Shown: in pieces, positions 1 through 60,600 of the stretch | Numbering within the stretch: position 1 is the stretch's first letter | Layout of the letters: the number at the start of each line of letters is the position of its first letter | Origin: Lawsonibacter sp. | GTDB lineage: Bacteria; Bacillota; Clostridia; Oscillospirales; Oscillospiraceae | DNA: 60,600 nucleotides | Reading direction: 5' to 3' | Assembly (NCBI GenBank): GCA_022801435.1 | Contig: JAAWSG010000007.1 | Coordinates: forward strand, 1-60,600 | The notes under the pieces: model-generated | Seen by the model: the letters and a program-made list of their open reading frames with translations, nothing else | The model's database searches: none | What the model was told of the DNA's origin: nothing | Program-made: the position numbers and the translations under genes

Positions 1-2
1 AT

Positions 3-31
3 TTGCGTATCTGCTCTCTCGGTGTTATAAT
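3..31 (+). promoter_or_regulatory. sigma-A promoter of the fla/che operon
   Basis: A -35 TTGCGT at 3-8 is followed by a 17-bp spacer and a perfect -10 TATAAT at 26-31. TG two bases before the -10 makes it an extended -10. It is the best promoter upstream of fliE and would give a leader of about 110 nt. A weaker second candidate is TATAAC at 80-85 with TTGTGG at 58-63. No sigma-28 match was seen here. Confidence 0.6.
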
Positions 32-87
32 CTCCACAAGGCATTCCCTCTCGTGTTTTGTGGTTGGTCACACTTCCATTATAACAC
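22..87. repeat. 10-bp perfect inverted repeat spanning the fliE promoter region
   Basis: GTGTTATAAT at 22-31 recurs as its exact reverse complement ATTATAACAC at 78-87, with 46 bp between the arms. Each arm contains an extended -10 sequence, one per strand. It could be an operator, or two opposed promoters; the sequence alone does not decide. Confidence 0.5.
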
Positions 88-146
88 TTGAGGCTATGCT
101 TTCTTTTTTGCCATTTTTCAGATTTGCTCATTTATAGGAGGAATAC

Positions 147-455
147 ATGATGGAATTTACCCCCATTCAGCCCCTGTGGACCCCCTCGCTGTCCGCCCCC
201 AAGGCTGAGGAGAAGGAGACCACAACTGCCGCCGGCTCCATCTTTGCCGACGTGTTCCGTTCCGCAATCCAGAACGTGCGGGATACCAATGACCAGCAGG
301 TGAAGCTGGAGTACCAGCTGGCCACCGGTCAGATCGACAATCCCGCCCTGGTGACCACCGCGATTACCAAGGCGACCACCGCCGTGGAGCTGCTGATGCA
401 GATGAGAAACCACGCGGTAGAGGCCTATAACGAGCTGATGCGGATCTCCCTGTAA
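147..455 (+). CDS. fliE: flagellar hook-basal body protein FliE
   Basis: FliE is the small adaptor that joins the MS ring to the proximal rod, and an early export substrate. The 102-residue length fits the family. The C-terminal stretch RNHAVEAYNELMRISL closely follows the family signature RNKLVEAYQEIMRMQV, and the middle has the usual alternating helix-forming residues. An AGGAGG SD at 136-141 serves either of two adjacent ATG codons (147 or 150). It is the first gene of the operon visible here. Its usual partners flgB and flgC are not in the window, and 146 bp of non-coding DNA precede it, so transcription may start at this gene. Confidence 0.93.
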   Translation: MMEFTPIQPLWTPSLSAPKAEEKETTTAAGSIFADVFRSAIQNVRDTNDQQVKLEYQLATGQIDNPALVTTAITKATTAVELLMQMRNHAVEAYNELMRISL

Positions 456-503
456 GGGACGGGCGCAGCGGCATCTTAACATGACAGTCCGGGGGGATCC
501 AGG

Positions 504-2138
504 TTGAACGCAAAGGTGAAGGGCCTTTGGGAGAAGGTCAAAGGCTTTTTCGTAAAAATAAATAAAAAGACCCGCATCCTCCTGGCGGTTTGCGGGGCTG
601 TTGTTCTGACCGCCATTGTCGTGGCGGCGGTATTGCTGAGCAGGACGGAGTACGCGATTCTGTTTACCGGCCTGAACACCAGTGAGACCAGCGCCATTGT
701 GGGCTACCTCAACGACAACGGGGTGAAGGACTATAAGATCCAGGGGGACTCGATCCTGGTCCCGGAGCAGATGCAGACCCAGCTCCAGGCTCAGATGGTG
801 CTGGCGGGCTACCCCACCAGCGGCTACCTGTACGAGTTCCTGACAGGGAACACCAACAATCTGTCCACCAACTCCGAGCGGGCCACCGCCGAGCGGATCG
901 CCATTGAGCAGAAGCTGGCCGCGGTCATCCGCTGGTTCCCCAACGTGCGGGACGCCCAGGTGCAGATTGAGCCAGGGGACCAGCAGACCTATGTCTATCA
1001 AAATGTCTCCCCCGCCAGCGCCTGGGTGACGGTAGAGATGGATCAGGGGACCATGCTCACCGACGGGCAGGCCTCCGCCATCCGGAAGATGGTGGCCCAC
1101 AGCGCCGCCAGATTGGATGTGAGCAATGTCACCCTGAACGACACCGCGGGCAACGAGTACATCGGAGACAGCAGCCTGAGCAACCTCCAGGACGCCAGCG
1201 CCATGAAGCTCCAGCTGGAGCAGCAGACCAGCAACAAGGTCCGCAATCAGGTGCTCCAGGCGCTGTCCGCCATCTACGGGGAGAACAACGTAAAGGTGTC
1301 GGTGAACACAGTGGTGGATGTGAACCGGCGGGTGGTGGAAAGTACCAGCTACCACCAGCCCGAGGGCGCCACCGAGAACGGGGGCCTCATCGGCAGCGAG
1401 ACCTACTTCTGGGAGGTCATCCGGGACGGGACCGAGCCGGTGGGCGGCGCGGTGGGGACCACCACCAACTCCGATATCAACACCTATCCCGACCGGGAAC
1501 AAAACCTCAACGGCGATGAGAACTACGCCGGCCGTCAGGAGACGCTGGACCACAAGATTGACACCACCGTGGAGCAGGTGGAGATTGTAGCCGGCTCCAT
1601 CAGCGATATCCGGGTGGCGGTCACCATCAACCAGCGGGCCGCCAACGCCGGGTCGGTGGACGCCGAGACCCTGCGCAGCCACGTGGCGGAGGCCGCCGGC
1701 ATCGGCGGCGAGGGGGACCCGGCCTCACGGGTGTCGGTGCTCATCGCGCCCTTCGACGACCCGACTCTGAACGGCGGCGGGATCATTACGATTCCCGGCG
1801 GGACCACCATCCCCGAAGGCGTGGTCTATGCCGCCGCTGTGGGCATGGCCCTGTTTGTGGTGCTCCTCATCGCGGTGCTGCTGCTGAGCCGGAAGGCCAA
1901 GAAGAAGCGCCTGGCCGAGGAGAAGGCCCTGATGGAGGAGCGGCAGGCCGCCGAGGCACTGGAGCTTGCCGCCCTCCAGGCCGCTGCCGCCCCCTCCGGC
2001 GGAGCGGATATCATGGAGGTCAATACCGAGAAGAGCATGGAGCTGCGCAAGACGGTCCGGCAGTTCGCCCAGAACAACCCGGAGATTGCCGCGCAGATGG
2101 TGAAAGCCTGGCTGAGAGGGGGAGAGGACAATGGCTGA
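504..2138 (+). CDS. fliF: flagellar MS-ring protein FliF
   Basis: FliF forms the membrane MS ring that houses the export gate and carries the FliG switch ring. The 544 residues have one membrane helix near residues 24-46, a large periplasmic ring-building region with many Asn/Gly loops, and a second membrane helix near 440-463, followed by a basic stop-transfer stretch and a cytoplasmic tail for FliG binding. The start is TTG with a GGGGGG SD seven bases upstream. The end overlaps the fliG start by 8 bp, which suggests translational coupling. Confidence 0.95.
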   Translation: MNAKVKGLWEKVKGFFVKINKKTRILLAVCGAVVLTAIVVAAVLLSRTEYAILFTGLNTSETSAIVGYLNDNGVKDYKIQGDSILVPEQMQTQLQAQMVLAGYPTSGYLYEFLTGNTNNLSTNSERATAERIAIEQKLAAVIRWFPNVRDAQVQIEPGDQQTYVYQNVSPASAWVTVEMDQGTMLTDGQASAIRKMVAHSAARLDVSNVTLNDTAGNEYIGDSSLSNLQDASAMKLQLEQQTSNKVRNQVLQALSAIYGENNVKVSVNTVVDVNRRVVESTSYHQPEGATENGGLIGSETYFWEVIRDGTEPVGGAVGTTTNSDINTYPDREQNLNGDENYAGRQETLDHKIDTTVEQVEIVAGSISDIRVAVTINQRAANAGSVDAETLRSHVAEAAGIGGEGDPASRVSVLIAPFDDPTLNGGGIITIPGGTTIPEGVVYAAAVGMALFVVLLIAVLLLSRKAKKKRLAEEKALMEERQAAEALELAALQAAAAPSGGADIMEVNTEKSMELRKTVRQFAQNNPEIAAQMVKAWLRGGEDNG

Positions 2139-3147
2139 GACGCTTAGTGTGGAATTGACCATGCCCCAGAAGGCGGCCGCGGTCATTGTCTCCCTGGGGG
2201 CGGACAAAGCCTCCGGACTGTACCAGTACATGGAGCCGGAGGACGTGGAGGCCCTCACCCTGGAGGTGGCCCGCCTGGGCATGATCAGCTCAGAGCAGAC
2301 CGAGGCGGTGCTCACCGAGTTCTACCAAAACTGTATGACCAGCAAGGCGGTCACCGAGGGCGGACTGGAGTACGCCCGTACCGTGCTGGAGAAGGCTTTT
2401 GGCAACCAGACCGCCCAAGCCCTGCTGGAGAAGGTGACCAAGTCCCTGAAAACCCGGGAGTTCGCCTTCCTCAACAAGGCGGATGTCAAATCCCTGTACT
2501 CCGCGCTGCAAAACGAGCGTCCCCAGACCATGGCCCTGGTGCTGTCCTATGTGGACCCGGACAAGGCCGCGGGGGTCATCGACCAGCTGGAGCCCAGAAA
2601 GCAGCTCCAGGTGGTGGAGGCTATCGCCACCATGGAGAGCGCCTCCCCCACCGCCATCAAGATCATCGAGGCGGAGATGGAGCGCAAGTTCTCCAGCATT
2701 ATCACCAGCTCCAACGTCAAGGTGGGCGGCATCGACTATGTGGCCAGCATCATGAACAACCTGGACCGCTCCAGCGAGAAGGCTATCTTCGATGGACTGG
2801 GCGCCAAGAACGCCGACCTGGCCGACGAGATCCGCAAGCGTATGTTCGTGTTTGAGGACATCGTCACCATGGATGACCGCTCGGTCCAGCGCGTCCTGCG
2901 GGACTGCGACCCGAGAGACCTGGTGCTGGCCCTCAAGACCGCCAACGCCGAGGTGTCCAACAAGCTGTTTACCAACATGTCCTCCCGTATGGCGGAGAGC
3001 ATCCGGGACGATCTGGAGGTCACCACCAACGTGCGGATCAAGGACGTGGAGGACGCCCAGCAGCGTATCGTGGGCGTGATCCGCGACCTGGAGGAGCGCA
3101 ACGAGGTCGTGATCCTGAAGGGCGGAAAGGACGATATCATTGCGTAA
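2131..3147 (+). CDS. fliG: flagellar motor switch protein FliG
   Basis: FliG is the rotor subunit that meets the MotA stator and sits between FliF and FliM. At 338 residues it has the family length. The N-terminal half has the FliF-binding fold. A NERPQ sequence replaces the common EHPQ motif in the middle domain. The C-terminal region near residues 260-297 (DPRDLVLALKTAN and after) carries the charged torque helix. The gene overlaps fliF and fliH by 8 bp each. Confidence 0.96.
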   Translation: MAETLSVELTMPQKAAAVIVSLGADKASGLYQYMEPEDVEALTLEVARLGMISSEQTEAVLTEFYQNCMTSKAVTEGGLEYARTVLEKAFGNQTAQALLEKVTKSLKTREFAFLNKADVKSLYSALQNERPQTMALVLSYVDPDKAAGVIDQLEPRKQLQVVEAIATMESASPTAIKIIEAEMERKFSSIITSSNVKVGGIDYVASIMNNLDRSSEKAIFDGLGAKNADLADEIRKRMFVFEDIVTMDDRSVQRVLRDCDPRDLVLALKTANAEVSNKLFTNMSSRMAESIRDDLEVTTNVRIKDVEDAQQRIVGVIRDLEERNEVVILKGGKDDIIA

Positions 3148-4000
3148 CATCCTGAAAGGGTTTTTGGAGCCCAAGGCGGAGACCTACATCCTGCCCAACA
3201 CGGACGACATCCGTATGGACGGCGAGGAGGAGTTTATCCCCCTGGTGCCGGAGGAGGAAGAGGAGCCGGAGGAGGTCCTGCCCCCCGGGGAGGAGCCCGA
3301 CGCCCCTCCAACGGAGGAGGAGCCCCCCAGCGAGCCCGAGCACGAGACGCCGGTCCGGTACGCCCAGCTCCAGGCGGAGCTCATCCTGAACCAGGCCCGG
3401 GAGGAGGCCCAGCAGATCCTGGAGCAGGCCCGGGACCAGGCCGCCCAGGAGCAGGAGGACATCCGGGCGGGGGCGCGGGATGAGGGCTACCGGGACGGCT
3501 ACGCCCAGGGCCTGGCCAAGGCTATGGAGGACGCGGTCCGGGACCGGGAGGCCACCGCCGCCCGGCTGGAGAAGGATGTGCAGTCCTTTTTGGAAAAAGC
3601 CTCCCTGGCCCGGGAGGAGCTGCTGCTGCAGACCCGGGAGGAGCTGCTGGAGCTGTGCATCGCCATCGCGGAGAAGGTGGTGCGGGTGAGCCTGAAGAGC
3701 AGCAGCGAGGTCATTGTCCGTATGATTCAGACCGCCACCGAGCGGATGAAGCGGCAGGAGTGGGTGCATATCTACATCTCCGGCTGTGACGCCCGGCAGG
3801 CCGCGCAGATATCCCCCGCCCTGACCAGCACCCTGGGGGCCCTCTCCCAGCACATTAAGGTGGTCCCTATGGGGGACGATGAGAGCGGGACCTGCATTGT
3901 GGAGACCCCGGAGGAGATTGTGGACGCCAGCGTGTCCACCCAGATGTCCAACATCCGGGATGTGCTCTATGACCAGATGGGGAGCTTCTGGCCCCAGTAA
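3140..4000 (+). CDS. fliH: flagellar export ATPase regulator FliH
   Basis: FliH is the peripheral stalk-like partner of the FliI ATPase and related to the b/delta subunits of F-type ATPases. The 286-residue protein has an acidic Pro/Glu-rich N-terminus (residues about 30-75), a long Ala/Glu/Gln coiled coil with small residues repeated at helical spacing (about 75-165), and a conserved C-terminal globular part around ELCIAIAEKVVRVSL. The start is TTG with GGAAAGGA upstream. Identification rests on the fold pattern and on its place between fliG and fliI. Confidence 0.85.
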   Translation: MRNILKGFLEPKAETYILPNTDDIRMDGEEEFIPLVPEEEEEPEEVLPPGEEPDAPPTEEEPPSEPEHETPVRYAQLQAELILNQAREEAQQILEQARDQAAQEQEDIRAGARDEGYRDGYAQGLAKAMEDAVRDREATAARLEKDVQSFLEKASLAREELLLQTREELLELCIAIAEKVVRVSLKSSSEVIVRMIQTATERMKRQEWVHIYISGCDARQAAQISPALTSTLGALSQHIKVVPMGDDESGTCIVETPEEIVDASVSTQMSNIRDVLYDQMGSFWPQ

Positions 4001-4052
4001 GCGGCCCGTCCGCCAAGCCGGCGGAGGGCTTTGGAAATGAGGAGACCGGGAC

Positions 4053-5354
4053 ATGTTTCGAGAGCTGATCCCCTCGGTCCGCTCCGCCGAGACGGTGGGA
4101 CGGACAGGGAAAATCGAAAATATTGTGGGCATGTCCATTGAGGCCTCAGGAGGCCGTGCCGCCATCGGGGATATCTGCCGCATCTACTCCAACGAGTCGG
4201 GGGGGCAGATTCCCGCCGAGGTGGTGGGCTTCAAAAACGACCACATCCTGCTCATGCCCTACGCCAATATGAGCGGGATTTCCGCGGGCAACTTCGTCCG
4301 CAACACAGGCAAGCGCCTGACCCTCCCGGTGGGGCCCTTCCTGCGGGGACGGGTCATCAACGCCCTGGGCCAGCCCATTGACGGACTGGAGCCCTTCCAG
4401 CGGGGGGACACCTTCTCGGTGGACAGCGCCTACATCAACCCCATGTCCCGCCCCCCCATCCGGGAGCGGATGGAGTTCGGGGTCAAGGCCATCGACAGCA
4501 CGCTGACCATCGGCAAGGGACAGCGTATCGGCATCTTCGCCGGCACGGGAGTGGGCAAGTCCACCCTCATGGGCATGATCGCGAAAAATGTGAAAGCGGA
4601 CATCAACGTCATCGCCCTGGTGGGGGAGCGCGGCCGCGAGGTGCTGGAGTTCATGCAGAAGGACCTGGGGGAGGAGGGGATGCGCCGCTCGGTCCTGGTG
4701 GTTGCCACCAGCGACCAGCCCGCCATGCTGCGGATGAAGTGCCCCAGCGTGGCCACCAGCATCGCCGAATACTTCGCGGGTCAGGGCTACGACGTGCTGC
4801 TGATGATGGACTCCCTCACCCGGTTCGCCATGGCCCAGCGGGAGATCGGACTGGCCATCGGAGAGCCTCCCGTTGCCCGGGGATACACCCCCTCCATGTA
4901 TGCCGAGATGCCCAAGCTGCTGGAGCGCAGCGGAAACTTTGAAAAGGGCTCCATCACCGGGGTCTACACCGTGCTGGTGGAGGGGGACGACACCAACGAG
5001 CCCATCGCCGACACGGTCCGGGGTATTTTGGACGGGCACATCGTCCTCTCCCGGCAGCTGGCCAACGCCAACCACTTCCCCGCCATTGACGTGGGGGCCA
5101 GCATCTCCCGTCTGATGGTGGAGATCGTCTCCCCCAAGCACCGCCAGCTGGCCTCTCAGCTGCGGGACATTATGGGAGTGTATGAAAAAAATTCCGACCT
5201 GGTGTCCATCGGCGCGTACAAGGCGGGGACAAACCCAAAATTGGACTACGCCTTGAAAAAAATCGACGCCATCAACCAATTTTTGATGCAGGGCGTGGAC
5301 GAGTTCTTCAGCTATGAGGAAAGTTTGGAGCAGCTGGAGCGTATCCTGCAATGA
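4053..5354 (+). CDS. fliI: flagellum-specific ATP synthase FliI
   Basis: FliI is the hexameric ATPase that energises flagellar type III export. At 433 residues it has the family length. The Walker A motif GTGVGKST lies near residues 164-171 and a Walker B strand VLLMMDSLTR near 246-256, with the F1-beta-like sequence ALVGERGREV between them. A 52-bp gap separates it from fliH, and fliJ follows. Confidence 0.97.
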   Translation: MFRELIPSVRSAETVGRTGKIENIVGMSIEASGGRAAIGDICRIYSNESGGQIPAEVVGFKNDHILLMPYANMSGISAGNFVRNTGKRLTLPVGPFLRGRVINALGQPIDGLEPFQRGDTFSVDSAYINPMSRPPIRERMEFGVKAIDSTLTIGKGQRIGIFAGTGVGKSTLMGMIAKNVKADINVIALVGERGREVLEFMQKDLGEEGMRRSVLVVATSDQPAMLRMKCPSVATSIAEYFAGQGYDVLLMMDSLTRFAMAQREIGLAIGEPPVARGYTPSMYAEMPKLLERSGNFEKGSITGVYTVLVEGDDTNEPIADTVRGILDGHIVLSRQLANANHFPAIDVGASISRLMVEIVSPKHRQLASQLRDIMGVYEKNSDLVSIGAYKAGTNPKLDYALKKIDAINQFLMQGVDEFFSYEESLEQLERILQ

Positions 5355-5407
5355 GCGCCCGCGGTTCGCAATCACAAGATTCCCTGAATTAAGGAGTGGA
5401 CAGACAG

Positions 5408-5863
5408 ATGAAAAAATTCCGCTTCTCCCTGGATACGGTTTTGGACTACAAGCAGCAGGTGCTGGACTCCCTCCGGGCGGAGCACGGGGCGATTTTGACC
5501 CAGGTGCGGGAGCAGGAGCGGGTGGTGGACGGCCTGGAGGAGGAATACCGGCAGGAGGACGGGGAGTTCACCCGCCGGAAGCTGGAGGGCATCACCATCC
5601 TGGAGGCCATGAGCTACGAACAGCACCTGCGGGCGCTGGAGCGGGCCATTCAGACCGAGCAGCGCAAGCTGGACGCCCTCCGGATCCAGGAGGAGAAGAA
5701 GCGCACCCAGGTGGTGGAGGCCAGAAAGGAGACCGCCACTATCGAGAAGCTCCGGGAGCACAAGCTGGAGGACTACCGCAAGGCGGAGCAGAAGGCGGAG
5801 GAGCAGCGTATTGAGGAATTTGTCACCACCGCCCGAGCTATGGCCGGGGCGGGCATCGGTTAG
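5408..5863 (+). CDS. fliJ: flagellar export chaperone/stalk protein FliJ
   Basis: FliJ is the coiled-coil central stalk that links the FliI ATPase to the FlhA gate. The 151 residues are almost entirely charged coiled coil, and the N-terminus MKKFRFSLDTVLDYK matches the family's F-x-F-x-L-x-x-V-L pattern. ATG at 5408 is preferred because the GTG at 5396 lies inside the SD AAGGAG (5391-5396). The next ORF follows after 47 bp. Confidence 0.88.
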   Translation: MKKFRFSLDTVLDYKQQVLDSLRAEHGAILTQVREQERVVDGLEEEYRQEDGEFTRRKLEGITILEAMSYEQHLRALERAIQTEQRKLDALRIQEEKKRTQVVEARKETATIEKLREHKLEDYRKAEQKAEEQRIEEFVTTARAMAGAGIG

Positions 5864-5910
5864 GGAGCAGCACGGCAGCGTGTTTCTCTATATCAGCTTA
5901 CCCAAGGGAG

Positions 5911-6357
5911 GTGAAAATCATTCAAACCCCACTGACGATGTGTGACATCGGCGCGCGGTATCACCCCGTGGAGGCGAAACCCACCCTCCAGGAGGCCACC
6001 GGCTGGGACCCCAATCAGCTGTTCCTGGGCTATATGAACAAGGTCCGGGAGAAGCGGGAGGAGGACCTGAAGCACGCCGAGGAGGACGCCCTGATGGCCA
6101 TGGTGGACGCCATGAACGTGCGGGACCGGGAGACAGCAAGAGGCCGGGAGACCGCGGAGGACATCCTCCTGAAAGCCAGCCAATCCATCTCCGAGCGGAC
6201 GGAGGGCAAGCTGGACCCCGATGACACCCTGACGGTACAGGCAATCCTGGCCTGTCTGGGGGACCGGGTCAGCTTTGAGCAGGACAGCGCACCACAGCGA
6301 GACCAGGAGCGCACCGAGGAGGTCACACAGAAGCAGCCCACAGACCCAGTACATTGA
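5911..6357 (+). CDS. unknown protein encoded between fliJ and fliK
   Basis: No family is recognised. The product is about 145 residues, hydrophilic and mostly helical, with a charged segment rich in Arg/Glu (residues about 45-85), a helical middle and a polar C-terminal tail. It has no signal peptide or membrane segment. The start is unclear: GTG at 5911 overlaps the SD GGGAGG (5906-5911), a non-canonical ATT at 5920 would have ideal 8-base spacing, and the first ATG is at 5938. Its place in the export and hook-length segment suggests a flagellar role, such as a scaffold, chaperone or export substrate. That is inference from position only. Confidence 0.7.
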   Translation: MKIIQTPLTMCDIGARYHPVEAKPTLQEATGWDPNQLFLGYMNKVREKREEDLKHAEEDALMAMVDAMNVRDRETARGRETAEDILLKASQSISERTEGKLDPDDTLTVQAILACLGDRVSFEQDSAPQRDQERTEEVTQKQPTDPVH

Positions 6358-6373
6358 AAGGAGGTGAACGACA

Positions 6374-7582
6374 ATGAATCTGACAGACGCAATGCTGCTG
6401 GAGCGGATGCAGCAGATGGCGGCCAGCATGGCGCTGCCCCAGATCGGAGGGTTGAGCCAGAACGCCCAGCCCAAGACCAACAAGGACGGCGTCAGCTTCC
6501 AGGACCTGATGGACCGGGCCCAGAGCGGGAAGGAGACCACCCCCGCCAAAAAAACCCCCTCCAGCCAGGACACCCAGAAGAGCGAGCTGGCCGGTGAGAC
6601 CGCCCCCGCCCAGGAGGTGAAGGGGAAGCCGCTGGACAAGGACGACCCCAGAATCAAGGAGATGGACCCCCATATGCAGGCCCTCGTTGCGGCGGGCATC
6701 GCGGTCCCCATGGAGCTGGAGAACGGCACGGTCATGATGTCCATCCCCGCCGGCGAGCTGCCCTGCGTCACCATGACCGCCCTGCAGCCCAACGGCGAGC
6801 CCGACCTCAGCCAGCCCATCGTGATTCAGACCGGAAGCGGCCAGATATTCAAGGTGTGGCTGGACGGCGAGGAGCCCGTCGTGGAGCGGTCCATGCTGAC
6901 TCCTGAGGAGAGCGCCCGCTTCCAGGACGCCCTGCTCCAGGAGACCCGGGAGACCGAGAGCGGCACGGAGACGGTGGTGCTCCCCAGGGAGACTCCCAAG
7001 GCGGAGACCCACACCGGGGACAGCGCCCAGAGCGGCCAGGAGGACCAGGACGGGGAGGAGCGCTTCCAGACCACGGTCATCCGGGAGCCGCTGTTCAAGG
7101 CTTTCGAGGGGACCCCGGTCAAGGTGGGAGAAAACTTCCACACCGTGGACACCCAGGCCCCCGACATGGACGCCCAGCTGGCTCAGGCCATTCAGCAGGC
7201 GGCCCAGAGCGGCGAGCAGTCCATGATTATCAAGCTGACCCCGGAGAATCTGGGCAACCTCACCATCCAGCTCACCCAGAGCGGGGACGGGGCCCTCCAG
7301 GTGGTGCTCCACGCCAGCAGCGCCAAGGCGGCGGGCGTGCTGAGCGAGCACCTGGACAGCCTGAATCTGGCTCTGCAAAATCTCAGCGGGAGCCCGGTGA
7401 AGGTGGAGGTCCAGCGCCACGAGGACAGCCAGCAGGCCCAGCAGCACGCATTCCAGCAGGCAGACCCCGACGGCCACAACCGCCAGCAGCAGCAACAGCA
7501 GCGCCAGCGGGAGGAGGACAGGAGCGAGGACTTTATTCAGCAGCTCCGCCTGGGCCTGTTCAAGCTGGAGGACATTTTCTAA
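6374..7582 (+). CDS. fliK: flagellar hook-length control protein FliK
   Basis: FliK measures hook length and switches export specificity through FlhB. The 402 residues have a long low-complexity Gln/Glu/Pro-rich N-terminal part and a C-terminal Flg_hook-type domain near 270-345 containing IKLTPENLGNLTIQLT, followed by a Gln/His-rich tail ending in an acidic, hydrophobic tip. GGAGG stands 11 bases before the ATG. It lies directly upstream of flgD, as in many Gram-positive operons. Confidence 0.9.
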   Translation: MNLTDAMLLERMQQMAASMALPQIGGLSQNAQPKTNKDGVSFQDLMDRAQSGKETTPAKKTPSSQDTQKSELAGETAPAQEVKGKPLDKDDPRIKEMDPHMQALVAAGIAVPMELENGTVMMSIPAGELPCVTMTALQPNGEPDLSQPIVIQTGSGQIFKVWLDGEEPVVERSMLTPEESARFQDALLQETRETESGTETVVLPRETPKAETHTGDSAQSGQEDQDGEERFQTTVIREPLFKAFEGTPVKVGENFHTVDTQAPDMDAQLAQAIQQAAQSGEQSMIIKLTPENLGNLTIQLTQSGDGALQVVLHASSAKAAGVLSEHLDSLNLALQNLSGSPVKVEVQRHEDSQQAQQHAFQQADPDGHNRQQQQQQRQREEDRSEDFIQQLRLGLFKLEDIF

Positions 7583-7599
7583 GAGAGGAGAAACCTGAT

Positions 7600-8256
7600 T
7601 TGAGCGATTATATCAACGACATCATCAACCGCTACGCCGCGGAAGCCGCTGCGGCAGGGAGCGCCGCCCGGGGGACCCAGAAGGCCGGGAGCACGGATGA
7701 CGGCTACACCAGCTGGCGGGATGAGAAAAAGGGCAGCGGCGCGGAGCTCTCCTTCACCGATATGCTCGGCCTGATGGTGGCCCAGTTCCAGAACCAGACC
7801 ATCGACAACCAGGCGGACACCAACGACATGATGAACCAGCTGATTCAGATGACCATGATGCAGGGCATGACCAAGATGACCACTCAGATGGAGGACCTGA
7901 CCCAGGCCAACATCCTGAGCTACTCCGCCTCCCTGGTGGGGAAGGAGGTCACAGTCGGCGTCAAGGACGAGGAGGGCAACCTCCAGGAGATCGTGGGCAC
8001 AGTCACCGCGGCGGGGACCTATGACGGACATCCGGTCATCTTCATCGGCGACAAGAGCTATCTGCTCAGCAGCATTATGGCGGTGGGCAAGCTGCCTGAG
8101 ATCAAGGACCCGGAGAAGCCCGGCGAGGGTGACGGCGACGGCACGGACCCGGACGGCGACGGAAACGGCACGGACCCCGTGGACCCCCCGGAGAACAACG
8201 GCGGGACCGAGAGCGGCGGCGGAGCCGGAGACAGCGGGGGAACGGAAGGAACCTGA
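7600..8256 (+). CDS. flgD: flagellar hook-capping protein FlgD
   Basis: FlgD is the scaffold that caps the growing hook and is removed afterwards. The family signature is seen as FTDMLGLMVAQFQNQTIDNQ followed by a Met/Gln-rich helix (residues about 48-100), and then SLVGKEVTVGVKDEEG opens the beta domain. The 218-residue protein ends in an unusual Asp/Gly/Pro/Asn-rich tail of about 50 residues with no clear fold. The start is TTG with AGAGGAG upstream. Confidence 0.92.
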   Translation: MSDYINDIINRYAAEAAAAGSAARGTQKAGSTDDGYTSWRDEKKGSGAELSFTDMLGLMVAQFQNQTIDNQADTNDMMNQLIQMTMMQGMTKMTTQMEDLTQANILSYSASLVGKEVTVGVKDEEGNLQEIVGTVTAAGTYDGHPVIFIGDKSYLLSSIMAVGKLPEIKDPEKPGEGDGDGTDPDGDGNGTDPVDPPENNGGTESGGGAGDSGGTEGT

Positions 8257-8311
8257 TTCCTCACATCAACGCGTGGGACATGAGGCCCCGCGGGAAAGTA
8301 GATGAACAAAG

Positions 8312-8698
8312 ATGGCAGAACGCATGACCCCTATCCCAGGCGTAAGCCCCGTGGAGCGCGTACAGCCTGTAGAGCAGGTACAGCGCGCCCAGGCCGGGCA
8401 GTTCGGCGCTCTGCTGCGGCAGGAGCTGGAGCGGAGGGAACCGGCTATCTCCTTCTCAAAACACGCCCAGAGCCGGGCGCTGGAGCGGGGCATTGAAGTG
8501 ACCCCCACCCTGATGGGACAGCTGGCCGACTCGGTGGAGCGGGCGCAGGCCAAGGGAGCCACCAATATCCTGGCCTTCGACGCGACCAGGGCATTTATCA
8601 TCAACGTCCCCCACGGGCGGGTGATTACCACCATGTCCCAGGAGGAGATGGAGGATAACATCTTCACCAACATCGACGGCGCTGTACTGCTGAAATAA
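8312..8698 (+). CDS. flagellar operon protein, TIGR02530 family
   Basis: This is a small conserved protein of Gram-positive flagellar operons whose exact role is not established. The family landmarks are FSKHAQSRALERGIEV near residues 48-63 and a C-terminal FTNIDGAVLL. It always sits between flgD and flgE in such operons, as here. The ATG at 8312 has a weak SD (GAAAG), and an in-frame ATG four codons later is a possible alternative. The 91 bp that follow contain an imperfect hairpin (about 8724-8756) without a T-run. Confidence 0.85.
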   Translation: MAERMTPIPGVSPVERVQPVEQVQRAQAGQFGALLRQELERREPAISFSKHAQSRALERGIEVTPTLMGQLADSVERAQAKGATNILAFDATRAFIINVPHGRVITTMSQEEMEDNIFTNIDGAVLLK

Positions 8699-8789
8699 CA
8701 GAGAGCAGGACCTTTGCAGGATGCTCTCCCTCCCTGTCCGAATGACGGGGAGGGGGCAGCGCCAGGAAAAAAAGGAGTAATTTGATTCC

Positions 8790-10055
8790 ATGACAGGTGC
8801 AATGTACGCCGCCATCGGCGGTCTTCAATCCCACATGAGCCGGCTGAACGTCATCGGCAACAATATCGCAAACGTCAACACCTACGGCTATAAAAAGGCC
8901 CGTATGACCTTCCGCGAGTCCATTTATACCACCCGCAAGGCCGGCAGCGACGGCAACGCAACTACAGGCGGCAACAACCCCTCCCAGGTCGGTTACGGCT
9001 CGGTGGTCGGGTCCATCGACCTGAACATGAACCCCTCCACCTATGCCCCCACCGGTTTCGATATGGACTGTATGATTATGGGCGAGGGCTTCTTCCTGGT
9101 AGGTGATAAGACCAACATGGTGAAAAGCGCGAACGATATCCAGGGCATGACGCTGACCCGGGTGGGCGACTTCACCTTTGACTCCCAGGGCTACCTCTGC
9201 GACCGCGCCGGCCAGATTGTCTACGGCTTCGCCACAGTGCAGAATCCGTTCTATAATCCCAAAGCAACGGACCCAGGACCAACGGCCAAACCAGAGCAAA
9301 AGGCGGAGTATGAAAAGGTTAAGAACCCGACCATGATCAGCACTCAGCTGACCCCCCTGCGCCTGCCCCTGATGGCGGCGAAGCCTGATACTACAGATAA
9401 AACACAGACATGGGCGGAGGGCGACCCCGTATACCCCGTTCTAGGCAAGCCGGATCCCAACAACAATAATGCCCACTACAATGCGGCGGCAAATGGAACG
9501 GATCCCCTTGACGGTGCGAATATCCAGTACAATGGAACTCCGTCTACAAATGCGAATACAGGGAACTATGGAACCACCAGTATCATTGCAAACACTCAGG
9601 ACAAGTGTGTCCAGCTGAACACCCTGAGCATCGGCAAGGACGGCTGTGTCACCGGCATTGATGACAACGACAACACTGTAGTTGTAGGCTATGTGGCGGT
9701 GGCCAATGTGGACAGCCCCAGCGGCGTGACCCACATCAACGGCCCCTACTACAAGGCTCTGGGCGGCGCTGGTCAGGTCCGTGTGGCCTGCCTGGGCGGT
9801 GTTCTGAAGGACAAATACCTGGCCAACAAGGAAGTTACCGGTACAGGTACTGCCGCTGTCGCCCCCAGCCCGGATGAGGCCATCATGAGCGGCGGGAGCA
9901 ACACCATCGAGAACGGCGGGTTGGAGTCCTCCAGCACGGACGTCGCGGAGGAGTTCGCCAACATGATTACCACCCAGCGCGGCTATCAGGCCAACACCCG
10001 TATCGTCACGGTGACGGACAGTATGCTGGAGGAGCTTGTGAACATGAAGCGGTAA
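8790..10055 (+). CDS. flgE: flagellar hook protein FlgE
   Basis: FlgE polymerises into the hook, the universal joint between rod and filament. The N-terminus has the rod/hook signature LNVIGNNIANVNTYGYK, and the C-terminus has the matching helix EEFANMITTQRGYQANTRI. At 421 residues it is within the family range. The middle (residues about 150-280) is rich in Asn/Thr/Pro and codes with noticeably lower GC than the flanks, as expected for a variable surface domain. The SD AAGGAG lies 12 bases from the ATG, which is long. A three-codon reading frame (TTG at 8782 to TGA at 8791) overlaps the start. Confidence 0.95.
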   Translation: MTGAMYAAIGGLQSHMSRLNVIGNNIANVNTYGYKKARMTFRESIYTTRKAGSDGNATTGGNNPSQVGYGSVVGSIDLNMNPSTYAPTGFDMDCMIMGEGFFLVGDKTNMVKSANDIQGMTLTRVGDFTFDSQGYLCDRAGQIVYGFATVQNPFYNPKATDPGPTAKPEQKAEYEKVKNPTMISTQLTPLRLPLMAAKPDTTDKTQTWAEGDPVYPVLGKPDPNNNNAHYNAAANGTDPLDGANIQYNGTPSTNANTGNYGTTSIIANTQDKCVQLNTLSIGKDGCVTGIDDNDNTVVVGYVAVANVDSPSGVTHINGPYYKALGGAGQVRVACLGGVLKDKYLANKEVTGTGTAAVAPSPDEAIMSGGSNTIENGGLESSSTDVAEEFANMITTQRGYQANTRIVTVTDSMLEELVNMKR

Positions 10056-10149
10056 GCTTCCATGCTGCTCCGCTGAGTTGAATCGGCACGTCCCGGCGGG
10101 GGCTGCGGGAACAAAGCCTCCGCCGGGAAGAACAGAAAGGAAGTTTTAT

Positions 10150-10365
10150 ATGATCGTACTGACCAAACGCAACGGAGAGCGGTTCCTGCTCAACCACAAC
10201 CAGATCCAGTGCATTGAGATGATTCCCGAGTCCAAAATTGTCATGATGAACCGGGACTACTTCATCGTCAAGGAGAGTCCGGAGCAGATTATCAAGCGTA
10301 TCAGCGAGTACAACGCGAAAATCCAGGATGTACACCGGGTCCTGACCGTGGAGGACCGGCGTTAA
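10150..10365 (+). CDS. flbD: flagellar protein FlbD (SwrD family)
   Basis: The protein is 71 residues, beginning MIVLTKRNGERFLLNHNQI. This is the FlbD pattern of a short beta-rich protein, with KESPEQIIKRISEYN at the helix end. In Bacillus subtilis this family (SwrD) raises flagellar motor power; the same role is inferred here. The ATG at 10150 is chosen because AGAAAGGAAG lies at proper distance and the family begins at this methionine. It immediately precedes the motor genes. Confidence 0.9.
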   Translation: MIVLTKRNGERFLLNHNQIQCIEMIPESKIVMMNRDYFIVKESPEQIIKRISEYNAKIQDVHRVLTVEDRR

Positions 10366-10483
10366 GGGAGCGGACACGGGGCGTATTTGACAGATGCCGG
10401 ACCTGTGCGCGTCGCCGGCCCAGTGCAGGGCGGGCGGCTGTCCAATGCGCCCTGAGAGACAGAAACAAGACAGAGGAGTGGAC

Positions 10484-10495
10484 ATGAAGGAATGA
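10484..10495 (+). promoter_or_regulatory. three-codon mini-ORF overlapping the motA start
   Basis: A GAGGAG SD at 10473-10478 is spaced correctly (5 bases) for ATG AAG GAA TGA rather than for motA, whose ATG at 10492 is 13 bases away. The TGA of the mini-ORF overlaps the motA ATG as ATGA. Ribosomes may therefore reach motA by termination and re-initiation. This is inference from spacing. Confidence 0.35.
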
Positions 10496-11319
10496 ATATT
10501 ACATACATCATCGGTGTAGTAGCGGCATTCGGCGTCATGGTCACCGGCATGATGCAGGGGACGGAGGGCTTTAACCCCGGTCAGGTGATGAACTTTGTAG
10601 ATCCGGCCAGCGTGTTCATTACCATCGGCTGTACCATCGCGGTGCTCATTGCCAGCTTCCCCGTAGGGACCCTGAAATCCATCCCCAAGCACTTCGCCGT
10701 TTTGATGAATACCAAAAAGCACGACCCCCTTGCGGTGATTGAGCAGCTGGTGGAGCTGGCCCAGGTCGCCCGGAAGAACGGCCTGCTGGCGCTGGAGGAG
10801 ATGGGAAACCAGCAGACCGACCCCTTCTTCAAGCAGTGCATCATGCTCGTGGTGGACAACAACGACGCCGACCAGGTCCGGGAGATTATGATGAACGACA
10901 TCGAGCAGTCCTCCGCCCGGCATGAGGACGCCGCCGGTATGTACGATAAGGCCTCCGCCGTGGCTCCCGCCTTCGGCATGGTGGGTACGCTGGTGGGTCT
11001 GATTAACATGCTGAAGGGGATGGACGTCTCCAGCGGCGACGGCGCCAGCAGCATCGGAACCTCCATGGGTACCGCTCTGATTACCACTCTGTACGGCTGC
11101 GTGCTGGCCCATATGATCTTCAGCCCCATCGCCTCCAACCTCCGGGCCCGGGATGAGGAGGAGGTCCTGTGCAAGCTCATCATCGTGGAGGGCATCATGT
11201 CCATCCAGTCGGGCGCCAACCCCAAGTTCCTGCGGGAGAAGCTGATGACCTTCCTGAGCCAGAAGCAGCGCGGCGATGAGGGCGGCGGCAAAAAGGGCAA
11301 GAAGGGCAAGGGCGAGTAA
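10492..11319 (+). CDS. motA: flagellar motor stator protein MotA
   Basis: MotA forms, with MotB, the proton (or sodium) channel that generates torque. The 275 residues show four membrane segments: two at the N-terminus (about 4-24 and 37-55) and two near 150-205. The conserved proline stretch AVAPAFGMVGTLVGLINML opens the third. The cytoplasmic loop has charged residues expected to contact FliG. The tail is strongly basic (GGGKKGKKGKGE). motB follows 57 bp downstream. The pair occupies the position where Bacillus-type operons carry fliL. Confidence 0.94.
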   Translation: MNITYIIGVVAAFGVMVTGMMQGTEGFNPGQVMNFVDPASVFITIGCTIAVLIASFPVGTLKSIPKHFAVLMNTKKHDPLAVIEQLVELAQVARKNGLLALEEMGNQQTDPFFKQCIMLVVDNNDADQVREIMMNDIEQSSARHEDAAGMYDKASAVAPAFGMVGTLVGLINMLKGMDVSSGDGASSIGTSMGTALITTLYGCVLAHMIFSPIASNLRARDEEEVLCKLIIVEGIMSIQSGANPKFLREKLMTFLSQKQRGDEGGGKKGKKGKGE

Positions 11320-11376
11320 CCCGATTCCCCGCAGAATGGAACCTTTGGCTTTTCGTGTATGAACTGAGGTGAAACC

Positions 11377-12195
11377 ATGGCAAGCATTAAAAAGAAAGGC
11401 GGCGGAGGCGGCGGAGCCAACTGGATGGACACCTATGGCGACATGGTGACCCTGCTGCTGTGCTTCTTCGTGCTGCTGTACTCCATCTCCACCATCGACC
11501 AGCAAAAGTGGATGTGGGTGGTCCAGAGCTTCAATAAGGACGCTATTGTCAGCATTACCGAGACACCTGTCGGTCCGGACGGCGACAATGAGGATGTTGG
11601 CGGCTCCGCCCTGCCCATTACCAGCGACGTGGACCACGCCATGGAGGCGCTGTATGAGTTTTTGGCCGAGTACGCCCAGAACAATCAGGACGCCTCCATC
11701 TCGGTGAGCCGGGGGGACGGGTATGTCTTCATCTCCTTTGACGACACGGTCTTCTTTGACGGAGACAGCTATATTCTGCGCAAGGAGGGCCAGGAGATCC
11801 TGGACTATATTATAGCTGGACTGAACACAGCGGGTCCCTATATTGACGAGCTCCGGATCTTGGGGCACACCGCCCAGCGGGTGGCCAACGCGCCCAACCC
11901 CGTTCCCGGCGACCGGTATCTGGCCTCCAACCGTGCGACTACCGTGACGATTTACCTCCAGCAGCGCATCGACCCCACCCAGCTGGACCCTGGCCGGCTG
12001 GTGAGCGTGGGCTACGGCCAGTGGCGGCCCATCTCCTCCAATGAAACCGGGGAGACCCGGGCCAAGAACCGGCGGGTGGAGCTTGTGGTTACCGGCCAGG
12101 ATCTTGAGAATAAGCTGGGCAACGAGTATAACAACTATTTTGCCATGTACCAGGAGGCCAGCGAGCAGGAGGTCACCGGAGACCCCACCACCTAA
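11377..12195 (+). CDS. motB: flagellar motor stator protein MotB
   Basis: MotB carries the ion-binding aspartate of the stator and anchors it to peptidoglycan. The 272-residue protein has a short basic and glycine-rich N-terminus, then WMDTYGDMVTLLLCFFVLLY (residues 16-35), where Asp22 is the channel residue. An OmpA-like peptidoglycan-binding domain covers about 120-255 (LGHTAQRV and RAKNRRVEL). The N-terminal cytoplasmic tail is shorter than in Escherichia coli, where the equivalent residue is Asp32. Confidence 0.95.
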   Translation: MASIKKKGGGGGGANWMDTYGDMVTLLLCFFVLLYSISTIDQQKWMWVVQSFNKDAIVSITETPVGPDGDNEDVGGSALPITSDVDHAMEALYEFLAEYAQNNQDASISVSRGDGYVFISFDDTVFFDGDSYILRKEGQEILDYIIAGLNTAGPYIDELRILGHTAQRVANAPNPVPGDRYLASNRATTVTIYLQQRIDPTQLDPGRLVSVGYGQWRPISSNETGETRAKNRRVELVVTGQDLENKLGNEYNNYFAMYQEASEQEVTGDPTT

Positions 12196-12251
12196 CCCGC
12201 ATCAGCTCCCCAGCGCGGGACGACAAGTTTCATCTGGAATGAGGGAAGAAT

Positions 12252-13241
12252 ATGGCCGAAGTTTTGTCACAAAGCCAAATCGACGCACTGCTGAACGCGG
12301 CCAGGAGCGGAGAGTTGGATGTAGACGCGCCATCGGATAAGCACGCGGAACAAAAGTACCGAAAATACGACTTCTACAGCCCGCGCAAGTTTACCAAGGA
12401 CCGGCTGAAGATGCTCAACAGTATCTTCGAGAGCTACGCCCGGGTCATCAACTCCCGCATCAACGCCCTGCTCCACGCTACCTGCGAGATTGAGGTGGAC
12501 AGCGTGGAGGAGCAGCGCTACTACGAATTTTCCAACGCCCTGTCGGAGAGCGACGTGGTTTCCCTGGCGGAGATTGATCTGGAAAAGCTCCAGGGAGAGG
12601 ACCCCATCCTGGTACACATGGACACCCCGGTGGTGCTCTCCATGCTGGACCGGATGATGGGCGGCGAGGGGGACACCGACTCCAGCCTGCCCAGCGACTA
12701 CAAGCTCACCGACCTGGAGCTGAACATGTATGAGGATCTGGTCTCTGACCTGGTCCCCATCCTGGGCAGCAGCTGGGAGAACTATATCACCATAAAATTC
12801 TCCTACGTGCGCACCGAGGTCAACCCCACCCTGGTCCAGCTCATCGGCTATGACGAGACGGTGGTCATCGTGGGTATCAACATCAAATTTGACAACTGCG
12901 ACGGGCGGATGAGCCTGTGCCTGCCGGGGGAGATGCTGACCAATATTTTCAGCGAGATCAGCAAAAGCACCAGCCGCCGGAGCAGCGGCGAAGACAAGTC
13001 GGAGGAGATCTTCGACTCCCTGCGGGAATCCGAGCTGGAGATTGTGGCCGAGCTGGCCCGCACCCGTCTTCTGCTCAGCGACATCTACCATCTGAGCGTG
13101 GGGGATGTAGTAAATATCAAGCGGCCCAAGGACGCCCCCGTGTTCCTGAATATCGGCGGGCGCAGATGGTTTGACGGACGCATGGGCACCAGCAATAAGC
13201 AGGTGGCCGTGAAAATAGGAGAAACCTACATCAAGATGTAG
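12252..13241 (+). CDS. fliM: flagellar motor switch protein FliM
   Basis: FliM forms the middle of the C-ring and receives phosphorylated CheY. The N-terminus MAEVLSQSQIDALLNAARSG contains the CheY-binding motif. The middle domain has the GGEGD loop that contacts FliG. The C-terminal part (about 240-329) is the FliN-like domain. The length of 329 residues is normal. It is followed after 19 bp by fliY. Confidence 0.96.
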   Translation: MAEVLSQSQIDALLNAARSGELDVDAPSDKHAEQKYRKYDFYSPRKFTKDRLKMLNSIFESYARVINSRINALLHATCEIEVDSVEEQRYYEFSNALSESDVVSLAEIDLEKLQGEDPILVHMDTPVVLSMLDRMMGGEGDTDSSLPSDYKLTDLELNMYEDLVSDLVPILGSSWENYITIKFSYVRTEVNPTLVQLIGYDETVVIVGINIKFDNCDGRMSLCLPGEMLTNIFSEISKSTSRRSSGEDKSEEIFDSLRESELEIVAELARTRLLLSDIYHLSVGDVVNIKRPKDAPVFLNIGGRRWFDGRMGTSNKQVAVKIGETYIKM

Positions 13242-13260
13242 GCGAGAAGGAGCGTTCTGG

Positions 13261-14604
13261 ATGGAAGATATTATTTTTAGCCCGATGGTAATCGACGCCA
13301 TCGGGGAGATCATGAACATCAGCCTGGGCTCCTCCGCCACTGCGGCCTCCAACATGCTGGACCACCGGGTGGACATCACCACGCCACAGGTGGAGGTCAT
13401 CAACGCAGAGGACTTCGCCCTGGGCAGGATCGAACCGGCGGTAGGCGTGGAGATCAAGTATGTGTGCGGCCTGGAGGGCAGCAACATCATGATGCTCAAG
13501 CGCAGCGATGTAAAGGCGATTGTGGACATCCTGCTGGGGACCGAGACACCGGATGAGGAGTTTGAGCTCAATGACCTGAGCATCAGCGCCACATGTGAGC
13601 TGATGAATCAGATGATGGGCTCAGCGGCAACCGCGCTGTCTGATCTCCTGGGCCGGATGGTAAACATCTCCACCCCCGAGTCCTTTGAGATGACCAACCT
13701 GGACAAGGTGAAGGAGGAGCACTTCCCGGTGACGCAGGGCCCGGTGGTGGTGGTCCGGTTCCACCTGACCATTGAAGACGTGCTGGACAGCGAGTTCATG
13801 AACGTCATGTCGGTGGAGCTGGCCAAGGAGCTGGTGGCCGGCTTTGGCCTGGAGCTGGATGAGACCTCAGAACCCGCTCCAGCCCCCGCACCCGCCCCCG
13901 CCCCTGCCCCGGCCCCCGCGGGCGGCGGCTCCACCATGAGCCAGGAGGAGATCGAGCGGATGATGGCCTCCATGTCGGGAGGCGCTCCGGCTCCCGCGCC
14001 CGCGCCCGCCCCTGCCCCGGCGGGCGGCGGCTCCACCATGAGCCAGGAGGAGATTGAGCGGATGATGGCCTCCATGTCGGGAGGCGCTCCGGCTCCCGCG
14101 CCCGCCCCTGCCCCGGCCCCCGCACCTCAGCCGGCTCCGCCCCCCGCAGCGCCTGCGGCCGCTCAGCCCGCCACCACGGCGGACCTGAGCAGCATGATGG
14201 CGGCCATGATGGCGGCTATGACCACCGCCATGGCCAACAATGCGCCGCCCCCGGCTCCGCCCCGGGACCCCAAGGTCATCAATGCCCAGCCGGCAAAAAT
14301 GCGCGAGCTGAACGCTGAGGCCAAGCTGAACCAGGAGCAGAGGGATAACCTGGACCTCATCCTCACCGTGCCCCTGGAGGTGGCGGTGGAGATCGGACGG
14401 ACCCGCCGGAAGATCCAGGAGATCCTGTCCTTCTCCAAGGGCTCGCTGGTGGTGCTGGATAAGCTGGCCGGCGACCAGGTGGACCTGCTGGTCAACGGAC
14501 AGTGCATCGCCCGGGGAGATGTGGTGGTCATCGACGACAACTTCGGCATCCGCATCACCGAGATCCTACAGAAGCCCGACATCAACGAGTTGGTCCAGGG
14601 CTGA
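13261..14604 (+). CDS. fliY: switch protein/CheY-P phosphatase FliY (CheC-FliN type)
   Basis: FliY combines a CheC-like phosphatase domain with a FliN domain and sits in the C-ring. The 447 residues start directly with the CheC-like domain. Both active-site pairs are intact (Glu16/Asn19 and Glu113/Asn116). A Pro/Ala-rich linker of about 130 residues follows, then Met-rich helices and a C-terminal FliN domain ending ITEILQKPDINELVQG. Bacillus and Thermotoga FliY begin with a CheY-binding peptide. Here that peptide is absent from the N-terminus, and two near-identical copies of a similar sequence (MSQEEIERMMASMSGG) sit inside the linker. Confidence 0.93.
   Translation: MEDIIFSPMVIDAIGEIMNISLGSSATAASNMLDHRVDITTPQVEVINAEDFALGRIEPAVGVEIKYVCGLEGSNIMMLKRSDVKAIVDILLGTETPDEEFELNDLSISATCELMNQMMGSAATALSDLLGRMVNISTPESFEMTNLDKVKEEHFPVTQGPVVVVRFHLTIEDVLDSEFMNVMSVELAKELVAGFGLELDETSEPAPAPAPAPAPAPAPAGGGSTMSQEEIERMMASMSGGAPAPAPAPAPAPAGGGSTMSQEEIERMMASMSGGAPAPAPAPAPAPAPQPAPPPAAPAAAQPATTADLSSMMAAMMAAMTTAMANNAPPPAPPRDPKVINAQPAKMRELNAEAKLNQEQRDNLDLILTVPLEVAVEIGRTRRKIQEILSFSKGSLVVLDKLAGDQVDLLVNGQCIARGDVVVIDDNFGIRITEILQKPDINELVQG
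13915..14118 (+). repeat. 102-bp tandem duplication inside fliY
   Basis: Two copies with a 102-bp period (34 codons) encode GGGSTMSQEEIERMMASMSG followed by an Ala-Pro run. Copy one contains GGCGGCGGCT at 13921 and copy two the same at 14023. Over the non-AP core the copies differ by about one silent base (ATC versus ATT for Ile), so the duplication is recent or kept uniform. Confidence 0.9.
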
Positions 14605-14678
14605 GCCCCGCCCGCTGATCGTCTTTACCTATAAACACAGACAGAGAAAACAATTTTTGAAAAAAAGGATGGTAACTT

Positions 14679-15044
14679 ATGGCTAAAATTCTTCTGGTTG
14701 ACGATGCCGCGTTTATGCGCAAGGTCATCAAGGACACCCTGAGCAAGGCCGGATACACCGAGCTCTATGAGGCGGAGGACGGCGCGATGGCGGTGGAGAA
14801 GTACAACGAGCTCAAGCCCGACCTGGTCCTGATGGATATCACCATGCCCAACAAGGACGGGTTGGAGGCGCTGAAGGAGATCCGCGGGTCGGACAGCGGC
14901 GCCAACGTGGTTATGTGCTCCGCCATGGGACAGGAGACCATGGTCATCGATGCCATTCGCTCGGGCGCCAAGGACTTTATTGTCAAGCCCTTCAAGCCGG
15001 AGCGGGTGCTGAAGACCGTTACCTCCATCGTGGGCGAGCCCTGA
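14679..15044 (+). CDS. cheY: chemotaxis response regulator CheY
   Basis: This is a single receiver domain of 121 residues. Acidic pocket residues Asp8 and Asp9, phospho-acceptor Asp53 (LVLMDITMP), Ser81 and Lys103 (KPFKP) are all present. Phosphorylated CheY binds FliM (and FliY) to alter rotation. The gene lies between fliY and fliO as in Bacillus. The 74-bp gap before it holds an A-rich stretch and an AAAAAAAGGA SD. Confidence 0.96.
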   Translation: MAKILLVDDAAFMRKVIKDTLSKAGYTELYEAEDGAMAVEKYNELKPDLVLMDITMPNKDGLEALKEIRGSDSGANVVMCSAMGQETMVIDAIRSGAKDFIVKPFKPERVLKTVTSIVGEP

Positions 15045-15046
15045 TC

Positions 15047-15415
15047 ATGTGGTGGAGGCCTGTCCTCTCCGTCCTGGCCCTGCTGGCTGTCATCCTTCTG
15101 GTGCTGGCCGGCGCGTACCTCTTCACCCGCTGGGCGGGGAGGGGGCTTGTCCTCAGCACCGGAGGGGGAGGCCGGGGGCGGCTTCAGGCGGTGGAGCGGC
15201 TCAGCCTGGGCCGGGACCAGTCTCTGGTGGTGGTGCGGACCGGAACGCGGTTTTTGCTTCTGGGCTGCACCCCCGCCGGTATCAGCCTGCTGCGTGAGCT
15301 GACCCCCGAGGAGGGCGAGGGGTGGAGTACACCCCAGACCTCCGGCGCGCCCCCCGACTTCCTCTCTCTGATCCAGCGGCTGCGGGGGAGAAATGACACA
15401 CAGCCGCGGTCTTGA
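15047..15415 (+). CDS. fliO: flagellar biosynthesis protein FliO
   Basis: FliO helps assemble the FliP ring of the export gate. The 122-residue product has one N-terminal membrane helix (residues about 5-28, VLSVLALLAVILLVLAGAYL), a Gly-rich loop, and the typical small beta domain RLQAVERLSLGRDQSLVVVR. The ATG is two bases after the cheY stop, with no good SD of its own, so translation is probably coupled to cheY. A longer upstream extension of the frame overlaps cheY and is not credible. Confidence 0.88.
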   Translation: MWWRPVLSVLALLAVILLVLAGAYLFTRWAGRGLVLSTGGGGRGRLQAVERLSLGRDQSLVVVRTGTRFLLLGCTPAGISLLRELTPEEGEGWSTPQTSGAPPDFLSLIQRLRGRNDTQPRS

Positions 15416-15433
15416 GAAATGAGGTGAGGGGCG

Positions 15434-16132
15434 TTGCCAAGCGAATCGCTGCTTGACGCGGGCGGGGCACTGATCAATGTAAACGGTGGAAATGTGCAGA
15501 CCTTGGAGATTCTGCTGCTCACCACCCTGATGATGATCCTGCCCTCGCTCATTGTCATGATGACCTCCTTTACCCGGTACGTGGTGGTCTTCTCCTTCCT
15601 GCGCAACGCCATGGGCACGCAGCAGACTCCGCCCAATATGGTGCTGGTGGGGATGGCGATTGTCCTGACCCTGTTTACCATGAACCCCACCCTCAGCACC
15701 ATTAAGGAGGAGGCCCTCGACCCCTACCAGGCGGAGGAGATCACCCAGGAGGAGTTCTTCGAGCGGGCCCGAATCCCCCTCAAGCGCTTTATGCTGGAGT
15801 GGAGCGACATCCCAAGCATGGAGATGTACTGCGGCATGGCGGACGTGGATATCCCGGAGACCAAGGAGGAGGCGGTGGAGGAGCTGCCTATGATCGTGGT
15901 GATTCCCAGCTTTGTCACCAGTGAGCTGAAGCGGGCCTTCACCATGGGCTTCCTGCTCTATATCCCCTTCCTGCTGGTGGACATGGTGGTGGCCTCCACC
16001 CTGATGTCCATGGGCATGGTCATGCTGCCGCCCTCCATGATTGCCACACCCTTCAAGCTCCTGCTCTTTGTGATGCTGGACGGCTGGCAGCTGCTCTTCT
16101 CCACCCTGGCCCAGAGCTTTATGAGGGGGTGA
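15434..16132 (+). CDS. fliP: flagellar export gate protein FliP
   Basis: FliP is the core pentameric subunit of the export gate. The 232-residue protein shows membrane segments near 25-50, 65-85, 170-190 and 195-225, with signature stretches MTSFTRYVVVFSFLRNAMG and LLYIPFLLVDMVVAS. The start is TTG behind GAGGTGAGGGG. The N-terminus is short and has no convincing cleavable signal peptide, unlike the E. coli protein. The order fliP-fliQ-fliR-flhB-flhA follows without large gaps. Confidence 0.96.
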   Translation: MPSESLLDAGGALINVNGGNVQTLEILLLTTLMMILPSLIVMMTSFTRYVVVFSFLRNAMGTQQTPPNMVLVGMAIVLTLFTMNPTLSTIKEEALDPYQAEEITQEEFFERARIPLKRFMLEWSDIPSMEMYCGMADVDIPETKEEAVEELPMIVVIPSFVTSELKRAFTMGFLLYIPFLLVDMVVASTLMSMGMVMLPPSMIATPFKLLLFVMLDGWQLLFSTLAQSFMRG

Positions 16133-16138
16133 CGGAGG

Positions 16139-16402
16139 ATGGATACCAATCAGGTCACCGAGCTGCTGCGGGAGGGTATCTGGGTCGCCCTCAAGCTGGG
16201 CGGGCCGGGACTGGTGCTCAGCCTGGTGGTGGGGGTGCTCATTGCCATCTTCCAGGCAGTCACCCAGATCCATGAGCAGACTTTGGGCTTTATCATGAAG
16301 CTGACTACAATCATTCTGGTCTTCCTTATCGGGGGGGGCTGGATGATGGAAAACCTGCTGGATTACGCGCGGAGGGTCTTTGCCCTGATGGCAGGCGGCT
16401 AG
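16139..16402 (+). CDS. fliQ: flagellar export gate protein FliQ
   Basis: The product is 87 residues with two membrane helices (about 16-40 and 50-75) separated by the conserved AIFQAVTQIHEQTLGFI. FliQ wraps the outside of the FliP/FliR gate. The ATG follows the fliP stop by six bases, with AGGGGGT and GGAGG as SD elements inside the fliP end. Confidence 0.95.
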   Translation: MDTNQVTELLREGIWVALKLGGPGLVLSLVVGVLIAIFQAVTQIHEQTLGFIMKLTTIILVFLIGGGWMMENLLDYARRVFALMAGG

Positions 16403-16429
16403 TCCGGCCTGGGGAAGGAGGAGCCGATT

Positions 16430-17191
16430 TTGAACTGGTCCGTGCTGACCCTGTTCCTGCTGATCACGGCCCGGATGACCGGCTTTGTCCTGTTCAACCC
16501 GCTGTTCGGCCGCCGGGGCATCCCAGGGATGGTGAAGGCGGGACTGATTCTGATGCTGTCCCTCACCGTCTACAGCGCCGCGCCGGGACAGCAGGTCCAG
16601 ATGCCCTCCACCCTGCTGGGGCTGGCCCTGATCTTCCTGCTGGAGCTGGGCCTGGGCTATATCCTGGGCCTGATCGTGAATATCTTTTTCTACATTCCGC
16701 TGATGGCCGGCTCGGTCATCGACATGGAGATGGGTTTGGCTATGGCCAGCACCTACGACCCCGGCTCGGGCATCCAGGTGACCGCCACCTCCACTCTGCT
16801 GAATGTGCTGATGACCCTGCTGTTCTTTGCCGCCAACGGGCATCTTACCCTGATCCGCATCCTGCTGCGCTCGGGCGGCCTGGTCCCCTACGGAGGGGTG
16901 ACGCCGGGGCCGGAGCTCTACAGCACCGTAATGGACATCTTTGTCAACTGTACAGTGCTGGGCGTCAAGCTGTGTATGCCCATCCTGGCGGCGGAGCTGA
17001 TGGGCCAGGTGGGTATGGGTATCATTATGAAAGCCATCCCCCAGATTAACGTCTTCGTCATCAACATTGAAGTGAAGGTGATTGTGGGCCTGGTGCTGAT
17101 CCTGATCCTTATGACCCCGTTCAGTGAGTTCCTGCTGAGTGTGGAGACCGAAATGCTCTATGCCGTGGAGCGGGCGCTGTCCCTGATGTGA
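16430..17191 (+). CDS. fliR: flagellar export gate protein FliR
   Basis: FliR completes the FliP5-Q4-R1 gate complex. The 253-residue protein has about six hydrophobic segments, with FNPLFGRRGIPGMVKAGL near the N-terminus and the conserved DMEMGLAMASTYDP in the middle. The start is TTG with AAGGAGGAG five bases upstream. Confidence 0.95.
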   Translation: MNWSVLTLFLLITARMTGFVLFNPLFGRRGIPGMVKAGLILMLSLTVYSAAPGQQVQMPSTLLGLALIFLLELGLGYILGLIVNIFFYIPLMAGSVIDMEMGLAMASTYDPGSGIQVTATSTLLNVLMTLLFFAANGHLTLIRILLRSGGLVPYGGVTPGPELYSTVMDIFVNCTVLGVKLCMPILAAELMGQVGMGIIMKAIPQINVFVINIEVKVIVGLVLILILMTPFSEFLLSVETEMLYAVERALSLM

Positions 17192-17215
17192 CGGATATAA
17201 AGGGGGGATGACCTC

Positions 17216-18280
17216 GTGGCCGGCGATTCCAAGACCGAAAAAGCGACACCAAAACGAAGACGGGACGAACGGAAAAAGGGCAACGTCCTGATGAGCAAGG
17301 ACGCGCTGGCCGTGGCCACCCTGCTGGGCAGTCTGGCGATGGTAATGGTCATGGGCGATGTGGTGCTGGAGCAGGTCTCCGCCCTGTTCATGCGGACCTT
17401 CCAAAATATCGCCGTGGTGGACGCGGAGATGTTTCCCGGAATGCTCAGCGAGCTGTTCAAAACCGGGGTGCTGGCACTGATTACCATGGCGGGCCCCTTC
17501 CTGGGCGTGACCGCCCTGCTGGCGGTGAGCGTCACCTTCTTCCAGACCAAGATGCTGGTCACCGGTGAGTCCATCCGCCCAAAATTCAGCCGCATCAACC
17601 CCCTCCAGGGCTTTAAACGCCTGTTTTCTCTGCGCAGTATTGTCGAGGCTTTCAAGAATTTGTTGAAGATCATCATTTTGATGTTCATCATCGTCAACTA
17701 TTTCAGAAGAGTGGCCCTGGGCTTCAGCCGGTTCCTGGATATGGACCTGTCCCAATCCTGCGCCATCCTCTTTAACGAGATCGTAACCCTCGTCTTTCAG
17801 ATCGCCATTGCCTTTACCATGCTCGCCTTCTTTGACTACCTGTACCAGTGGTGGGACTATGAGCGCCAGCTGCGCATGTCCAAGCAGGAGATCAAGGAGG
17901 AGTACAAACAGACCGAGGGCGACCCCCAGGTCAAGGGCAAGATCAAACAGATCCAGCGTCAGCGGGCCCAGCAGCGTATGATGCAGCAGGTACCCCAGGC
18001 CGACGTGGTGATCCGAAACCCCACCCACTTTGCCGTGGCCCTGCGCTATAAGCCGGAGGAGGACAACGCCCCGGTGGTGCTGGCCAAGGGCATGGATGAG
18101 CTGGCCCTGCGCATCGTCCGGATTGCGGAGGAGTCCCAGGTCTCGGTGGTGGAGAACGTCCCCCTGGCCCGGGCCCTCTATGCCAACGTAGACCTGGGCC
18201 GCGAGATCCCCCCCGAGCTGTACGGCCCGGTGGCGGAAATTCTTGTCTATGTGCTCAAGCTGGACCAGGAGGTCCCATAA
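17216..18280 (+). CDS. flhB: flagellar export switch protein FlhB
   Basis: FlhB sets the substrate-specificity switch from rod/hook to filament export. The 354 residues have a basic N-terminus (SKTEKATPKRRRDERKKGN), four membrane segments (about 28-50, 78-105, 140-165 and 185-210), and a C-terminal cytoplasmic domain with the self-cleavage motif Asn268-Pro-Thr-His271. The start is GTG. The presence of NPTH predicts normal autocleavage and interaction with FliK. Confidence 0.96.
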   Translation: MAGDSKTEKATPKRRRDERKKGNVLMSKDALAVATLLGSLAMVMVMGDVVLEQVSALFMRTFQNIAVVDAEMFPGMLSELFKTGVLALITMAGPFLGVTALLAVSVTFFQTKMLVTGESIRPKFSRINPLQGFKRLFSLRSIVEAFKNLLKIIILMFIIVNYFRRVALGFSRFLDMDLSQSCAILFNEIVTLVFQIAIAFTMLAFFDYLYQWWDYERQLRMSKQEIKEEYKQTEGDPQVKGKIKQIQRQRAQQRMMQQVPQADVVIRNPTHFAVALRYKPEEDNAPVVLAKGMDELALRIVRIAEESQVSVVENVPLARALYANVDLGREIPPELYGPVAEILVYVLKLDQEVP

Positions 18281-18337
18281 CATTGCGAATTGCGCCCGAA
18301 TTGCCGGGCGTTTCAATAGAGCGGAAAGGATGACACC

Positions 18338-20440
18338 ATGCGGCGTATCTTCCAAAACAGCATAGCCCTCCTGGTGGTTGTCATTGTCCTGTTCCTGGTC
18401 ATTCCCCTCCCCCCGCAGCTGCTGGACATCCTGCTGGTCATCAACATCTCCCTGTCCATCCTGATTCTGATGATCACCATGACCATCTCGGACGCCCTGG
18501 AGCTGTCCATCTTCCCCTCCCTGCTGCTGATTACTACCCTCTTCCGGCTGGGGCTGAACGTGTCCACCACCCGGCAGATTTTGGGCAACGCGGGCCAGGC
18601 GGGGACGGTCATCCTCTCCTTCGGCCAGCTGATTACCCAGGGCAATATCGTACTGGGCGTTATCATCTTCCTGATTATCGTCCTGATGCAGTTCATCGTC
18701 ATCACCAAGGGGGCGGAGCGTGTGGCCGAGGTGGCCGCCCGGTTCACCCTGGACGCCATGCCGGGCAAGCAGATGGCCATTGACGCCGACCTGAGCTCCG
18801 GCCTGATTAACGAGCAGCAGGCCCGGGAGCGCCGGGCTAAAATTCAGCGGGAGGCGGACTTCTACGGCGCGATGGACGGCGCCACCAAGATCGTCAAGGG
18901 CGACGCGGTGATGTCCATCATCATTACCGCGGTCAACTTCATCGGCGGGATGCTCATCGGCGCTATGACCGGGGTGACCAATGTGGTGGAGACCTACTCC
19001 ATCGCCACCATCGGCGACGGCCTGGTCTCTCAGCTGCCCTCCCTGATGATCTCCACCGCCACCGGCATGATTGTCACCCGCTCGGTATCCGAGGGGAGCC
19101 TGAACGCCGATGTGATTCAGCAGTTCACCCGCCAGCCCCGGGCCTTTATGACCGCCGGCATCATCCTCCTCTTTTTGGGGGTTATCCCCGGCACGCCCAC
19201 CATCCCCCTCATGCTGGTGGGAGCGGTCCTGGGGGTGCTGGGCTACATCATGAGCGGCCGTCAGGAGCAGCAGGCCGCCGCCGCCGCAGCAGCCCTCCCG
19301 GAGGAGGAGGGGCCGCCGGAGGAGACAGCCCCCCCGTCAGAGACCGACTACTACAAGGATATCAACAACGTCTACAGCCTGATTACCGTGGACCCCATTG
19401 AGATGGAGTTCGGGTACAGTCTGATTCCTCTGGTGGATGAGAACAGCGGCGGCAAGCTCATCAGCCGCATCGTCATCTTCCGCCGCCAGTACGCTCAGGA
19501 GATGGGCTTTGTCATCCCCTCCATCCGCCTGCACGACTCCTCCGTCCTGGGAACCAACCAGTACGTGGTGAAGATCAAGGGGGAGGAGGTGGCCCGGGGC
19601 GAGATTTTGGTGGACTACTACCTGGCCCTGGAGCCCGCCAACCCCGCCGGCGAGATTGACGGCATCGAGACCATCGAGCCCGCCTACGGCATCCCCTCCC
19701 GGTGGATTTTGCCGGAGAACAAGGAGATGGCGGAGATCTACGGCTACACCGTCATCGACCCCCTGTCCGTCATGCAGACCCACCTGAGCGAGGTGGTGCG
19801 CCGCCACGCCTATGAGCTGCTGGGCCGGGCGGAGGTCATCCAGCTGGTGGAGAACCTGAAGCGCATCTCCCCCGAGCTGGTGGAGGAGGCGGTCCCCGCG
19901 GTGCTCTCCTACGCCAACCTGGAGCGCATCCTCCGCAGCCTCCTGAAGGAGGGGGTCCCCATCCGGGACCTGGGCACTATTTTAGAGACCGCGGTGGACT
20001 CCCTGGCCAGCACCAAGGACCTGGATCTGGTCTGCGAGAACATCCGGGTGGCCCTCAGCCGCACCATCACCCGCCGCTTCTGCGAGCACGGCCAGCTCCG
20101 GGTGGTGACCCTGGACGCCGATGTGGAGAAGCGGGTCATCAGCTCCCTGAGCAAGAACGAGCAGGGCATCTATCTGGCCATGGGGCCCGACCTGATGCAG
20201 CAGATCGTCACCCAGCTGGGGGACTATCTGAAAAAATTCAACGACCTGTCCCAGACCCCTATCGTGCTCACCAGCCAGGTCATCCGCATCTACCTCAGCC
20301 GGATGCTCGCCCAGTTCTACCCCAACCTGTACGTCCTGTCCTTCAATGAGATTACCAGCGATGTGCAGATTCAGTCCCTGGGCAACATCACCCTGTCCAA
20401 GGACGCCGCCAGGCCCGAGCGAAAGGCGGCGCCGGTATGA
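18338..20440 (+). CDS. flhA: flagellar export gate protein FlhA
   Basis: FlhA is the large export-gate protein that docks substrates and chaperones. The 700 residues have an N-terminal membrane half (about 1-310) with the conserved cytoplasmic loop FTLDAMPGKQMAIDADLSSG, an Ala/Glu/Pro linker (about 310-340), and a four-subdomain cytoplasmic C-terminal half. The last 4 bases overlap the sigma-factor start. In Bacillus flhF and flhG would follow; here they do not. Confidence 0.97.
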   Translation: MRRIFQNSIALLVVVIVLFLVIPLPPQLLDILLVINISLSILILMITMTISDALELSIFPSLLLITTLFRLGLNVSTTRQILGNAGQAGTVILSFGQLITQGNIVLGVIIFLIIVLMQFIVITKGAERVAEVAARFTLDAMPGKQMAIDADLSSGLINEQQARERRAKIQREADFYGAMDGATKIVKGDAVMSIIITAVNFIGGMLIGAMTGVTNVVETYSIATIGDGLVSQLPSLMISTATGMIVTRSVSEGSLNADVIQQFTRQPRAFMTAGIILLFLGVIPGTPTIPLMLVGAVLGVLGYIMSGRQEQQAAAAAAALPEEEGPPEETAPPSETDYYKDINNVYSLITVDPIEMEFGYSLIPLVDENSGGKLISRIVIFRRQYAQEMGFVIPSIRLHDSSVLGTNQYVVKIKGEEVARGEILVDYYLALEPANPAGEIDGIETIEPAYGIPSRWILPENKEMAEIYGYTVIDPLSVMQTHLSEVVRRHAYELLGRAEVIQLVENLKRISPELVEEAVPAVLSYANLERILRSLLKEGVPIRDLGTILETAVDSLASTKDLDLVCENIRVALSRTITRRFCEHGQLRVVTLDADVEKRVISSLSKNEQGIYLAMGPDLMQQIVTQLGDYLKKFNDLSQTPIVLTSQVIRIYLSRMLAQFYPNLYVLSFNEITSDVQIQSLGNITLSKDAARPERKAAPV

Positions 20441-21234
20441 CGGGGGAGCGGCCCCGCTGGAGTGAGGAGCAGCTGGAGCGGCTCGCTCCGGAGGAGCTCT
20501 TCCAGCTCTACAAAAGCACCGGAAACGAGGAGCTGAAATGGCCCCTGGTCATGCGCTATGTGGGCCTGGTGCGCACCATCGCCCTCCAGGTCCGGGGCGT
20601 CTACAGCAGCTTCGCCCAGGTGGACGACATCATCAACGAGGGCGTGCTCGCCCTGATGAGCGCGGTGGACAAATTTGACCCGGATAAGGGCATCAAATTT
20701 GAGACCTACGTGTCCAAGCGCATCCGGGGGGCCATCATTGACCTGGCCCGCCGGCAGGACTGGGTGCCCCGCAGCGTGCGCCGGAAGGCCCGGGAGATCG
20801 ACCAGGCCAGCAGCGAGCTGTTCTCCGAGCTGGGGCGCTACCCCACCGATGAGGAGATGGCCAGCCGCCTGGGGGTGAGCCAGAGCCAGTACCAGGAGGA
20901 CCTGGCCAGCGCGTCCCTGTGCAATCTCCTCTCCCTGGACGCCATGTTTGAGGAGCGGGAGCAGGGGGCGGCGGAGGTCCCGGACATCGCTCCGGATAAC
21001 CGCCCCGAGGACTCGGTCCTGCACCAGGAGCTGCTGCATACCCTGGCCCAGGGAATCCAGTCCCTGCGGGAGAATGAACAGATGGTCATCTCCCTCTACT
21101 ATCAAAAAAGTCTCAGCATGAAGGAGATCGCCCAGGTGATGGAGGTCAGCGAGCCTCGCATCTCCCAGCTCCACTCCCGGGCCATCCAGAAGCTGAAGCT
21201 GTATATGAACCAATATATGACCGGCGGGAACTGA
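20437..21234 (+). CDS. fliA: flagellar RNA polymerase sigma-28 factor (FliA/SigD)
   Basis: This sigma factor directs late flagellar genes. In the 265-residue protein, region 2 is seen as DDIINEGVLALMSAVDKFDP and FETYVSKRIRGAIIDLARRQ (residues about 64-110). Region 3 holds ELGRYPTDEEMASRLGVS. Region 4 holds SLSMKEIAQVMEVSEPRISQ with a helix-turn-helix. No FlgM anti-sigma gene is in the window. Likely targets here are the promoters before fliD and the YjfB-type gene. Confidence 0.95.
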   Translation: MTGERPRWSEEQLERLAPEELFQLYKSTGNEELKWPLVMRYVGLVRTIALQVRGVYSSFAQVDDIINEGVLALMSAVDKFDPDKGIKFETYVSKRIRGAIIDLARRQDWVPRSVRRKAREIDQASSELFSELGRYPTDEEMASRLGVSQSQYQEDLASASLCNLLSLDAMFEEREQGAAEVPDIAPDNRPEDSVLHQELLHTLAQGIQSLRENEQMVISLYYQKSLSMKEIAQVMEVSEPRISQLHSRAIQKLKLYMNQYMTGGN

Positions 21235-21262
21235 GCCGGCAGGATGAGAGGAGCGTTTTTCC

Positions 21263-22018
21263 ATGGTCAAAGGCTTTTATAATCTGACCTCCGGGATGCT
21301 GTCCCAGGGCCGGAGGCTGGATGTGGTGGCCAATAACATCACCAACGTCAGCACCGCCGGCTTCAAAGCGGAGCGCTACACCGACAGCACCTTTGACGAG
21401 GTAATGCTGATCCGCATCGGAAACAAGCTGAAAAACCAGTATGCGGAGATGGGGACGGTCCAGAGCCACATCCTGGCCCCCGACCAGTTCTATACCGATT
21501 TTGAGCAGGGCGCCCCCGAGGAGACCACCCTGCCCCTGGACTTCGCCATCCTTGGAGAGGGATTTTTTGCCATCCAGAACGAGGACGGAACCGTCTACAC
21601 CCGGTCGGGGAGCTTTACCCTGGACAATGAGGGGTATCTCTGCCTGTCCGAGTTTGGCCGGGTGCTGGACCCGGAGGGGAACCCCATCCAGCTCCCCACT
21701 GACAAGATCGAGGGGGACCGGCTGGGCAACATCTACACCCAGGACGGCGAAACCCTCCTGGGGACCCTGGGAGTCTACGTCTTCCCGGACAACGGGGCCC
21801 TGGAGCGGGATGAGCGGGGCTTCTTTGTGGGCGAGGGGGCGCAGGTGAGCCAGGACGCCCAGATCCTCCATAAATATGTGGAGCGCTCCAATGTGGATAT
21901 GGTGCGGGAGATGGTCAACATGATGACCGCCCAGCGCGCCCTCCAGAGCGCGGGCCAGATGAGCAAAATGTATGACCAGGTTATCAGCCGCATCACCAAC
22001 GACATCGGGCGGCTGTAA
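21263..22018 (+). CDS. flgF: flagellar rod protein, FlgF/FlgG family (FlgF-like)
   Basis: This is a rod protein of the hook-basal-body family. The N-terminus has LDVVANNITNVSTAGFKAER and the C-terminus NVDMVREMVNMMTAQRALQS, with a beta-rich core containing ILGEGFFAIQNEDGTVYTRSGSF. The length of 251 residues fits proximal or distal rod proteins. It precedes a second paralogue. The name FlgF rather than FlgG (FlhO/FlhP in Bacillus) is a positional choice. Confidence 0.85.
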   Translation: MVKGFYNLTSGMLSQGRRLDVVANNITNVSTAGFKAERYTDSTFDEVMLIRIGNKLKNQYAEMGTVQSHILAPDQFYTDFEQGAPEETTLPLDFAILGEGFFAIQNEDGTVYTRSGSFTLDNEGYLCLSEFGRVLDPEGNPIQLPTDKIEGDRLGNIYTQDGETLLGTLGVYVFPDNGALERDERGFFVGEGAQVSQDAQILHKYVERSNVDMVREMVNMMTAQRALQSAGQMSKMYDQVISRITNDIGRL

Positions 22019-22078
22019 GACGGAGAGCCTGAATGGGAGAAAAACCTCCAATTTGGAAGGAAAGGGTGAGGCAGCGAA

Positions 22079-22858
22079 ATGAATATGTCCTTTTTTAACG
22101 CCGCGGTGGGGGCGCAGCAGCAGCAGCAGCGGATGAATGTCCAGGCCAACAATATCGCCAACGTCAATACCCACGGCTTCAAGGCGGAGCGCGCCACCTT
22201 TGCCCAGCTCATGTACCGGGATGTCATTGGCATCGACGGGGAGGAGCTGCCCAAGGGGACCGGGACCCGCATGATTAAGGCCAGCGTGGACTTTAACAGC
22301 GGCCCCTACCGGGATACGGGGCGCACCTATGACTTCGCCATCGAGGGGGACGGCTTTTTTGGCCTGTACGACCCCTCCGACGGGGAGGTCACCTTCACCC
22401 GGGACGGGGGCTTCACCATCGCCCAGTTCTGGGTCCCTCCAGCGGAGGACGCGGAGCCCGAGATCGACCCCGAGACCGGTGAAGAGATAGAGCCCCAGCC
22501 CACAGTGGAGTGGCGGCTGACCGACAACGAGGGGCGTTGCGTGCTGGACTCTTTGGGGAACTTTATCCGCATCGACCTGGAGGACAAGGAGGCGGAGCTG
22601 GACGTGGGCGTCTTTGACTACACCATCCGGGACGGGATGCTCCACGCGGACAGCTGCCGGTTCATCCCCATCGACAAGAACGGGAATCTCTACCTGGGGA
22701 CGGGCAAGGTCCACCGGGGAATGCTGGAGATGTCCAATGTGGACCTGACCCAGGAGTTCATCAAGGTGATCGAGTCCCAGCGGGCCTTTAGCTTCGCCCT
22801 GCGCATGGCCACCGTCACGGATGAGATCGAAACCACCATCAACAACCTGAGAGGTTAA
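22079..22858 (+). CDS. flgG: flagellar rod protein, FlgG family
   Basis: This is the second rod paralogue of 259 residues, with MNVQANNIANVNTHGFKAER near the start and NVDLTQEFIKVIESQRAFSF near the end. It carries an acidic Pro/Glu insertion in the core (around residues 122-142, EDAEPEIDPETGEEIEPQP) that is not typical of the family and may be surface-exposed. SDs upstream are AAGGAAAGGG and GAGG. Confidence 0.87.
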   Translation: MNMSFFNAAVGAQQQQQRMNVQANNIANVNTHGFKAERATFAQLMYRDVIGIDGEELPKGTGTRMIKASVDFNSGPYRDTGRTYDFAIEGDGFFGLYDPSDGEVTFTRDGGFTIAQFWVPPAEDAEPEIDPETGEEIEPQPTVEWRLTDNEGRCVLDSLGNFIRIDLEDKEAELDVGVFDYTIRDGMLHADSCRFIPIDKNGNLYLGTGKVHRGMLEMSNVDLTQEFIKVIESQRAFSFALRMATVTDEIETTINNLRG

Positions 22859-22873
22859 ACAGGAGGCGCGGAT

Positions 22874-23500
22874 ATGATCATTAAAAATTATAACCAGTTG
22901 TCCTCTCTCGAAATCGATACCCTGCGGGAGATCGGCAGCATCGGAACGGGAAACGCGGCCACCGCCCTGTCCCAGATGCTGAACCGGGAGGTGCGCATCA
23001 CCCTGCCCGAGGTGCGCATTATGGAGTATAATGAGGCCATCGAGTGGATCGGCGGCCCCGAGGCGGTGACCGCCGGCGTGCTGGTGAAGATGGGCGGCCA
23101 GCTCAGCGGCATCATGCTGTCGGTCCAGAACCTGGAGTTCGTCAACCTGGTGATGAACAGTATGTTCAACGAGCATGTGGACAGCTTTGAGAACCTGGGC
23201 GAGCTGGGCCAGTCGGGTATGGTCGAGATCGGGAATATTATGATCTCCACCTTTATCAACGCCCTGGCCGGTCTGGCCGGCATCCAGGTGGAGCTGACCG
23301 TGCCCGCCTTCGCGGTGGACATGCAGGGCGCCATCCTGGCCGTCCCCATGGCGGAGTACGGCGGTATGTCCGACTACCTGATGACCATAGGCGGAAATTT
23401 CGTGTGTGACGATAAGCAGGTCCCCTGCCGCCTGCTGCTGTCCCCCGATCTGCGCTCTCTGAATTTCTTACTGAGGAAGCTGGGCGTCAGCGATGAGTGA
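22874..23500 (+). CDS. cheC: CheY-P phosphatase CheC
   Basis: CheC removes phosphate from CheY-P and, when bound to CheD, helps adaptation. The 208-residue protein has two pseudo-symmetric active-site helices. The first reads DTLREIGSIGTGNAATAL, so the expected Asn is Ser22 after Glu19. The second has the intact Glu118/Asn121 pair (MVEIGNIMI). Activity is therefore predicted to rest on the second site. cheD overlaps its last 8 bases. Confidence 0.93.
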   Translation: MIIKNYNQLSSLEIDTLREIGSIGTGNAATALSQMLNREVRITLPEVRIMEYNEAIEWIGGPEAVTAGVLVKMGGQLSGIMLSVQNLEFVNLVMNSMFNEHVDSFENLGELGQSGMVEIGNIMISTFINALAGLAGIQVELTVPAFAVDMQGAILAVPMAEYGGMSDYLMTIGGNFVCDDKQVPCRLLLSPDLRSLNFLLRKLGVSDE

Positions 23501-23975
23501 CAAGAAGCTGACGGTAGGGATTGCGGACATGAAGATAGCCCAGGGGAGCGGTGTGCTGATCACCTACGCTCTGGGGTCCTGCATCGGTCTGTGCTTCCAC
23601 GACCCAAGGCTCCATCTGGGGGCACTGCTGCATATCATGCTCCCGCTGAATATGGAGGCAGGCAGAAAAAATCCGCTGAAATACGCGGATACGGGGATCC
23701 GGGAGACCTTGAAGCAGCTGGAGCAGAAGGGCGCCTCCCGCAGCCGGATGGTCATCAAGATCGCCGGCGGCGCCAAAATGTTCGAGGTGAGCGGAAACAG
23801 CTTGGGAAACATCGGCCAGCGGAATATTGAGAGCGTCCACACCATCCTCCGCCAGGAGGGGCTCCGCCTGAGCGCGGAAAATGTGGGGGGAAAGGTTGCC
23901 CGCACGCTCCTCTTTGACGTGGTCACCGGGCAGGCCTGCATCCGGTCCTATGGCCAGAAGGATATCATATTCTAA
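23493..23975 (+). CDS. cheD: chemoreceptor glutamine deamidase CheD
   Basis: CheD deamidates receptor glutamines and binds CheC. The conserved catalytic Cys30 (ALGSCIGLC) and His47 (LLHIMLP) are present, and KIAGGAKMF follows in the core. At 160 residues it has the family length. It overlaps cheC by 8 bp, in keeping with their stoichiometric partnership. Confidence 0.95.
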   Translation: MSDKKLTVGIADMKIAQGSGVLITYALGSCIGLCFHDPRLHLGALLHIMLPLNMEAGRKNPLKYADTGIRETLKQLEQKGASRSRMVIKIAGGAKMFEVSGNSLGNIGQRNIESVHTILRQEGLRLSAENVGGKVARTLLFDVVTGQACIRSYGQKDIIF

Positions 23976-24050
23976 AACTGCCAGCGCATCAAAAACCTTG
24001 ACCCGCATGTGGGCGCGGAAGGAATTTTTTAGGAGATAGGAGTGTCAGCT

Positions 24051-24971
24051 ATGGCCGAGGAGCACAACAGCGGGATCCTTCTGGAGTCCGGCACCAACGA
24101 GATCGAGATCATGGAGTTCACCATCAATGGGAACCTGTACGGTATCAATGTGGCCAAGGTGCGGGAGATCATTATGTCCGCAGAGGTCAAGGCCATGCCC
24201 CACGCCCACCCGGCGGTGGAGGGAATTTTCAAACCCCGGGACATTGTCATCACGGTGGTCGACCTGCCCGCGTACCTGGGGGTGCAGATGGAGAAGGGTG
24301 AAAAAGACCTGTTCATCATCACCAACTTCAACAAAATGTACATCGCCTTCCGGGTGAATACGGTGGAGTGTATCAGCCGCATCTCCTGGACGGACATCCA
24401 TAAGCCGGACAAGACGGTCTCCGGCGGCTCCGAGGGGGTGGCCACCGGCATCGCCCAGTGCGGCAAGGACCTGGTCACCATCCTGGATTTCGAGCGCATT
24501 GTGGCGGAGATCGCCCCCGAGACCACCATCCAGATGGACGAGATCGACCAGATGGGCCCCCGTCCCCGGAGCGACGCGCCCATCTGGATCGCGGAGGACT
24601 CCATCCTGCTGTCCAAGATGATCGAGAACTGCCTGCGCAAGGCGGGGTATGCCAACCTGCGGATGTTCTCCAACGGACAGGAGCTGTGGGACAGCCTGAA
24701 CGCCCTGCCCAGGGATGTCAAGCTGTCTCAGGAGGTGGCGCTGGTCATCACCGACATCGAGATGCCCCAGATGGACGGACACCGGCTGACCAAGCTGATT
24801 AAGAGCCACCAGCGGTTTGCCCCCATCCCGCTGATTATTTTCTCCTCCCTCATCAGTGAGGAGATGCGGATCAAGGGCCGCCAGCTGGGCGCGGATGAGC
24901 AGATGAGCAAGCCGGAGATCGGCCATTTGGTGGATGTGATGGACCATCTTCTGGAATCACAGGGAAAATGA
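24051..24971 (+). CDS. cheV: chemotaxis coupling protein CheV (CheW-receiver)
   Basis: CheV joins a CheW coupling domain (residues about 10-165, IMEFTINGNLYGINVAKVRE) to a receiver domain (about 178-306). Phospho-acceptor Asp235 lies in VITDIEMPQMDG, and Lys is present in MSKPEIG near the end. The ATG at 24051 has an ATAGGAG SD eight bases upstream; an in-frame GTG three codons earlier overlaps that SD. With no cheW in the window, CheV may be the main local coupling protein. Confidence 0.94.
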   Translation: MAEEHNSGILLESGTNEIEIMEFTINGNLYGINVAKVREIIMSAEVKAMPHAHPAVEGIFKPRDIVITVVDLPAYLGVQMEKGEKDLFIITNFNKMYIAFRVNTVECISRISWTDIHKPDKTVSGGSEGVATGIAQCGKDLVTILDFERIVAEIAPETTIQMDEIDQMGPRPRSDAPIWIAEDSILLSKMIENCLRKAGYANLRMFSNGQELWDSLNALPRDVKLSQEVALVITDIEMPQMDGHRLTKLIKSHQRFAPIPLIIFSSLISEEMRIKGRQLGADEQMSKPEIGHLVDVMDHLLESQGK

Positions 24972-24982
24972 GGCGGTGACCT

Positions 24983-26302
24983 ATGACAAGTAACAAGTAT
25001 ATTGTCCGGCAGCCCATCAAGAATCAGAGCAGCCAGATCATCGGCTATGAGATCCGCTACTACGGAGAGAATCAAGCCTACAGCAGCGAGGGGCCCACCA
25101 GCAGCGACTTTGCCGCAGCTGACGCCATCTACAGCTTCCTGACTCAGAACACGGATAAGGTGCTGAAGGGCTCCCTGAACTTTATGACCTTCACCACCAA
25201 CCTGCTGATGAAGCAGACCCCCAAGCTCTTCGACTGCCACGACCTGGTCATTCAGGTGGACGACAGCGTGATTATCAACCCCCTGGCCATGCGGTTTGTG
25301 GAGCGGTACTCCAAGGAGGGGTACAAGATCGCGGTGAACGATTTCCAGTTCTCCCCCCGGTACTTCTCCATTATTGACAAATTCGACTACATCAAGATCA
25401 ACTTCAAGACCATCACCGACTCCAGCATCCACAATATCGTGGAGGTGGCCCACAGTATGCACAAGCAATGCGTCGCCACCAATGTGGACACCGAGGAGCT
25501 GTATCAGAAGGCCTTCAAGATGGAGGTGGACGCTATAGAGGGGCAATGGGTGGCGGAAAACCTGTTCACTACGGTCCACTCCAGCAGCTACCTCCAGAGC
25601 AACTTCTTCCGCCTGATGATCGCCATCAACGAGGACGAGCCCAACGTGGACGCCATCGAGCAGCTGATCTCCATGGACGCCATGCTGACCTACAGCCTGC
25701 TGAAGATCGTCAACTCGGGATATTTCGCCCTGCGCAACCAGGCCACTACCGTGCATCAGGCCATTGTGGTCATGGGCCTGGGGCAGCTGAGGCAGTGGAT
25801 CTACCTGCTGGGGGTCAACAACGAGGAGGGCGGCAGCGACAGTGACCAGGAGGAGTTCCTGAAGCTGTCCTTCATGCGGGCGAGCTTTTGCAGCGAGCTG
25901 ATGAAGCTGGCCAAAAACATGCCCATCTCCCGGAACGATGCCTATCTGATGGGGATGTTCTCCACATTGAAGTACCTGATCGACGCGCCTATGGAGGAGC
26001 TGCTGGTCGACCTGCCCATCACCCAGGAGGTTAAGGACGCGCTGCTCTACGGGACCGGCAGGTGCGGCACGCTGTACAACCTGGTGCGCAGCTATGAGCG
26101 GGCGGACTGGGGGGCCATTGAGGCAATGGCGAAGGAGCTGGAGATCTCCGTTGACCTGCTGACCAACACCTATTTCCAGTGCCTGGAAGAGGTGAACGAC
26201 ATCTGGCGTCAGCTGATTGAGGTGGGGGACCTGTCCTCCCAGCCGGCGCCGCCCCCCCAGGAGACCGCAGCGCCTGCTGAGCCAGCGGCGCCTGTGGGAT
26301 AG
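24983..26302 (+). CDS. EAL-HDOD domain signalling protein, catalytically degenerate EAL
   Basis: This protein of 439 residues resembles the YuxH/CdgJ family. An EAL-type domain covers about 1-200 (RQPIKNQSSQIIGYEIRYYG). The EAL/ELL triplet is EIR, and the usual DDF metal-binding motif is NDF, so phosphodiesterase activity is unlikely. An HDOD domain covers about 205-405 (MDAMLTYSLLKIVNSGYFAL). The C-terminal tail is Pro/Ala-rich. Members of this family control motility in other bacteria. It closes the fla/che operon, 11 bp after cheV. Confidence 0.88.
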   Translation: MTSNKYIVRQPIKNQSSQIIGYEIRYYGENQAYSSEGPTSSDFAAADAIYSFLTQNTDKVLKGSLNFMTFTTNLLMKQTPKLFDCHDLVIQVDDSVIINPLAMRFVERYSKEGYKIAVNDFQFSPRYFSIIDKFDYIKINFKTITDSSIHNIVEVAHSMHKQCVATNVDTEELYQKAFKMEVDAIEGQWVAENLFTTVHSSSYLQSNFFRLMIAINEDEPNVDAIEQLISMDAMLTYSLLKIVNSGYFALRNQATTVHQAIVVMGLGQLRQWIYLLGVNNEEGGSDSDQEEFLKLSFMRASFCSELMKLAKNMPISRNDAYLMGMFSTLKYLIDAPMEELLVDLPITQEVKDALLYGTGRCGTLYNLVRSYERADWGAIEAMAKELEISVDLLTNTYFQCLEEVNDIWRQLIEVGDLSSQPAPPPQETAAPAEPAAPVG

Positions 26303-26310
26303 AAAAAAAT

Positions 26311-26351
26311 ACCGCGGAGACCTGTTGTGTGACAGGACTCCGCGGTTTTTT
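26311..26351. terminator. bidirectional intrinsic terminator ending the fla/che operon
   Basis: The arms ACCGCGGAG-A-CCTGT and ACAGG-A-CTCCGCGGT pair around a short loop. A T-run follows on the + strand and an A-run precedes the stem, so it also works on the - strand. The stop codon of the converging ComFB gene lies at its edge. Confidence 0.9.
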
Positions 26352-27291
26352 ACCGTATCTGAGCCAAATCCTCCGGGGTGTGACGGGGGCTGTCCGAGAC
26401 GATTTTACACGCCCGGGTGAGCTGGGCGAAGATGGTGCTGCTGAACCGCCCCTCATACACGGTGAGCATGGGGATCATGTCGTGCTTCTTCATCACCACG
26501 TACTTGGGGATCAGGTTGTTCAGGGTCAACGCGACCACGTCGATCCTGCATCGGGGACAGGAGCACAGGCCGAACATTTTGATATAGCGCGGGGCCAGCT
26601 CCTCCACCAGAGATTGAATGACATTGACATAGGTCAGCTCATCGGCGGGGTTGGCGGGCTCTGGAGCAGACTCAGGCTCGGGTTCCGGCTCTGGAGCGGG
26701 TTCAGGTTCCGGCTTTGGAATGGGCTCCGGCTCCGGGATGGGCTCGGGTTCCGGCTCTGGAACGGGTTCCGGTTCAGGTTCCGGCTCAGGCTCCGGAACG
26801 GTCTCCGGCGCGGGCGGCTGGGAGAGGTCCTCAAAGGTGGTCTCCACAAAATCGGAGGGCTCCCCCTCTTGAGCGGCCAGATCAGCCTCCAGCGCCTGGG
26901 CCAGGGCGGCCTCCAGACCAGAGGGGGCGCTCTCCGCCGGAAGGGGGGAGACAGGCTCCACAGGGGGAGAAGCGGGCTCCGCCGGAGGAGGGGGGGCCGG
27001 GGCTGGGACCGGAGGGGGCTCAGGGGCCTGGCGGACGGGGGGAGGCGGCGCGGCCTCCTGCAGTTCCTCCTCCAGCGCCTGCTGGATCTGCTGGGCCAGA
27101 CTCTCGTCGTTGGCCTGCGCGACCTCCAGAATGGGGGGGATCAGGGGGCGGGCGGCGGGGGCGGGCTGTACGCTCTCAGGGGCGGCGCTCTCCTCCTCCC
27201 CCAGGGGGGCTCCTCCGCCGCCGGGGGCGGTGAGCAAATTCAAAACATGGGCTGTCTTATTGCCTTTGGCGTTCTTTTTGCCAGAAGCCAT
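26350..27291 (-). CDS. ComFB-domain protein with basic N-terminus and Pro/Glu-rich linker
   Basis: The 313-residue protein has three parts. The first is a basic N-terminal peptide ([20 protein letters not shown]). The second is a long acidic Pro/Glu/Ala linker that includes about 50 residues of PEPEP-type repeat. The third is a C-terminal domain (about 214-313) with [20 protein letters not shown] and [16 protein letters not shown], matching the ComFB family. Proteins of that family have been reported to bind c-di-GMP in cyanobacteria; that property is only inferred here. ATG at 27291 is chosen because AAGGAG lies 10 bases upstream; an in-frame ATG eight codons earlier precedes that SD. It lies 104 bp downstream of a ParA gene and probably shares its transcript. 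Confidence 0.8.
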
Positions 27292-27395
27292 AAGAGATAC
27301 ACTCCTTTCTGGCATCTCCGCCCCGGTCCCTCATCCAGGAGGAGGCCGCGGCCGGAGGCGTTCTGTCTATGGTTCCTGCCGCTCCGGGGAGGGCG

Positions 27396-28181
27396 TCAGC
27401 GGGTGGGGATGGGGGGAAAGCTGCCGTACTCCCGGGTGACCTCGTTGAGCAGCAGGCGGAAATCCCGGGCCACCTTGGAGTCGGGGGCGTAGGTGAGCAC
27501 GCTCTCCCCGTGGGCGGGGGCCTCCGCCACAGCCACGCCGGAGCGGATGCGGGCCTGGAACACCTTGGTATCCAGCTGGGCGGCGATCTGCTCCGCCATG
27601 TCCAGCACCTCCCGGTTGAGGGTGAAGCGCTGGTTGTACTTGTTCAGCAGGATGCCCAGCACCCGCAGGCGGGAGTTGTAGCACCGGCGGACGGTGTCAA
27701 TGGTCTCCCGGATCTGGGCCACCCCCAGCAGGCTGAGGATCTCGGGGGCCATGGGGATAATCAGTCCGTCGGCGGCCACATAGGCGTTCACCGTCAGGAC
27801 ATTCAGGGCGGGCGGTGTGTCGATGATGATATAGTCGTACTCCTCCGCCACCTCCGCCAGGCAGTTTTTCAGCAAAAACTCCCGGCCGGGGCGGTTGAAC
27901 TCCAGCTCGGCAGCGGACAGCAGGATGTTGGAGGGCAGGATATCTCCGCTCTCCGACTGGACGATGACCTCCCGGATGGGGCGGTTCCCCTTCATCACGT
28001 CATAGATGGTGGCGCAATTCTCAATGTCCAGGCCCAGACAGAAGCCCAGACTGCCCTGGGGGTCCAGGTCAACGCCAAGCACCTTCGCTCCGCGCTGGCG
28101 AAGGCCGGCCAGGAGAGCGCAGGCGGTGGTGGTCTTGCCCACGCCGCCCTTCTGATTTGTGGTGACGATAACAGCGGCCAA
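27396..28181 (-). CDS. ParA/Soj-type positioning ATPase
   Basis: The protein is 261 residues with the deviant Walker A KGGVGKTT (residues 11-18, signature Lys11), switch VDLDPQGSLG and Walker B YDYIIIDTPP. It has no N-terminal helix-turn-helix and no C-terminal amphipathic membrane helix, so it is closer to Soj/ParA than to MinD. It lacks the N-terminal extension expected of FlhG. The start is TTG with GGGGGAG spaced correctly. No ParB gene or parS site is apparent. Context between flagellar operons and beside a ComFB protein suggests it positions motility machinery rather than a replicon. Confidence 0.85.
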   Translation of the reverse strand: MAAVIVTTNQKGGVGKTTTACALLAGLRQRGAKVLGVDLDPQGSLGFCLGLDIENCATIYDVMKGNRPIREVIVQSESGDILPSNILLSAAELEFNRPGREFLLKNCLAEVAEEYDYIIIDTPPALNVLTVNAYVAADGLIIPMAPEILSLLGVAQIRETIDTVRRCYNSRLRVLGILLNKYNQRFTLNREVLDMAEQIAAQLDTKVFQARIRSGVAVAEAPAHGESVLTYAPDSKVARDFRLLLNEVTREYGSFPPIPTR

Positions 28182-28215
28182 AAATATCTCCCCCTACGTC
28201 TAAATTCTTCCCTCG

Positions 28216-28241
28216 GCCCCGGCTCCGGAGGGGAGCGGGGG
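28216..28241. other. GC-rich hairpin in the parA leader
   Basis: Complementary segments around CCCCGGCTCC and GGAGCGGGG can form a strong stem in the 5' leader of the parA transcript on the - strand. There is no adjacent T-run, so it is not a terminator. A role is not known. Confidence 0.35.
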
Positions 28242-28270
28242 GCAAGAGAAATTCTTTCTTCTATGAGACT

Positions 28271-28297
28271 TAACTTTATAATACTACAGGACGATAA
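28271..28297 (+). promoter_or_regulatory. sigma-28 promoter of fliD
   Basis: TAAC at 28271-28274, a 15-bp spacer and GACGATAA at 28290-28297 match the sigma-28 consensus TAAA-N15-GCCGATAA at ten of twelve positions. It lies about 90 bp before the fliD ATG in the intergenic region shared with parA. Control of a filament-cap gene by sigma-28 is normal. Confidence 0.72.
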
Positions 28298-28386
28298 AAA
28301 AGTACAGAGTATTCCTGTTTTTTCTTTTCAAACAGATGGGGAACCTGCTTGAGGATATGAATTCAAAATTGGAAGGAGCGTTTTAA

Positions 28387-31194
28387 ATGGCCTCGATCAG
28401 TGGAGTAAGCGGCAGCAATACTATGAGCAGCCTGATGAACAGCGCCAACATGGTAAGCGGGCTGGCCAGCGGAATGGATACGGAGGGTATGATCGAAAGT
28501 CTGGTGCAGAGCTATCAGACCAAGATCCAGAGCCTCAGCCAGAAGGTGGCAAAAACCGAGTGGAAGCAGGACGCCTACCGCAGCATCATCAGCAAAATGG
28601 TTGGATTTTCCAACAAGTACACCTCCTACACCTCCGGCACAAACCTGATGTCCGCCAGCTTTTTCAACAGCGCCGCCCGGGTGGCGACCCAAGGGTTGTA
28701 TAAGGACCTGGTCTCCGCCAGCGGCAAGTCCAGCAGCGACATCACCCTGAACTCCGTCAGCCAGCTGGCCACCGCCGCCCAGTACCGCACCAACAGCAAT
28801 ATGAAGGCGGGGGACGGCAAGAGCATTGAGGCCTCCAGCGGCATCGACCTGAACGGCAAGACCACCCTGGGCACGCTGAGCGGCAGCCTGAGCCTGACCT
28901 ACGGCAGCCAGACGGTAAGCATACAGTTCGATGAGGTGGCCGATGTGGAGGCCATGAAGGACATCCGGGCCAAGCTGGAGAAGGACGGCAAGCCCGCCTC
29001 TGACACCGATGTGCTGGCCGAGCTCATCAATCAGAAGCTGGGCGACCAGCAGATCACCCTCAGCACCGGCGCGGAGGACGCGGACGAGCGCATCGGGGTG
29101 GAGGTGAAGGACGGGAGCATCACCTTCTCCGACAAGTCCAAGGCGGGCAACTCGGTCTATGTCTCCGGGGCCAGCGACGGGGTCAAGAACTATCTGGGCC
29201 TGAACCTGGACAATGCCAGCGAGGAGAAGCCCAAGTCCATCGCCATCCCCAGCAATTACGCGAACACCAAGCAGGTGGACAACGCCGCCTATCTCTCGGG
29301 CAAGAGCATGAACCTGAGCCTGGACGGCACCACCAAGACCATCACCCTGCCCAAAATCACCGGCAGCAAGGAGGCCGGCTATAAGATCGTGGACAGCGAT
29401 GGCAAGGCCCTGGACTACAACGCCGACAACTACGCGAAGGTCCTCAATGAGGCGGTGAACAAGGCCTTCAAGGGCAAGGTGGAGGTGAAAAATACCGGCA
29501 GTGACGGGGAGCTCAAGCTGCGCTTCGATGTGCAGGAGGGCTCCAACCTGGTCATCAATACCGATGTGGGAGAGACCCTGGGCATCGGCCGGACGGCTAC
29601 CTCCTACATGAACGCCAGCAAGACCCTGGGGGACCTGCTGGGAGAGGATACCCTGTCCGGGCTGACCCAGGCCACCAAGGTCAACAGCGACGGCACAGTG
29701 GAGAAGCTCACCGATGACAAGGGCGACCCCCTGTACGCCTTCGAGATCAACGGGGTGAATGTGGGCAACTTCTCCAAAAACAGCACCCTGTCTGAGGTCA
29801 TGTCCGCCATCAACGGCAATAAAGAGGCCGGCGTGCGGGTGAGCTACTCCCAGACCACCAAGAACTTCCTGTTCACCTCCAAGGAGACCGGCGCGGACAG
29901 CGAGGTCAAGATGGGTGAGGGGCTGGCGCAGGCCATGTTCAGCTCCACCGAGATCCCCGACAACAGCGGAAACAGCTTTGCCGACGCTTATGGCGTCAGC
30001 TGGGTGAAGGACGGGAAGAGCGCGGATCTCAAGTTCTCAATCTCCGGGAACAGCTCCCTGGATATCAGTATCACCGATGAGACCTCCCTCCAGGACGTGG
30101 TGGATACCCTGAACAATTCCCCCATGGGGATGAACAGCAGCTTCTCCTTTAACAAGTACACGGGGCAGATCGAGGCCAGAGACAAGAAGAGCGGCACCCT
30201 GCAGGAGCTCAAAATTGAGGACTCGTTCGGGGATAAGGTGGAATTTGACCAGAGCAAGGCCCCCGCTGTGGACTACACCCCCGGCCAGGACGCTAAGTTC
30301 AATGTCACGGTGAACGGCGAGAACATCGAGATGACCCGCAGCTCCAACACTGTGACCATCGACGGGCTGAGCATCACCATGAAGGACGTGTTCAACGGCT
30401 ATGAGGACGCGGACGGGAACCCCGCCGTGGACAGCGCCGGAAACCCGAAGAACGCGGTCACCTTCAGCAGCAGCGTGGACGCGGACAAGATCGTGGACGC
30501 GGTGAAGTCCATGCTGGAGGACTACAATGCCATGATGGCCGAGATCAAGTCCGCCTATTCCACCATGCCCTATCAGAAGACAGACGGCACCTTCGCCGAC
30601 TACGAGCCCCTCACCGAGGACGAGCGGCGGAACATGTCCGAGAGCGAGATCCAGCGCTACGAGGAGAAGGCCAAGCAGGGCATCCTCTTCGGGGACCGGA
30701 ACCTGTCCAACCTGTATGATAAGATGCGCAACATCTTCAACCTCTCCGGGGAGGACGGAGCCACCCTGCGGGCCATGGGCATCAGCACCAGCTACTCCAC
30801 CAGCGACGGCGTCCAGACCGTGACCCTGGACGAGAGCAAGCTGCGGGATATGCTGGAGAGCGACCCGGACCGGGTGACCGACCTGTTCACCAGGACGGAC
30901 GGCGCGGGGGGCATCATGCAGAACATGAAGACCCAGCTGGACCGCTACGCCAAGACCTCCGGCGAGCCCAAGGGCATCCTGGTCCAGCAGTCCGGCACGC
31001 CCCTCAGCTCCCTGTCCCTGCTGAACAACAACTGGCAGAAGGAGATCGACAACATCAACACCCAGATCGATAAGTGGAAGGATAAGCTGACCACCCAGGT
31101 GGACCGGTACACCCAGCAGTTTACCCGACTGGAGATGCTGATTAACCAAATGAACTCCCAGAGCTCCACCTTGGCGGGGCTGATGGGTGGCTAA
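28387..31194 (+). CDS. fliD: flagellar filament cap protein FliD
   Basis: FliD caps the filament and folds flagellin at the tip. The N-terminal segment VSGLASGMDTEGMIESLVQS and the C-terminal domain (VDAVKSMLEDYNAMMAEIKS and later TLDESKLRDML) are clear. Coiled-coil heptads at both ends hold together the D0/D1 legs. At 935 residues it is far longer than the usual 450-600. The extra length falls in the Thr/Ser/Asp-rich middle, consistent with expanded outward-facing domains. It heads a unit with fliS and a further small gene. Confidence 0.93.
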   Translation: MASISGVSGSNTMSSLMNSANMVSGLASGMDTEGMIESLVQSYQTKIQSLSQKVAKTEWKQDAYRSIISKMVGFSNKYTSYTSGTNLMSASFFNSAARVATQGLYKDLVSASGKSSSDITLNSVSQLATAAQYRTNSNMKAGDGKSIEASSGIDLNGKTTLGTLSGSLSLTYGSQTVSIQFDEVADVEAMKDIRAKLEKDGKPASDTDVLAELINQKLGDQQITLSTGAEDADERIGVEVKDGSITFSDKSKAGNSVYVSGASDGVKNYLGLNLDNASEEKPKSIAIPSNYANTKQVDNAAYLSGKSMNLSLDGTTKTITLPKITGSKEAGYKIVDSDGKALDYNADNYAKVLNEAVNKAFKGKVEVKNTGSDGELKLRFDVQEGSNLVINTDVGETLGIGRTATSYMNASKTLGDLLGEDTLSGLTQATKVNSDGTVEKLTDDKGDPLYAFEINGVNVGNFSKNSTLSEVMSAINGNKEAGVRVSYSQTTKNFLFTSKETGADSEVKMGEGLAQAMFSSTEIPDNSGNSFADAYGVSWVKDGKSADLKFSISGNSSLDISITDETSLQDVVDTLNNSPMGMNSSFSFNKYTGQIEARDKKSGTLQELKIEDSFGDKVEFDQSKAPAVDYTPGQDAKFNVTVNGENIEMTRSSNTVTIDGLSITMKDVFNGYEDADGNPAVDSAGNPKNAVTFSSSVDADKIVDAVKSMLEDYNAMMAEIKSAYSTMPYQKTDGTFADYEPLTEDERRNMSESEIQRYEEKAKQGILFGDRNLSNLYDKMRNIFNLSGEDGATLRAMGISTSYSTSDGVQTVTLDESKLRDMLESDPDRVTDLFTRTDGAGGIMQNMKTQLDRYAKTSGEPKGILVQQSGTPLSSLSLLNNNWQKEIDNINTQIDKWKDKLTTQVDRYTQQFTRLEMLINQMNSQSSTLAGLMGG

Positions 31195-31217
31195 GAGAAC
31201 GGAAAGGAAGTCGTCCC

Positions 31218-31613
31218 ATGGATATGAGAGGCTATCAGCAGTATAAGCAGCAATCAATCAACTCCATGACCTCAGGAGAACTGCTTCTTCTGCTCTATGA
31301 CGAGCTGGTTAAGCGCAGCACCTTGGCCTCCATGGCCCTGGAGAAGGAGGACTGGCCCCTGTTTGAGGGGTCGGTGGAGCGCTGCGTCGACATTATCAGC
31401 TATCTGGACGAGACGCTGGACCGCCAGTACCCCATCAGCCAGGACCTGAGCCGGATGTATGAGTATTTTACCTACCAGCTGGGACGGATCAAGATCGGCC
31501 GCAACAAGAAGGAGCTGGAGCGCCTGCGCCCCATGCTGGCCGATATGCGGGACGCCTTCCACACCGCGGAGAAGGCCAGCGCCCAGGAGACAGCTGAGCT
31601 CCGGAGAGGATGA
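31218..31613 (+). CDS. fliS: flagellin export chaperone FliS
   Basis: FliS binds the C-terminus of flagellin before export. The 131-residue helical protein opens MDMRGYQQYKQQSINSMTSG, with the family pattern Y-x-x-x-x-(I/V)-x-(T/S), and continues ELLLLLYDELVKR and LDETLDRQYPISQDL. It is 23 bp downstream of fliD. The flagellin gene itself is not in the window. Confidence 0.94.
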   Translation: MDMRGYQQYKQQSINSMTSGELLLLLYDELVKRSTLASMALEKEDWPLFEGSVERCVDIISYLDETLDRQYPISQDLSRMYEYFTYQLGRIKIGRNKKELERLRPMLADMRDAFHTAEKASAQETAELRRG

Positions 31614-31622
31614 GGACACAGC

Positions 31623-32021
31623 ATGACGAAGAGCGATTGGCTGGACCTGACCGTGCTGGAGCGGCAGAAGTATAACCACCTGTCCGAGCTGATGGACCTG
31701 ACCCGGCAGCTGGGGGAGGCCATAGACCGGGGGGACGAGGTTTCGGTGCGAATCCTGGTCTCCATGCGAAACGACCCGCTGGTGGGCCTGGAGGAGCTGA
31801 AAAAGGCCACCCAGCTCAGGACCGAGGCCCTGAGCAGGGAGGAGCGGGAGCGGGTGGAGGAGCTGAACAGCGGGGCCAGCCCGGAGGATGAGAACGAGAC
31901 CCTCTATGTCAACCAGGCCGGCAGCGCCCGCAGACTGTGGGAGCGGGTGGTGGAGCTGGACCAGCGGCTGAACCGCCGGATGGCGGGGGACGACTCCTTT
32001 TACGCGAAGAACGGCAAATAA
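31623..32021 (+). CDS. small coiled-coil protein in FliT/FlgN chaperone position
   Basis: The 132-residue charged helical protein has no membrane segment or signal peptide. Sequence similarity to FliT or FlgN cannot be claimed by eye. Small size, predicted helices and location directly after fliS (9 bp) suggest a type III export chaperone, perhaps for FliD. The transcript ends at the following terminator. Confidence 0.65.
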   Translation: MTKSDWLDLTVLERQKYNHLSELMDLTRQLGEAIDRGDEVSVRILVSMRNDPLVGLEELKKATQLRTEALSREERERVEELNSGASPEDENETLYVNQAGSARRLWERVVELDQRLNRRMAGDDSFYAKNGK

Positions 32022-32026
32022 AATAT

Positions 32027-32061
32027 CTGTCCCCGCGGTCTGGATTGGACCGCGGGGACAG
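32027..32061. terminator. intrinsic terminator between fliST unit and C39-like gene
   Basis: CTGTCCCCGCGGTC and its exact reverse complement form a 14-bp stem with a 7-base loop. The T-rich run ATATTTTATTT lies on the - strand side, so it suits the converging - strand gene best. The strong stem may also slow + strand transcription. Confidence 0.75.
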
Positions 32062-32081
32062 ATTGCGGTTGCTGCGGCGGG

Positions 32082-33122
32082 TCAGAATCCGCTTTGGGAC
32101 AGGAGCCACAGCGGCGCGCCGTGGTGGCGGCTGGCGGAAAGCTCCTCCAGAATGAGGTCCAGATCCCACAGGGTGAGGCTGCGCTCCACACTGGCCGGGT
32201 CCGCCACCAGGATGCTCCCGTCCAGCGTGACCCCCCGCAGAAGGATGAAATGTCCCCTGCTGGTGAAGTGGCCGGGCCCCATCAGCGCCGCAATGACCTG
32301 GCCGGTGGCCAGATAGCTGACAAGCAGATCGGGGTCCAGCTCCTCCGGAGACAGGGGGGTGCAGGTCAGCCCGTAGGCCTCCGCCGCTCCCGAGACAATG
32401 GACAGATAGGAGCCGTGCTTCCGGGCCCAGTACCGGTTCTCCACACACCACTGGGCCATCTCCGCCGGGTCTATGGCGGTGCTGGTCAGGCTGGAGACCG
32501 CCATGGCCATGGCGGTGGGGCCGCAGCCGTAGCCCCCCAGCCGGTCCGTGCCGTAGGGGGCGTCCGCCCAGCGGTCATAGGTCTGGTTGTAGTAGATGAT
32601 CTCGCGGGCCCCGCCGGTGAGAATCTCCTGGCCGTCCCGCTCAATGAGGGACGTGACCTCAAAGGGCGCTCTGGGCCGGGGAGGCGGGGCTGTGGCGCTG
32701 TCGTCCAGCTGCTGGCTCTCCTCCGGAAGCTCCTCCGGCTCCCCCTCGGCCTGGGCCAGCTCCGCCGCCGCCAGGGAGGTGCCGTCCAGCGCGCTGCGGC
32801 CCAGCTCCCCCATCCGGGAAAAGCCGGTGAGGATGGGCGCGGTCAGCTGGCTGTACAGCTCGGGGGCCTGGAGGGAGAGTACCCCCAGTCCGCCCGCCGT
32901 GATGCACAGCGCCGCCGCTCCGGCCAGGATGGGCCCGAGCCGGAAGGAGCGCCTGGGTACGCCGAAGACATCGACACCCTCCCCGCCCTCATCCTCCGGT
33001 TCCTCCAGCTCATAGGGGAAGAAGCTGTAGTCCTCGGGCTGCTCCGGGCCGAAGCCGTCCGACTCAGGGCTGTCCAGGTCAAATTCATCCTCGTCTACGT
33101 CATGATGCCTAAAAAATCTCAC
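32082..33122 (-). CDS. membrane-anchored C39-like (papain-fold) peptidase
   Basis: The 346-residue protein has an acidic cytoplasmic N-terminus of about 55 residues, one membrane helix (about 62-84), a Glu/Pro/Ala-rich stalk, and an extracytoplasmic C39-like domain. Likely catalytic residues are Cys200 (GGYGCGPTAMAM), His291 (SRGHFILLRGV) and Asp308 (ILVADP). The family includes double-glycine leader peptidases, but no ABC transporter domain is attached, so the substrate is unknown. The start is GTG without a strong SD, which leaves the first residues uncertain. It is divergent from an FtsE-like gene with overlapping promoters. Confidence 0.8.
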   Translation of the reverse strand: MRFFRHHDVDEDEFDLDSPESDGFGPEQPEDYSFFPYELEEPEDEGGEGVDVFGVPRRSFRLGPILAGAAALCITAGGLGVLSLQAPELYSQLTAPILTGFSRMGELGRSALDGTSLAAAELAQAEGEPEELPEESQQLDDSATAPPPRPRAPFEVTSLIERDGQEILTGGAREIIYYNQTYDRWADAPYGTDRLGGYGCGPTAMAMAVSSLTSTAIDPAEMAQWCVENRYWARKHGSYLSIVSGAAEAYGLTCTPLSPEELDPDLLVSYLATGQVIAALMGPGHFTSRGHFILLRGVTLDGSILVADPASVERSLTLWDLDLILEELSASRHHGAPLWLLSQSGF

Positions 33123-33152
33123 AATTCGTCACCAAATCAATTAAATTGAGCC

Positions 33153-33181
33153 TTTTCATTTGGCCCAAAAAAGATTATACT
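33153..33181 (+). promoter_or_regulatory. sigma-A promoter for the FtsE-like gene
   Basis: TTTTCA at 33153-33158, a 17-bp spacer and TATACT at 33176-33181 form a moderate sigma-A promoter. The predicted leader is about 145 nt long. Its -10 overlaps the -10 of the divergent promoter. Confidence 0.5.
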
Positions 33182-33202
33182 ACAGAGGAAAGAATTTTTG
33201 AA
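33174..33202 (-). promoter_or_regulatory. sigma-A promoter for the C39-like gene
   Basis: Read on the - strand, TTCAAA (33202-33197), a 17-bp spacer and a perfect TATAAT (33179-33174) precede the C39-like gene by about 50 bp. Four bases of the -10 are shared with the opposite promoter, so both cannot be open at once. Confidence 0.55.
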
Positions 33203-33333
33203 GCCTAAATTTCTTCCCAGCCGTTTTTTCCAGAGATGGGATAGAGCGGATGCCTGGAGAAGGCCGGGAGGACGGATGCACAGGGCCCGGTGCGGGCACA
33301 GCCAAACCAGCAAAGGTAAGGAGTCGCGTCAGG

Positions 33334-34035
33334 ATGCCGGAATTACGTCTGGAAAACGTCTCAAAGCTCTATAAGGCGGAGAAAAAGCGCAAGGAGTACG
33401 CCGTTCGGGACCTGAGTCTGACGGTGACCCAGGGAGAATTTGTCTTTCTCATCGGGAGCAGCGGCGCGGGAAAGAGCACCATGCTGAAGCTGATGGGCGG
33501 GGAGATATCCCCGGATAGGGGGGCGGTCTACCTGGACGGCGGGAACCTTATCCGCTACTTCGGCCCGTGGCGGGCCAGGGTGGCCCGGACCTTCGGGATT
33601 GTCAGCCAGCAGCCCATGCTGGTGCGGAAACGGACCATTTTGGAGAACCTGATGATGGCCGCCCGGGCCGGAGGGCTCCAGAAGAGGAGTCAGGCGGCGG
33701 CGGAGAAGGCTTTGGGCCTGGTGGGCCTGCCCAGCGTGGGGGAGTGCTACCCCGTGGAGCTGTCCATTGGAGAGGTGCGCCGGGTGGAGCTGGCCCGGGC
33801 TCTGGTCAACAGCCCGCCTATCCTGCTGCTGGATGAGCTGACCGCCAACCTGGACGACGACAGCATCTGGGATATGATGCACCTGCTCAACGAGCTGAAC
33901 ATCCGGGGGACCACCATTATCATGGCCACCCACGCCAGCCAGTTCGTCAATATCATGCGCCGGCGGGTCGTCACCCTGGTGGACGGAAAGCTGCTGGGGG
34001 ATGTGAAAAACGGAAAATACGGCGACATTGTCTAG
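33334..34035 (+). CDS. FtsE-like ABC transporter ATPase without adjacent FtsX
   Basis: The 233-residue ATPase has Walker A GSSGAGKST (41-49), a Q-loop in SQQPMLV (91-97), Walker B ILLLDE (163-168) and His200 of the H-loop. The signature motif is LSIGE (143-147) instead of LSGGE. Opening residues (LRLENVSKLY) and length fit FtsE. No permease gene lies beside it. ATG at 33334 has TAAGGAG ten bases upstream; an upstream in-frame extension is Gly/Pro-rich and not credible. It stands between the C39-like gene and a chemoreceptor. Confidence 0.85.
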   Translation: MPELRLENVSKLYKAEKKRKEYAVRDLSLTVTQGEFVFLIGSSGAGKSTMLKLMGGEISPDRGAVYLDGGNLIRYFGPWRARVARTFGIVSQQPMLVRKRTILENLMMAARAGGLQKRSQAAAEKALGLVGLPSVGECYPVELSIGEVRRVELARALVNSPPILLLDELTANLDDDSIWDMMHLLNELNIRGTTIIMATHASQFVNIMRRRVVTLVDGKLLGDVKNGKYGDIV

Positions 34036-34094
34036 GCCTCTGAGGAGATGGCAAAAAAAGGGGGAGGAAAATCTCTAAAATTTGAGACTTTTCC

Positions 34095-34123
34095 TTGCAC
34101 CCCAGTTGAAAATGGTGTATAAT
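34095..34123 (+). promoter_or_regulatory. sigma-A promoter of the chemoreceptor gene
   Basis: TTGCAC at 34095-34100, a 17-bp spacer and TATAAT at 34118-34123 lie about 70 bp before the start codon. No sigma-28 element was found here, so this receptor may be made independently of the flagellar cascade. Confidence 0.75.
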
Positions 34124-34191
34124 CAATTTCAGGATGCGTTATGCTTCTACGCCGCGTGCCACGGCGGGAACAAAATGGGAGGAATGAAGAC

Positions 34192-35997
34192 ATGAACTTC
34201 AAGAATATGTCCATCAAGAAAAGCCTGATCGTGGGCTTCGGCACTACCATCGTAATCTCTGCCATCATTATTATCGCCTCGCTGATTATGATGAGCGCGC
34301 AGAAAAACGCCTATCAGGACATCATCGAGCACTATGTCAGGACCAACGAGCTGATCTCCGAATGCCGGATCAACTATAATATTGCCGCGCGCAGCCTGCG
34401 GGATGTGGCCCTCTCCGGTGACCAGAGCGGACTGAGCACCGTCACCTCCAAGCTGGACGAGCTCAACACCGACATCAAAGCTATGGAGGATACCTATCCT
34501 GAGGACCTGAAGGACCGCACCCTGCTCAACGAGTTTGTCCGGACCCTGAACACCTGGACCGAGGAGGCCAAGCTGATCGCGGATGTGGTGCGCACCGACC
34601 GGGACCGCGCCGCGAAAATGATCGTGGAGGAGTGTACCCCGGCCCTGAACGCCGCCGCCGAGGCCGGGACCGTTCTGGCCCAGGACCTGCAGGTCAAGCA
34701 GGATGACATCATTGACCAGCAGAACCTGACCTCCACGATTGGGATCGTGATTATCATGGCGGTGATGTTCGCTGCCACCCTGGTCGTACTTATGATGGCT
34801 TTCCGCATCATCAAGAGCATCGTGGAGCCCAGCACCCAGGTCCGGGGCGCTCTGGTGGGCTTCAGCCAGGGCAATCTGGCTGTCCCTGTCACTTTTGAAG
34901 GCAAGAACGAGCTGGGCGAGATGTGCGACGCCCTGCGTACCAGCCAGAAGGTGCTCAACAGCGTCATTCAGGACATCTCCAGCACCACCGGTCAGATGGC
35001 CAAGGGCAACTTCGATGTGGAGCTTACCGCGGTCTTCCCCGGCGACCTGAAGCCAATCCAGGACAGCATCAACCAGTTTGTCCTCCGCATGAGCGAGACC
35101 ATCGCCAATATCTCCTCCTCCGCCGACCAGGTGTCCGCCGGTTCGGACCAGGTGTCCAACAGCGCCCAGTCCCTGGCCCAGGGCGCTACCGAGCAGGCCA
35201 GCTCCGTGGAGGAGCTGTCCGCCACCATCGCGGATATCTCCGAGAACGCCAAGAAGACCGCCGCTGCCGCCGAGGATGCCGGAAAGTTCGTCAATGAGGC
35301 CGGCGGACAGCTGAACATGAGCATGGAGTACGTCAAGCACCTGAACGTGGCGATGGAAAATATCTCCAACTCCTCCCAGGAGATTGGAAAGATTATTGCC
35401 ACCATCGAGAACATCGCCTTCCAAACCAACATTCTGGCCCTGAACGCCGCCGTCGAGGCCGCCCGGGCGGGCTCCGCCGGTAAGGGCTTCGCGGTGGTGG
35501 CGGACGAGGTGCGCAACCTGGCCACCAAGTCGGACGAGGCCGCCAAGGCCACCAAGGAGCTGATCGACGGCTCCATCTCCGCCGTGACCGAGGGGACCGA
35601 GGCGGTACAGAAGGTCACCGGAGCCCTGACCCGCACCAGCGAGACCGCCGGCAGCGTGACCAGCATTATGGAGAACGTGGTGGAGGCCGTGGAGAACCAG
35701 ACCCAGGCCATCATCCAGGTCACCGAGGGCATCGACCAGATCTCCGCCGTGGTCCAGACCAACTCCGCCACCAGCGAGGAGTGCGCCGCCGCCAGTGAGC
35801 AGCTCTCCTCCCAGGCCAACATCATGCACCAGATGATGGCGGAGTTCAAGGTGAGCTCCCGGGTGATGGGCAGCAGCTTCCGTCCCTCCCAGCCCACCTA
35901 TACCCCCGCCCCCTCCGGCAGCGACAGCTTCGGCTGGGATGAGGGGGATATGGATGACGCCGGAGCAGCCAGTCCCTTCAGCGGCTCTAAGTATTAA
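34192..35997 (+). CDS. methyl-accepting chemotaxis protein
   Basis: This is a transmembrane chemoreceptor of 601 residues. Membrane helices lie near 11-35 and 181-208, with a small four-helix-type ligand domain between them. A HAMP linker follows (about 208-262). The signalling domain has the hairpin-tip core [20 protein letters not shown] near residues 405-425. The tail is acidic and aromatic ([12 protein letters not shown]). ATG at 34192 has GGAGG nine bases upstream; an earlier in-frame ATG has no SD. It is transcribed alone between a promoter and a terminator. The ligand is unknown. Confidence 0.95.
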
Positions 35998-36024
35998 GCC
36001 CGAACCCCTGCGCCTGTGAAAAAT

Positions 36025-36055
36025 ATGGCGTCCCGGCAACGGGACGCCATTTTTC
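36025..36055 (+). terminator. intrinsic terminator of the chemoreceptor gene
   Basis: ATGGCGTCCCG pairs with CGGGACGCCAT around a GCAA tetraloop and is followed by five T residues. Confidence 0.9.
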
Positions 36056-36133
36056 CATAGGGGCGGCACGGTCCGGACAGGCACAGATTTTCCCGGCGGC
36101 CGCGCCGGACCAATCGAGACAGAGGTGAGCAAA

Positions 36134-38005
36134 ATGGCAGACAGGAAGCGTCAGGACCCGGATCTGATCTTTGCCCTGGACATCGGAACCCGGAGCATCA
36201 TTGGGATTGTGGGCCGCGTGGAAGACGAGCGGCTGAAGGTGCTGGCCATCGAGAAGGAGGAGCACGGCAAGCGGGCCATGCTGGACGGCCAGATTGAGGA
36301 CATCGCCCAGGTGGCCAAGGTGGCCCGGAGCGTGACCGACCGGCTGGAGGCGCGGCTGGAGTGTACTCTGGATCGGGTCAGCGTGGCGGCCGCCGGACGG
36401 GCCCTGCGCACTGAGACGGGGACCTATACCATGGAGCTGCCCCAGCTGACCCGGATCAACAGCGATTTGGTCAGCCGGCTGGAGAGCGCCGCCGTGTCCG
36501 AGGCGGAGGCCGGCCTCTCCCAGGGGCAGGAGGGACAGAGGCGGTTCTACCTGGTGGGCTACACCGTCTGCGGCTATGAGCTGGACCACTACCCCATGAC
36601 CACCCTCCGGGACCACAACGGCCAGCTGCTCCAGGCCACAGTGGTGGCTACCTTCCTGCCCAGCGAGGTGGTGGAGAGCCTCTACGCCGTGATGGAGAGC
36701 GCCGGCCTGGAGGTGGCCAGCCTGACCCTGGAGCCCATCGCCGCCCTGAACGCGGTGATTCCGGCAGACCTGCGGCTGCTGAACCTGGTGCTGGCCGATA
36801 TCGGCGCGGGCACAACGGATATCGCGGTGTGCCGGGACGGGGCGGTGGTGGGGTACACCATGGCCACCATCGCCGGGGACGAGGTCACCGAGACCCTGAT
36901 GCGGCGGTATCTGGTCCCCTTCGCCACCGCCGAGCGGATGAAGATGGAGATAGAGACCCCCACCATCTCTTACCGGGACGTGCTGGGGCTGGAGCAGAGC
37001 GTCACCGGCACCCAGGTGCGGGAGACGGTGAGCCAGACCGCTCAGCTGCTGGCCCAGGAGATTGCCCAGCGTATCCTCTCCCTCAACGGAAGCCAGCCCT
37101 CCGCCCTCTTCCTGGCGGGAGGGGGGAGCAAGCTGTCCGGCCTGCGGGAGCTGGTGGCCTCCGCTCTGGAGATGGACGAGCGGCGGGTGGCTCTGGCGGG
37201 CAACAACTACGAGATCAGCGCCTTTTCCGAGGAGTACGACCTCAACGACCCGGAGCTGGCTACCCCCCTGGGCATCGCGGTCTCCGCCGGCCTGGGCCTG
37301 ATCAGCGACAGCTACCGCATCCTCCTCAACGGCCAGCCCGCCAAGCTCTTCCGCAGCGGGGCCCTGACCGTGCTGGACCTGCTGATGATGAATGGATACA
37401 CCTCCGCCGACCTGCTGGGGCGGACGGGGCGCAGCCTCAGCGTCACGGTGGACGGACAGCGGATGGTGTTTTGGGGAAAGGCCGCCGTGCCCTGCACCCT
37501 GACCCTCAACGGAAAGGAGACCACCCCCTCCGCCCTGGTGTACGCCGGGGATGAGCTGCACTTTGTCCCCGCCGTCCCAGGGGAGCCGGCCAAGCGGACG
37601 CTGAAAGACCTGCTGGGTTCGGACTATATGGGGGGAGCGGCAGTCAACGGGGTGGCCGCCGGGCTGGACACCGAGCTGAACACAGGGGACGTGGTTGAGA
37701 CCGGCCCCCTGGGCAGCTTCCCCGCCGCCCCCGCTCCGCCGCCGCCCCCTGTGAGCCAGGAGCCCCCGCCCCCGCCCCGCCCCGCTCCGGCGCGGCCTCC
37801 CCTGCGGTTGACCCTGAACGGCAAGCCGCTGGAGCTGACCGCCAAGGAGGAGGGGGGGCCCTACTACCTGCTGGACCTGCTGGACCGGTCGGGCATCGAC
37901 TTTGACCACCTGGAACGGGATGTGGAGCTGCAAATCAACGGGGCGGAGGCTAACTTTACCCAGGAGCTGCATCAGCGGGACGTGGTGGTGATCCGGTATC
38001 GGTGA
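36134..38005 (+). CDS. FtsA-like actin-fold ATPase with duplicated C-terminal domain
   Basis: The protein is 623 residues. An actin-fold FtsA/PilM-type domain covers about 1-390, with FALDIGTRSIIGIVG (phosphate 1), ADIGAGTTDIAV (222-233, phosphate 2) and LFLAGGGSKLSGL (adenosine). After it come two related segments, near 393-470 (ILLNGQPAKLF) and 556-623 (LTLNGKPLELT, ending DVVVIRYR), split by a Pro-rich linker. They look like repeats of one small beta-rich domain. Canonical FtsA ends in a membrane helix, which is not seen here. ftsZ is not adjacent. ATG at 36134 is chosen because GTG at 36125 lies inside the SD AGAGGTGA. Confidence 0.82.
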   Translation: MADRKRQDPDLIFALDIGTRSIIGIVGRVEDERLKVLAIEKEEHGKRAMLDGQIEDIAQVAKVARSVTDRLEARLECTLDRVSVAAAGRALRTETGTYTMELPQLTRINSDLVSRLESAAVSEAEAGLSQGQEGQRRFYLVGYTVCGYELDHYPMTTLRDHNGQLLQATVVATFLPSEVVESLYAVMESAGLEVASLTLEPIAALNAVIPADLRLLNLVLADIGAGTTDIAVCRDGAVVGYTMATIAGDEVTETLMRRYLVPFATAERMKMEIETPTISYRDVLGLEQSVTGTQVRETVSQTAQLLAQEIAQRILSLNGSQPSALFLAGGGSKLSGLRELVASALEMDERRVALAGNNYEISAFSEEYDLNDPELATPLGIAVSAGLGLISDSYRILLNGQPAKLFRSGALTVLDLLMMNGYTSADLLGRTGRSLSVTVDGQRMVFWGKAAVPCTLTLNGKETTPSALVYAGDELHFVPAVPGEPAKRTLKDLLGSDYMGGAAVNGVAAGLDTELNTGDVVETGPLGSFPAAPAPPPPPVSQEPPPPPRPAPARPPLRLTLNGKPLELTAKEEGGPYYLLDLLDRSGIDFDHLERDVELQINGAEANFTQELHQRDVVVIRYR

Positions 38006-38050
38006 GCTTGGCCCGCCAGAGGAAATCAAAAATTTGGAGTGATCGTTTCC

Positions 38051-38812
38051 ATGAGCAAAAGCAAACTGTTGGCCGTTCTCCTGGCGGCGCTGTGTCTGAC
38101 CGGCTGCGGCAAAAAACCTCCGGAACCCCCCGAGCAGTACGTCTACGGGGAGAACGCCGCGGCCTCGCTGGATTCTGTGATGGAGGAGGGGGAGGGGACC
38201 ATCCTCTCCATCGAGGAGCCTGACGAGAAAAAGGAGCAGATGTCCTACATATACACCTATGACGAGGTCACAAGCTTCCTCCCCATTGTGGAGCGCTATC
38301 TGGACGTGATGCTGGGGGAGGAGGGCTTTGTCCTGGTGGACCAGAATCACAGCGTCCTCAGCGAGCGGCCCGAGCTGAAGGAGCTGGTGGGAGAGGTCAT
38401 CCTGGAGCGCCCCTCCGACCAGGAGGGGGAGCTGTTTCAGGTGGCGGTGGGCTGGGGGGAGGCGGGCAGGCTGACCGCCAAGGCCAGCATCGTGGAGGGC
38501 GCCATCGTGGAGCCTGAGCCCGAGCCCGAGGAGGAGCCCGAGCCCGCCAGCATGGAGGAGCAGCTGGAGCACCTCACCGGGATGAGCCCCCAGGATCTGG
38601 GCCTGGAGGGGGAGTCCATGGACAGCTACCGCATCTTCCCCATTGACGGGTTTGTCCAGGTGGGGGAGACCACCTGCCGCCGGTTCAACATCTATGAGGT
38701 CCGCCAGCCCGAGGGAGTCCCGGTTATCATTGGGACCTATCTGGTCAGCTCGGACCGCCAGCATGTGTATAAGCTGGACCCGGAGAGCGAGCTGGTCACA
38801 AAGGTGAACTGA
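38051..38812 (+). CDS. putative lipoprotein, function unknown
   Basis: The 253-residue product begins with a lipoprotein signal peptide (MSKSKLLAVLLAALCLTGCG) in which Cys19 would be lipidated. The mature part is strongly acidic, with an E/P-rich segment (residues about 158-170) and a C-terminal domain ending in a beta-hairpin-like YLVSSDRQHVYKLDPES. No family is recognised. ATG at 38051 has TTGGAGTG at good distance. It is probably co-transcribed with the FtsA-like gene 45 bp upstream. Confidence 0.8.
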   Translation: MSKSKLLAVLLAALCLTGCGKKPPEPPEQYVYGENAAASLDSVMEEGEGTILSIEEPDEKKEQMSYIYTYDEVTSFLPIVERYLDVMLGEEGFVLVDQNHSVLSERPELKELVGEVILERPSDQEGELFQVAVGWGEAGRLTAKASIVEGAIVEPEPEPEEEPEPASMEEQLEHLTGMSPQDLGLEGESMDSYRIFPIDGFVQVGETTCRRFNIYEVRQPEGVPVIIGTYLVSSDRQHVYKLDPESELVTKVN

Positions 38813-38826
38813 GAGAAACGCCCCCT

Positions 38827-38853
38827 TATGTCTGGGGCGGATTTGGCCGATAT
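38827..38853 (+). promoter_or_regulatory. candidate sigma-28 promoter of the YjfB-type gene
   Basis: GCCGATAT at 38846-38853 is a perfect match to the sigma-28 -10 element. The -35 at correct 15-bp spacing is TATG (two of four). The predicted start is about 40 bp before the small motility gene. The weak -35 lowers confidence. Confidence 0.5.
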
Positions 38854-38899
38854 TCCCTGTGGAGCAGCCCCACATTTTTTGGTGAAAGGAGTGACCCCT

Positions 38900-39070
38900 A
38901 TGATCGAGAGCGCCATGGGTATGAGTGCGGCTATGCTGCAGCAGAACTACAGCTACGCCCTGCTCAAGCGCAGTATGGACGACGCCGAGAGCCAGGCGAT
39001 GGCCCTGATCGAGAGCATGGTGGCCGCAACCCCCGCGCCGGCGCAGTACGGCTTCGACGTGTGGGCCTAG
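38900..39070 (+). CDS. small YjfB-family putative motility protein
   Basis: The peptide has 56 residues. MSAAMLQQNYSYALLKRSMD and ALIESM resemble the YjfB family (short helical proteins with S-x-A-x-x-Q-x-x-x-x-A-L-L-K-x-x-M-D). YjfB is linked to the sigma-D regulon in Bacillus, and its molecular role is not established. The SD is AAAGGAGTG. A sigma-28-like -10 lies upstream and a terminator just downstream. Confidence 0.8.
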   Translation: MIESAMGMSAAMLQQNYSYALLKRSMDDAESQAMALIESMVAATPAPAQYGFDVWA

Positions 39071-39080
39071 AGGCAGGCAA

Positions 39081-39118
39081 AAAGAGGACGTGTCATGTTG
39101 TACACGTCCTCTTTTTTT
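39081..39118. terminator. bidirectional terminator between motility block and oxidoreductase gene
   Basis: AAAGAGGACGTGT pairs with ACACGTCCTCTTT around an 8-base loop, with seven T residues on the + strand and a run of A before the stem. It serves both converging genes. Confidence 0.92.
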
Positions 39119-39126
39119 GCCCTGGC

Positions 39127-40185
39127 TCAGGGGAGCAGGGCGCTTTGAACCGATTGGGCGAAGCGGTCCAGCCGCTCCTGGATGCCCGGAAGGGCCAGGG
39201 CCTCCCCAGGCCGGTTGGCGGTCTCCAGCAGGGCGAAGCGGGGGGGCAGATAGAAGGATTTGTTCATATTGACCGCGGATATCACCTGACGGGCCAGGAT
39301 GTCCCCTCCGGAGTAGCCCGAGACCACAATGGCGAAGACCGCCTTGTCGTAGAAGCGGGTCTGCCGGAAGAGGGCGGTGAGCCGGTTGATGCAGGCGGTG
39401 AGGTTGGCGGACAGCGCGTCATTGTAGTTGGGGCACAGGAGAATGAGGCCGTCCGCCTCCCGGACGGCGGGGTAGACCTCATCCTGCATGACTCCGCCGT
39501 AGAAGCAGCCCCCCCGCTCGCCAAAGTGGAGGCAGGTGGTGTAGGGGCAGCCGGAGCAGTCGGACAGGGTCCCGTTGCGCAGGCCGATTTCGGAGCAGTG
39601 GAAGGAGTCCCCCAGCCGCGCCTTGACCTGGGACCACAGGGCCATGGTGTTGGAGGTGTGGTGGCTGGAGGCGTGGAGGGCCAGCAGCTTGGGGCGGCTG
39701 CGCAGAGGGAAGCGCTCTGAGACCAGCCGCTCCACCAGCTCCCGGGCGGCGGCGCGGTAGGCCCCGGGCAGGTTGGTCCCCAGGTTGTCCGCCTGGACCT
39801 GGAAGTTGGACAGGGTGTCCGTCCCCTCCACCAGAGGACGCCCCAGAAAGGCGCAGCCGGCCAGGTTAGCGGCCAGCACCAGCTCAGAGGCGGTGGATTT
39901 GGTGTACAGCGGAGCGGCCCCGTCCACCAGCAGCCCGGCGGTGCAGTCCTCCAGCAGGCCGGGCTCCCGGCGCAGGCGGGTGAGGATGCGGAGATACTCC
40001 AGATTGACCCCGGCGTCCCCCAGCGGGAGGGCGAAGAGCAGCTTCTGCCCCGCCAGATTGTCCAGCTCCCCGGCGGTGGAGACGGTGCGGAACTCCTGCC
40101 CCGCCAGGGCAAAGCGCAGAACATCCCGCAGCCGCTGGTCCGCCCAGCCCGCGTCCGCCGGGGGATGAATGACGGTAATAGACAT
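39127..40185 (-). CDS. NAD(P)H-dependent FMN oxidoreductase, iron-sulfur flavoprotein type
   Basis: The 352-residue protein has a C-terminal flavodoxin-like FMN_red domain (about 165-352; LLALHASSHHTSNTMALWSQ near its start and ILLCPNYNDALSANL). A cysteine cluster DCSGCPYTTC plus GGC resembles that of Isf-type flavoproteins. Residues 1-160 form an extra domain not usual for the family. SD AGGAGG fits the second of two adjacent ATGs best. The electron partner is unknown. Confidence 0.75.
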   Translation of the reverse strand: MSITVIHPPADAGWADQRLRDVLRFALAGQEFRTVSTAGELDNLAGQKLLFALPLGDAGVNLEYLRILTRLRREPGLLEDCTAGLLVDGAAPLYTKSTASELVLAANLAGCAFLGRPLVEGTDTLSNFQVQADNLGTNLPGAYRAAARELVERLVSERFPLRSRPKLLALHASSHHTSNTMALWSQVKARLGDSFHCSEIGLRNGTLSDCSGCPYTTCLHFGERGGCFYGGVMQDEVYPAVREADGLILLCPNYNDALSANLTACINRLTALFRQTRFYDKAVFAIVVSGYSGGDILARQVISAVNMNKSFYLPPRFALLETANRPGEALALPGIQERLDRFAQSVQSALLP

Positions 40186-40238
40186 CATAATTCCTCCTGT
40201 CTGACTACACTCCTGCCCCGCAGCGCCTCTCAAAAATC

Positions 40239-40261
40239 CGGGACGGTGGAAGGCCGTCCCG
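40239..40261. terminator. terminator downstream of the crotonase gene
   Basis: CGGGACGG and CCGTCCCG form an 8-bp stem with a 7-base loop. T-runs flank both sides (TTTTT after the stem on the - strand, TTTTTTTT on the + strand), so it can act in either direction. Confidence 0.88.
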
Positions 40262-40272
40262 TTTTTTTTCGG

Positions 40273-41049
<777 letters not shown>

Positions 41050-41084
41050 GGGAAATTCCTCCTTCTCTTATGAGTGGTGTCTCC

Positions 41085-41113
41085 ATTATAGCCGATGTCC
41101 GCCCAAAAGGCAA
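41085..41113 (-). promoter_or_regulatory. sigma-A promoter of the crotonase gene
   Basis: On the - strand TTGCCT (41113-41108), a 17-bp spacer and a perfect TATAAT (41090-41085) precede the gene by about 35 bp. Confidence 0.75.
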
Positions 41114-41135
41114 GGAAGAAAGCGCGGTGATTCCG

Positions 41136-41164
41136 TTGACTTTCGGCGGGGGTTTCTTTATAAT
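41136..41164 (+). promoter_or_regulatory. strong sigma-A promoter of lysO
   Basis: TTGACT at 41136-41141, a 17-bp spacer and TATAAT at 41159-41164 match the consensus at eleven of twelve positions. The expected transcript start near 41171 rules out an SD upstream of the ATG at 41176. Confidence 0.85.
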
Positions 41165-41211
41165 GGGGGAGCAGAATGTTCAGCTCCCCGCTCCGTCGGA
41201 GGCTGTACCGG

Positions 41212-42183
41212 ATGGGAGGGCTCTGCGCGGTGATCTCTGTCATGTTGAATCTGGCCCGCTATCTGGCCATTGCCGGGGTGGGGATCTGGGTGGGCTCCCG
41301 GCCCCGGGTGCGCAGCCGCCCCCTGGCTGTGGTGGACCGGATGCAGTTTTTTGCTCTGATGCTGATGATCTCCGCTCTGGGCATCAAGCTGGGGGCGGAC
41401 GAGCAGGTCTTCGCCTCCCTGGGGCAGCTGGGTCTGGCCGCCCTCCTCCTCACCCTGGCGGCCATGGGCGGGGCGCTGCTGTGCGTCACCCTGCTGCGCC
41501 GGTTCGTGCTGCGCCTGGACCGCCGCGGCCGCGCCTCCAACGAGAGCGCCCAGGAGGTCACGGGCGGGGGCGGCAAGGCGGACAACGCCCTCACCTACTG
41601 GATCACCGGCACAGTGGCGGCGGGCATCCTGGCGGGGCGCTTCCTCATCCCCCCGGGGCTGGCGGTGTGGTGCGGCTACGGCATCGACTGGGGGCTGTAT
41701 CTGCTGCTCTTCTTCGCGGGTCTGGACATGGGCCGGAAGGGGACCCTTTTGGAGGACATCCAAAAAATCGGCTGGCAGGCCCTGGGAGTGCCGGCGGCGG
41801 GGGTGGCGGGGAGTCTGGCGGGGGCGGTGCTGATCGCTCCCCTCACCGGACTCTCCCTCCGGGACGGCATGGCGGCGGTGGCGGGGTTCAGCTGGTACTC
41901 CCTGGCCCCCAACCTGCTGGCCTCCTACAGCCTATCCCTGTCGGCGGTGTGCTTTTTGTCCAACGTGATGCGGGAAATTTTTTCTGTCCTCGCCATGCCC
42001 CTGGTGGCAAAGCACATCGGCTATGTGGAGTGTACCGTCCTGCCGGGGGCGGCGGCCATGGACAGTATGCTCCCCGTCGTCCTCCGCGCCACCAACCAGC
42101 GCACCGGCATCTACTCCATCCTCTCAGGGGTGGTACACTCCTGCCTGGTCCCGGTTTTGGTCCCCGCCCTTATCGCTCTGTAG
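41212..42183 (+). CDS. lysO: lysine exporter, LysO family
   Basis: The 323-residue membrane protein has about eight hydrophobic segments. It resembles LysO/YbjE (DUF340), seen in GFSWYSLAPNLLASYSLSLS and FLSNVMREIFSVLAMPL. The family exports L-lysine and limits its accumulation. ATG at 41212 has GGAGG nine bases upstream and lies about 40 bases after the predicted transcript start. The earlier in-frame ATG at 41176 would be nearly leaderless. A charged, Gly-rich cytoplasmic loop lies near residues 108-125. Confidence 0.88.
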   Translation: MGGLCAVISVMLNLARYLAIAGVGIWVGSRPRVRSRPLAVVDRMQFFALMLMISALGIKLGADEQVFASLGQLGLAALLLTLAAMGGALLCVTLLRRFVLRLDRRGRASNESAQEVTGGGGKADNALTYWITGTVAAGILAGRFLIPPGLAVWCGYGIDWGLYLLLFFAGLDMGRKGTLLEDIQKIGWQALGVPAAGVAGSLAGAVLIAPLTGLSLRDGMAAVAGFSWYSLAPNLLASYSLSLSAVCFLSNVMREIFSVLAMPLVAKHIGYVECTVLPGAAAMDSMLPVVLRATNQRTGIYSILSGVVHSCLVPVLVPALIAL

Positions 42184-42189
42184 CGGTCA

Positions 42190-42237
42190 TACCCCCCCTC
42201 CGCGCTGAATACAGTGGTGCGAGGGGGGATTTTTTTG
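42190..42237 (+). terminator. terminator-like hairpin overlapping the next gene's ribosome site
   Basis: CCCCCCTC (within 42192-42200) pairs with GAGGGGGG (42221-42228), and seven T residues follow. The 3' arm is also the SD of the flippase gene, and the T-run runs into its TTG start. It could end lysO transcription and at the same time regulate or block translation of the downstream gene. Confidence 0.65.
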
Positions 42238-43755
42238 CCTGAAAGAAAGCTGTCCGCCGGCCAGGGAGCCCTGCTGCTTACCGTGCTGAGCGGAGTGTCC
42301 CAGGCGCTGGGCTTTTTCTACCGGGTGGCCCTGTCCCGGATGGTGGGGGCGGAGGTCATGGGCCTGTACCAGCTGGTCATGCCGGTGTTCTCGGTGGTCC
42401 TGTCCCTGACCGCCGTGGGACTCACCGCCGCGGCCTCCAACCTCACCGCCCAGCACCTGGCCCTGGGCAGCGGGCGAGGGGCCGCCCAAACGCTGTCCAC
42501 CTGCCTGAAAGGATTTTTTCTGCTCCTCCTCCCGGTGGGGGCAGTGGTGGTGCTGGCCTCCGACGGCATCTCGGTGTACCTGCTGGGGGACGCCCGGACC
42601 CAGCTGGGACTGATTTTGCTGGTCCCCTGCGTGGCGCTGACCGGGGTGGAGAACATCCACAAGCACTGCTTCTACGGGGCGGGGCTGGTGGGGCCGCCGG
42701 CGGTGGTAGAGCTGCTGGAGCAGTTCGTGCGCACTCTGGCGGTCCTGGGCCTGCTGACGGCCTTCCTGCCCCAGTACCCGGAGCGGGTGGTGGGACTGAT
42801 TGTGGGGGGGATGGTCATCTGCGAGCTGTTCTCCTCCTGCACGCTGGTGCTGCTCCACCGAAGGCGGCGGGGCAGGCTGAGCGGTCCCGGGGAGGAGGGG
42901 CGGGTCCGCCGCCGCCGGGTGGCCGCCATCGCCCTGCCGGTGGGACTGAACGCCCTGCTGGGGAATCTGCTGGGCGCGGTGAACGCCGCCCTCATCCCCC
43001 AGAAGCTGGTGGAGGGGGGGATGGAGCGCTCCGCCGCCATGTCCCAGTTTGGAGTGGTGTGCGGGATGACCATGCCCATGCTCTCCCTGCCCATCATCTT
43101 TCTGGGGGCGGTGAATCTGGTGCTGGGCCCCCGCCTGGCCCGGGCCTACGCTCTGGAGCGGCGGCGGGAGGCGGGGCGGCTGGTCTCCCAGGCCCTGTCC
43201 GCGGTGTCCCTCCTCACCCTGCCCGCCATGGCGGGGATGGTGGTGCTGGGGCCCGACCTGGGGCGGCTGCTCTTCCGCCAGGAGACCCGCTACCTGCTCC
43301 CCCTGGCCGTGGTCAACGCCATGAGCTGTCTTTGCTCGGTGCTGTGCTGCGCCCTGAACAACGTGGGCCGGCAGAGGACGGTGGCCGCCATCTCCCTGCT
43401 GGGGGGCGGGGTGCAGGCGGCGCTCACCTTTCTCCTGGTTCCCCTCCCCGGGGTGGGGATGGGGGGCTATGTGGCGGGGGCGGTGTGGGCCACGGGGCTG
43501 GAGCTGGTGCTGTGCTTTGCCGCCGCTGCCCGCCATGCGGGACTGTCCCTGGACATCTTCCGCTGGCTCACCGCCCCCGGGCTGGCCTCCCTGCTGGCGG
43601 GGCTGAACGCAAACCTGCTCCTGCGGGTGCTCCGGGACCGGGACGCCGCGCTGCTGCCCTCCGTTCTGGCGGTGCTCCTCTTCGGCGGCATCCTCTATCT
43701 GGCCGCCCTCCAGGCCCAGGGGGTGCGGGTCCGGGAGTCTATCCGGCTGGGCTGA
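42235..43755 (+). CDS. SpoVB/MurJ-like polysaccharide flippase (MATE fold)
   Basis: The 506-residue membrane protein has about 12-14 hydrophobic segments and the family opening VLSGVSQALGFFYRVALSRM. It resembles SpoVB, a stage V sporulation protein of the oligosaccharidyl-lipid flippase superfamily, thought to move lipid-linked precursors. Cluster context gives no second spore gene, so a general envelope flippase is also possible. The start is TTG, six bases after the GAGGGGGG SD that lies within a terminator-like stem. Confidence 0.85.
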   Translation: MPERKLSAGQGALLLTVLSGVSQALGFFYRVALSRMVGAEVMGLYQLVMPVFSVVLSLTAVGLTAAASNLTAQHLALGSGRGAAQTLSTCLKGFFLLLLPVGAVVVLASDGISVYLLGDARTQLGLILLVPCVALTGVENIHKHCFYGAGLVGPPAVVELLEQFVRTLAVLGLLTAFLPQYPERVVGLIVGGMVICELFSSCTLVLLHRRRRGRLSGPGEEGRVRRRRVAAIALPVGLNALLGNLLGAVNAALIPQKLVEGGMERSAAMSQFGVVCGMTMPMLSLPIIFLGAVNLVLGPRLARAYALERRREAGRLVSQALSAVSLLTLPAMAGMVVLGPDLGRLLFRQETRYLLPLAVVNAMSCLCSVLCCALNNVGRQRTVAAISLLGGGVQAALTFLLVPLPGVGMGGYVAGAVWATGLELVLCFAAAARHAGLSLDIFRWLTAPGLASLLAGLNANLLLRVLRDRDAALLPSVLAVLLFGGILYLAALQAQGVRVRESIRLG

Positions 43756-43830
43756 AAATTTATCCGCAGCCGGAACCTTTTGGGAGAAATTACGTCAAAC
43801 AGGGTAACTGCAAAAGAGAGGAGCATGTTT

Positions 43831-45192
43831 ATGAAGCGAGTACTTTCCATGCTGATGGCGGTCGTGATGGGCCTGACCGGGTATGCCGTCCCGGGGGGAG
43901 GGGAACCGCAGAAGCCCTCCGGCGGGGCAGCTCCCATGGGGGACTGCGCCCTGGCCAGAGCCGCCTATCCGGAGTTTCCCGACTGGCCGGAGGAGGACGC
44001 CGGCTTGGATTGGGAGGCGCAGTCCGCCTATTACGAAGCCCTCCGCCAGTTCCGGGGGGAGGGCCTGCCCGGGGAGGAGGGGGAGCGCCTGACCGCCTTT
44101 GCCGGGAGGAGCGTCCCTCTGGCTCTGGCGGGGCACGAGGGGGAGAACGCCATCTACTCCCCCCTGTCCCTGTGGTCCGCCTTGGCGATGCTGGCCCAGT
44201 GCGCCGAAGGGGAGAGCCGTCAGCAGCTGCTGGATGCCTTGGGAGCGGACAGTGTGGAGAGCCTCCAGGAGTCGGTCTCCCAGGTGTGGAAGGGCCTCTA
44301 CACCGACGACGGGGCTAGCTCCCTGCTGCTGGCCAACTCCATCTGGCTCAACAGCAATCTGGAGGGGAGCTACGTCCAGGAGACCCTGGATGCCCTGGCG
44401 CAGAAGTACTTCTCCGGAGCCTACGCCGTCCCCATGGGGAGCGGGGAGGCGGACCAGGCGGTGACAGATTGGGTGAAGGAGCAGACCCACGGCCTCATCG
44501 GCGGGGGCGCTCCGGTGGTGAGGACCCAGGCGGATACCCTGGCCCTGCTGGCCTCCTCCCTGTACTACCGGGCGGGGTGGACGGATGAGTTCCTGCCTGA
44601 GCGGACCCAGGAGGACGTGTTCACCGGCGCCGCCGGGCGGGAGAGCCGGGTGGACTTCATGCACCGGAGCCAGCGGGCCAATTTCCTCCGCCGGGAGGGC
44701 TATCAGGCTGCCCAACTGGGGACCCGTCTGGGGGAGATGGTCTTCGTCCTCCCCGACAAGGGTGTGTCCCCCGAGTCCCTGCTCCAGGACCCCGCCTTCC
44801 TGGCCGGGCTGGATATCGGCCGGAGCGAGGACAGCCATTACGGAGAGGTCCAGTGGTCGGTGCCGAAATTTGACGTGGACTCCACCCTGGGGCTGCTGGA
44901 CTGCCTGCGGGGGATGGGAATCACCGGCGTGCTGGACCCCGAAAAAGCGGACCTGTCCGCCCTGACCAGCCTGGACGCCTACCTCTCCGACGCCAAGCAG
45001 CTGGCCCGGGTGAAGGTGGACGAGGAGGGAGTGGAGGCCGCCGCCGTCACCATGCTGATGATAGAAACCACCTCCGCCATGCCCGAGCCAGATCCGGAGG
45101 TGTGCGTTATGGACCTGGACCGGCCCTTCCTCTTCGTCATCCGCAGCGAGGGGGTCCCCCTGTTCGTGGGAGTGGTCAACCAGGTGGAATAA
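43831..45192 (+). CDS. secreted serpin (serine protease inhibitor)
   Basis: The 453-residue protein starts with a signal peptide (MKRVLSMLMAVVMGLTGYA), and about 70 residues then precede the serpin fold. Landmarks are NAIYSPLSLWSALAML, LLLANSIWLN, and a hinge with Glu398-Glu-Gly400-Val-Glu-Ala-Ala-Ala405, typical of inhibitory serpins. Counting from the hinge places the scissile bond near Thr414-Ser415, but the loop before DRPFLFVI is several residues longer than in alpha-1-antitrypsin, so P1 is uncertain. Gut Clostridia and bifidobacteria secrete serpins against host neutrophil proteases; the same use is inferred. ATG at 43831 has AGGAG seven bases upstream. Confidence 0.93.
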   Translation: MKRVLSMLMAVVMGLTGYAVPGGGEPQKPSGGAAPMGDCALARAAYPEFPDWPEEDAGLDWEAQSAYYEALRQFRGEGLPGEEGERLTAFAGRSVPLALAGHEGENAIYSPLSLWSALAMLAQCAEGESRQQLLDALGADSVESLQESVSQVWKGLYTDDGASSLLLANSIWLNSNLEGSYVQETLDALAQKYFSGAYAVPMGSGEADQAVTDWVKEQTHGLIGGGAPVVRTQADTLALLASSLYYRAGWTDEFLPERTQEDVFTGAAGRESRVDFMHRSQRANFLRREGYQAAQLGTRLGEMVFVLPDKGVSPESLLQDPAFLAGLDIGRSEDSHYGEVQWSVPKFDVDSTLGLLDCLRGMGITGVLDPEKADLSALTSLDAYLSDAKQLARVKVDEEGVEAAAVTMLMIETTSAMPEPDPEVCVMDLDRPFLFVIRSEGVPLFVGVVNQVE

Positions 45193-45198
45193 TTTTTG

Positions 45199-45227
45199 TT
45201 GCGTCCACCCCTCTCTTGTGTTACAAT
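45199..45227 (+). promoter_or_regulatory. sigma-A promoter of thyA-folA
   Basis: TTGCGT at 45199-45204, a 17-bp spacer and TACAAT at 45222-45227 with an extended TG. It lies 83 bp before thyA. Confidence 0.7.
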
Positions 45228-45241
45228 ACCGCTAGAATCAG

Positions 45242-45264
45242 ATCCCGCCCCCCTGGGGCGGGAT
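45242..45264 (+). other. GC-rich hairpin in the thyA leader
   Basis: ATCCCGCCC pairs with GGGCGGGAT around a 5-base loop just after the predicted thyA transcript start. The following bases (TTGATAAAGG) do not form a proper T-run, so a stabilising 5' hairpin is more likely than a terminator. Confidence 0.5.
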
Positions 45265-45309
45265 TTGATAAAGGAAATGGGGTTCAGGCTTCAAAAGGGG
45301 AGAAATGAT

Positions 45310-46140
45310 ATGAGCTATGCCGACCAGGTTTTCGTTCAAAATTGCAGGGACATCCTGAGCCGCGGGGTGTGGGACACGGATCGGGAGGTGCGGCCCCGGT
45401 GGGAGGACGGCTCCCCCGCCCACACCATAAAACTGTTCGGCGTGGTCAACCGCTACGACCTGCGCCGGGAGTTCCCCATCCTCACCCTCCGGCGGCAGTA
45501 CCTGAAATCCGCGGTGGACGAGCTGCTGTGGATTTGGCAAAAAAAGTCCAACAACATCCGAGACCTGAACAGCCACGTGTGGGATGCCTGGGCGGACGAG
45601 TCCGGCTCCATCGGCAAGGCCTACGGCTACCAGCTGGGGGTGCGCCACCACTACCCCCAGGGGGAGATGGACCAGGTGGACAAGGTTCTTTGGGATTTGA
45701 AGCACGACCCCGCCTCCCGGAGGATTTTGACCAACCTCTACAACCACCACGACTTGAGCGAGATGGCCCTCTACCCCTGTGCCTACTCCATGACCTTCAA
45801 CGTGTCGGGGAACATCCTCAACGGCATTCTGAACCAGCGCTCCCAGGATATGCTCACCGCCAACGGGTGGAACGTGATGCAGTACGCCGTCCTCCTCCAT
45901 ATGTTCGCCCAGGTGTCCGGGCTGGAGGCGGGGGAGCTGGTCCATGTCATCGCGGACTGCCACATCTACGACCGCCATGTCCCCGTGGTGGAGGAGCTCA
46001 TTTCCCGCACCCCCTACGGCGCGCCAAAATTTATCCTGGACCCGTCGGTGGAGGATTTTTATGCCTTTACCCGGGACAGCGTCTCCCTGGAGGGCTACCA
46101 GGCCCACCTCCTGGAGGGAAAGATCCCGGTGGCGGTGTAG
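45310..46140 (+). CDS. thyA: thymidylate synthase
   Basis: ThyA methylates dUMP to dTMP with methylene-tetrahydrofolate. In the 276-residue enzyme the phosphate-binding arginines lie in SRRILTNLYN, the catalytic residue is Cys157 (ALYPCAYSMTF), and the nucleotide-binding stretch is LNQRSQDM. The residue after the cysteine is Ala rather than the usual His. GGGGAG lies seven bases before the ATG. folA follows, the logical partner that recycles dihydrofolate. Confidence 0.95.
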   Translation: MSYADQVFVQNCRDILSRGVWDTDREVRPRWEDGSPAHTIKLFGVVNRYDLRREFPILTLRRQYLKSAVDELLWIWQKKSNNIRDLNSHVWDAWADESGSIGKAYGYQLGVRHHYPQGEMDQVDKVLWDLKHDPASRRILTNLYNHHDLSEMALYPCAYSMTFNVSGNILNGILNQRSQDMLTANGWNVMQYAVLLHMFAQVSGLEAGELVHVIADCHIYDRHVPVVEELISRTPYGAPKFILDPSVEDFYAFTRDSVSLEGYQAHLLEGKIPVAV

Positions 46141-46230
46141 GGCTTTGACACAGGCCGTGCAACCGCTGCAGGGACGCGGCTTGCCGTGCCCGCCGCAAAT
46201 GGGAACCGGCATAAAAGGAGAGGGAAGCTC

Positions 46231-46710
46231 ATGAATATGATTGCGCTGGTGGACCAAAATTGGGCCATTGGGAAGGACGGGGAACAAATCGTCTATATCC
46301 CCAGTGATTTGAAATTTTTTCGGGAGACAACCATGGGCCATCCGGTGATTTTAGGGCGGAAGACCCTGGCTACCTTTCCCGGGGGGAGGCCGCTGAAGGG
46401 GCGGCGCAACCTGATCCTGTCCCGGAACCCGGGGTTTTCGGCGGAGGGCGGAGAGGTCTTTGCCAGCCTGGACGCTCTGCTGGCCGCCGCCCCGGAGGAC
46501 TCCTTTGTCATCGGCGGCGCTTCGGTGTATGAGGCGCTTCTGGACTTCTGCGACACCGCCTATGTCACAAAAATTGACGCGGTGTTTTCCGCCGACCGCT
46601 GGTTCCCCGACCTGGACGCCCGGCCTGAGTGGCGGCTGGAGGAGGAGGGACCCGAGCGGGAGGAGAAGGGGCTCAGATTCTGCTGCAGCCTCTACCGCAA
46701 AACAAATTAA
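46231..46710 (+). CDS. folA: dihydrofolate reductase
   Basis: The 159-residue enzyme has MNMIALVDQNWAIGKDG at the N-terminus, IPSDLKFFRETTMGHPVILG in the substrate and NADPH region, and VIGGASVYEALL as the conserved Gly-Gly motif. It reduces dihydrofolate produced by ThyA. ATG at 46231 has AAGGAG upstream. It is likely co-transcribed with thyA across a 90-bp gap. Confidence 0.94.
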   Translation: MNMIALVDQNWAIGKDGEQIVYIPSDLKFFRETTMGHPVILGRKTLATFPGGRPLKGRRNLILSRNPGFSAEGGEVFASLDALLAAAPEDSFVIGGASVYEALLDFCDTAYVTKIDAVFSADRWFPDLDARPEWRLEEEGPEREEKGLRFCCSLYRKTN

Positions 46711-46713
46711 AAG

Positions 46714-46753
46714 CTGCCCTCCGGAGCGCTGAGCGTCTTCGGAGGGCAGTTTT
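46714..46753. terminator. bidirectional terminator between folA and recD2
   Basis: CTGCCCTCCG pairs with CGGAGGGCAG across a 16-base loop. TTTTATT follows on the + strand, and an A-rich stretch precedes it for the - strand. Confidence 0.88.
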
Positions 46754-48953
46754 ATTCCGCGGTCAGTCTGGTCCGCAGGCCGGAGTACCGTCTGGTCTGC
46801 CGGTTGTTGTGTACCATCTGGGCCACCGAGGCGGGGTCCCCCACCACGATGAACAGCTCCCGGGCCCGGGTGACGGCGGTGTAGAGCACCCCACGGGTCA
46901 TGAGCATGGGGGCCCCGTCCAGCGCCGCCAGGATGACGGCCCGGTACTCGCTGCCCTGGGCCTTGTGTACCGTGATGGCGAAAGCGGGCTCCAGCTCCCC
47001 CAGCATATCGGGCTCATACTCCACGATTTTTCCGTCGAAGTCCACCGTGATGAGCTCCTTTTCGATGGAGCGGATGACCCCGATATCCCCGTTGAACATC
47101 CCCATGCCCGAGTCGGTCCCGCCCTCCTCCCGCCAGAGGATGTCGTAGTTGTTGCGCACCTGCATCACCCGGTCCCCCGCCCGGAAGACCCAGTCCCCAA
47201 AGCGCCGCTCCCCCTTCCCCTCCAGGGGCGGGTTGAGGGCCTGCTGAAGGGCCTGGTTCAGCGCCCGGGTCCCGGTCCCCCGGCGGCGGGTGGGGGAGAG
47301 GACCTGGATCTGGTCGGCGGGGATGCCCATCCGCTCCGGGAGGCGGCGGCGGCACAGGTCCACCACCGTGTCCACCACCGACTGGGGGTCCCGCCGGGTC
47401 AGACAGAAGAAGTCCCCCGTGTTTCGCCGCAGGTCGGGCAGCTCCCCCCGGTTGATCTGGTGGGCGCTGCGGACGATGGCGCTCTGGGCGGCCTGCCGGA
47501 AGATCTCGGTCAGGCAGACGGTGGGGACCGCGCCGCTGCGGATGAGGTCGGCAAACAAGCTCCCCGGGCCCACCGAGGGCAGCTGGTCCGGGTCCCCCAC
47601 CAGCACCAGCCGGCAGTCCCCCTCCAGGGCGTCCAGCAGGGCGGCCATGAGGGGCACGTCCACCATGGAGGTCTCATCCACGATGACCGCGTTCGCCTTC
47701 AGGGGATTTTGGGCGTTTTTGGTAAACACCAGCCTGCCGGAGTGGGGGTCGAAGCCGGTCTCCAGCAGGCGGTGGATGGTGGAGGCGTCCGTCCCGCACA
47801 GCTCCCCCAGCCGTTTGGCGGCCCGTCCGGTGGGGGCGGTCAGGGCGGTCTCCAGCCCCATCATCTCAAACAGGGTGAGCACCCCCCGCAGGCAGGTGGT
47901 CTTCCCCGTCCCCGGTCCCCCGGTGAGGAGCATCACCTGCCGGCGGGCGGCCAGCTCCACCGCCTGGCGCTGCTGGGGAGCGTAGGAGATGCCGTGCTCC
48001 CGCTGTATGTACCGGACCAGCTCGTCCAGGGAGTCGGGGACGGCGGGCTCCCGGGCGCTCATCTCCAAAACGCGGCGGGCGATGGAGGCCTCCGCCTCGC
48101 ACATGGCGGGGAGGTAGACCGCCTCCTGGCCCGCCACCGGCTGACACAGCACCTCCTGCCGCCGGGACAGCGCCTCCAGACGTTCCTCCAGCACCTCTCC
48201 GGAGACGGTCAGCAGCACTCCGGTGGCCTGAATCAGCTTGCCGTGGGGGAGAAAGGTGTGCCCGTTGCTCCAGTTGTTGTGGGCCAGCTCGAAAACCAGC
48301 CCCGCGTCCAGCCGCAGCGGGTCCTCCGTCCCCACCCCCAGGGAGAGGGCCAGCTTGTCCGCCTGGGAGAACTCCACCTTGAACTCCTCCCCCACCAGCA
48401 GGTAGGGGTTGGCCTTGACCACCTCCAGAGCCACATCGCCATAGCTCCGGCTCAGCTGGACGGCCAGCTCCAGAGGGAAGCCGTGCCCGGTGAGAAACTC
48501 GGCCAGCCGGCGCATCCCCATCTGCTGGCGGAAGCAGGCGCTGATCTGCCGGGCACGCTTCAGGGAGATGCCCCGGATCTTGGCCAGCTGCTCCGGGGCG
48601 TCCTCAATGACCGAGAGGGCGTCCTCTCCGAACTCCTCAATGACCAGCCGGGCGGTGGAGGCGCCGATGCCCTTCACCGCGCCGGAGGCCAGATAGTGGT
48701 AAATCTCCTTGGTTCCCTGGGGCAGGCGGCGCTCCATGTACTCCGCCTTGAGCTGGGCGCCGTAGGTGGGATGCCTGGTCCAGCGGCCCCGGACGGACAG
48801 GTACTCTCCGGGGGTGACGCCGGGCAGGGAGCCCACCACGGTGATCTCCTCCTCTCCCAGGTCCAGGCGGAGGATGGTATAGCCGTTTTCCTCGTTGCAG
48901 TAGATGACAGCGGAGACTGACCCCTCGGCCTGGGAAAACTCCTGTTCAGACAT
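46752..48953 (-). CDS. recD2: RecD2-type ATP-dependent DNA helicase
   Basis: The 733-residue superfamily 1B helicase has an N-terminal OB-like and helix-hairpin-helix region (about 1-200). Walker A LLTGGPGTGKTT lies near 340-352. Other helicase motifs are VIVDETSMVD, LVGDPDQLPSVGPG and, near the end, AITVHKAQGSEY and LYTAVTRARELFIVVG. RecD2 acts without RecBC in replication-fork repair. The SD AAGGAGG is well placed. Confidence 0.95.
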   Translation of the reverse strand: MSEQEFSQAEGSVSAVIYCNEENGYTILRLDLGEEEITVVGSLPGVTPGEYLSVRGRWTRHPTYGAQLKAEYMERRLPQGTKEIYHYLASGAVKGIGASTARLVIEEFGEDALSVIEDAPEQLAKIRGISLKRARQISACFRQQMGMRRLAEFLTGHGFPLELAVQLSRSYGDVALEVVKANPYLLVGEEFKVEFSQADKLALSLGVGTEDPLRLDAGLVFELAHNNWSNGHTFLPHGKLIQATGVLLTVSGEVLEERLEALSRRQEVLCQPVAGQEAVYLPAMCEAEASIARRVLEMSAREPAVPDSLDELVRYIQREHGISYAPQQRQAVELAARRQVMLLTGGPGTGKTTCLRGVLTLFEMMGLETALTAPTGRAAKRLGELCGTDASTIHRLLETGFDPHSGRLVFTKNAQNPLKANAVIVDETSMVDVPLMAALLDALEGDCRLVLVGDPDQLPSVGPGSLFADLIRSGAVPTVCLTEIFRQAAQSAIVRSAHQINRGELPDLRRNTGDFFCLTRRDPQSVVDTVVDLCRRRLPERMGIPADQIQVLSPTRRRGTGTRALNQALQQALNPPLEGKGERRFGDWVFRAGDRVMQVRNNYDILWREEGGTDSGMGMFNGDIGVIRSIEKELITVDFDGKIVEYEPDMLGELEPAFAITVHKAQGSEYRAVILAALDGAPMLMTRGVLYTAVTRARELFIVVGDPASVAQMVHNNRQTRRYSGLRTRLTAE

Positions 48954-48968
48954 GGGACGCCTCCTTCT

Positions 48969-49298
48969 CTAAGTATGTAACAAATCCCCCAGCTCGGACG
49001 CCGGCCACAGGACCACTCCCGGCCAGCGGGCGGTGAGGCGCAGCGCCAGCTCCCAGCCCTGGGGGGTCAGGCCCGCGTCCGCGATGACGACCGGACAGGA
49101 CAGCAGTCCCAGACCCCGCAGCCAGATGCAGGCCCGCACCTGCTGCTCCAGACCCTCGCCTTCGTCCCGGCCAGGGAGCACCAGATACGCGCCATGGCCG
49201 GGCAGAGGGCGCAGCAGCAGTCCAAACAGCCACCAGCCCAGAAGCGCCAGACCCGCCGCGCACACCACGGCCAGCGCCGCGTCCCAGAATGTACCCAC
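48969..49298 (-). CDS. small membrane-anchored protein, unknown function
   Basis: The 109-residue product has one N-terminal membrane helix (residues about 6-30) and a cytoplasmic domain with CIWLRGLGLLSCPVVIADAG and LTPQGWELALRL. No family is recognised. The start is GTG with GGAGG nine bases upstream. It lies 15 bp before recD2 in the same direction. Confidence 0.7.
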   Translation of the reverse strand: MGTFWDAALAVVCAAGLALLGWWLFGLLLRPLPGHGAYLVLPGRDEGEGLEQQVRACIWLRGLGLLSCPVVIADAGLTPQGWELALRLTARWPGVVLWPASELGDLLHT

Positions 49299-49343
49299 AC
49301 AGCAACACCTCCGGGGTATCCTATGCGGAGGGAGCGGCTTCGG

Positions 49344-49841
49344 TCACACCGAGCCGGAAAACAGATTGATCCCCACATGGGTCAGCCCCAGCATGATGCA
49401 CCCGGCGGTGAGCACCCCCAGGAACACGGCGGGCATGGCCTTCTTCAGCCGCATCCCCAAAAACGCCGCCGCCAGCGAGCCGGTCCAGGCCCCCGTCCCC
49501 GGCATGGGGATGGCCACAAAGAGCCACAGACCCAGATACTGGTATTTCTGCATCTTCTTGCCCTTGAGGTGGGCCTTGCGCTCCAGCTTGTCCACAATGC
49601 CGTTGAGCTTTGGGAGATAGCGGCGCATCAGCTCGAAAATGCGGCGGATGTACACGATGATGAAGGGGGCGGGGATCAGGTTCCCAATGACCGCCGCGGG
49701 GAAGGCCAGGTAGTAGGGCAGGCCCAGCGCCACCCCGAAGGGCAGGCCGCCCCGCAGCTCGATGATGGGGATCATGGACACCAGCATGGTGAACAGGCAC
49801 TTGCCCGTGGTGTCATTGGTCAGGAACTGAAATACATCCAT
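49344..49841 (-). CDS. small multidrug-export-type membrane protein (COG2426)
   Basis: The 165-residue membrane protein has about four hydrophobic segments and the family stretches MIPIIELRGGLPFGVALG and AIPMPGTGAWTGSLAA. The family is named for multidrug export, but its function is weakly supported. SD AGGAG lies six bases before the ATG. It is 45 bp upstream of the small membrane ORF. Confidence 0.85.
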   Translation of the reverse strand: MDVFQFLTNDTTGKCLFTMLVSMIPIIELRGGLPFGVALGLPYYLAFPAAVIGNLIPAPFIIVYIRRIFELMRRYLPKLNGIVDKLERKAHLKGKKMQKYQYLGLWLFVAIPMPGTGAWTGSLAAAFLGMRLKKAMPAVFLGVLTAGCIMLGLTHVGINLFSGSV

Positions 49842-49911
49842 AACATTCTCCTAGTTTTTCTCGTCTATGCGCCCCGGCAGGGAACCGGCGGCGTTTCTGT
49901 GCAGAGGGAAT

Positions 49912-52743
49912 TCACCGGTCCGCCAGCATTTTCCGCAAATACTGCCCCGTATACGATTCCGGGCAGGCGGCGACCTCCTCGGGCGTACCGGTGCAGACGA
50001 TCTGCCCGCCGCCGTCACCGCCCTCGGGGCCCAGGTCGATGATATGGTCGGCGGTTTTAATCACATCCAGGTTGTGCTCGATGACCAGCACGGTATTTCC
50101 GCCCTCCACCAGCCGCTGGAGCACCTCAATGAGCTTCTGCACATCGGCGGAGTGCAGGCCGGTGGTGGGCTCGTCCAAAATATAGATGGTCCGTCCGGTG
50201 GAGCGCTTGGACAGCTCGGTGGCCAGCTTGACCCGCTGGGCCTCACCGCCGGACAGCTCGGTGGAGGGCTGGCCCAGCTTCACATAGCCCAGGCCCACCT
50301 CCTCCAGGGTTTTCAGGCGGTTGTAGATTTTGGGCAGCGCCTCGAAGAAGGGCAGCGCCTCGTCCACCGTCATCTCCAGCACCTCATAGATATTTTTGCC
50401 CTTGTAGCGCACCTCCAGGGTCTCCCGGTTGTATCGCTTTCCCTTGCATACCTCGCAGGGGACGTAGATGTCGGGCAGGAAGTGCATCTCGATTTTCAGC
50501 AGGCCGTCTCCGGTGCAGGCCTCGCACCGGCCTCCCCGGGTGTTGAAGGAGAACCGGCCCGGCCCGTAGCCCCGGCTCTTGGCGTCGGGGGTGGAGGCGA
50601 AGAGCTCCCGGATATCGTTGAACAGCCCGGTGTAGGTGGCGGGGTTGGAGCGGGGGGTGCGGCCGATGGGGCTCTGGTCGATGTTGATGACCTTGTCTAA
50701 AAACTCCTCCCCCTCGATGCGCTCGTGCTTGCCCGCCCGGGTCTTGGTCCGGTTCAGGTCCGCCCCCAGCTTGTTGTACAAAATCTCGTTCACCAGGGAG
50801 GACTTGCCGCTCCCGGAAACTCCGGTGACGCAGAGGAAGCACCCCAGAGGGAAGACCGCGTCCACCCCCCGCAGGTTGTGCTCCGCCGCGCCGAACACCT
50901 TCAGATAGTGCCCGTTTCCTGTCCTCCTCTGCTGTGGGACAGGGATTTTTTTCCGTCCGGCCAGGTAGTCCCCGGTGATGGAGGCGGGATTTTCCATAAC
51001 CTCCTCCGGGGTCCCGGCGGCCACGATGGTCCCTCCATTCACCCCGGCGCCCGGGCCCACATCAATGATGTAGTCCGCCTGGCGCATGGTGTCCTCGTCG
51101 TGCTCCACCACCAGCAGGGTGTTGCCCAGGTCGCGCAGCTCCTGGAGGGTGGCCAGCAGCTTGTCGTTGTCCCGCTGGTGCAGGCCGATGGAGGGCTCGT
51201 CCAGAATATAGAGCACCCCCATGAGGGAGGAGCCGATCTGGGTGGCCAGACGGATGCGCTGGCTCTCCCCGCCGGAGAGGGTCCCCGCCTCCCGGGAGAG
51301 GGTCAGGTACTGGAGGCCCACCGACTGCAGAAAGCCCAGCCGGTTTCTGATCTCCTTCAAAATCTGGGCGGCGATCATGGTCTGGGTCTCGTTCAGCTCT
51401 AGGTGCTGGGTGAAGTCCAGGGCATCGGTGACGCTTTTCCGGCAAAAGCTGTCAATGTCCAGCCCCCCCACCGTGACCGCCAGGGACTCCCGCTTCAGCC
51501 GCCTGCCCTGGCACACCGGACAGGGACACTGGGACATACACTCCTCCAGCTCCCGCTTGATGCTGTCCGACTGGGTCTCCCGGTAGCGGCGCTCCAGGTT
51601 GTTGACAATCCCCTCAAAGGGTTGGTACAGGGTCCCCTGGCCCCGGGGCTGGTCGTAGTGGAGGGTGAGCTTCTCTCCGTTGGTCCCGTGGAGGATGATG
51701 TCCAGCACCTGGGGGGACAGGTCCTTGATAGGGGTGTTCAGCTTGAACTTGTACTTCTTGGCCAGGGCGTCAAAGTACATCCGGGAGATGCCGTCCGACT
51801 TGATGTTGTTCCACCCGGAGGCGGTGATGGCCCCCTCGATGATGGACAGGTTTTTGTTGGGGATGATCAGGTTGGGGTCAATTTTCATCTGGGACCCCAG
51901 CCCTGTGCAGGCGGGGCAGGCGCCGAAGGGGTTGTTGAAGGAGAACATCCGGGGGGTGAGCTCCTCAATGGACACGCCGCAGTCCTCACAGGCGTAGTTC
52001 TGGGAGAAGAGGATGTCCCGGTCCTCCTCCACGATGTTGATGACCACCAGCCCCCCGGACAGGTTAGAGGCGATCTCCACGCTGTCGGTGAGCCGCCGGG
52101 TGATGTCCTCCCGGATGACCAGCCGGTCCACCACCACCTCGATGCTGTGCTTTTTGTTCTTGTCCAGCTTGATTTCCTCGGACAGGTCGTAGAGGGAGCC
52201 GTCCGCCCGCACCCGGACATAGCCGGACTTCCGGGCGTCCTCAAAAATTTTCTGATGCTCCCCCTTCTTCCCCCGGACGATGGGGGCCATGACCTGGATG
52301 CGGGTGGCCTCGGGCAGGGCCAGGACCTGGTCGATAATCTGGTCGATGGTCTGCTGCTTGATCTCCTTGCCGCAGATGGGGCAGTGGGGGGTCCCCACCC
52401 TGGCCCACAGCAGGCGGAGGTAGTCATAAATTTCAGTTACCGTCCCCACGGTGGAGCGGGGGTTTTTGGAGGTGGTCTTCTGGTCGATGGAGATGGCGGG
52501 GGACAGGCCGTCGATATAGTCCACATCGGGCTTTTCCATCTGGCCCAGGAACATCCGGGCGTAGGAGGACAGGGATTCCACATACCGCCGCTGGCCCTCG
52601 GCATAGATGGTGTCAAAGGCCAGTGAGGACTTGCCTGAACCAGACAGCCCGGTGAGGACCACCAGCTTGTCCCGGGGGATGGAGACGTCCACGTTTTTCA
52701 GATTGTTGACCCGCGCGCCCTTGACTGTGATGTGTGTGTGCAT
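49912..52743 (-). CDS. uvrA: excinuclease ABC subunit UvrA
   Basis: UvrA is the damage-recognition ATPase of nucleotide excision repair. The 943 residues have two ABC modules: Walker [11 protein letters not shown] near residues 32-41 and [17 protein letters not shown] in the second half. Signature motifs are [18 protein letters not shown] and [16 protein letters not shown]. Zinc-binding cysteine pairs occur as CEDCG/CPACTG and CEACTG/CEVCKG. uvrB is not adjacent. Confidence 0.98.
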
Positions 52744-52811
52744 GGCTGAGTTCTCCTTCCGCTTCCGAACAAACTTGCGTCCCCGCCGGAGGGGGACCGC
52801 TTCTGTTCTAT

Positions 52812-52840
52812 AGCATAATGGAACGGTTGTTTAATGTCAA
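52812..52840 (-). promoter_or_regulatory. sigma-A promoter of uvrA
   Basis: On the - strand a perfect TTGACA (52840-52835), a 17-bp spacer and TATGCT (52817-52812) lie about 70 bp before uvrA. No clear LexA-type box was recognised. Confidence 0.75.
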
Positions 52841-52848
52841 GGCTTTTC

Positions 52849-53232
52849 TTATGGCATGGGTCCGGCAATCTGAGTGACCAGGAGGACGGTGCAGAGCAGC
52901 ACCCAGAACAGTCCCGCATAGAGGCCCAGCAGCAGCACCAGACAGATCAGCCGGCGTCCCCGCCGCCGCCAGCCCTGGGCCTGGTGGATGTACTCCCACT
53001 CCCAGCCCGGCCCTCTGGTCCGCTTCATGCGCCGCCGCACCAGCAGCAGCGCCGCCAGCACCAGCACGTTCCACACCAGCAGCACCCTGACCGCCGCGTA
53101 AAACACCGCCGGGTCGTTCAGCCATGCCAGCACTGGGCCGAGTATGCCGGAGAAGGGCCGCAGCGCCGCGTCCGCCAGGGCGTACAGAGCCATGGCGGGG
53201 AGCAGCAGGAGGGTGAAGATCAGGAATCCCAC
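52849..53232 (-). CDS. membrane protein, unknown function
   Basis: The 127-residue protein has about three membrane segments (residues about 2-20, 35-60 and 95-125) and a basic stretch VRRRMKRTRGPG. No family is recognised. The start is inferred as GTG with GGAGG ten bases upstream, inside the end of the preceding gene; a longer in-frame reading overlaps that gene. Confidence 0.6.
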   Translation of the reverse strand: MGFLIFTLLLLPAMALYALADAALRPFSGILGPVLAWLNDPAVFYAAVRVLLVWNVLVLAALLLVRRRMKRTRGPGWEWEYIHQAQGWRRRGRRLICLVLLLGLYAGLFWVLLCTVLLVTQIAGPMP

Positions 53233-53237
53233 GAAGA

Positions 53238-54035
53238 TCAGTCCTCCGTTTTGCCGCTTCGCTTTTGTACCGGCTTGGCCTTTAGGAGAATCAGCCGCTG
53301 CACATCCTCCAGCAGAGCCTGGTCCTTCACATCGACGCACAGCCACTTGCCGCCGTTGCAGAACGGGGTCTTCTGGTACAGCGTCTGGAGGGCGGGGGAG
53401 AAGGTGGGCAGCAGGACCTCCAGCTCGGCGGTCTGTTTGGCGCCGAATGTCACCATAGCGGTGAAGTACCCGGACCGGATATAGAGGGCGCACAGGGCCT
53501 TGCTCCCCTTTTTGTACTTGACATTCCAGCCCCGGTCCATGGAGCACCTGCTGAACTCGATGGAGGGGGACGCCTGGTAGGTATCCGCCATCCAGGTCTG
53601 GAGCGCGGCAAACAGCGGGCTGTCCACCCGGCGGCTGATCTCCTCCAGCGGGGGCTGGGTGTGGGCGGGCCAGGCGATATCCCAGGGCACAGGTCCCTCT
53701 GCCGGGGCGGCCTCCTTCTTTTTCGGAGTTTTCTTCTTGGGCAGAGGGGTGACCTCCTCCGCCAGCCGGGCCGCCTCCCGCAGGGTCTCCCGGTCATCGG
53801 GGTCCAGGAGGTAGTGGTCCTTGGCTCCCTGGTAGGGGGGCTGGGTGGGGCGGTTCTGCAAAAGCTCCTCCAGACAGGGGAGCATTTTTACCATCGCCTG
53901 GTCATCGCAGAGAATCAAGACCGGCTTGTCGTTGAGGTAGACCATGTACTCCCCGAACATCTTCCGGAAGCGCACCGCCCCCAGGCCCTCCAGCTGCTCG
54001 CAGATGTAGGCCGCAAAATCAGGACTGCTTGCCAT
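53238..54035 (-). CDS. fusion of TfoX N-terminal domain and DUF3788
   Basis: The 265-residue protein begins with a TfoX_N-type domain (about 1-95; LGAVRFRKMFGEYMVYLNDK). A Lys/Pro linker (KKKTPKKKEAAPAE) follows, then a DUF3788-type domain (about 120-260; WNVKYKKGSKALCALYIRSG). TfoX is known in competence regulation in gammaproteobacteria, but isolated TfoX_N proteins are common and not tied to it. The SD AGGAGG is seven bases before the ATG. Confidence 0.78.
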   Translation of the reverse strand: MASSPDFAAYICEQLEGLGAVRFRKMFGEYMVYLNDKPVLILCDDQAMVKMLPCLEELLQNRPTQPPYQGAKDHYLLDPDDRETLREAARLAEEVTPLPKKKTPKKKEAAPAEGPVPWDIAWPAHTQPPLEEISRRVDSPLFAALQTWMADTYQASPSIEFSRCSMDRGWNVKYKKGSKALCALYIRSGYFTAMVTFGAKQTAELEVLLPTFSPALQTLYQKTPFCNGGKWLCVDVKDQALLEDVQRLILLKAKPVQKRSGKTED

Positions 54036-54046
54036 GTTACATCCTC

Positions 54047-54808
54047 CTAGTGTAAATTCACCGGACCCCTGGCCCGGTCCCGCAGGGTGAACTCCAGGGG
54101 CAGGACCAGCAGATACTGGTCGGGTACGCCGCTGGCGTTGGTGAAGCCGAGCTCCACCGCGTTCTCGAAGCCGTACCGCCCATAGTATCCCGGGTCGCCG
54201 ATGAGGAAGACGGCGTTGGCCTCCGCTCGCTGGGCGGCCTCCCGGATGAGAGCCCCGCCCAGACCCCGGCCCCGGTCCTCCAGCCGGACGGACAGGGGGG
54301 CCAGCATGAGGAACTTCCAGTACCGGGGCTCCTCCTCCGGGGGACGGGGGACGGCGGTCTCGGTGAGCATCACGTGCCCGGTGAGCACCCCGTCCCGCTC
54401 CGCCGCCAGCTCCAGGGAAAATCCCTCCCGGCGGCGCAGCTCCTCCACAAAGTCCTGTTCCCTCCCGTCGGACACCCGGGCGGTGCGGAAGGCGGCCTGC
54501 ACCAGCGCATAGACGGCGGGGTGGTCCTCCTCCCGGACGGGCCGTATGGTGTCCGGGATGTCCGGGGGGAGCTCCTCGGGCAGGGGCGGACGGACGTGGG
54601 GCAAAAAGTCCTCCGCCACCGCGCCGGACGCCCGAAAATTCGTTCTCCCCTGGTGCAGCGTCATCCCCCGGTTCTCATCGCTGGGGCTGTCCTCCCCGGG
54701 GTCAAAGACATCGTTCTCCCAAAAGCACACCGGACAGATGGCTCCCACCGCGTTTTGCCGGGGGTAGCACAGGGTGAGGAAGCCGCAGCAGGGGCAGGGA
54801 TAGTACAT
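54047..54808 (-). CDS. fusion of CPCC zinc-ribbon domain and GNAT acetyltransferase
   Basis: Residues 1-65 form a CPCC domain, with Cys5, Cys7, Cys8 and the second pair Cys25/Cys28 (ICPVCFWEND) likely binding zinc. Residues about 86-253 form a GNAT fold with RGRGLGGALIREA (acetyl-CoA loop) and DPGYYGRYGFENAV, as in the YhbS-type group. The substrate is unknown. TTGGAGG lies seven bases before the ATG. It belongs to a run of - strand genes with close spacing. Confidence 0.82.
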   Translation of the reverse strand: MYYPCPCCGFLTLCYPRQNAVGAICPVCFWENDVFDPGEDSPSDENRGMTLHQGRTNFRASGAVAEDFLPHVRPPLPEELPPDIPDTIRPVREEDHPAVYALVQAAFRTARVSDGREQDFVEELRRREGFSLELAAERDGVLTGHVMLTETAVPRPPEEEPRYWKFLMLAPLSVRLEDRGRGLGGALIREAAQRAEANAVFLIGDPGYYGRYGFENAVELGFTNASGVPDQYLLVLPLEFTLRDRARGPVNLH

Positions 54809-54858
54809 CGTAAAACCTCCAATATAACATGCGCACCGCCCGCGCCCCTGGAGCCGGG

Positions 54859-55386
54859 CTACCCCTTCCGTTTTCCCTTCTCCTCCGGGGGCTGGAGGAT
54901 GCTCAAAATACGGGCGCAGGCCAGCTGGTTGGCGTAGCTGCGCACGGCGAAATCCAGCGCCATCTTGGCCAGCTCGGACTTCTCCGCCTCCGGGTCGATG
55001 GAGGCGGCGGTCCCGGTGAGGGCGCGGTCCAGGGCGTCGCAGAAGTAGCGGTACTGCTCCGGCGGGGTCTTCTCCAGCGCCCGGCCCGCCTCCATCAGCG
55101 CCCCGATGTCCCGGACTGAGAGCACCTGCTTCAGGGCCACCACCGCCGTCAGGTAGCCCAGGTGGATGGGGCCGTACCGCTTGCCCTCCGCCCGGGGGAC
55201 CAGCCCGTCCTTGATGTAGTTGTTCACCATGGCGGGGGTGAGGGGGGCGCTCTGGTCAAAGCGGATCAGCTGCCGGGGCATGTAGGAGATGAGCTGGTCC
55301 ATATACAGGGCGATATCAGGCAGATCGTTCCAGGGGGCGGGGCGCTCCCGCTCCATACGGTTTTTCAGGTCTTGAAGCTCGTCCAC
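54859..55386 (-). CDS. DUF1836 domain protein, MerR-like DNA-binding candidate
   Basis: The 175-residue protein has the DUF1836 pattern: DLPDIALYMDQLISYM, then LTPAMVNNYIKDGLVP, then KRYGPIHLGYLTAVVALKQV. The middle resembles a MerR-type helix-turn-helix, so regulation of transcription is likely, but targets are unknown. GTG at 55386 is chosen because GGGAGG lies eight bases upstream; the in-frame ATG at 55410 has no SD. Confidence 0.82.
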   Translation of the reverse strand: MDELQDLKNRMERERPAPWNDLPDIALYMDQLISYMPRQLIRFDQSAPLTPAMVNNYIKDGLVPRAEGKRYGPIHLGYLTAVVALKQVLSVRDIGALMEAGRALEKTPPEQYRYFCDALDRALTGTAASIDPEAEKSELAKMALDFAVRSYANQLACARILSILQPPEEKGKRKG

Positions 55387-55430
55387 AGGGGGAGCCTCCC
55401 TTCTTGTCATCTTGTAATATGGTTTCTGAG

Positions 55431-55459
55431 ATTATATCACAGAGCGGAAAGAATTGCAA
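55431..55459 (-). promoter_or_regulatory. sigma-A promoter of the DUF1836 gene
   Basis: On the - strand TTGCAA (55459-55454), a 17-bp spacer and a perfect TATAAT (55436-55431) precede the GTG start by about 40 bases. Downstream GNAT, TfoX and membrane genes may be co-transcribed. Confidence 0.78.
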
Positions 55460-55464
55460 AGGCG

Positions 55465-56349
55465 TCACTTCCGCTCCCCAATGCGCCGGCGCAGCCGCTC
55501 CAGGGCGGTCTGGTGGCCGGAGGAGCGCAGCCGGGGGAAGGCCCGCAGAAGCCGCCGGTGTCCAAAGGCGGGCTTGTCCAGCAGGGCGTCCATGCTGGAG
55601 CGCCACTCCTCCAGCTGCCGGCGGGCCTGAGCCAGACGCTCCTCCCGGCGGCGCTCCCAGTCCTCCCGCTCGCCGGCCAGCTCCGCCCGGCGCTCCGCCA
55701 GACGGAAGGACAGCTCCTCCAGCTCCTCCCTCCAGTCCGCGCCCCGGGCCGCCGCCTCCAGTACCCGCTCCGCCAGGTCCTCCCCGAAGTCGTTGGACGC
55801 GGCCTTGATCTTGGCGGCCAGCTCGTCAATGCGGGACAGACGGCGGTTCAGCTTGACCACCGAGGACACCGTGGCCGCCAGGTCCACCGCCAGAGCCGCC
55901 CCCAGCGCCACAAGCAGGATGACCCCCAGCCGGACGGGGATGAGGCGGATCAGCAGCAGCACGGTGGGGTGGAGCAGCTTCACCACGAACAGGCAGGCAA
56001 ATCCCCAGGCGATGGAGAAGCGCAGGCAGATATAGCCCCCCAGGTTGAAGGGCTCGTCGGAGTAGTCCCACCAGCGCTGATGGAAAAGCTTCTCCAGCAC
56101 AAAGCCGGTGAGCCACTCCAGCAGGGAGGTCAGGAGCACCGAGCCCAAAAAGAGCACGGGGAGAAAATCCGCCAGAGGGGTCAGGCAGGCCAGGACCACC
56201 ACCACCCCAAAGCCGTAGATGGGACAGACCGGACCGTTGAGAAATCCCCGGTTGACAAACCTCCCGGTGACCAGGGCGGCGTAGCTCACCTCGGTACACC
56301 AGCCCAGAAAGGCGTAAATGAAGAAGATCCAGACAATTTGATACAGCAT
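55465..56349 (-). CDS. CmpB-type membrane protein (putative ABC transporter permease family)
   Basis: The 294-residue protein has about four to five membrane segments in residues 1-165, with the family opening IFFIYAFLGWCTEVSYAALV and GFLNGPVCPIYGFG. A long Arg/Glu-rich cytoplasmic coiled coil (about 170-265) ends in a basic tail. The ABC_trans_CmpB label is historical and transport is not demonstrated. No ATPase gene is adjacent. Confidence 0.82.
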   Translation of the reverse strand: MLYQIVWIFFIYAFLGWCTEVSYAALVTGRFVNRGFLNGPVCPIYGFGVVVVLACLTPLADFLPVLFLGSVLLTSLLEWLTGFVLEKLFHQRWWDYSDEPFNLGGYICLRFSIAWGFACLFVVKLLHPTVLLLIRLIPVRLGVILLVALGAALAVDLAATVSSVVKLNRRLSRIDELAAKIKAASNDFGEDLAERVLEAAARGADWREELEELSFRLAERRAELAGEREDWERRREERLAQARRQLEEWRSSMDALLDKPAFGHRRLLRAFPRLRSSGHQTALERLRRRIGERK

Positions 56350-56379
56350 AGGCGGCCTCTTTCAGAAGGGGTTTTGTGT

Positions 56380-56408
56380 ATTATATCCGCTTTTGCCCAG
56401 GAAGTCCA
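56380..56408 (-). promoter_or_regulatory. sigma-A promoter of the CmpB-type gene
   Basis: On the - strand TGGACT (56408-56403), a 17-bp spacer and a perfect TATAAT (56385-56380) lie about 30 bp before the start codon. Confidence 0.7.
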
Positions 56409-56432
56409 GAGGGGATTTTCAGATGCGAAAAA

Positions 56433-56460
56433 TCCGGACCCCCCAGTTGGAACGTCCGGA
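56433..56460 (-). terminator. hairpin with T-run on the - strand
   Basis: TCCGGAC and GTCCGGA form a 7-bp stem, followed on the - strand by TTTTT. It lies upstream of the CmpB promoter and would stop transcripts coming from the ilvE region towards that gene. The stem is short and the loop is 14 bases, so it is a moderate candidate. Confidence 0.45.
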
Positions 56461-56535
56461 CTTGTGACTCCTAGTCATGTCTGGCTGTGCTGATTCCGGC
56501 GGTAAAAAGATTTGTAAAAATGTTTTGGCATCTCC

Positions 56536-56564
56536 TTGCGTTTTGCAGAAGACTGTGGTATAAT
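56536..56564 (+). promoter_or_regulatory. sigma-A promoter P1 upstream of ilvE
   Basis: TTGCGT at 56536-56541, a 17-bp spacer and a perfect TATAAT at 56559-56564 with an extended TG lie 280 bp before ilvE. The 56350-56842 gap otherwise holds the CmpB promoter, a hairpin, a candidate small RNA and a second promoter. Confidence 0.75.
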
Positions 56565-56570
56565 AACTCC

Positions 56571-56651
56571 TGCCAACGGCAATCAGTATATCCAAATTGG
56601 GCGTCACCAAGCGCCCCCCCAGAGAGCGGCTACTCTCTGGGGGGTCATTTT
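56571..56651 (+). ncRNA. candidate small RNA or attenuator leader between tandem ilvE promoters
   Basis: From P1 a transcript of about 80 nt would end at a perfect 12-bp stem (CCCCCCAGAGAG, loop, CTCTCTGGGGGG at 56615-56644), followed by TCATTTT. Two smaller stems precede it (TGCCAACGGCA and TTGG-CCAA). No T-box consensus or Ile/Leu/Val-rich leader peptide was seen. It is either a short stable RNA or an attenuator of P1. Confidence 0.45.
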
Positions 56652-56719
56652 GCTTACCGTCCTTTGCTGTGCTATCCAGGAACCCCCGGAAAAAATTTTG
56701 CTTCTGCCCGGCGAAACCG

Positions 56720-56748
56720 TTGCGCGGAGCGGAGAAGGCTGTTATAAT
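56720..56748 (+). promoter_or_regulatory. sigma-A promoter P2 of ilvE
   Basis: TTGCGC at 56720-56725, a 17-bp spacer and a perfect TATAAT at 56743-56748 with an extended TG lie downstream of the P1 hairpin and about 95 bp before ilvE. This promoter escapes the upstream terminator-like stem. Confidence 0.75.
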
Positions 56749-56842
56749 GAGGAGCGGACTGGACCCTGTCCTGTTTCCAGACGGACAGAGCTTCCCCCTC
56801 CGGCCGGGAGCGGGGAATAGAAGAATACAGGAGGAATGTACT

Positions 56843-57904
56843 ATGGAAATTAAAATCACCCGTGCCGCTGTTCTGAAAGAGAAGCCTGACTCCTCCACTC
56901 TGGTGTTCGGCAAGGCCATGACCGACCACATGTTTATCGTGGACTATGACGCCGGTCAGGGCTGGCACGACCCCCGCATTGTCCCCTACGGCCCGCTTCA
57001 GATCGACCCCGCCGCCAAGGTGCTCCACTACGGCGAGGAGATCTTCGAGGGGCTGAAGGCCTACCGCACCGCCGGCGGCTCCATCCAGCTCTTCCGGCCC
57101 CGGGACAACATCGACCGGATGAACAAGTCCGCCCAGCGCCTGTGCCTGCCTCAGATCCCCGAGGAGCTGGCCCTGGCCGGCATCACCAAGCTGGTGGAGG
57201 TGGAGCAGGACTGGGTCCCCCATGAGAAGGACACCTCCCTGTATATCCGCCCCTTCATGATCGGCCTGGACGCGGCGCTGGGGGTACACTCCTCCCACCA
57301 CGTACAGTACATCGTGGTGGTGTGCCCGGTGGGGGCCTACTACCCCGAGGGGCTCAACCCGGTGAAGATTTATGTGGAGGAGCAGGACGTCCGCGCCGTC
57401 AAGGGCGGTATGGGTATGGCCAAGACCGGCGGCAACTACGCGGCCTCTCTCCGGGCCGGCGACCAGGCGGAGAAGGCGGGCTACAGCCAGGTGCTGTGGC
57501 TGGACGGCGTCCACCGCAAGTATATCGAGGAGGTTGGCTCCATGAATGTGATGTTCAAGGTGGCCGGGAAGATCCTCACCCCCGACCTCAACGGCTCGGT
57601 GCTGGACGGCATCACCCGCAGGTCCTGTATCCAGCTGCTGAAGGACTGGGGCTATGAGGTGGAGGAGCGGCGCATCTCCGCGGAGGAGCTCTTTGCCGCC
57701 GCCGAAGACGGCACACTGGAGGAGGCCTGGGGGACCGGGACCGCCGCCGTGGTCTCCCCCATCGGGGAGCTGGCCATGGGGGAGAAAAAGGTCACGGTCT
57801 CCAACAACCAGATTGGCGAGATCACCCAGAAGCTCTACGACGAGCTCACCGGTATCCAGTGGGGCCGTATCGCTGACCCCCACGGGTGGATTATGAAGCT
57901 GTAA
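56843..57904 (+). CDS. ilvE: branched-chain amino acid aminotransferase
   Basis: This is a PLP-dependent class IV aminotransferase of 353 residues that interconverts branched-chain amino and keto acids. The PLP lysine is expected in GMGMAKTGGNYAASL. VLWLDGVHRKYIEEVGSMNV and GVLDGITRRS-type (here VLDGITRRSCIQLL) signatures follow. ATG at 56843 has CAGGAGG upstream. No other ilv gene is adjacent. Confidence 0.95.
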   Translation: MEIKITRAAVLKEKPDSSTLVFGKAMTDHMFIVDYDAGQGWHDPRIVPYGPLQIDPAAKVLHYGEEIFEGLKAYRTAGGSIQLFRPRDNIDRMNKSAQRLCLPQIPEELALAGITKLVEVEQDWVPHEKDTSLYIRPFMIGLDAALGVHSSHHVQYIVVVCPVGAYYPEGLNPVKIYVEEQDVRAVKGGMGMAKTGGNYAASLRAGDQAEKAGYSQVLWLDGVHRKYIEEVGSMNVMFKVAGKILTPDLNGSVLDGITRRSCIQLLKDWGYEVEERRISAEELFAAAEDGTLEEAWGTGTAAVVSPIGELAMGEKKVTVSNNQIGEITQKLYDELTGIQWGRIADPHGWIMKL

Positions 57905-57920
57905 AGGGGTACAGTGAGCA

Positions 57921-58865
57921 GTGCCGGTGTTGATTGGAATTGGAAGGATATTGGTTTTGATCCTGACCCTCCTCCCGTTTCTGCTGATCCTTATCCTTGT
58001 GCCCAAAAAATTTTTCTGGCTGGCTGTGCCCGCATGTGCGCTGGTGATTGCCATGATGGCCAAGTTTCCGCTGCTGGGCCGGATTTTCGTGGTGCTGAAT
58101 ATGATCATGGCGGCGGTGGCTGTCATTCTGGTCATAGCCCTGAACCGCGATGAGAAGGTGCTGCGGAGAGGCTCGCGCATCCCACTGACTCCCCTGGACC
58201 TCTGGCTCAATGCGGCGGGCTCTTGCCTGTCTGCCGCCAACAATGCGGATACCCAGAGACTGATGGTGCATTTTGCGGGGACGCCCGGCTCCGGGCTGCG
58301 CAAGATGGCCATACGCCGCACACTAAAAAACAATTGGGGGATCACCAGCCCCGACACCGCCATCGCGGAGATGTTCGGGTTGCTGACGGTTGGAACGCGG
58401 GCACGGTTCCAGATGATGATGGAGAGGCAGGAGGCAAAGGGGGAGGTCACTGGCCCGGACAGCGGCCCTGCTCATACTCAGAGCAATCTGCCTGTGGGAG
58501 GGCCTGGGACCAGCCTCCAGTCCCGGCTGCTGGACGCATGGCGCAGGCGGGGGGCCAACGCTCTGCTGGGCTGGGACCTGGGGCGGCTGGCCTGTAACGC
58601 TCAGTACTGTTTTTTGGCGGGCTACCTCTCCCGGGAGGAGCTGACCGCACTGGGTACAGCCGCCTATGAGCTGGCCCAGAAGCACTGCCTCGGCTGGGAG
58701 GACCTGATGGAGAGCTATCTGCTGGGCTTCCAGTTCTGGTGCGGGGAGGATGAGAACGTCCCCGGGTCCCAGAGCGCACGGCGGCGGGAGGTCTATGAGA
58801 AGCTGCGCAAGGAGCGGCCTTCGATTTATGAGGCGGTCCCCTGGACCCTCTCCGCGATGGAATAG
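57921..58865 (+). CDS. DUF1266 domain membrane protein
   Basis: The 314-residue protein has two to three membrane segments in residues 1-75 and a soluble DUF1266-type domain (about 105-285). Landmarks are LKNNWGITSPDTAIAEM, GWDLGRLACNAQYCFLAGYL and SYLLGFQFWCG. The function of the family is unknown. The GTG start is uncertain, since AGGGG lies about 12 bases upstream. It starts 16 bp after ilvE, but a shared function is not evident. Confidence 0.75.
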   Translation: MPVLIGIGRILVLILTLLPFLLILILVPKKFFWLAVPACALVIAMMAKFPLLGRIFVVLNMIMAAVAVILVIALNRDEKVLRRGSRIPLTPLDLWLNAAGSCLSAANNADTQRLMVHFAGTPGSGLRKMAIRRTLKNNWGITSPDTAIAEMFGLLTVGTRARFQMMMERQEAKGEVTGPDSGPAHTQSNLPVGGPGTSLQSRLLDAWRRRGANALLGWDLGRLACNAQYCFLAGYLSREELTALGTAAYELAQKHCLGWEDLMESYLLGFQFWCGEDENVPGSQSARRREVYEKLRKERPSIYEAVPWTLSAME

Positions 58866-58918
58866 ACAATCAGGCCCGGCGTCAGCCGGGGCGAAGTTTC
58901 AAAAGAGGAGGGACCCCG

Positions 58919-59764
58919 ATGGGACTGTTTGACCGGTTTCGGAAGAAGATGCCGGAGTCCAATGGAGAAGAGACGCCGGAGTGGCCCAAGCCCCCCAGGG
59001 AGGACACGATGACACTGCTGCTCATGGACCGGGTGCTGGAGGACATCGACCCGGCTCTGGAGCGGCTCCGGGAGGTGTTCGGGAAAAAATCGGTCAGCGG
59101 CGTGGACCGCAGTCACCCAAAGGTTCCCGCCTTTATTGTCAAGGTGGAGGGGCTGGAATTCTGGTGCTCCTACCTGCCCATGCCCGTCCCGGAAACGACC
59201 CAGAACATCCCCGCAAAAGTCCCGCACAACCTGTTCCTGGAGCCGGAGGAGCGGGACGCCTTTTGCGCGCATCAGTCCTTCTGGCTGCTGGCCCAGAAGA
59301 AGGGCGGGCGGACCCTGGAGAGCAAGCGCCAGGTGTGCTGGGCCTTCAGCCTGCTGTGCGCCGCCCTGCTGGAGCTGGAGGGGGCGGTGGGTGTCTCGGT
59401 GGCCAACACCGGCCTTCTGGTCAGCCGGGAACACTACCTCTTCCAGCGCGGCCAGATGGAGGGGAGGACCTGGAACGACCCGGACTATTTTCCTGTCACC
59501 CTGTGGATCTGGCTGTACCGGGGCCTTTCGGAGAAAAAACCCACCCTGGAGACCCAGGGAATGCGGGAGTTCGGCCTGCCTGATCTGGGGTTCTTTGACC
59601 CGGAGCAGCCCATCCAGGATGTTTTGAACTACCTGCACACCATGGCCTGCTTCCAGATCACCGGACAGCAGCTGTACCGGGACAGGACTTTAATCCCCCT
59701 CACCGAGGAGGTGGAGGTGGTGTGCAAGCGGTCGGGAGAGAAGCTGTACTTCATCGGCTGCTGA
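58919..59764 (+). CDS. DUF4261 domain protein
   Basis: This soluble protein of 281 residues has a DUF4261-like pattern in the C-terminal half (SFWLLAQKKGGRTLESKRQV, GAVGVSVANTGLLVSREHYL and LWIWLYRGLSE). Function is unknown. The N-terminus is basic and hydrophilic. SD GAGGAGGG precedes the ATG. It probably forms a unit with the DUF1266 gene and ends at the following terminator. Confidence 0.72.
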   Translation: MGLFDRFRKKMPESNGEETPEWPKPPREDTMTLLLMDRVLEDIDPALERLREVFGKKSVSGVDRSHPKVPAFIVKVEGLEFWCSYLPMPVPETTQNIPAKVPHNLFLEPEERDAFCAHQSFWLLAQKKGGRTLESKRQVCWAFSLLCAALLELEGAVGVSVANTGLLVSREHYLFQRGQMEGRTWNDPDYFPVTLWIWLYRGLSEKKPTLETQGMREFGLPDLGFFDPEQPIQDVLNYLHTMACFQITGQQLYRDRTLIPLTEEVEVVCKRSGEKLYFIGC

Positions 59765-59784
59765 GCCCGATCCCTGTGAAAATG

Positions 59785-59813
59785 GGGCCGCTCCGGAGGG
59801 CGGTCCTATTTTT
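59785..59813 (+). terminator. intrinsic terminator after the DUF4261 gene
   Basis: GGGCCGC pairs with GCGGTCC (one G-T pair) and is followed by TATTTTT. Confidence 0.75.
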
Positions 59814-59836
59814 GTGGGAAAATTTTCGGAAACCCA

Positions 59837-59865
59837 TTGACAGAAGGCAAAAAATGTGGTACTAT
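59837..59865 (+). promoter_or_regulatory. promoter of the tRNA cluster
   Basis: A perfect TTGACA at 59837-59842, a 17-bp spacer and TACTAT at 59860-59865 with an extended TG lie 34 bp before the first tRNA. Confidence 0.85.
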
Positions 59866-59899
59866 CCTATGGCTGACGTGAGAGGAACGTGTCGTCCAT

Positions 59900-59973
59900 G
59901 CGGGTGTAGTTCAATGGTAGAATCCCAGCCTTCCAAGCTGGTCGCGTGGGTTCGATTCCCATCACCCGCTCCA
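59900..59973 (+). tRNA. tRNA-Gly(TCC)
   Basis: The acceptor arms GCGGGTG and CACCCGC pair fully. The anticodon loop CTTCCAA holds TCC, TTCGATT is the T-loop, and the 3' CCA is encoded. Confidence 0.97.
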
Positions 59974-60046
59974 AAGTCCTCGTTCCAAAAGGCTTGCTCA
60001 TTCCGCTGCGGCTCCCTGCGGGGGCGGGACGCGGGGACAATGATAC

Positions 60047-60123
<77 letters not shown>

Positions 60124-60161
60124 CGTCAAAGCAAAGTCCGCTTTCTCCATGGCGGCAGCAT

Positions 60162-60239
<78 letters not shown>

Positions 60240-60303
60240 CTTGAAACAAGCCAGAGGGCCGGAGCTTCGGCTCCGGCCCCGGCGCTTTCCCCATGGAGGA
60301 TAC

Positions 60304-60377
60304 AGGGGTGTAGCCAAGCGGCAAGGCAAGGGACTTTGACTCCCTCATCGCTGGTTCGAGTCCAGCCATCCCTGCCA
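60304..60377 (+). tRNA. tRNA-Gln(TTG)
   Basis: The acceptor AGGGGTG pairs with CATCCCT with one G-T pair. The anticodon loop CTTTGAC holds TTG, the T-loop is TTCGAGT, and CCA is encoded. Confidence 0.95.
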
Positions 60378-60434
60378 CTTTAACCCCGCCCGGAACCCCC
60401 ACCGGTCCGCTGTGTGGGAGCTGGCCGGATATGT

Positions 60435-60510
60435 GACCCAGTAGCTCAGTCGGCAGAGCACCTGCCTTTTAAGCAGGGTGTCCGGAGTTCGAATCTCCGC
60501 TGGGTCACCA
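60435..60510 (+). tRNA. tRNA-Lys(TTT)
   Basis: The acceptor GACCCAG pairs with CTGGGTC. The anticodon loop CTTTTAA holds TTT, the T-loop is TTCGAAT, and CCA is encoded. The final 90 bp of the window contain an imperfect CCAGACGAA/TTCGTTCTGG stem that may close the cluster. Confidence 0.97.
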
Positions 60511-60600
60511 TTGGAGAGCCAGACGAACTCTGCAACGATTTACTTGTTGGAGCAGTGTTTCGTTCTGGTTCTTCCTCTATAAACTGAAAACGAGGGCTAT

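Follow-up and report, generated by a model that had tools for sequence, protein, structure and literature searches.

A gene for a ParA-family ATPase and a gene for a three-part ComFB-domain protein lie together in a flagellar and chemotaxis gene block of Lawsonibacter sp., and in a sample of the family the long form of this pair is restricted to FlhA-bearing genomes and mutually exclusive with FlhF/FlhG. The reading preferred here, to which we give just short of an even chance, is that the pair may be a ParA-type positioning system for flagellar or chemotaxis cargo, with the ComFB protein as partner and sensor. This reading is based on the linkage of the two genes, the flagellar restriction, the exclusion of FlhF/FlhG, a conserved N-terminal peptide, the ComFB fold, and the presence of GGDEF and DAC proteins in the genomes concerned.

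The window is the whole stretch of DNA analysed (60,600 nucleotides), and the features of the locus are listed in Table 1. Coordinates and profile matches agree with the earlier note, which had described a Soj-type ParA with KGGVGKTT and a three-part ComFB protein downstream of it at a distance of 104 bp (27292-27395). The comFB start is the ATG at 27291, with the RBS-like GAAAGGAG directly before it. The block is ordered flhB-flhA-fliA-flgF/G-cheC-cheD-cheV-EAL/HDOD, facing comFB-parA, then fliD-fliS-fliT; the EAL-HDOD gene converges on comFB, and the claimed position of the pair next to it and facing fla/che genes holds. FliM, FliY, CheY-like, FliP, FliR, FlhB, MotA/B-like, and hook proteins were named by the family scan, FlhA by match, and FliA, CheC, CheD, CheV, FliD, FliS, and FliT by eye. 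The EAL profile was matched over positions 114-235 of 236 only, so the EAL domain of the neighbour is probably non-catalytic, not an active phosphodiesterase. T runs flank both sides of the hairpin between the two convergent genes, which a simple scan did not list. An ORF at 32082-33122 (-), C39-peptidase-like by eye, follows the fliT-like gene, and its position is kept in many relatives.

Table 1. Features of the parA-comFB locus (window coordinates)
Feature	Position	Strand	Remarks
EAL-HDOD protein, convergent neighbour of comFB	24983..26302	+	HDOD 2.1e-19
Two-way terminator-like hairpin, EAL-HDOD/comFB	26306..26351	.	-28.1 kcal/mol, z -6.19
Three-part ComFB-domain protein, proposed ParA partner	26350..27291	-	313 aa, PF10719 match
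ComFB domain with CxCxxC and C-terminal His (Zn ligands)	26386..26628	-	
Variable Pro/Glu-rich linker	26629..27051	-	EIDALL-type repeats in some relatives, none in window
Second conserved helix, putative binding element	27052..27135	-	AlphaFold helix, pattern common in relatives
N-terminal basic peptide, first 21 residues, proposed ParA-activating	27229..27291	-	conserved KTAHV core
Orphan ParA/Soj-type ATPase	27396..28181	-	TTG start; RBS-like sequence; best Pfam AAA_31 4.2e-51
Divergent parA/fliD intergenic region	28182..28386	.	
Sigma-28-like promoter facing fliD	28270..28296	+	TTAA-N16-GACGATA
fliD, divergent neighbour	28387..31194	+	by eye, without family scan; conserved beside pair

The pair had been said to share the promoter region of fliD. 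The common intergenic region stands; it contains a sigma-28-like site that faces fliD, and the window showed none directed at parA. Using what we take to be the sigma-28 consensus, sites were found in the fliD direction in 45 of 76 regions and in the parA direction in 3/76, with a mean of 1.75 in shuffles (the 76 regions are the window and 75 loci from L141-L220 and L269-L271, where readable). Since the latter count is near the shuffle mean, parA is not evidently a late flagellar gene, and sigma-28 control of parA was set aside as unsupported. A simple scan of the window gave no sigma-70-type site near the pair. The main rival to positioning is gene regulation, that is, the pair would regulate flagellar gene expression or assembly number as a cyclic-dinucleotide switch that acts on transcription or a flagellar factor, as FleN/FlhG does on FleQ; we consider this unlikely. 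Transcriptional regulation is a known role of Soj- and FlhG-type ATPases, FlhG itself, not found in pair genomes, acts in this way elsewhere, and the pair lies opposite the sigma-28-like site for fliD. Against this, no transcription-factor partner is linked to the pair, the family scan showed no DNA-binding domain in the ComFB protein, and a conserved basic peptide with a flexible linker is the typical build of a positioning partner.

Linkage of the two genes was followed outside the family by scanning one genome each of 84,980 species (GTDB species set) with the N-terminal peptide pattern alone, which picked out 238 stretches, of which 197 are relatives. We examined the best 80, which share the peptide by construction; the ParA neighbour is independent of it, and some of the genomes overlap the G-numbered sets. 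ParA lies upstream of comFB on the same strand in 80/80, at no more than 354 bp in 79 and at 426 bp in L214, and fliD is divergent in 71/80. Among the nine of these loci without a divergent fliD, seven have ParA within ~220 bases of a contig end, and two, L213 (Peptococcaceae) and L217 (Bacillota), carry the pair without fliD within 12 kb, which counts against the positioning reading. At L213, two PilZ-domain genes, 6374-7021 (+) and 7089-7676 (-), follow comFB directly beside the pair. The convergent EAL-HDOD copy, present in 47 of the best 80, is less constant than fliD. Flagellar or chemotaxis genes were present in 74 of the 79 loci counted among the best 80 (L214 also has fliD), and the five loci without such genes are the short contigs L168, L172, and L208 together with L213 and L217. 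In the G-numbered genomes, ParA lies upstream of comFB in 28 of 30 loci, and the remaining two are cut at the contig start, with a matching ParA-fliD piece on another contig. Searching 391 genomes of the class gave 112 PF10719 matches, mostly in frames of ~87-146 aa; the long ComFB proteins of the class outside the family (G458, G541, and G416) are each beside ParA and fliD, and no ParA was seen beside a short ComFB among the 30 class loci listed.

Within the family, 300 genomes were sampled, with a PF10719 match in 56 and an FlhA match in 62 (54 of these over the cut-off). The 62 FlhA-positive genomes comprise 29 with the long pair, 5 with a short sister pair, 12 with FlhF, 13 with neither, and 3 that are unassessable because the contig ends before the place of the pair. 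The long-pair class consists of the window, 25 loci with the genes together, and three split loci (G172, G189, and G287), in which a contig end parts the pair, so that comFB is on a different piece from ParA and its neighbour fliD; L032 (G166), with a long open frame and a short-type ComFB, was left out. It had been set beforehand that finding the pair mostly outside motile genomes would speak against the proposal; the long form was found in none of the 238 FlhA-negative genomes, where the PF10719 matches are those of G006, G047, and G272, in frames of 101-105 aa. Fisher tests gave 2e-23 for the long pair versus FlhA and 5e-6 for the pair versus FlhF (59 genomes), values for which related genomes are not independent. 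That the pair places another cargo, for example, a type IV pilus or a DNA-uptake machine co-regulated with motility, is very unlikely: ComFB proteins have known links to competence and piliation (PMC12313861), but most of the loci counted above carry flagellar or chemotaxis genes and the long form is not found in FlhA-negative genomes.

FlhF was over the cut-off in 12 of the 62 FlhA-positive genomes, each of which also has an orthologue of FlhG (E below 1e-85), and no genome of the sample has both the pair and FlhF/FlhG. The absence of flhF and flhG, noted earlier, was confirmed in the 34 pair genomes searched, the window's own genome included: none has FlhF over the cut-off (best match in the own assembly 87.3 bits vs 174.15), and none has an FlhG orthologue (best matches E 1.5e-7 to 4.5e-21), the best match in the own genome having 28% identity and occupying the place of MinD. 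The own assembly is 81% complete, but the searches of the 33 other pair genomes likewise gave neither gene. A canonical FlhG identity for the ParA was rejected, FlhG matches in pair genomes being far weaker than in FlhF genomes. In an FlhA tree of 44 rows, 22 long-pair, 5 short-pair, and two contig-cut rows form one clade (97/87), seven FlhF rows form another (100/99), and G233, of neither kind and on a long branch, joins the base of the pair clade. By this tree, the pair seems to be a fixed component of a single flagellar lineage, made up of Oscillospirales-type genomes. We infer that the pair may functionally replace FlhF/FlhG; since the exclusion follows one flagellar lineage, it may also be due to shared descent rather than functional replacement, and placement can do without the pair and FlhF/FlhG alike, as 13 of the 62 FlhA-positive genomes have neither.

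The short sister pairs (L060, L064, L226, L227, and L228) consist of ParA and a ComFB protein of 145-149 aa. The N-terminus of these ComFB proteins is different but basic, AKSK(K/R)ELDKD in four of five, and flagellar or chemotaxis genes are present in four of the five loci. A PilZ gene follows the pair in two of them (L064, 9817-10506; L226, 10697-11353).

The ParA motifs KGGVGKTT (deviant Walker A) and DLDPQG are kept in 31/31 aligned orthologues, apart from one V-to-I exchange in the former and one L-to-I exchange in the latter. At what we take to be the two DNA-binding positions of Soj, the first is Arg in 30/31; the second is Arg in 12/31 only (Ser in the window), which would count against the positioning reading, and its neighbour is Arg or His in 31/31. 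The C-terminus is a short tail without an evident membrane helix, so the nucleoid would be the favoured surface for ParA. Among solved structures, this ParA is nearest by sequence to Soj-type partition ATPases; neither it nor the ComFB protein was over the cut-off of any NCBIfam model shown. The ParA tree places the 30 rows of pair ParAs together (78/93, a branch that is not starred), next to the short sister pairs (100/100), and the 27 other ParA-family rows, which are best matches in related genomes and labelled Soj-type by us, form a separate group (97/97).

The ParA family of the own genome consists of the pair ParA, a Soj-like ParA, a MinD, and a protein that is Mrp-like by eye. The two ParB-family genes of the assembly flank the Soj-like ParA on contig C52, and ParB neighbours were checked for this genome's Soj-type ParA only. 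No cognate ParB lies beside the pair, and a scan of the window with what is presumably the parS consensus gave 0 matches with up to 3 mismatches, in keeping with the earlier remark that neither ParB nor parS is apparent for this ParA. DNA or plasmid partition, with the place beside fliD being inherited synteny only, is therefore highly improbable: the likeness to Soj-type ATPases is in its favour, but the genome has a separate Soj-like ParA flanked by ParB-family genes, ParB beside the pair and parS-like sites in the window were not found, and the pair is restricted to FlhA-bearing genomes in the sample. Partition ATPase was accordingly rejected as an identity, since the pair tracks the presence of flagella and the ParB-family genes accompany another, Soj-like ParA.

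An alignment of 26 long ComFB proteins was used to compare the N-terminus. The KTxxV core (KTAHV in the window) keeps its K, T, and V in 26/26. Mean top-residue frequencies, taken over columns filled in >=70% of rows, are 0.68 for the first 20 residues, 0.61 for the second helix, 0.63 for the ComFB domain, and 0.47 for the remaining linker, the last value being raised by Pro/Glu/Ala bias. AlphaFold gives a short helix at residues 11-20 (block pLDDT 68), a longer helix at 52-79 (62-86), a ComFB domain with block pLDDT of 95-98, and mostly low confidence elsewhere. A pattern for the second helix, drawn up after seeing the helix, was found in 98 of 109 long ComFB proteins (0.44 in shuffles). What the partners of ParA/MinD ATPases have in common is a short basic peptide, located in or close to the N-terminus, that activates the ATPase and has an essential basic residue (PMC13170346, PMC12462528); the conserved basic peptide fits these known activators by analogy. 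Of the earlier proposal that it activates ParA, the conservation and the fit stand, and the interpretation as a whole is partly supported; none of the three conditions named beforehand as refuting it came true. ParB and MinE sites lie at the ATPase dimer interface (PMC12462528, PMC13170346). A joined ParA-peptide chain (parA plus comFB N-terminus, with L142, 25 other such rows, and five ParA-only rows as input) was modelled as a ParA monomer only, with a good ParA and an undocked peptide (block pLDDT 36-48); this counts against the positioning reading, but is uninformative for a site at the dimer interface, as ParB-type sites need a ParA dimer.

The linker differs among species. An EIDALL-type motif, which is the CheY-P docking motif of FliM/FliY (PMC9126983), is present in the linker of 12/108 long ComFB proteins with 1-6 copies each, namely nine close relatives of the window, L190, L047, and L271 (the form in L271 being diverged), and is absent from the window protein and 96/108 relatives. 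The other 1.34 million residues of six-frame ORFs gave six matches, five in FliM/FliY and one chance-like, in loci that overlap in part and mostly do not reach fliM or fliY; shuffled ComFB proteins gave a mean of 0.007. The motif points to CheY or the switch as a putative partner in some species only, and its absence from the window protein and most relatives means that CheY docking is not the general function. It has some bearing on another reading, in which the ComFB protein would mainly be a chemotaxis brake, with FliM-like linker motifs binding CheY-P under cyclic dinucleotides and ParA distributing ComFB. This is suggested by the motif-bearing linkers, by the binding of CheY-P to the same motif in FliM/FliY, and by cheC, cheD, and cheV among the neighbours, and is distinctly unlikely given the many proteins without the motif. 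The window FliY (13261-14604, +) has two EIDALL-like motifs (MSQEEIERMM) inside its linker at ~residues 226 and 260, not at the N-terminus, the window FliM has one at the N-terminus, and the FliY of a relative (L221, 2391-3833) has three.

The ComFB domain was matched by PF10719 at residues 222-302 with 47.4 bits vs a cut-off of 25; the Bacillus-type ComFB model NF052654 (NCBIfam) was not reached, with 35.5 vs 120. The Zn ligands of ComFB are CxCxxC and a C-terminal Cys/His (PMC4381287), and the corresponding C242, C244, C247, and H303 are invariant in 26/26. Of the five dimer residues named in the same paper, the window seems by our mapping to keep four, the fifth being Gln in place of Glu. 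The AlphaFold domain matched 4wai (Bacillus subtilis ComFB) with E 3.7e-5 and prob 1.00, and 8hja (Synechocystis CdgR-c-di-GMP crystal) with E 3e-3 and prob 1.00, the latter match being weaker in E-value and TM-score. Both c-di-AMP and c-di-GMP are bound by Synechocystis ComFB (PMC12313861), so the ligand should not be taken to be c-di-GMP alone; for the Nostoc homologue CdgR, others found binding of c-di-GMP (PMC12313861; PMC13075795). Makers of both cyclic dinucleotides are present in 29/29 long-pair genomes, with 1 to 44 copies of GGDEF and one of DAC. A second, short ComFB of the own genome (L001, G000:C73:20252-20494) lies downstream of an unrelated long ORF and is convergent with an ORF that is aldehyde-dehydrogenase-like by eye.

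Under the positioning reading, ATP-bound ParA dimers would coat the nucleoid by means of the basic residues kept at or next to the Soj DNA-binding positions. The ComFB protein would be dimeric through its C-terminal domain, which forms dimers in B. subtilis, and so present two basic N-terminal peptides on long flexible linkers; these peptides may stimulate ATP hydrolysis and release ParA, in the manner of ParB, MinE, and PomX. Linker elements or the ComFB domain would hold the cargo; given the FliM/FliY-type docking repeats of some relatives, CheY or the switch/array region is the leading candidate. Binding of a cyclic dinucleotide to the ComFB dimer may change this link, so that placement or number of the machine would follow the motile/sessile signal. 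In its boldest form, a nucleotide-gated placement system would have replaced FlhF/FlhG in a single flagellar lineage among gut Clostridia, with ParA moving a ComFB receptor that in some species has up to six copies of the FliM/FliY motif in its linker, and with cyclic dinucleotides deciding the location of CheY-P, switch, or flagellum; this full version is improbable.

Several known systems can be compared with the pair. Like FlhF/FlhG, found within this bacterial family in a flagellar lineage related to that of the pair, it includes a ParA/MinD-family ATPase coded in a flagellar gene block; unlike it, the ATPase is Soj-like, the partner is a ComFB protein, and FlhF over the cut-off and FlhG orthologues are missing from the pair genomes. 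ParABS (Soj/Spo0J) is similar in the closeness of the ParA to Soj-type structures and in a partner with a basic N-terminal peptide and a hydrophobic helix, whereas the pair is without a ParB domain, an adjacent ParB, or parS in the window, and its ParA is separate in the tree. With ComFB/CdgR (PF10719) the pair protein shares the fold, Zn-ligand residues, most dimer residues, and Pfam family; it differs in an added N-terminal part of ~220 residues, an accompanying ParA, and a score below the NCBIfam cut-off. To our knowledge, no known protein-cargo ParA partner has a ComFB domain. A ParA-type ATPase dedicated to protein cargo is common to the pair, ParC/ParP and PpfA/TlpT (chemoreceptor arrays), McdA/McdB, and PomZ/PomX (PMC10241942, PMC13170346), from all of which it differs by its ComFB receptor-like partner. 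A literature search for ComFB with ParA or flagella, covering titles and the starts of abstracts and few subscription papers or preprints, gave no description of the pair. We know of no established account of flagella or array placement in motile Clostridia without FlhF/FlhG, for which the pair is a specific and testable placement candidate, and the repeat-bearing relatives allow a direct biochemical test by CheY-P binding. If the positioning reading is true, the ParA-linked branch of ComFB proteins would gain a function, and ParA positioning and cyclic dinucleotide signalling would be joined in one partner protein.
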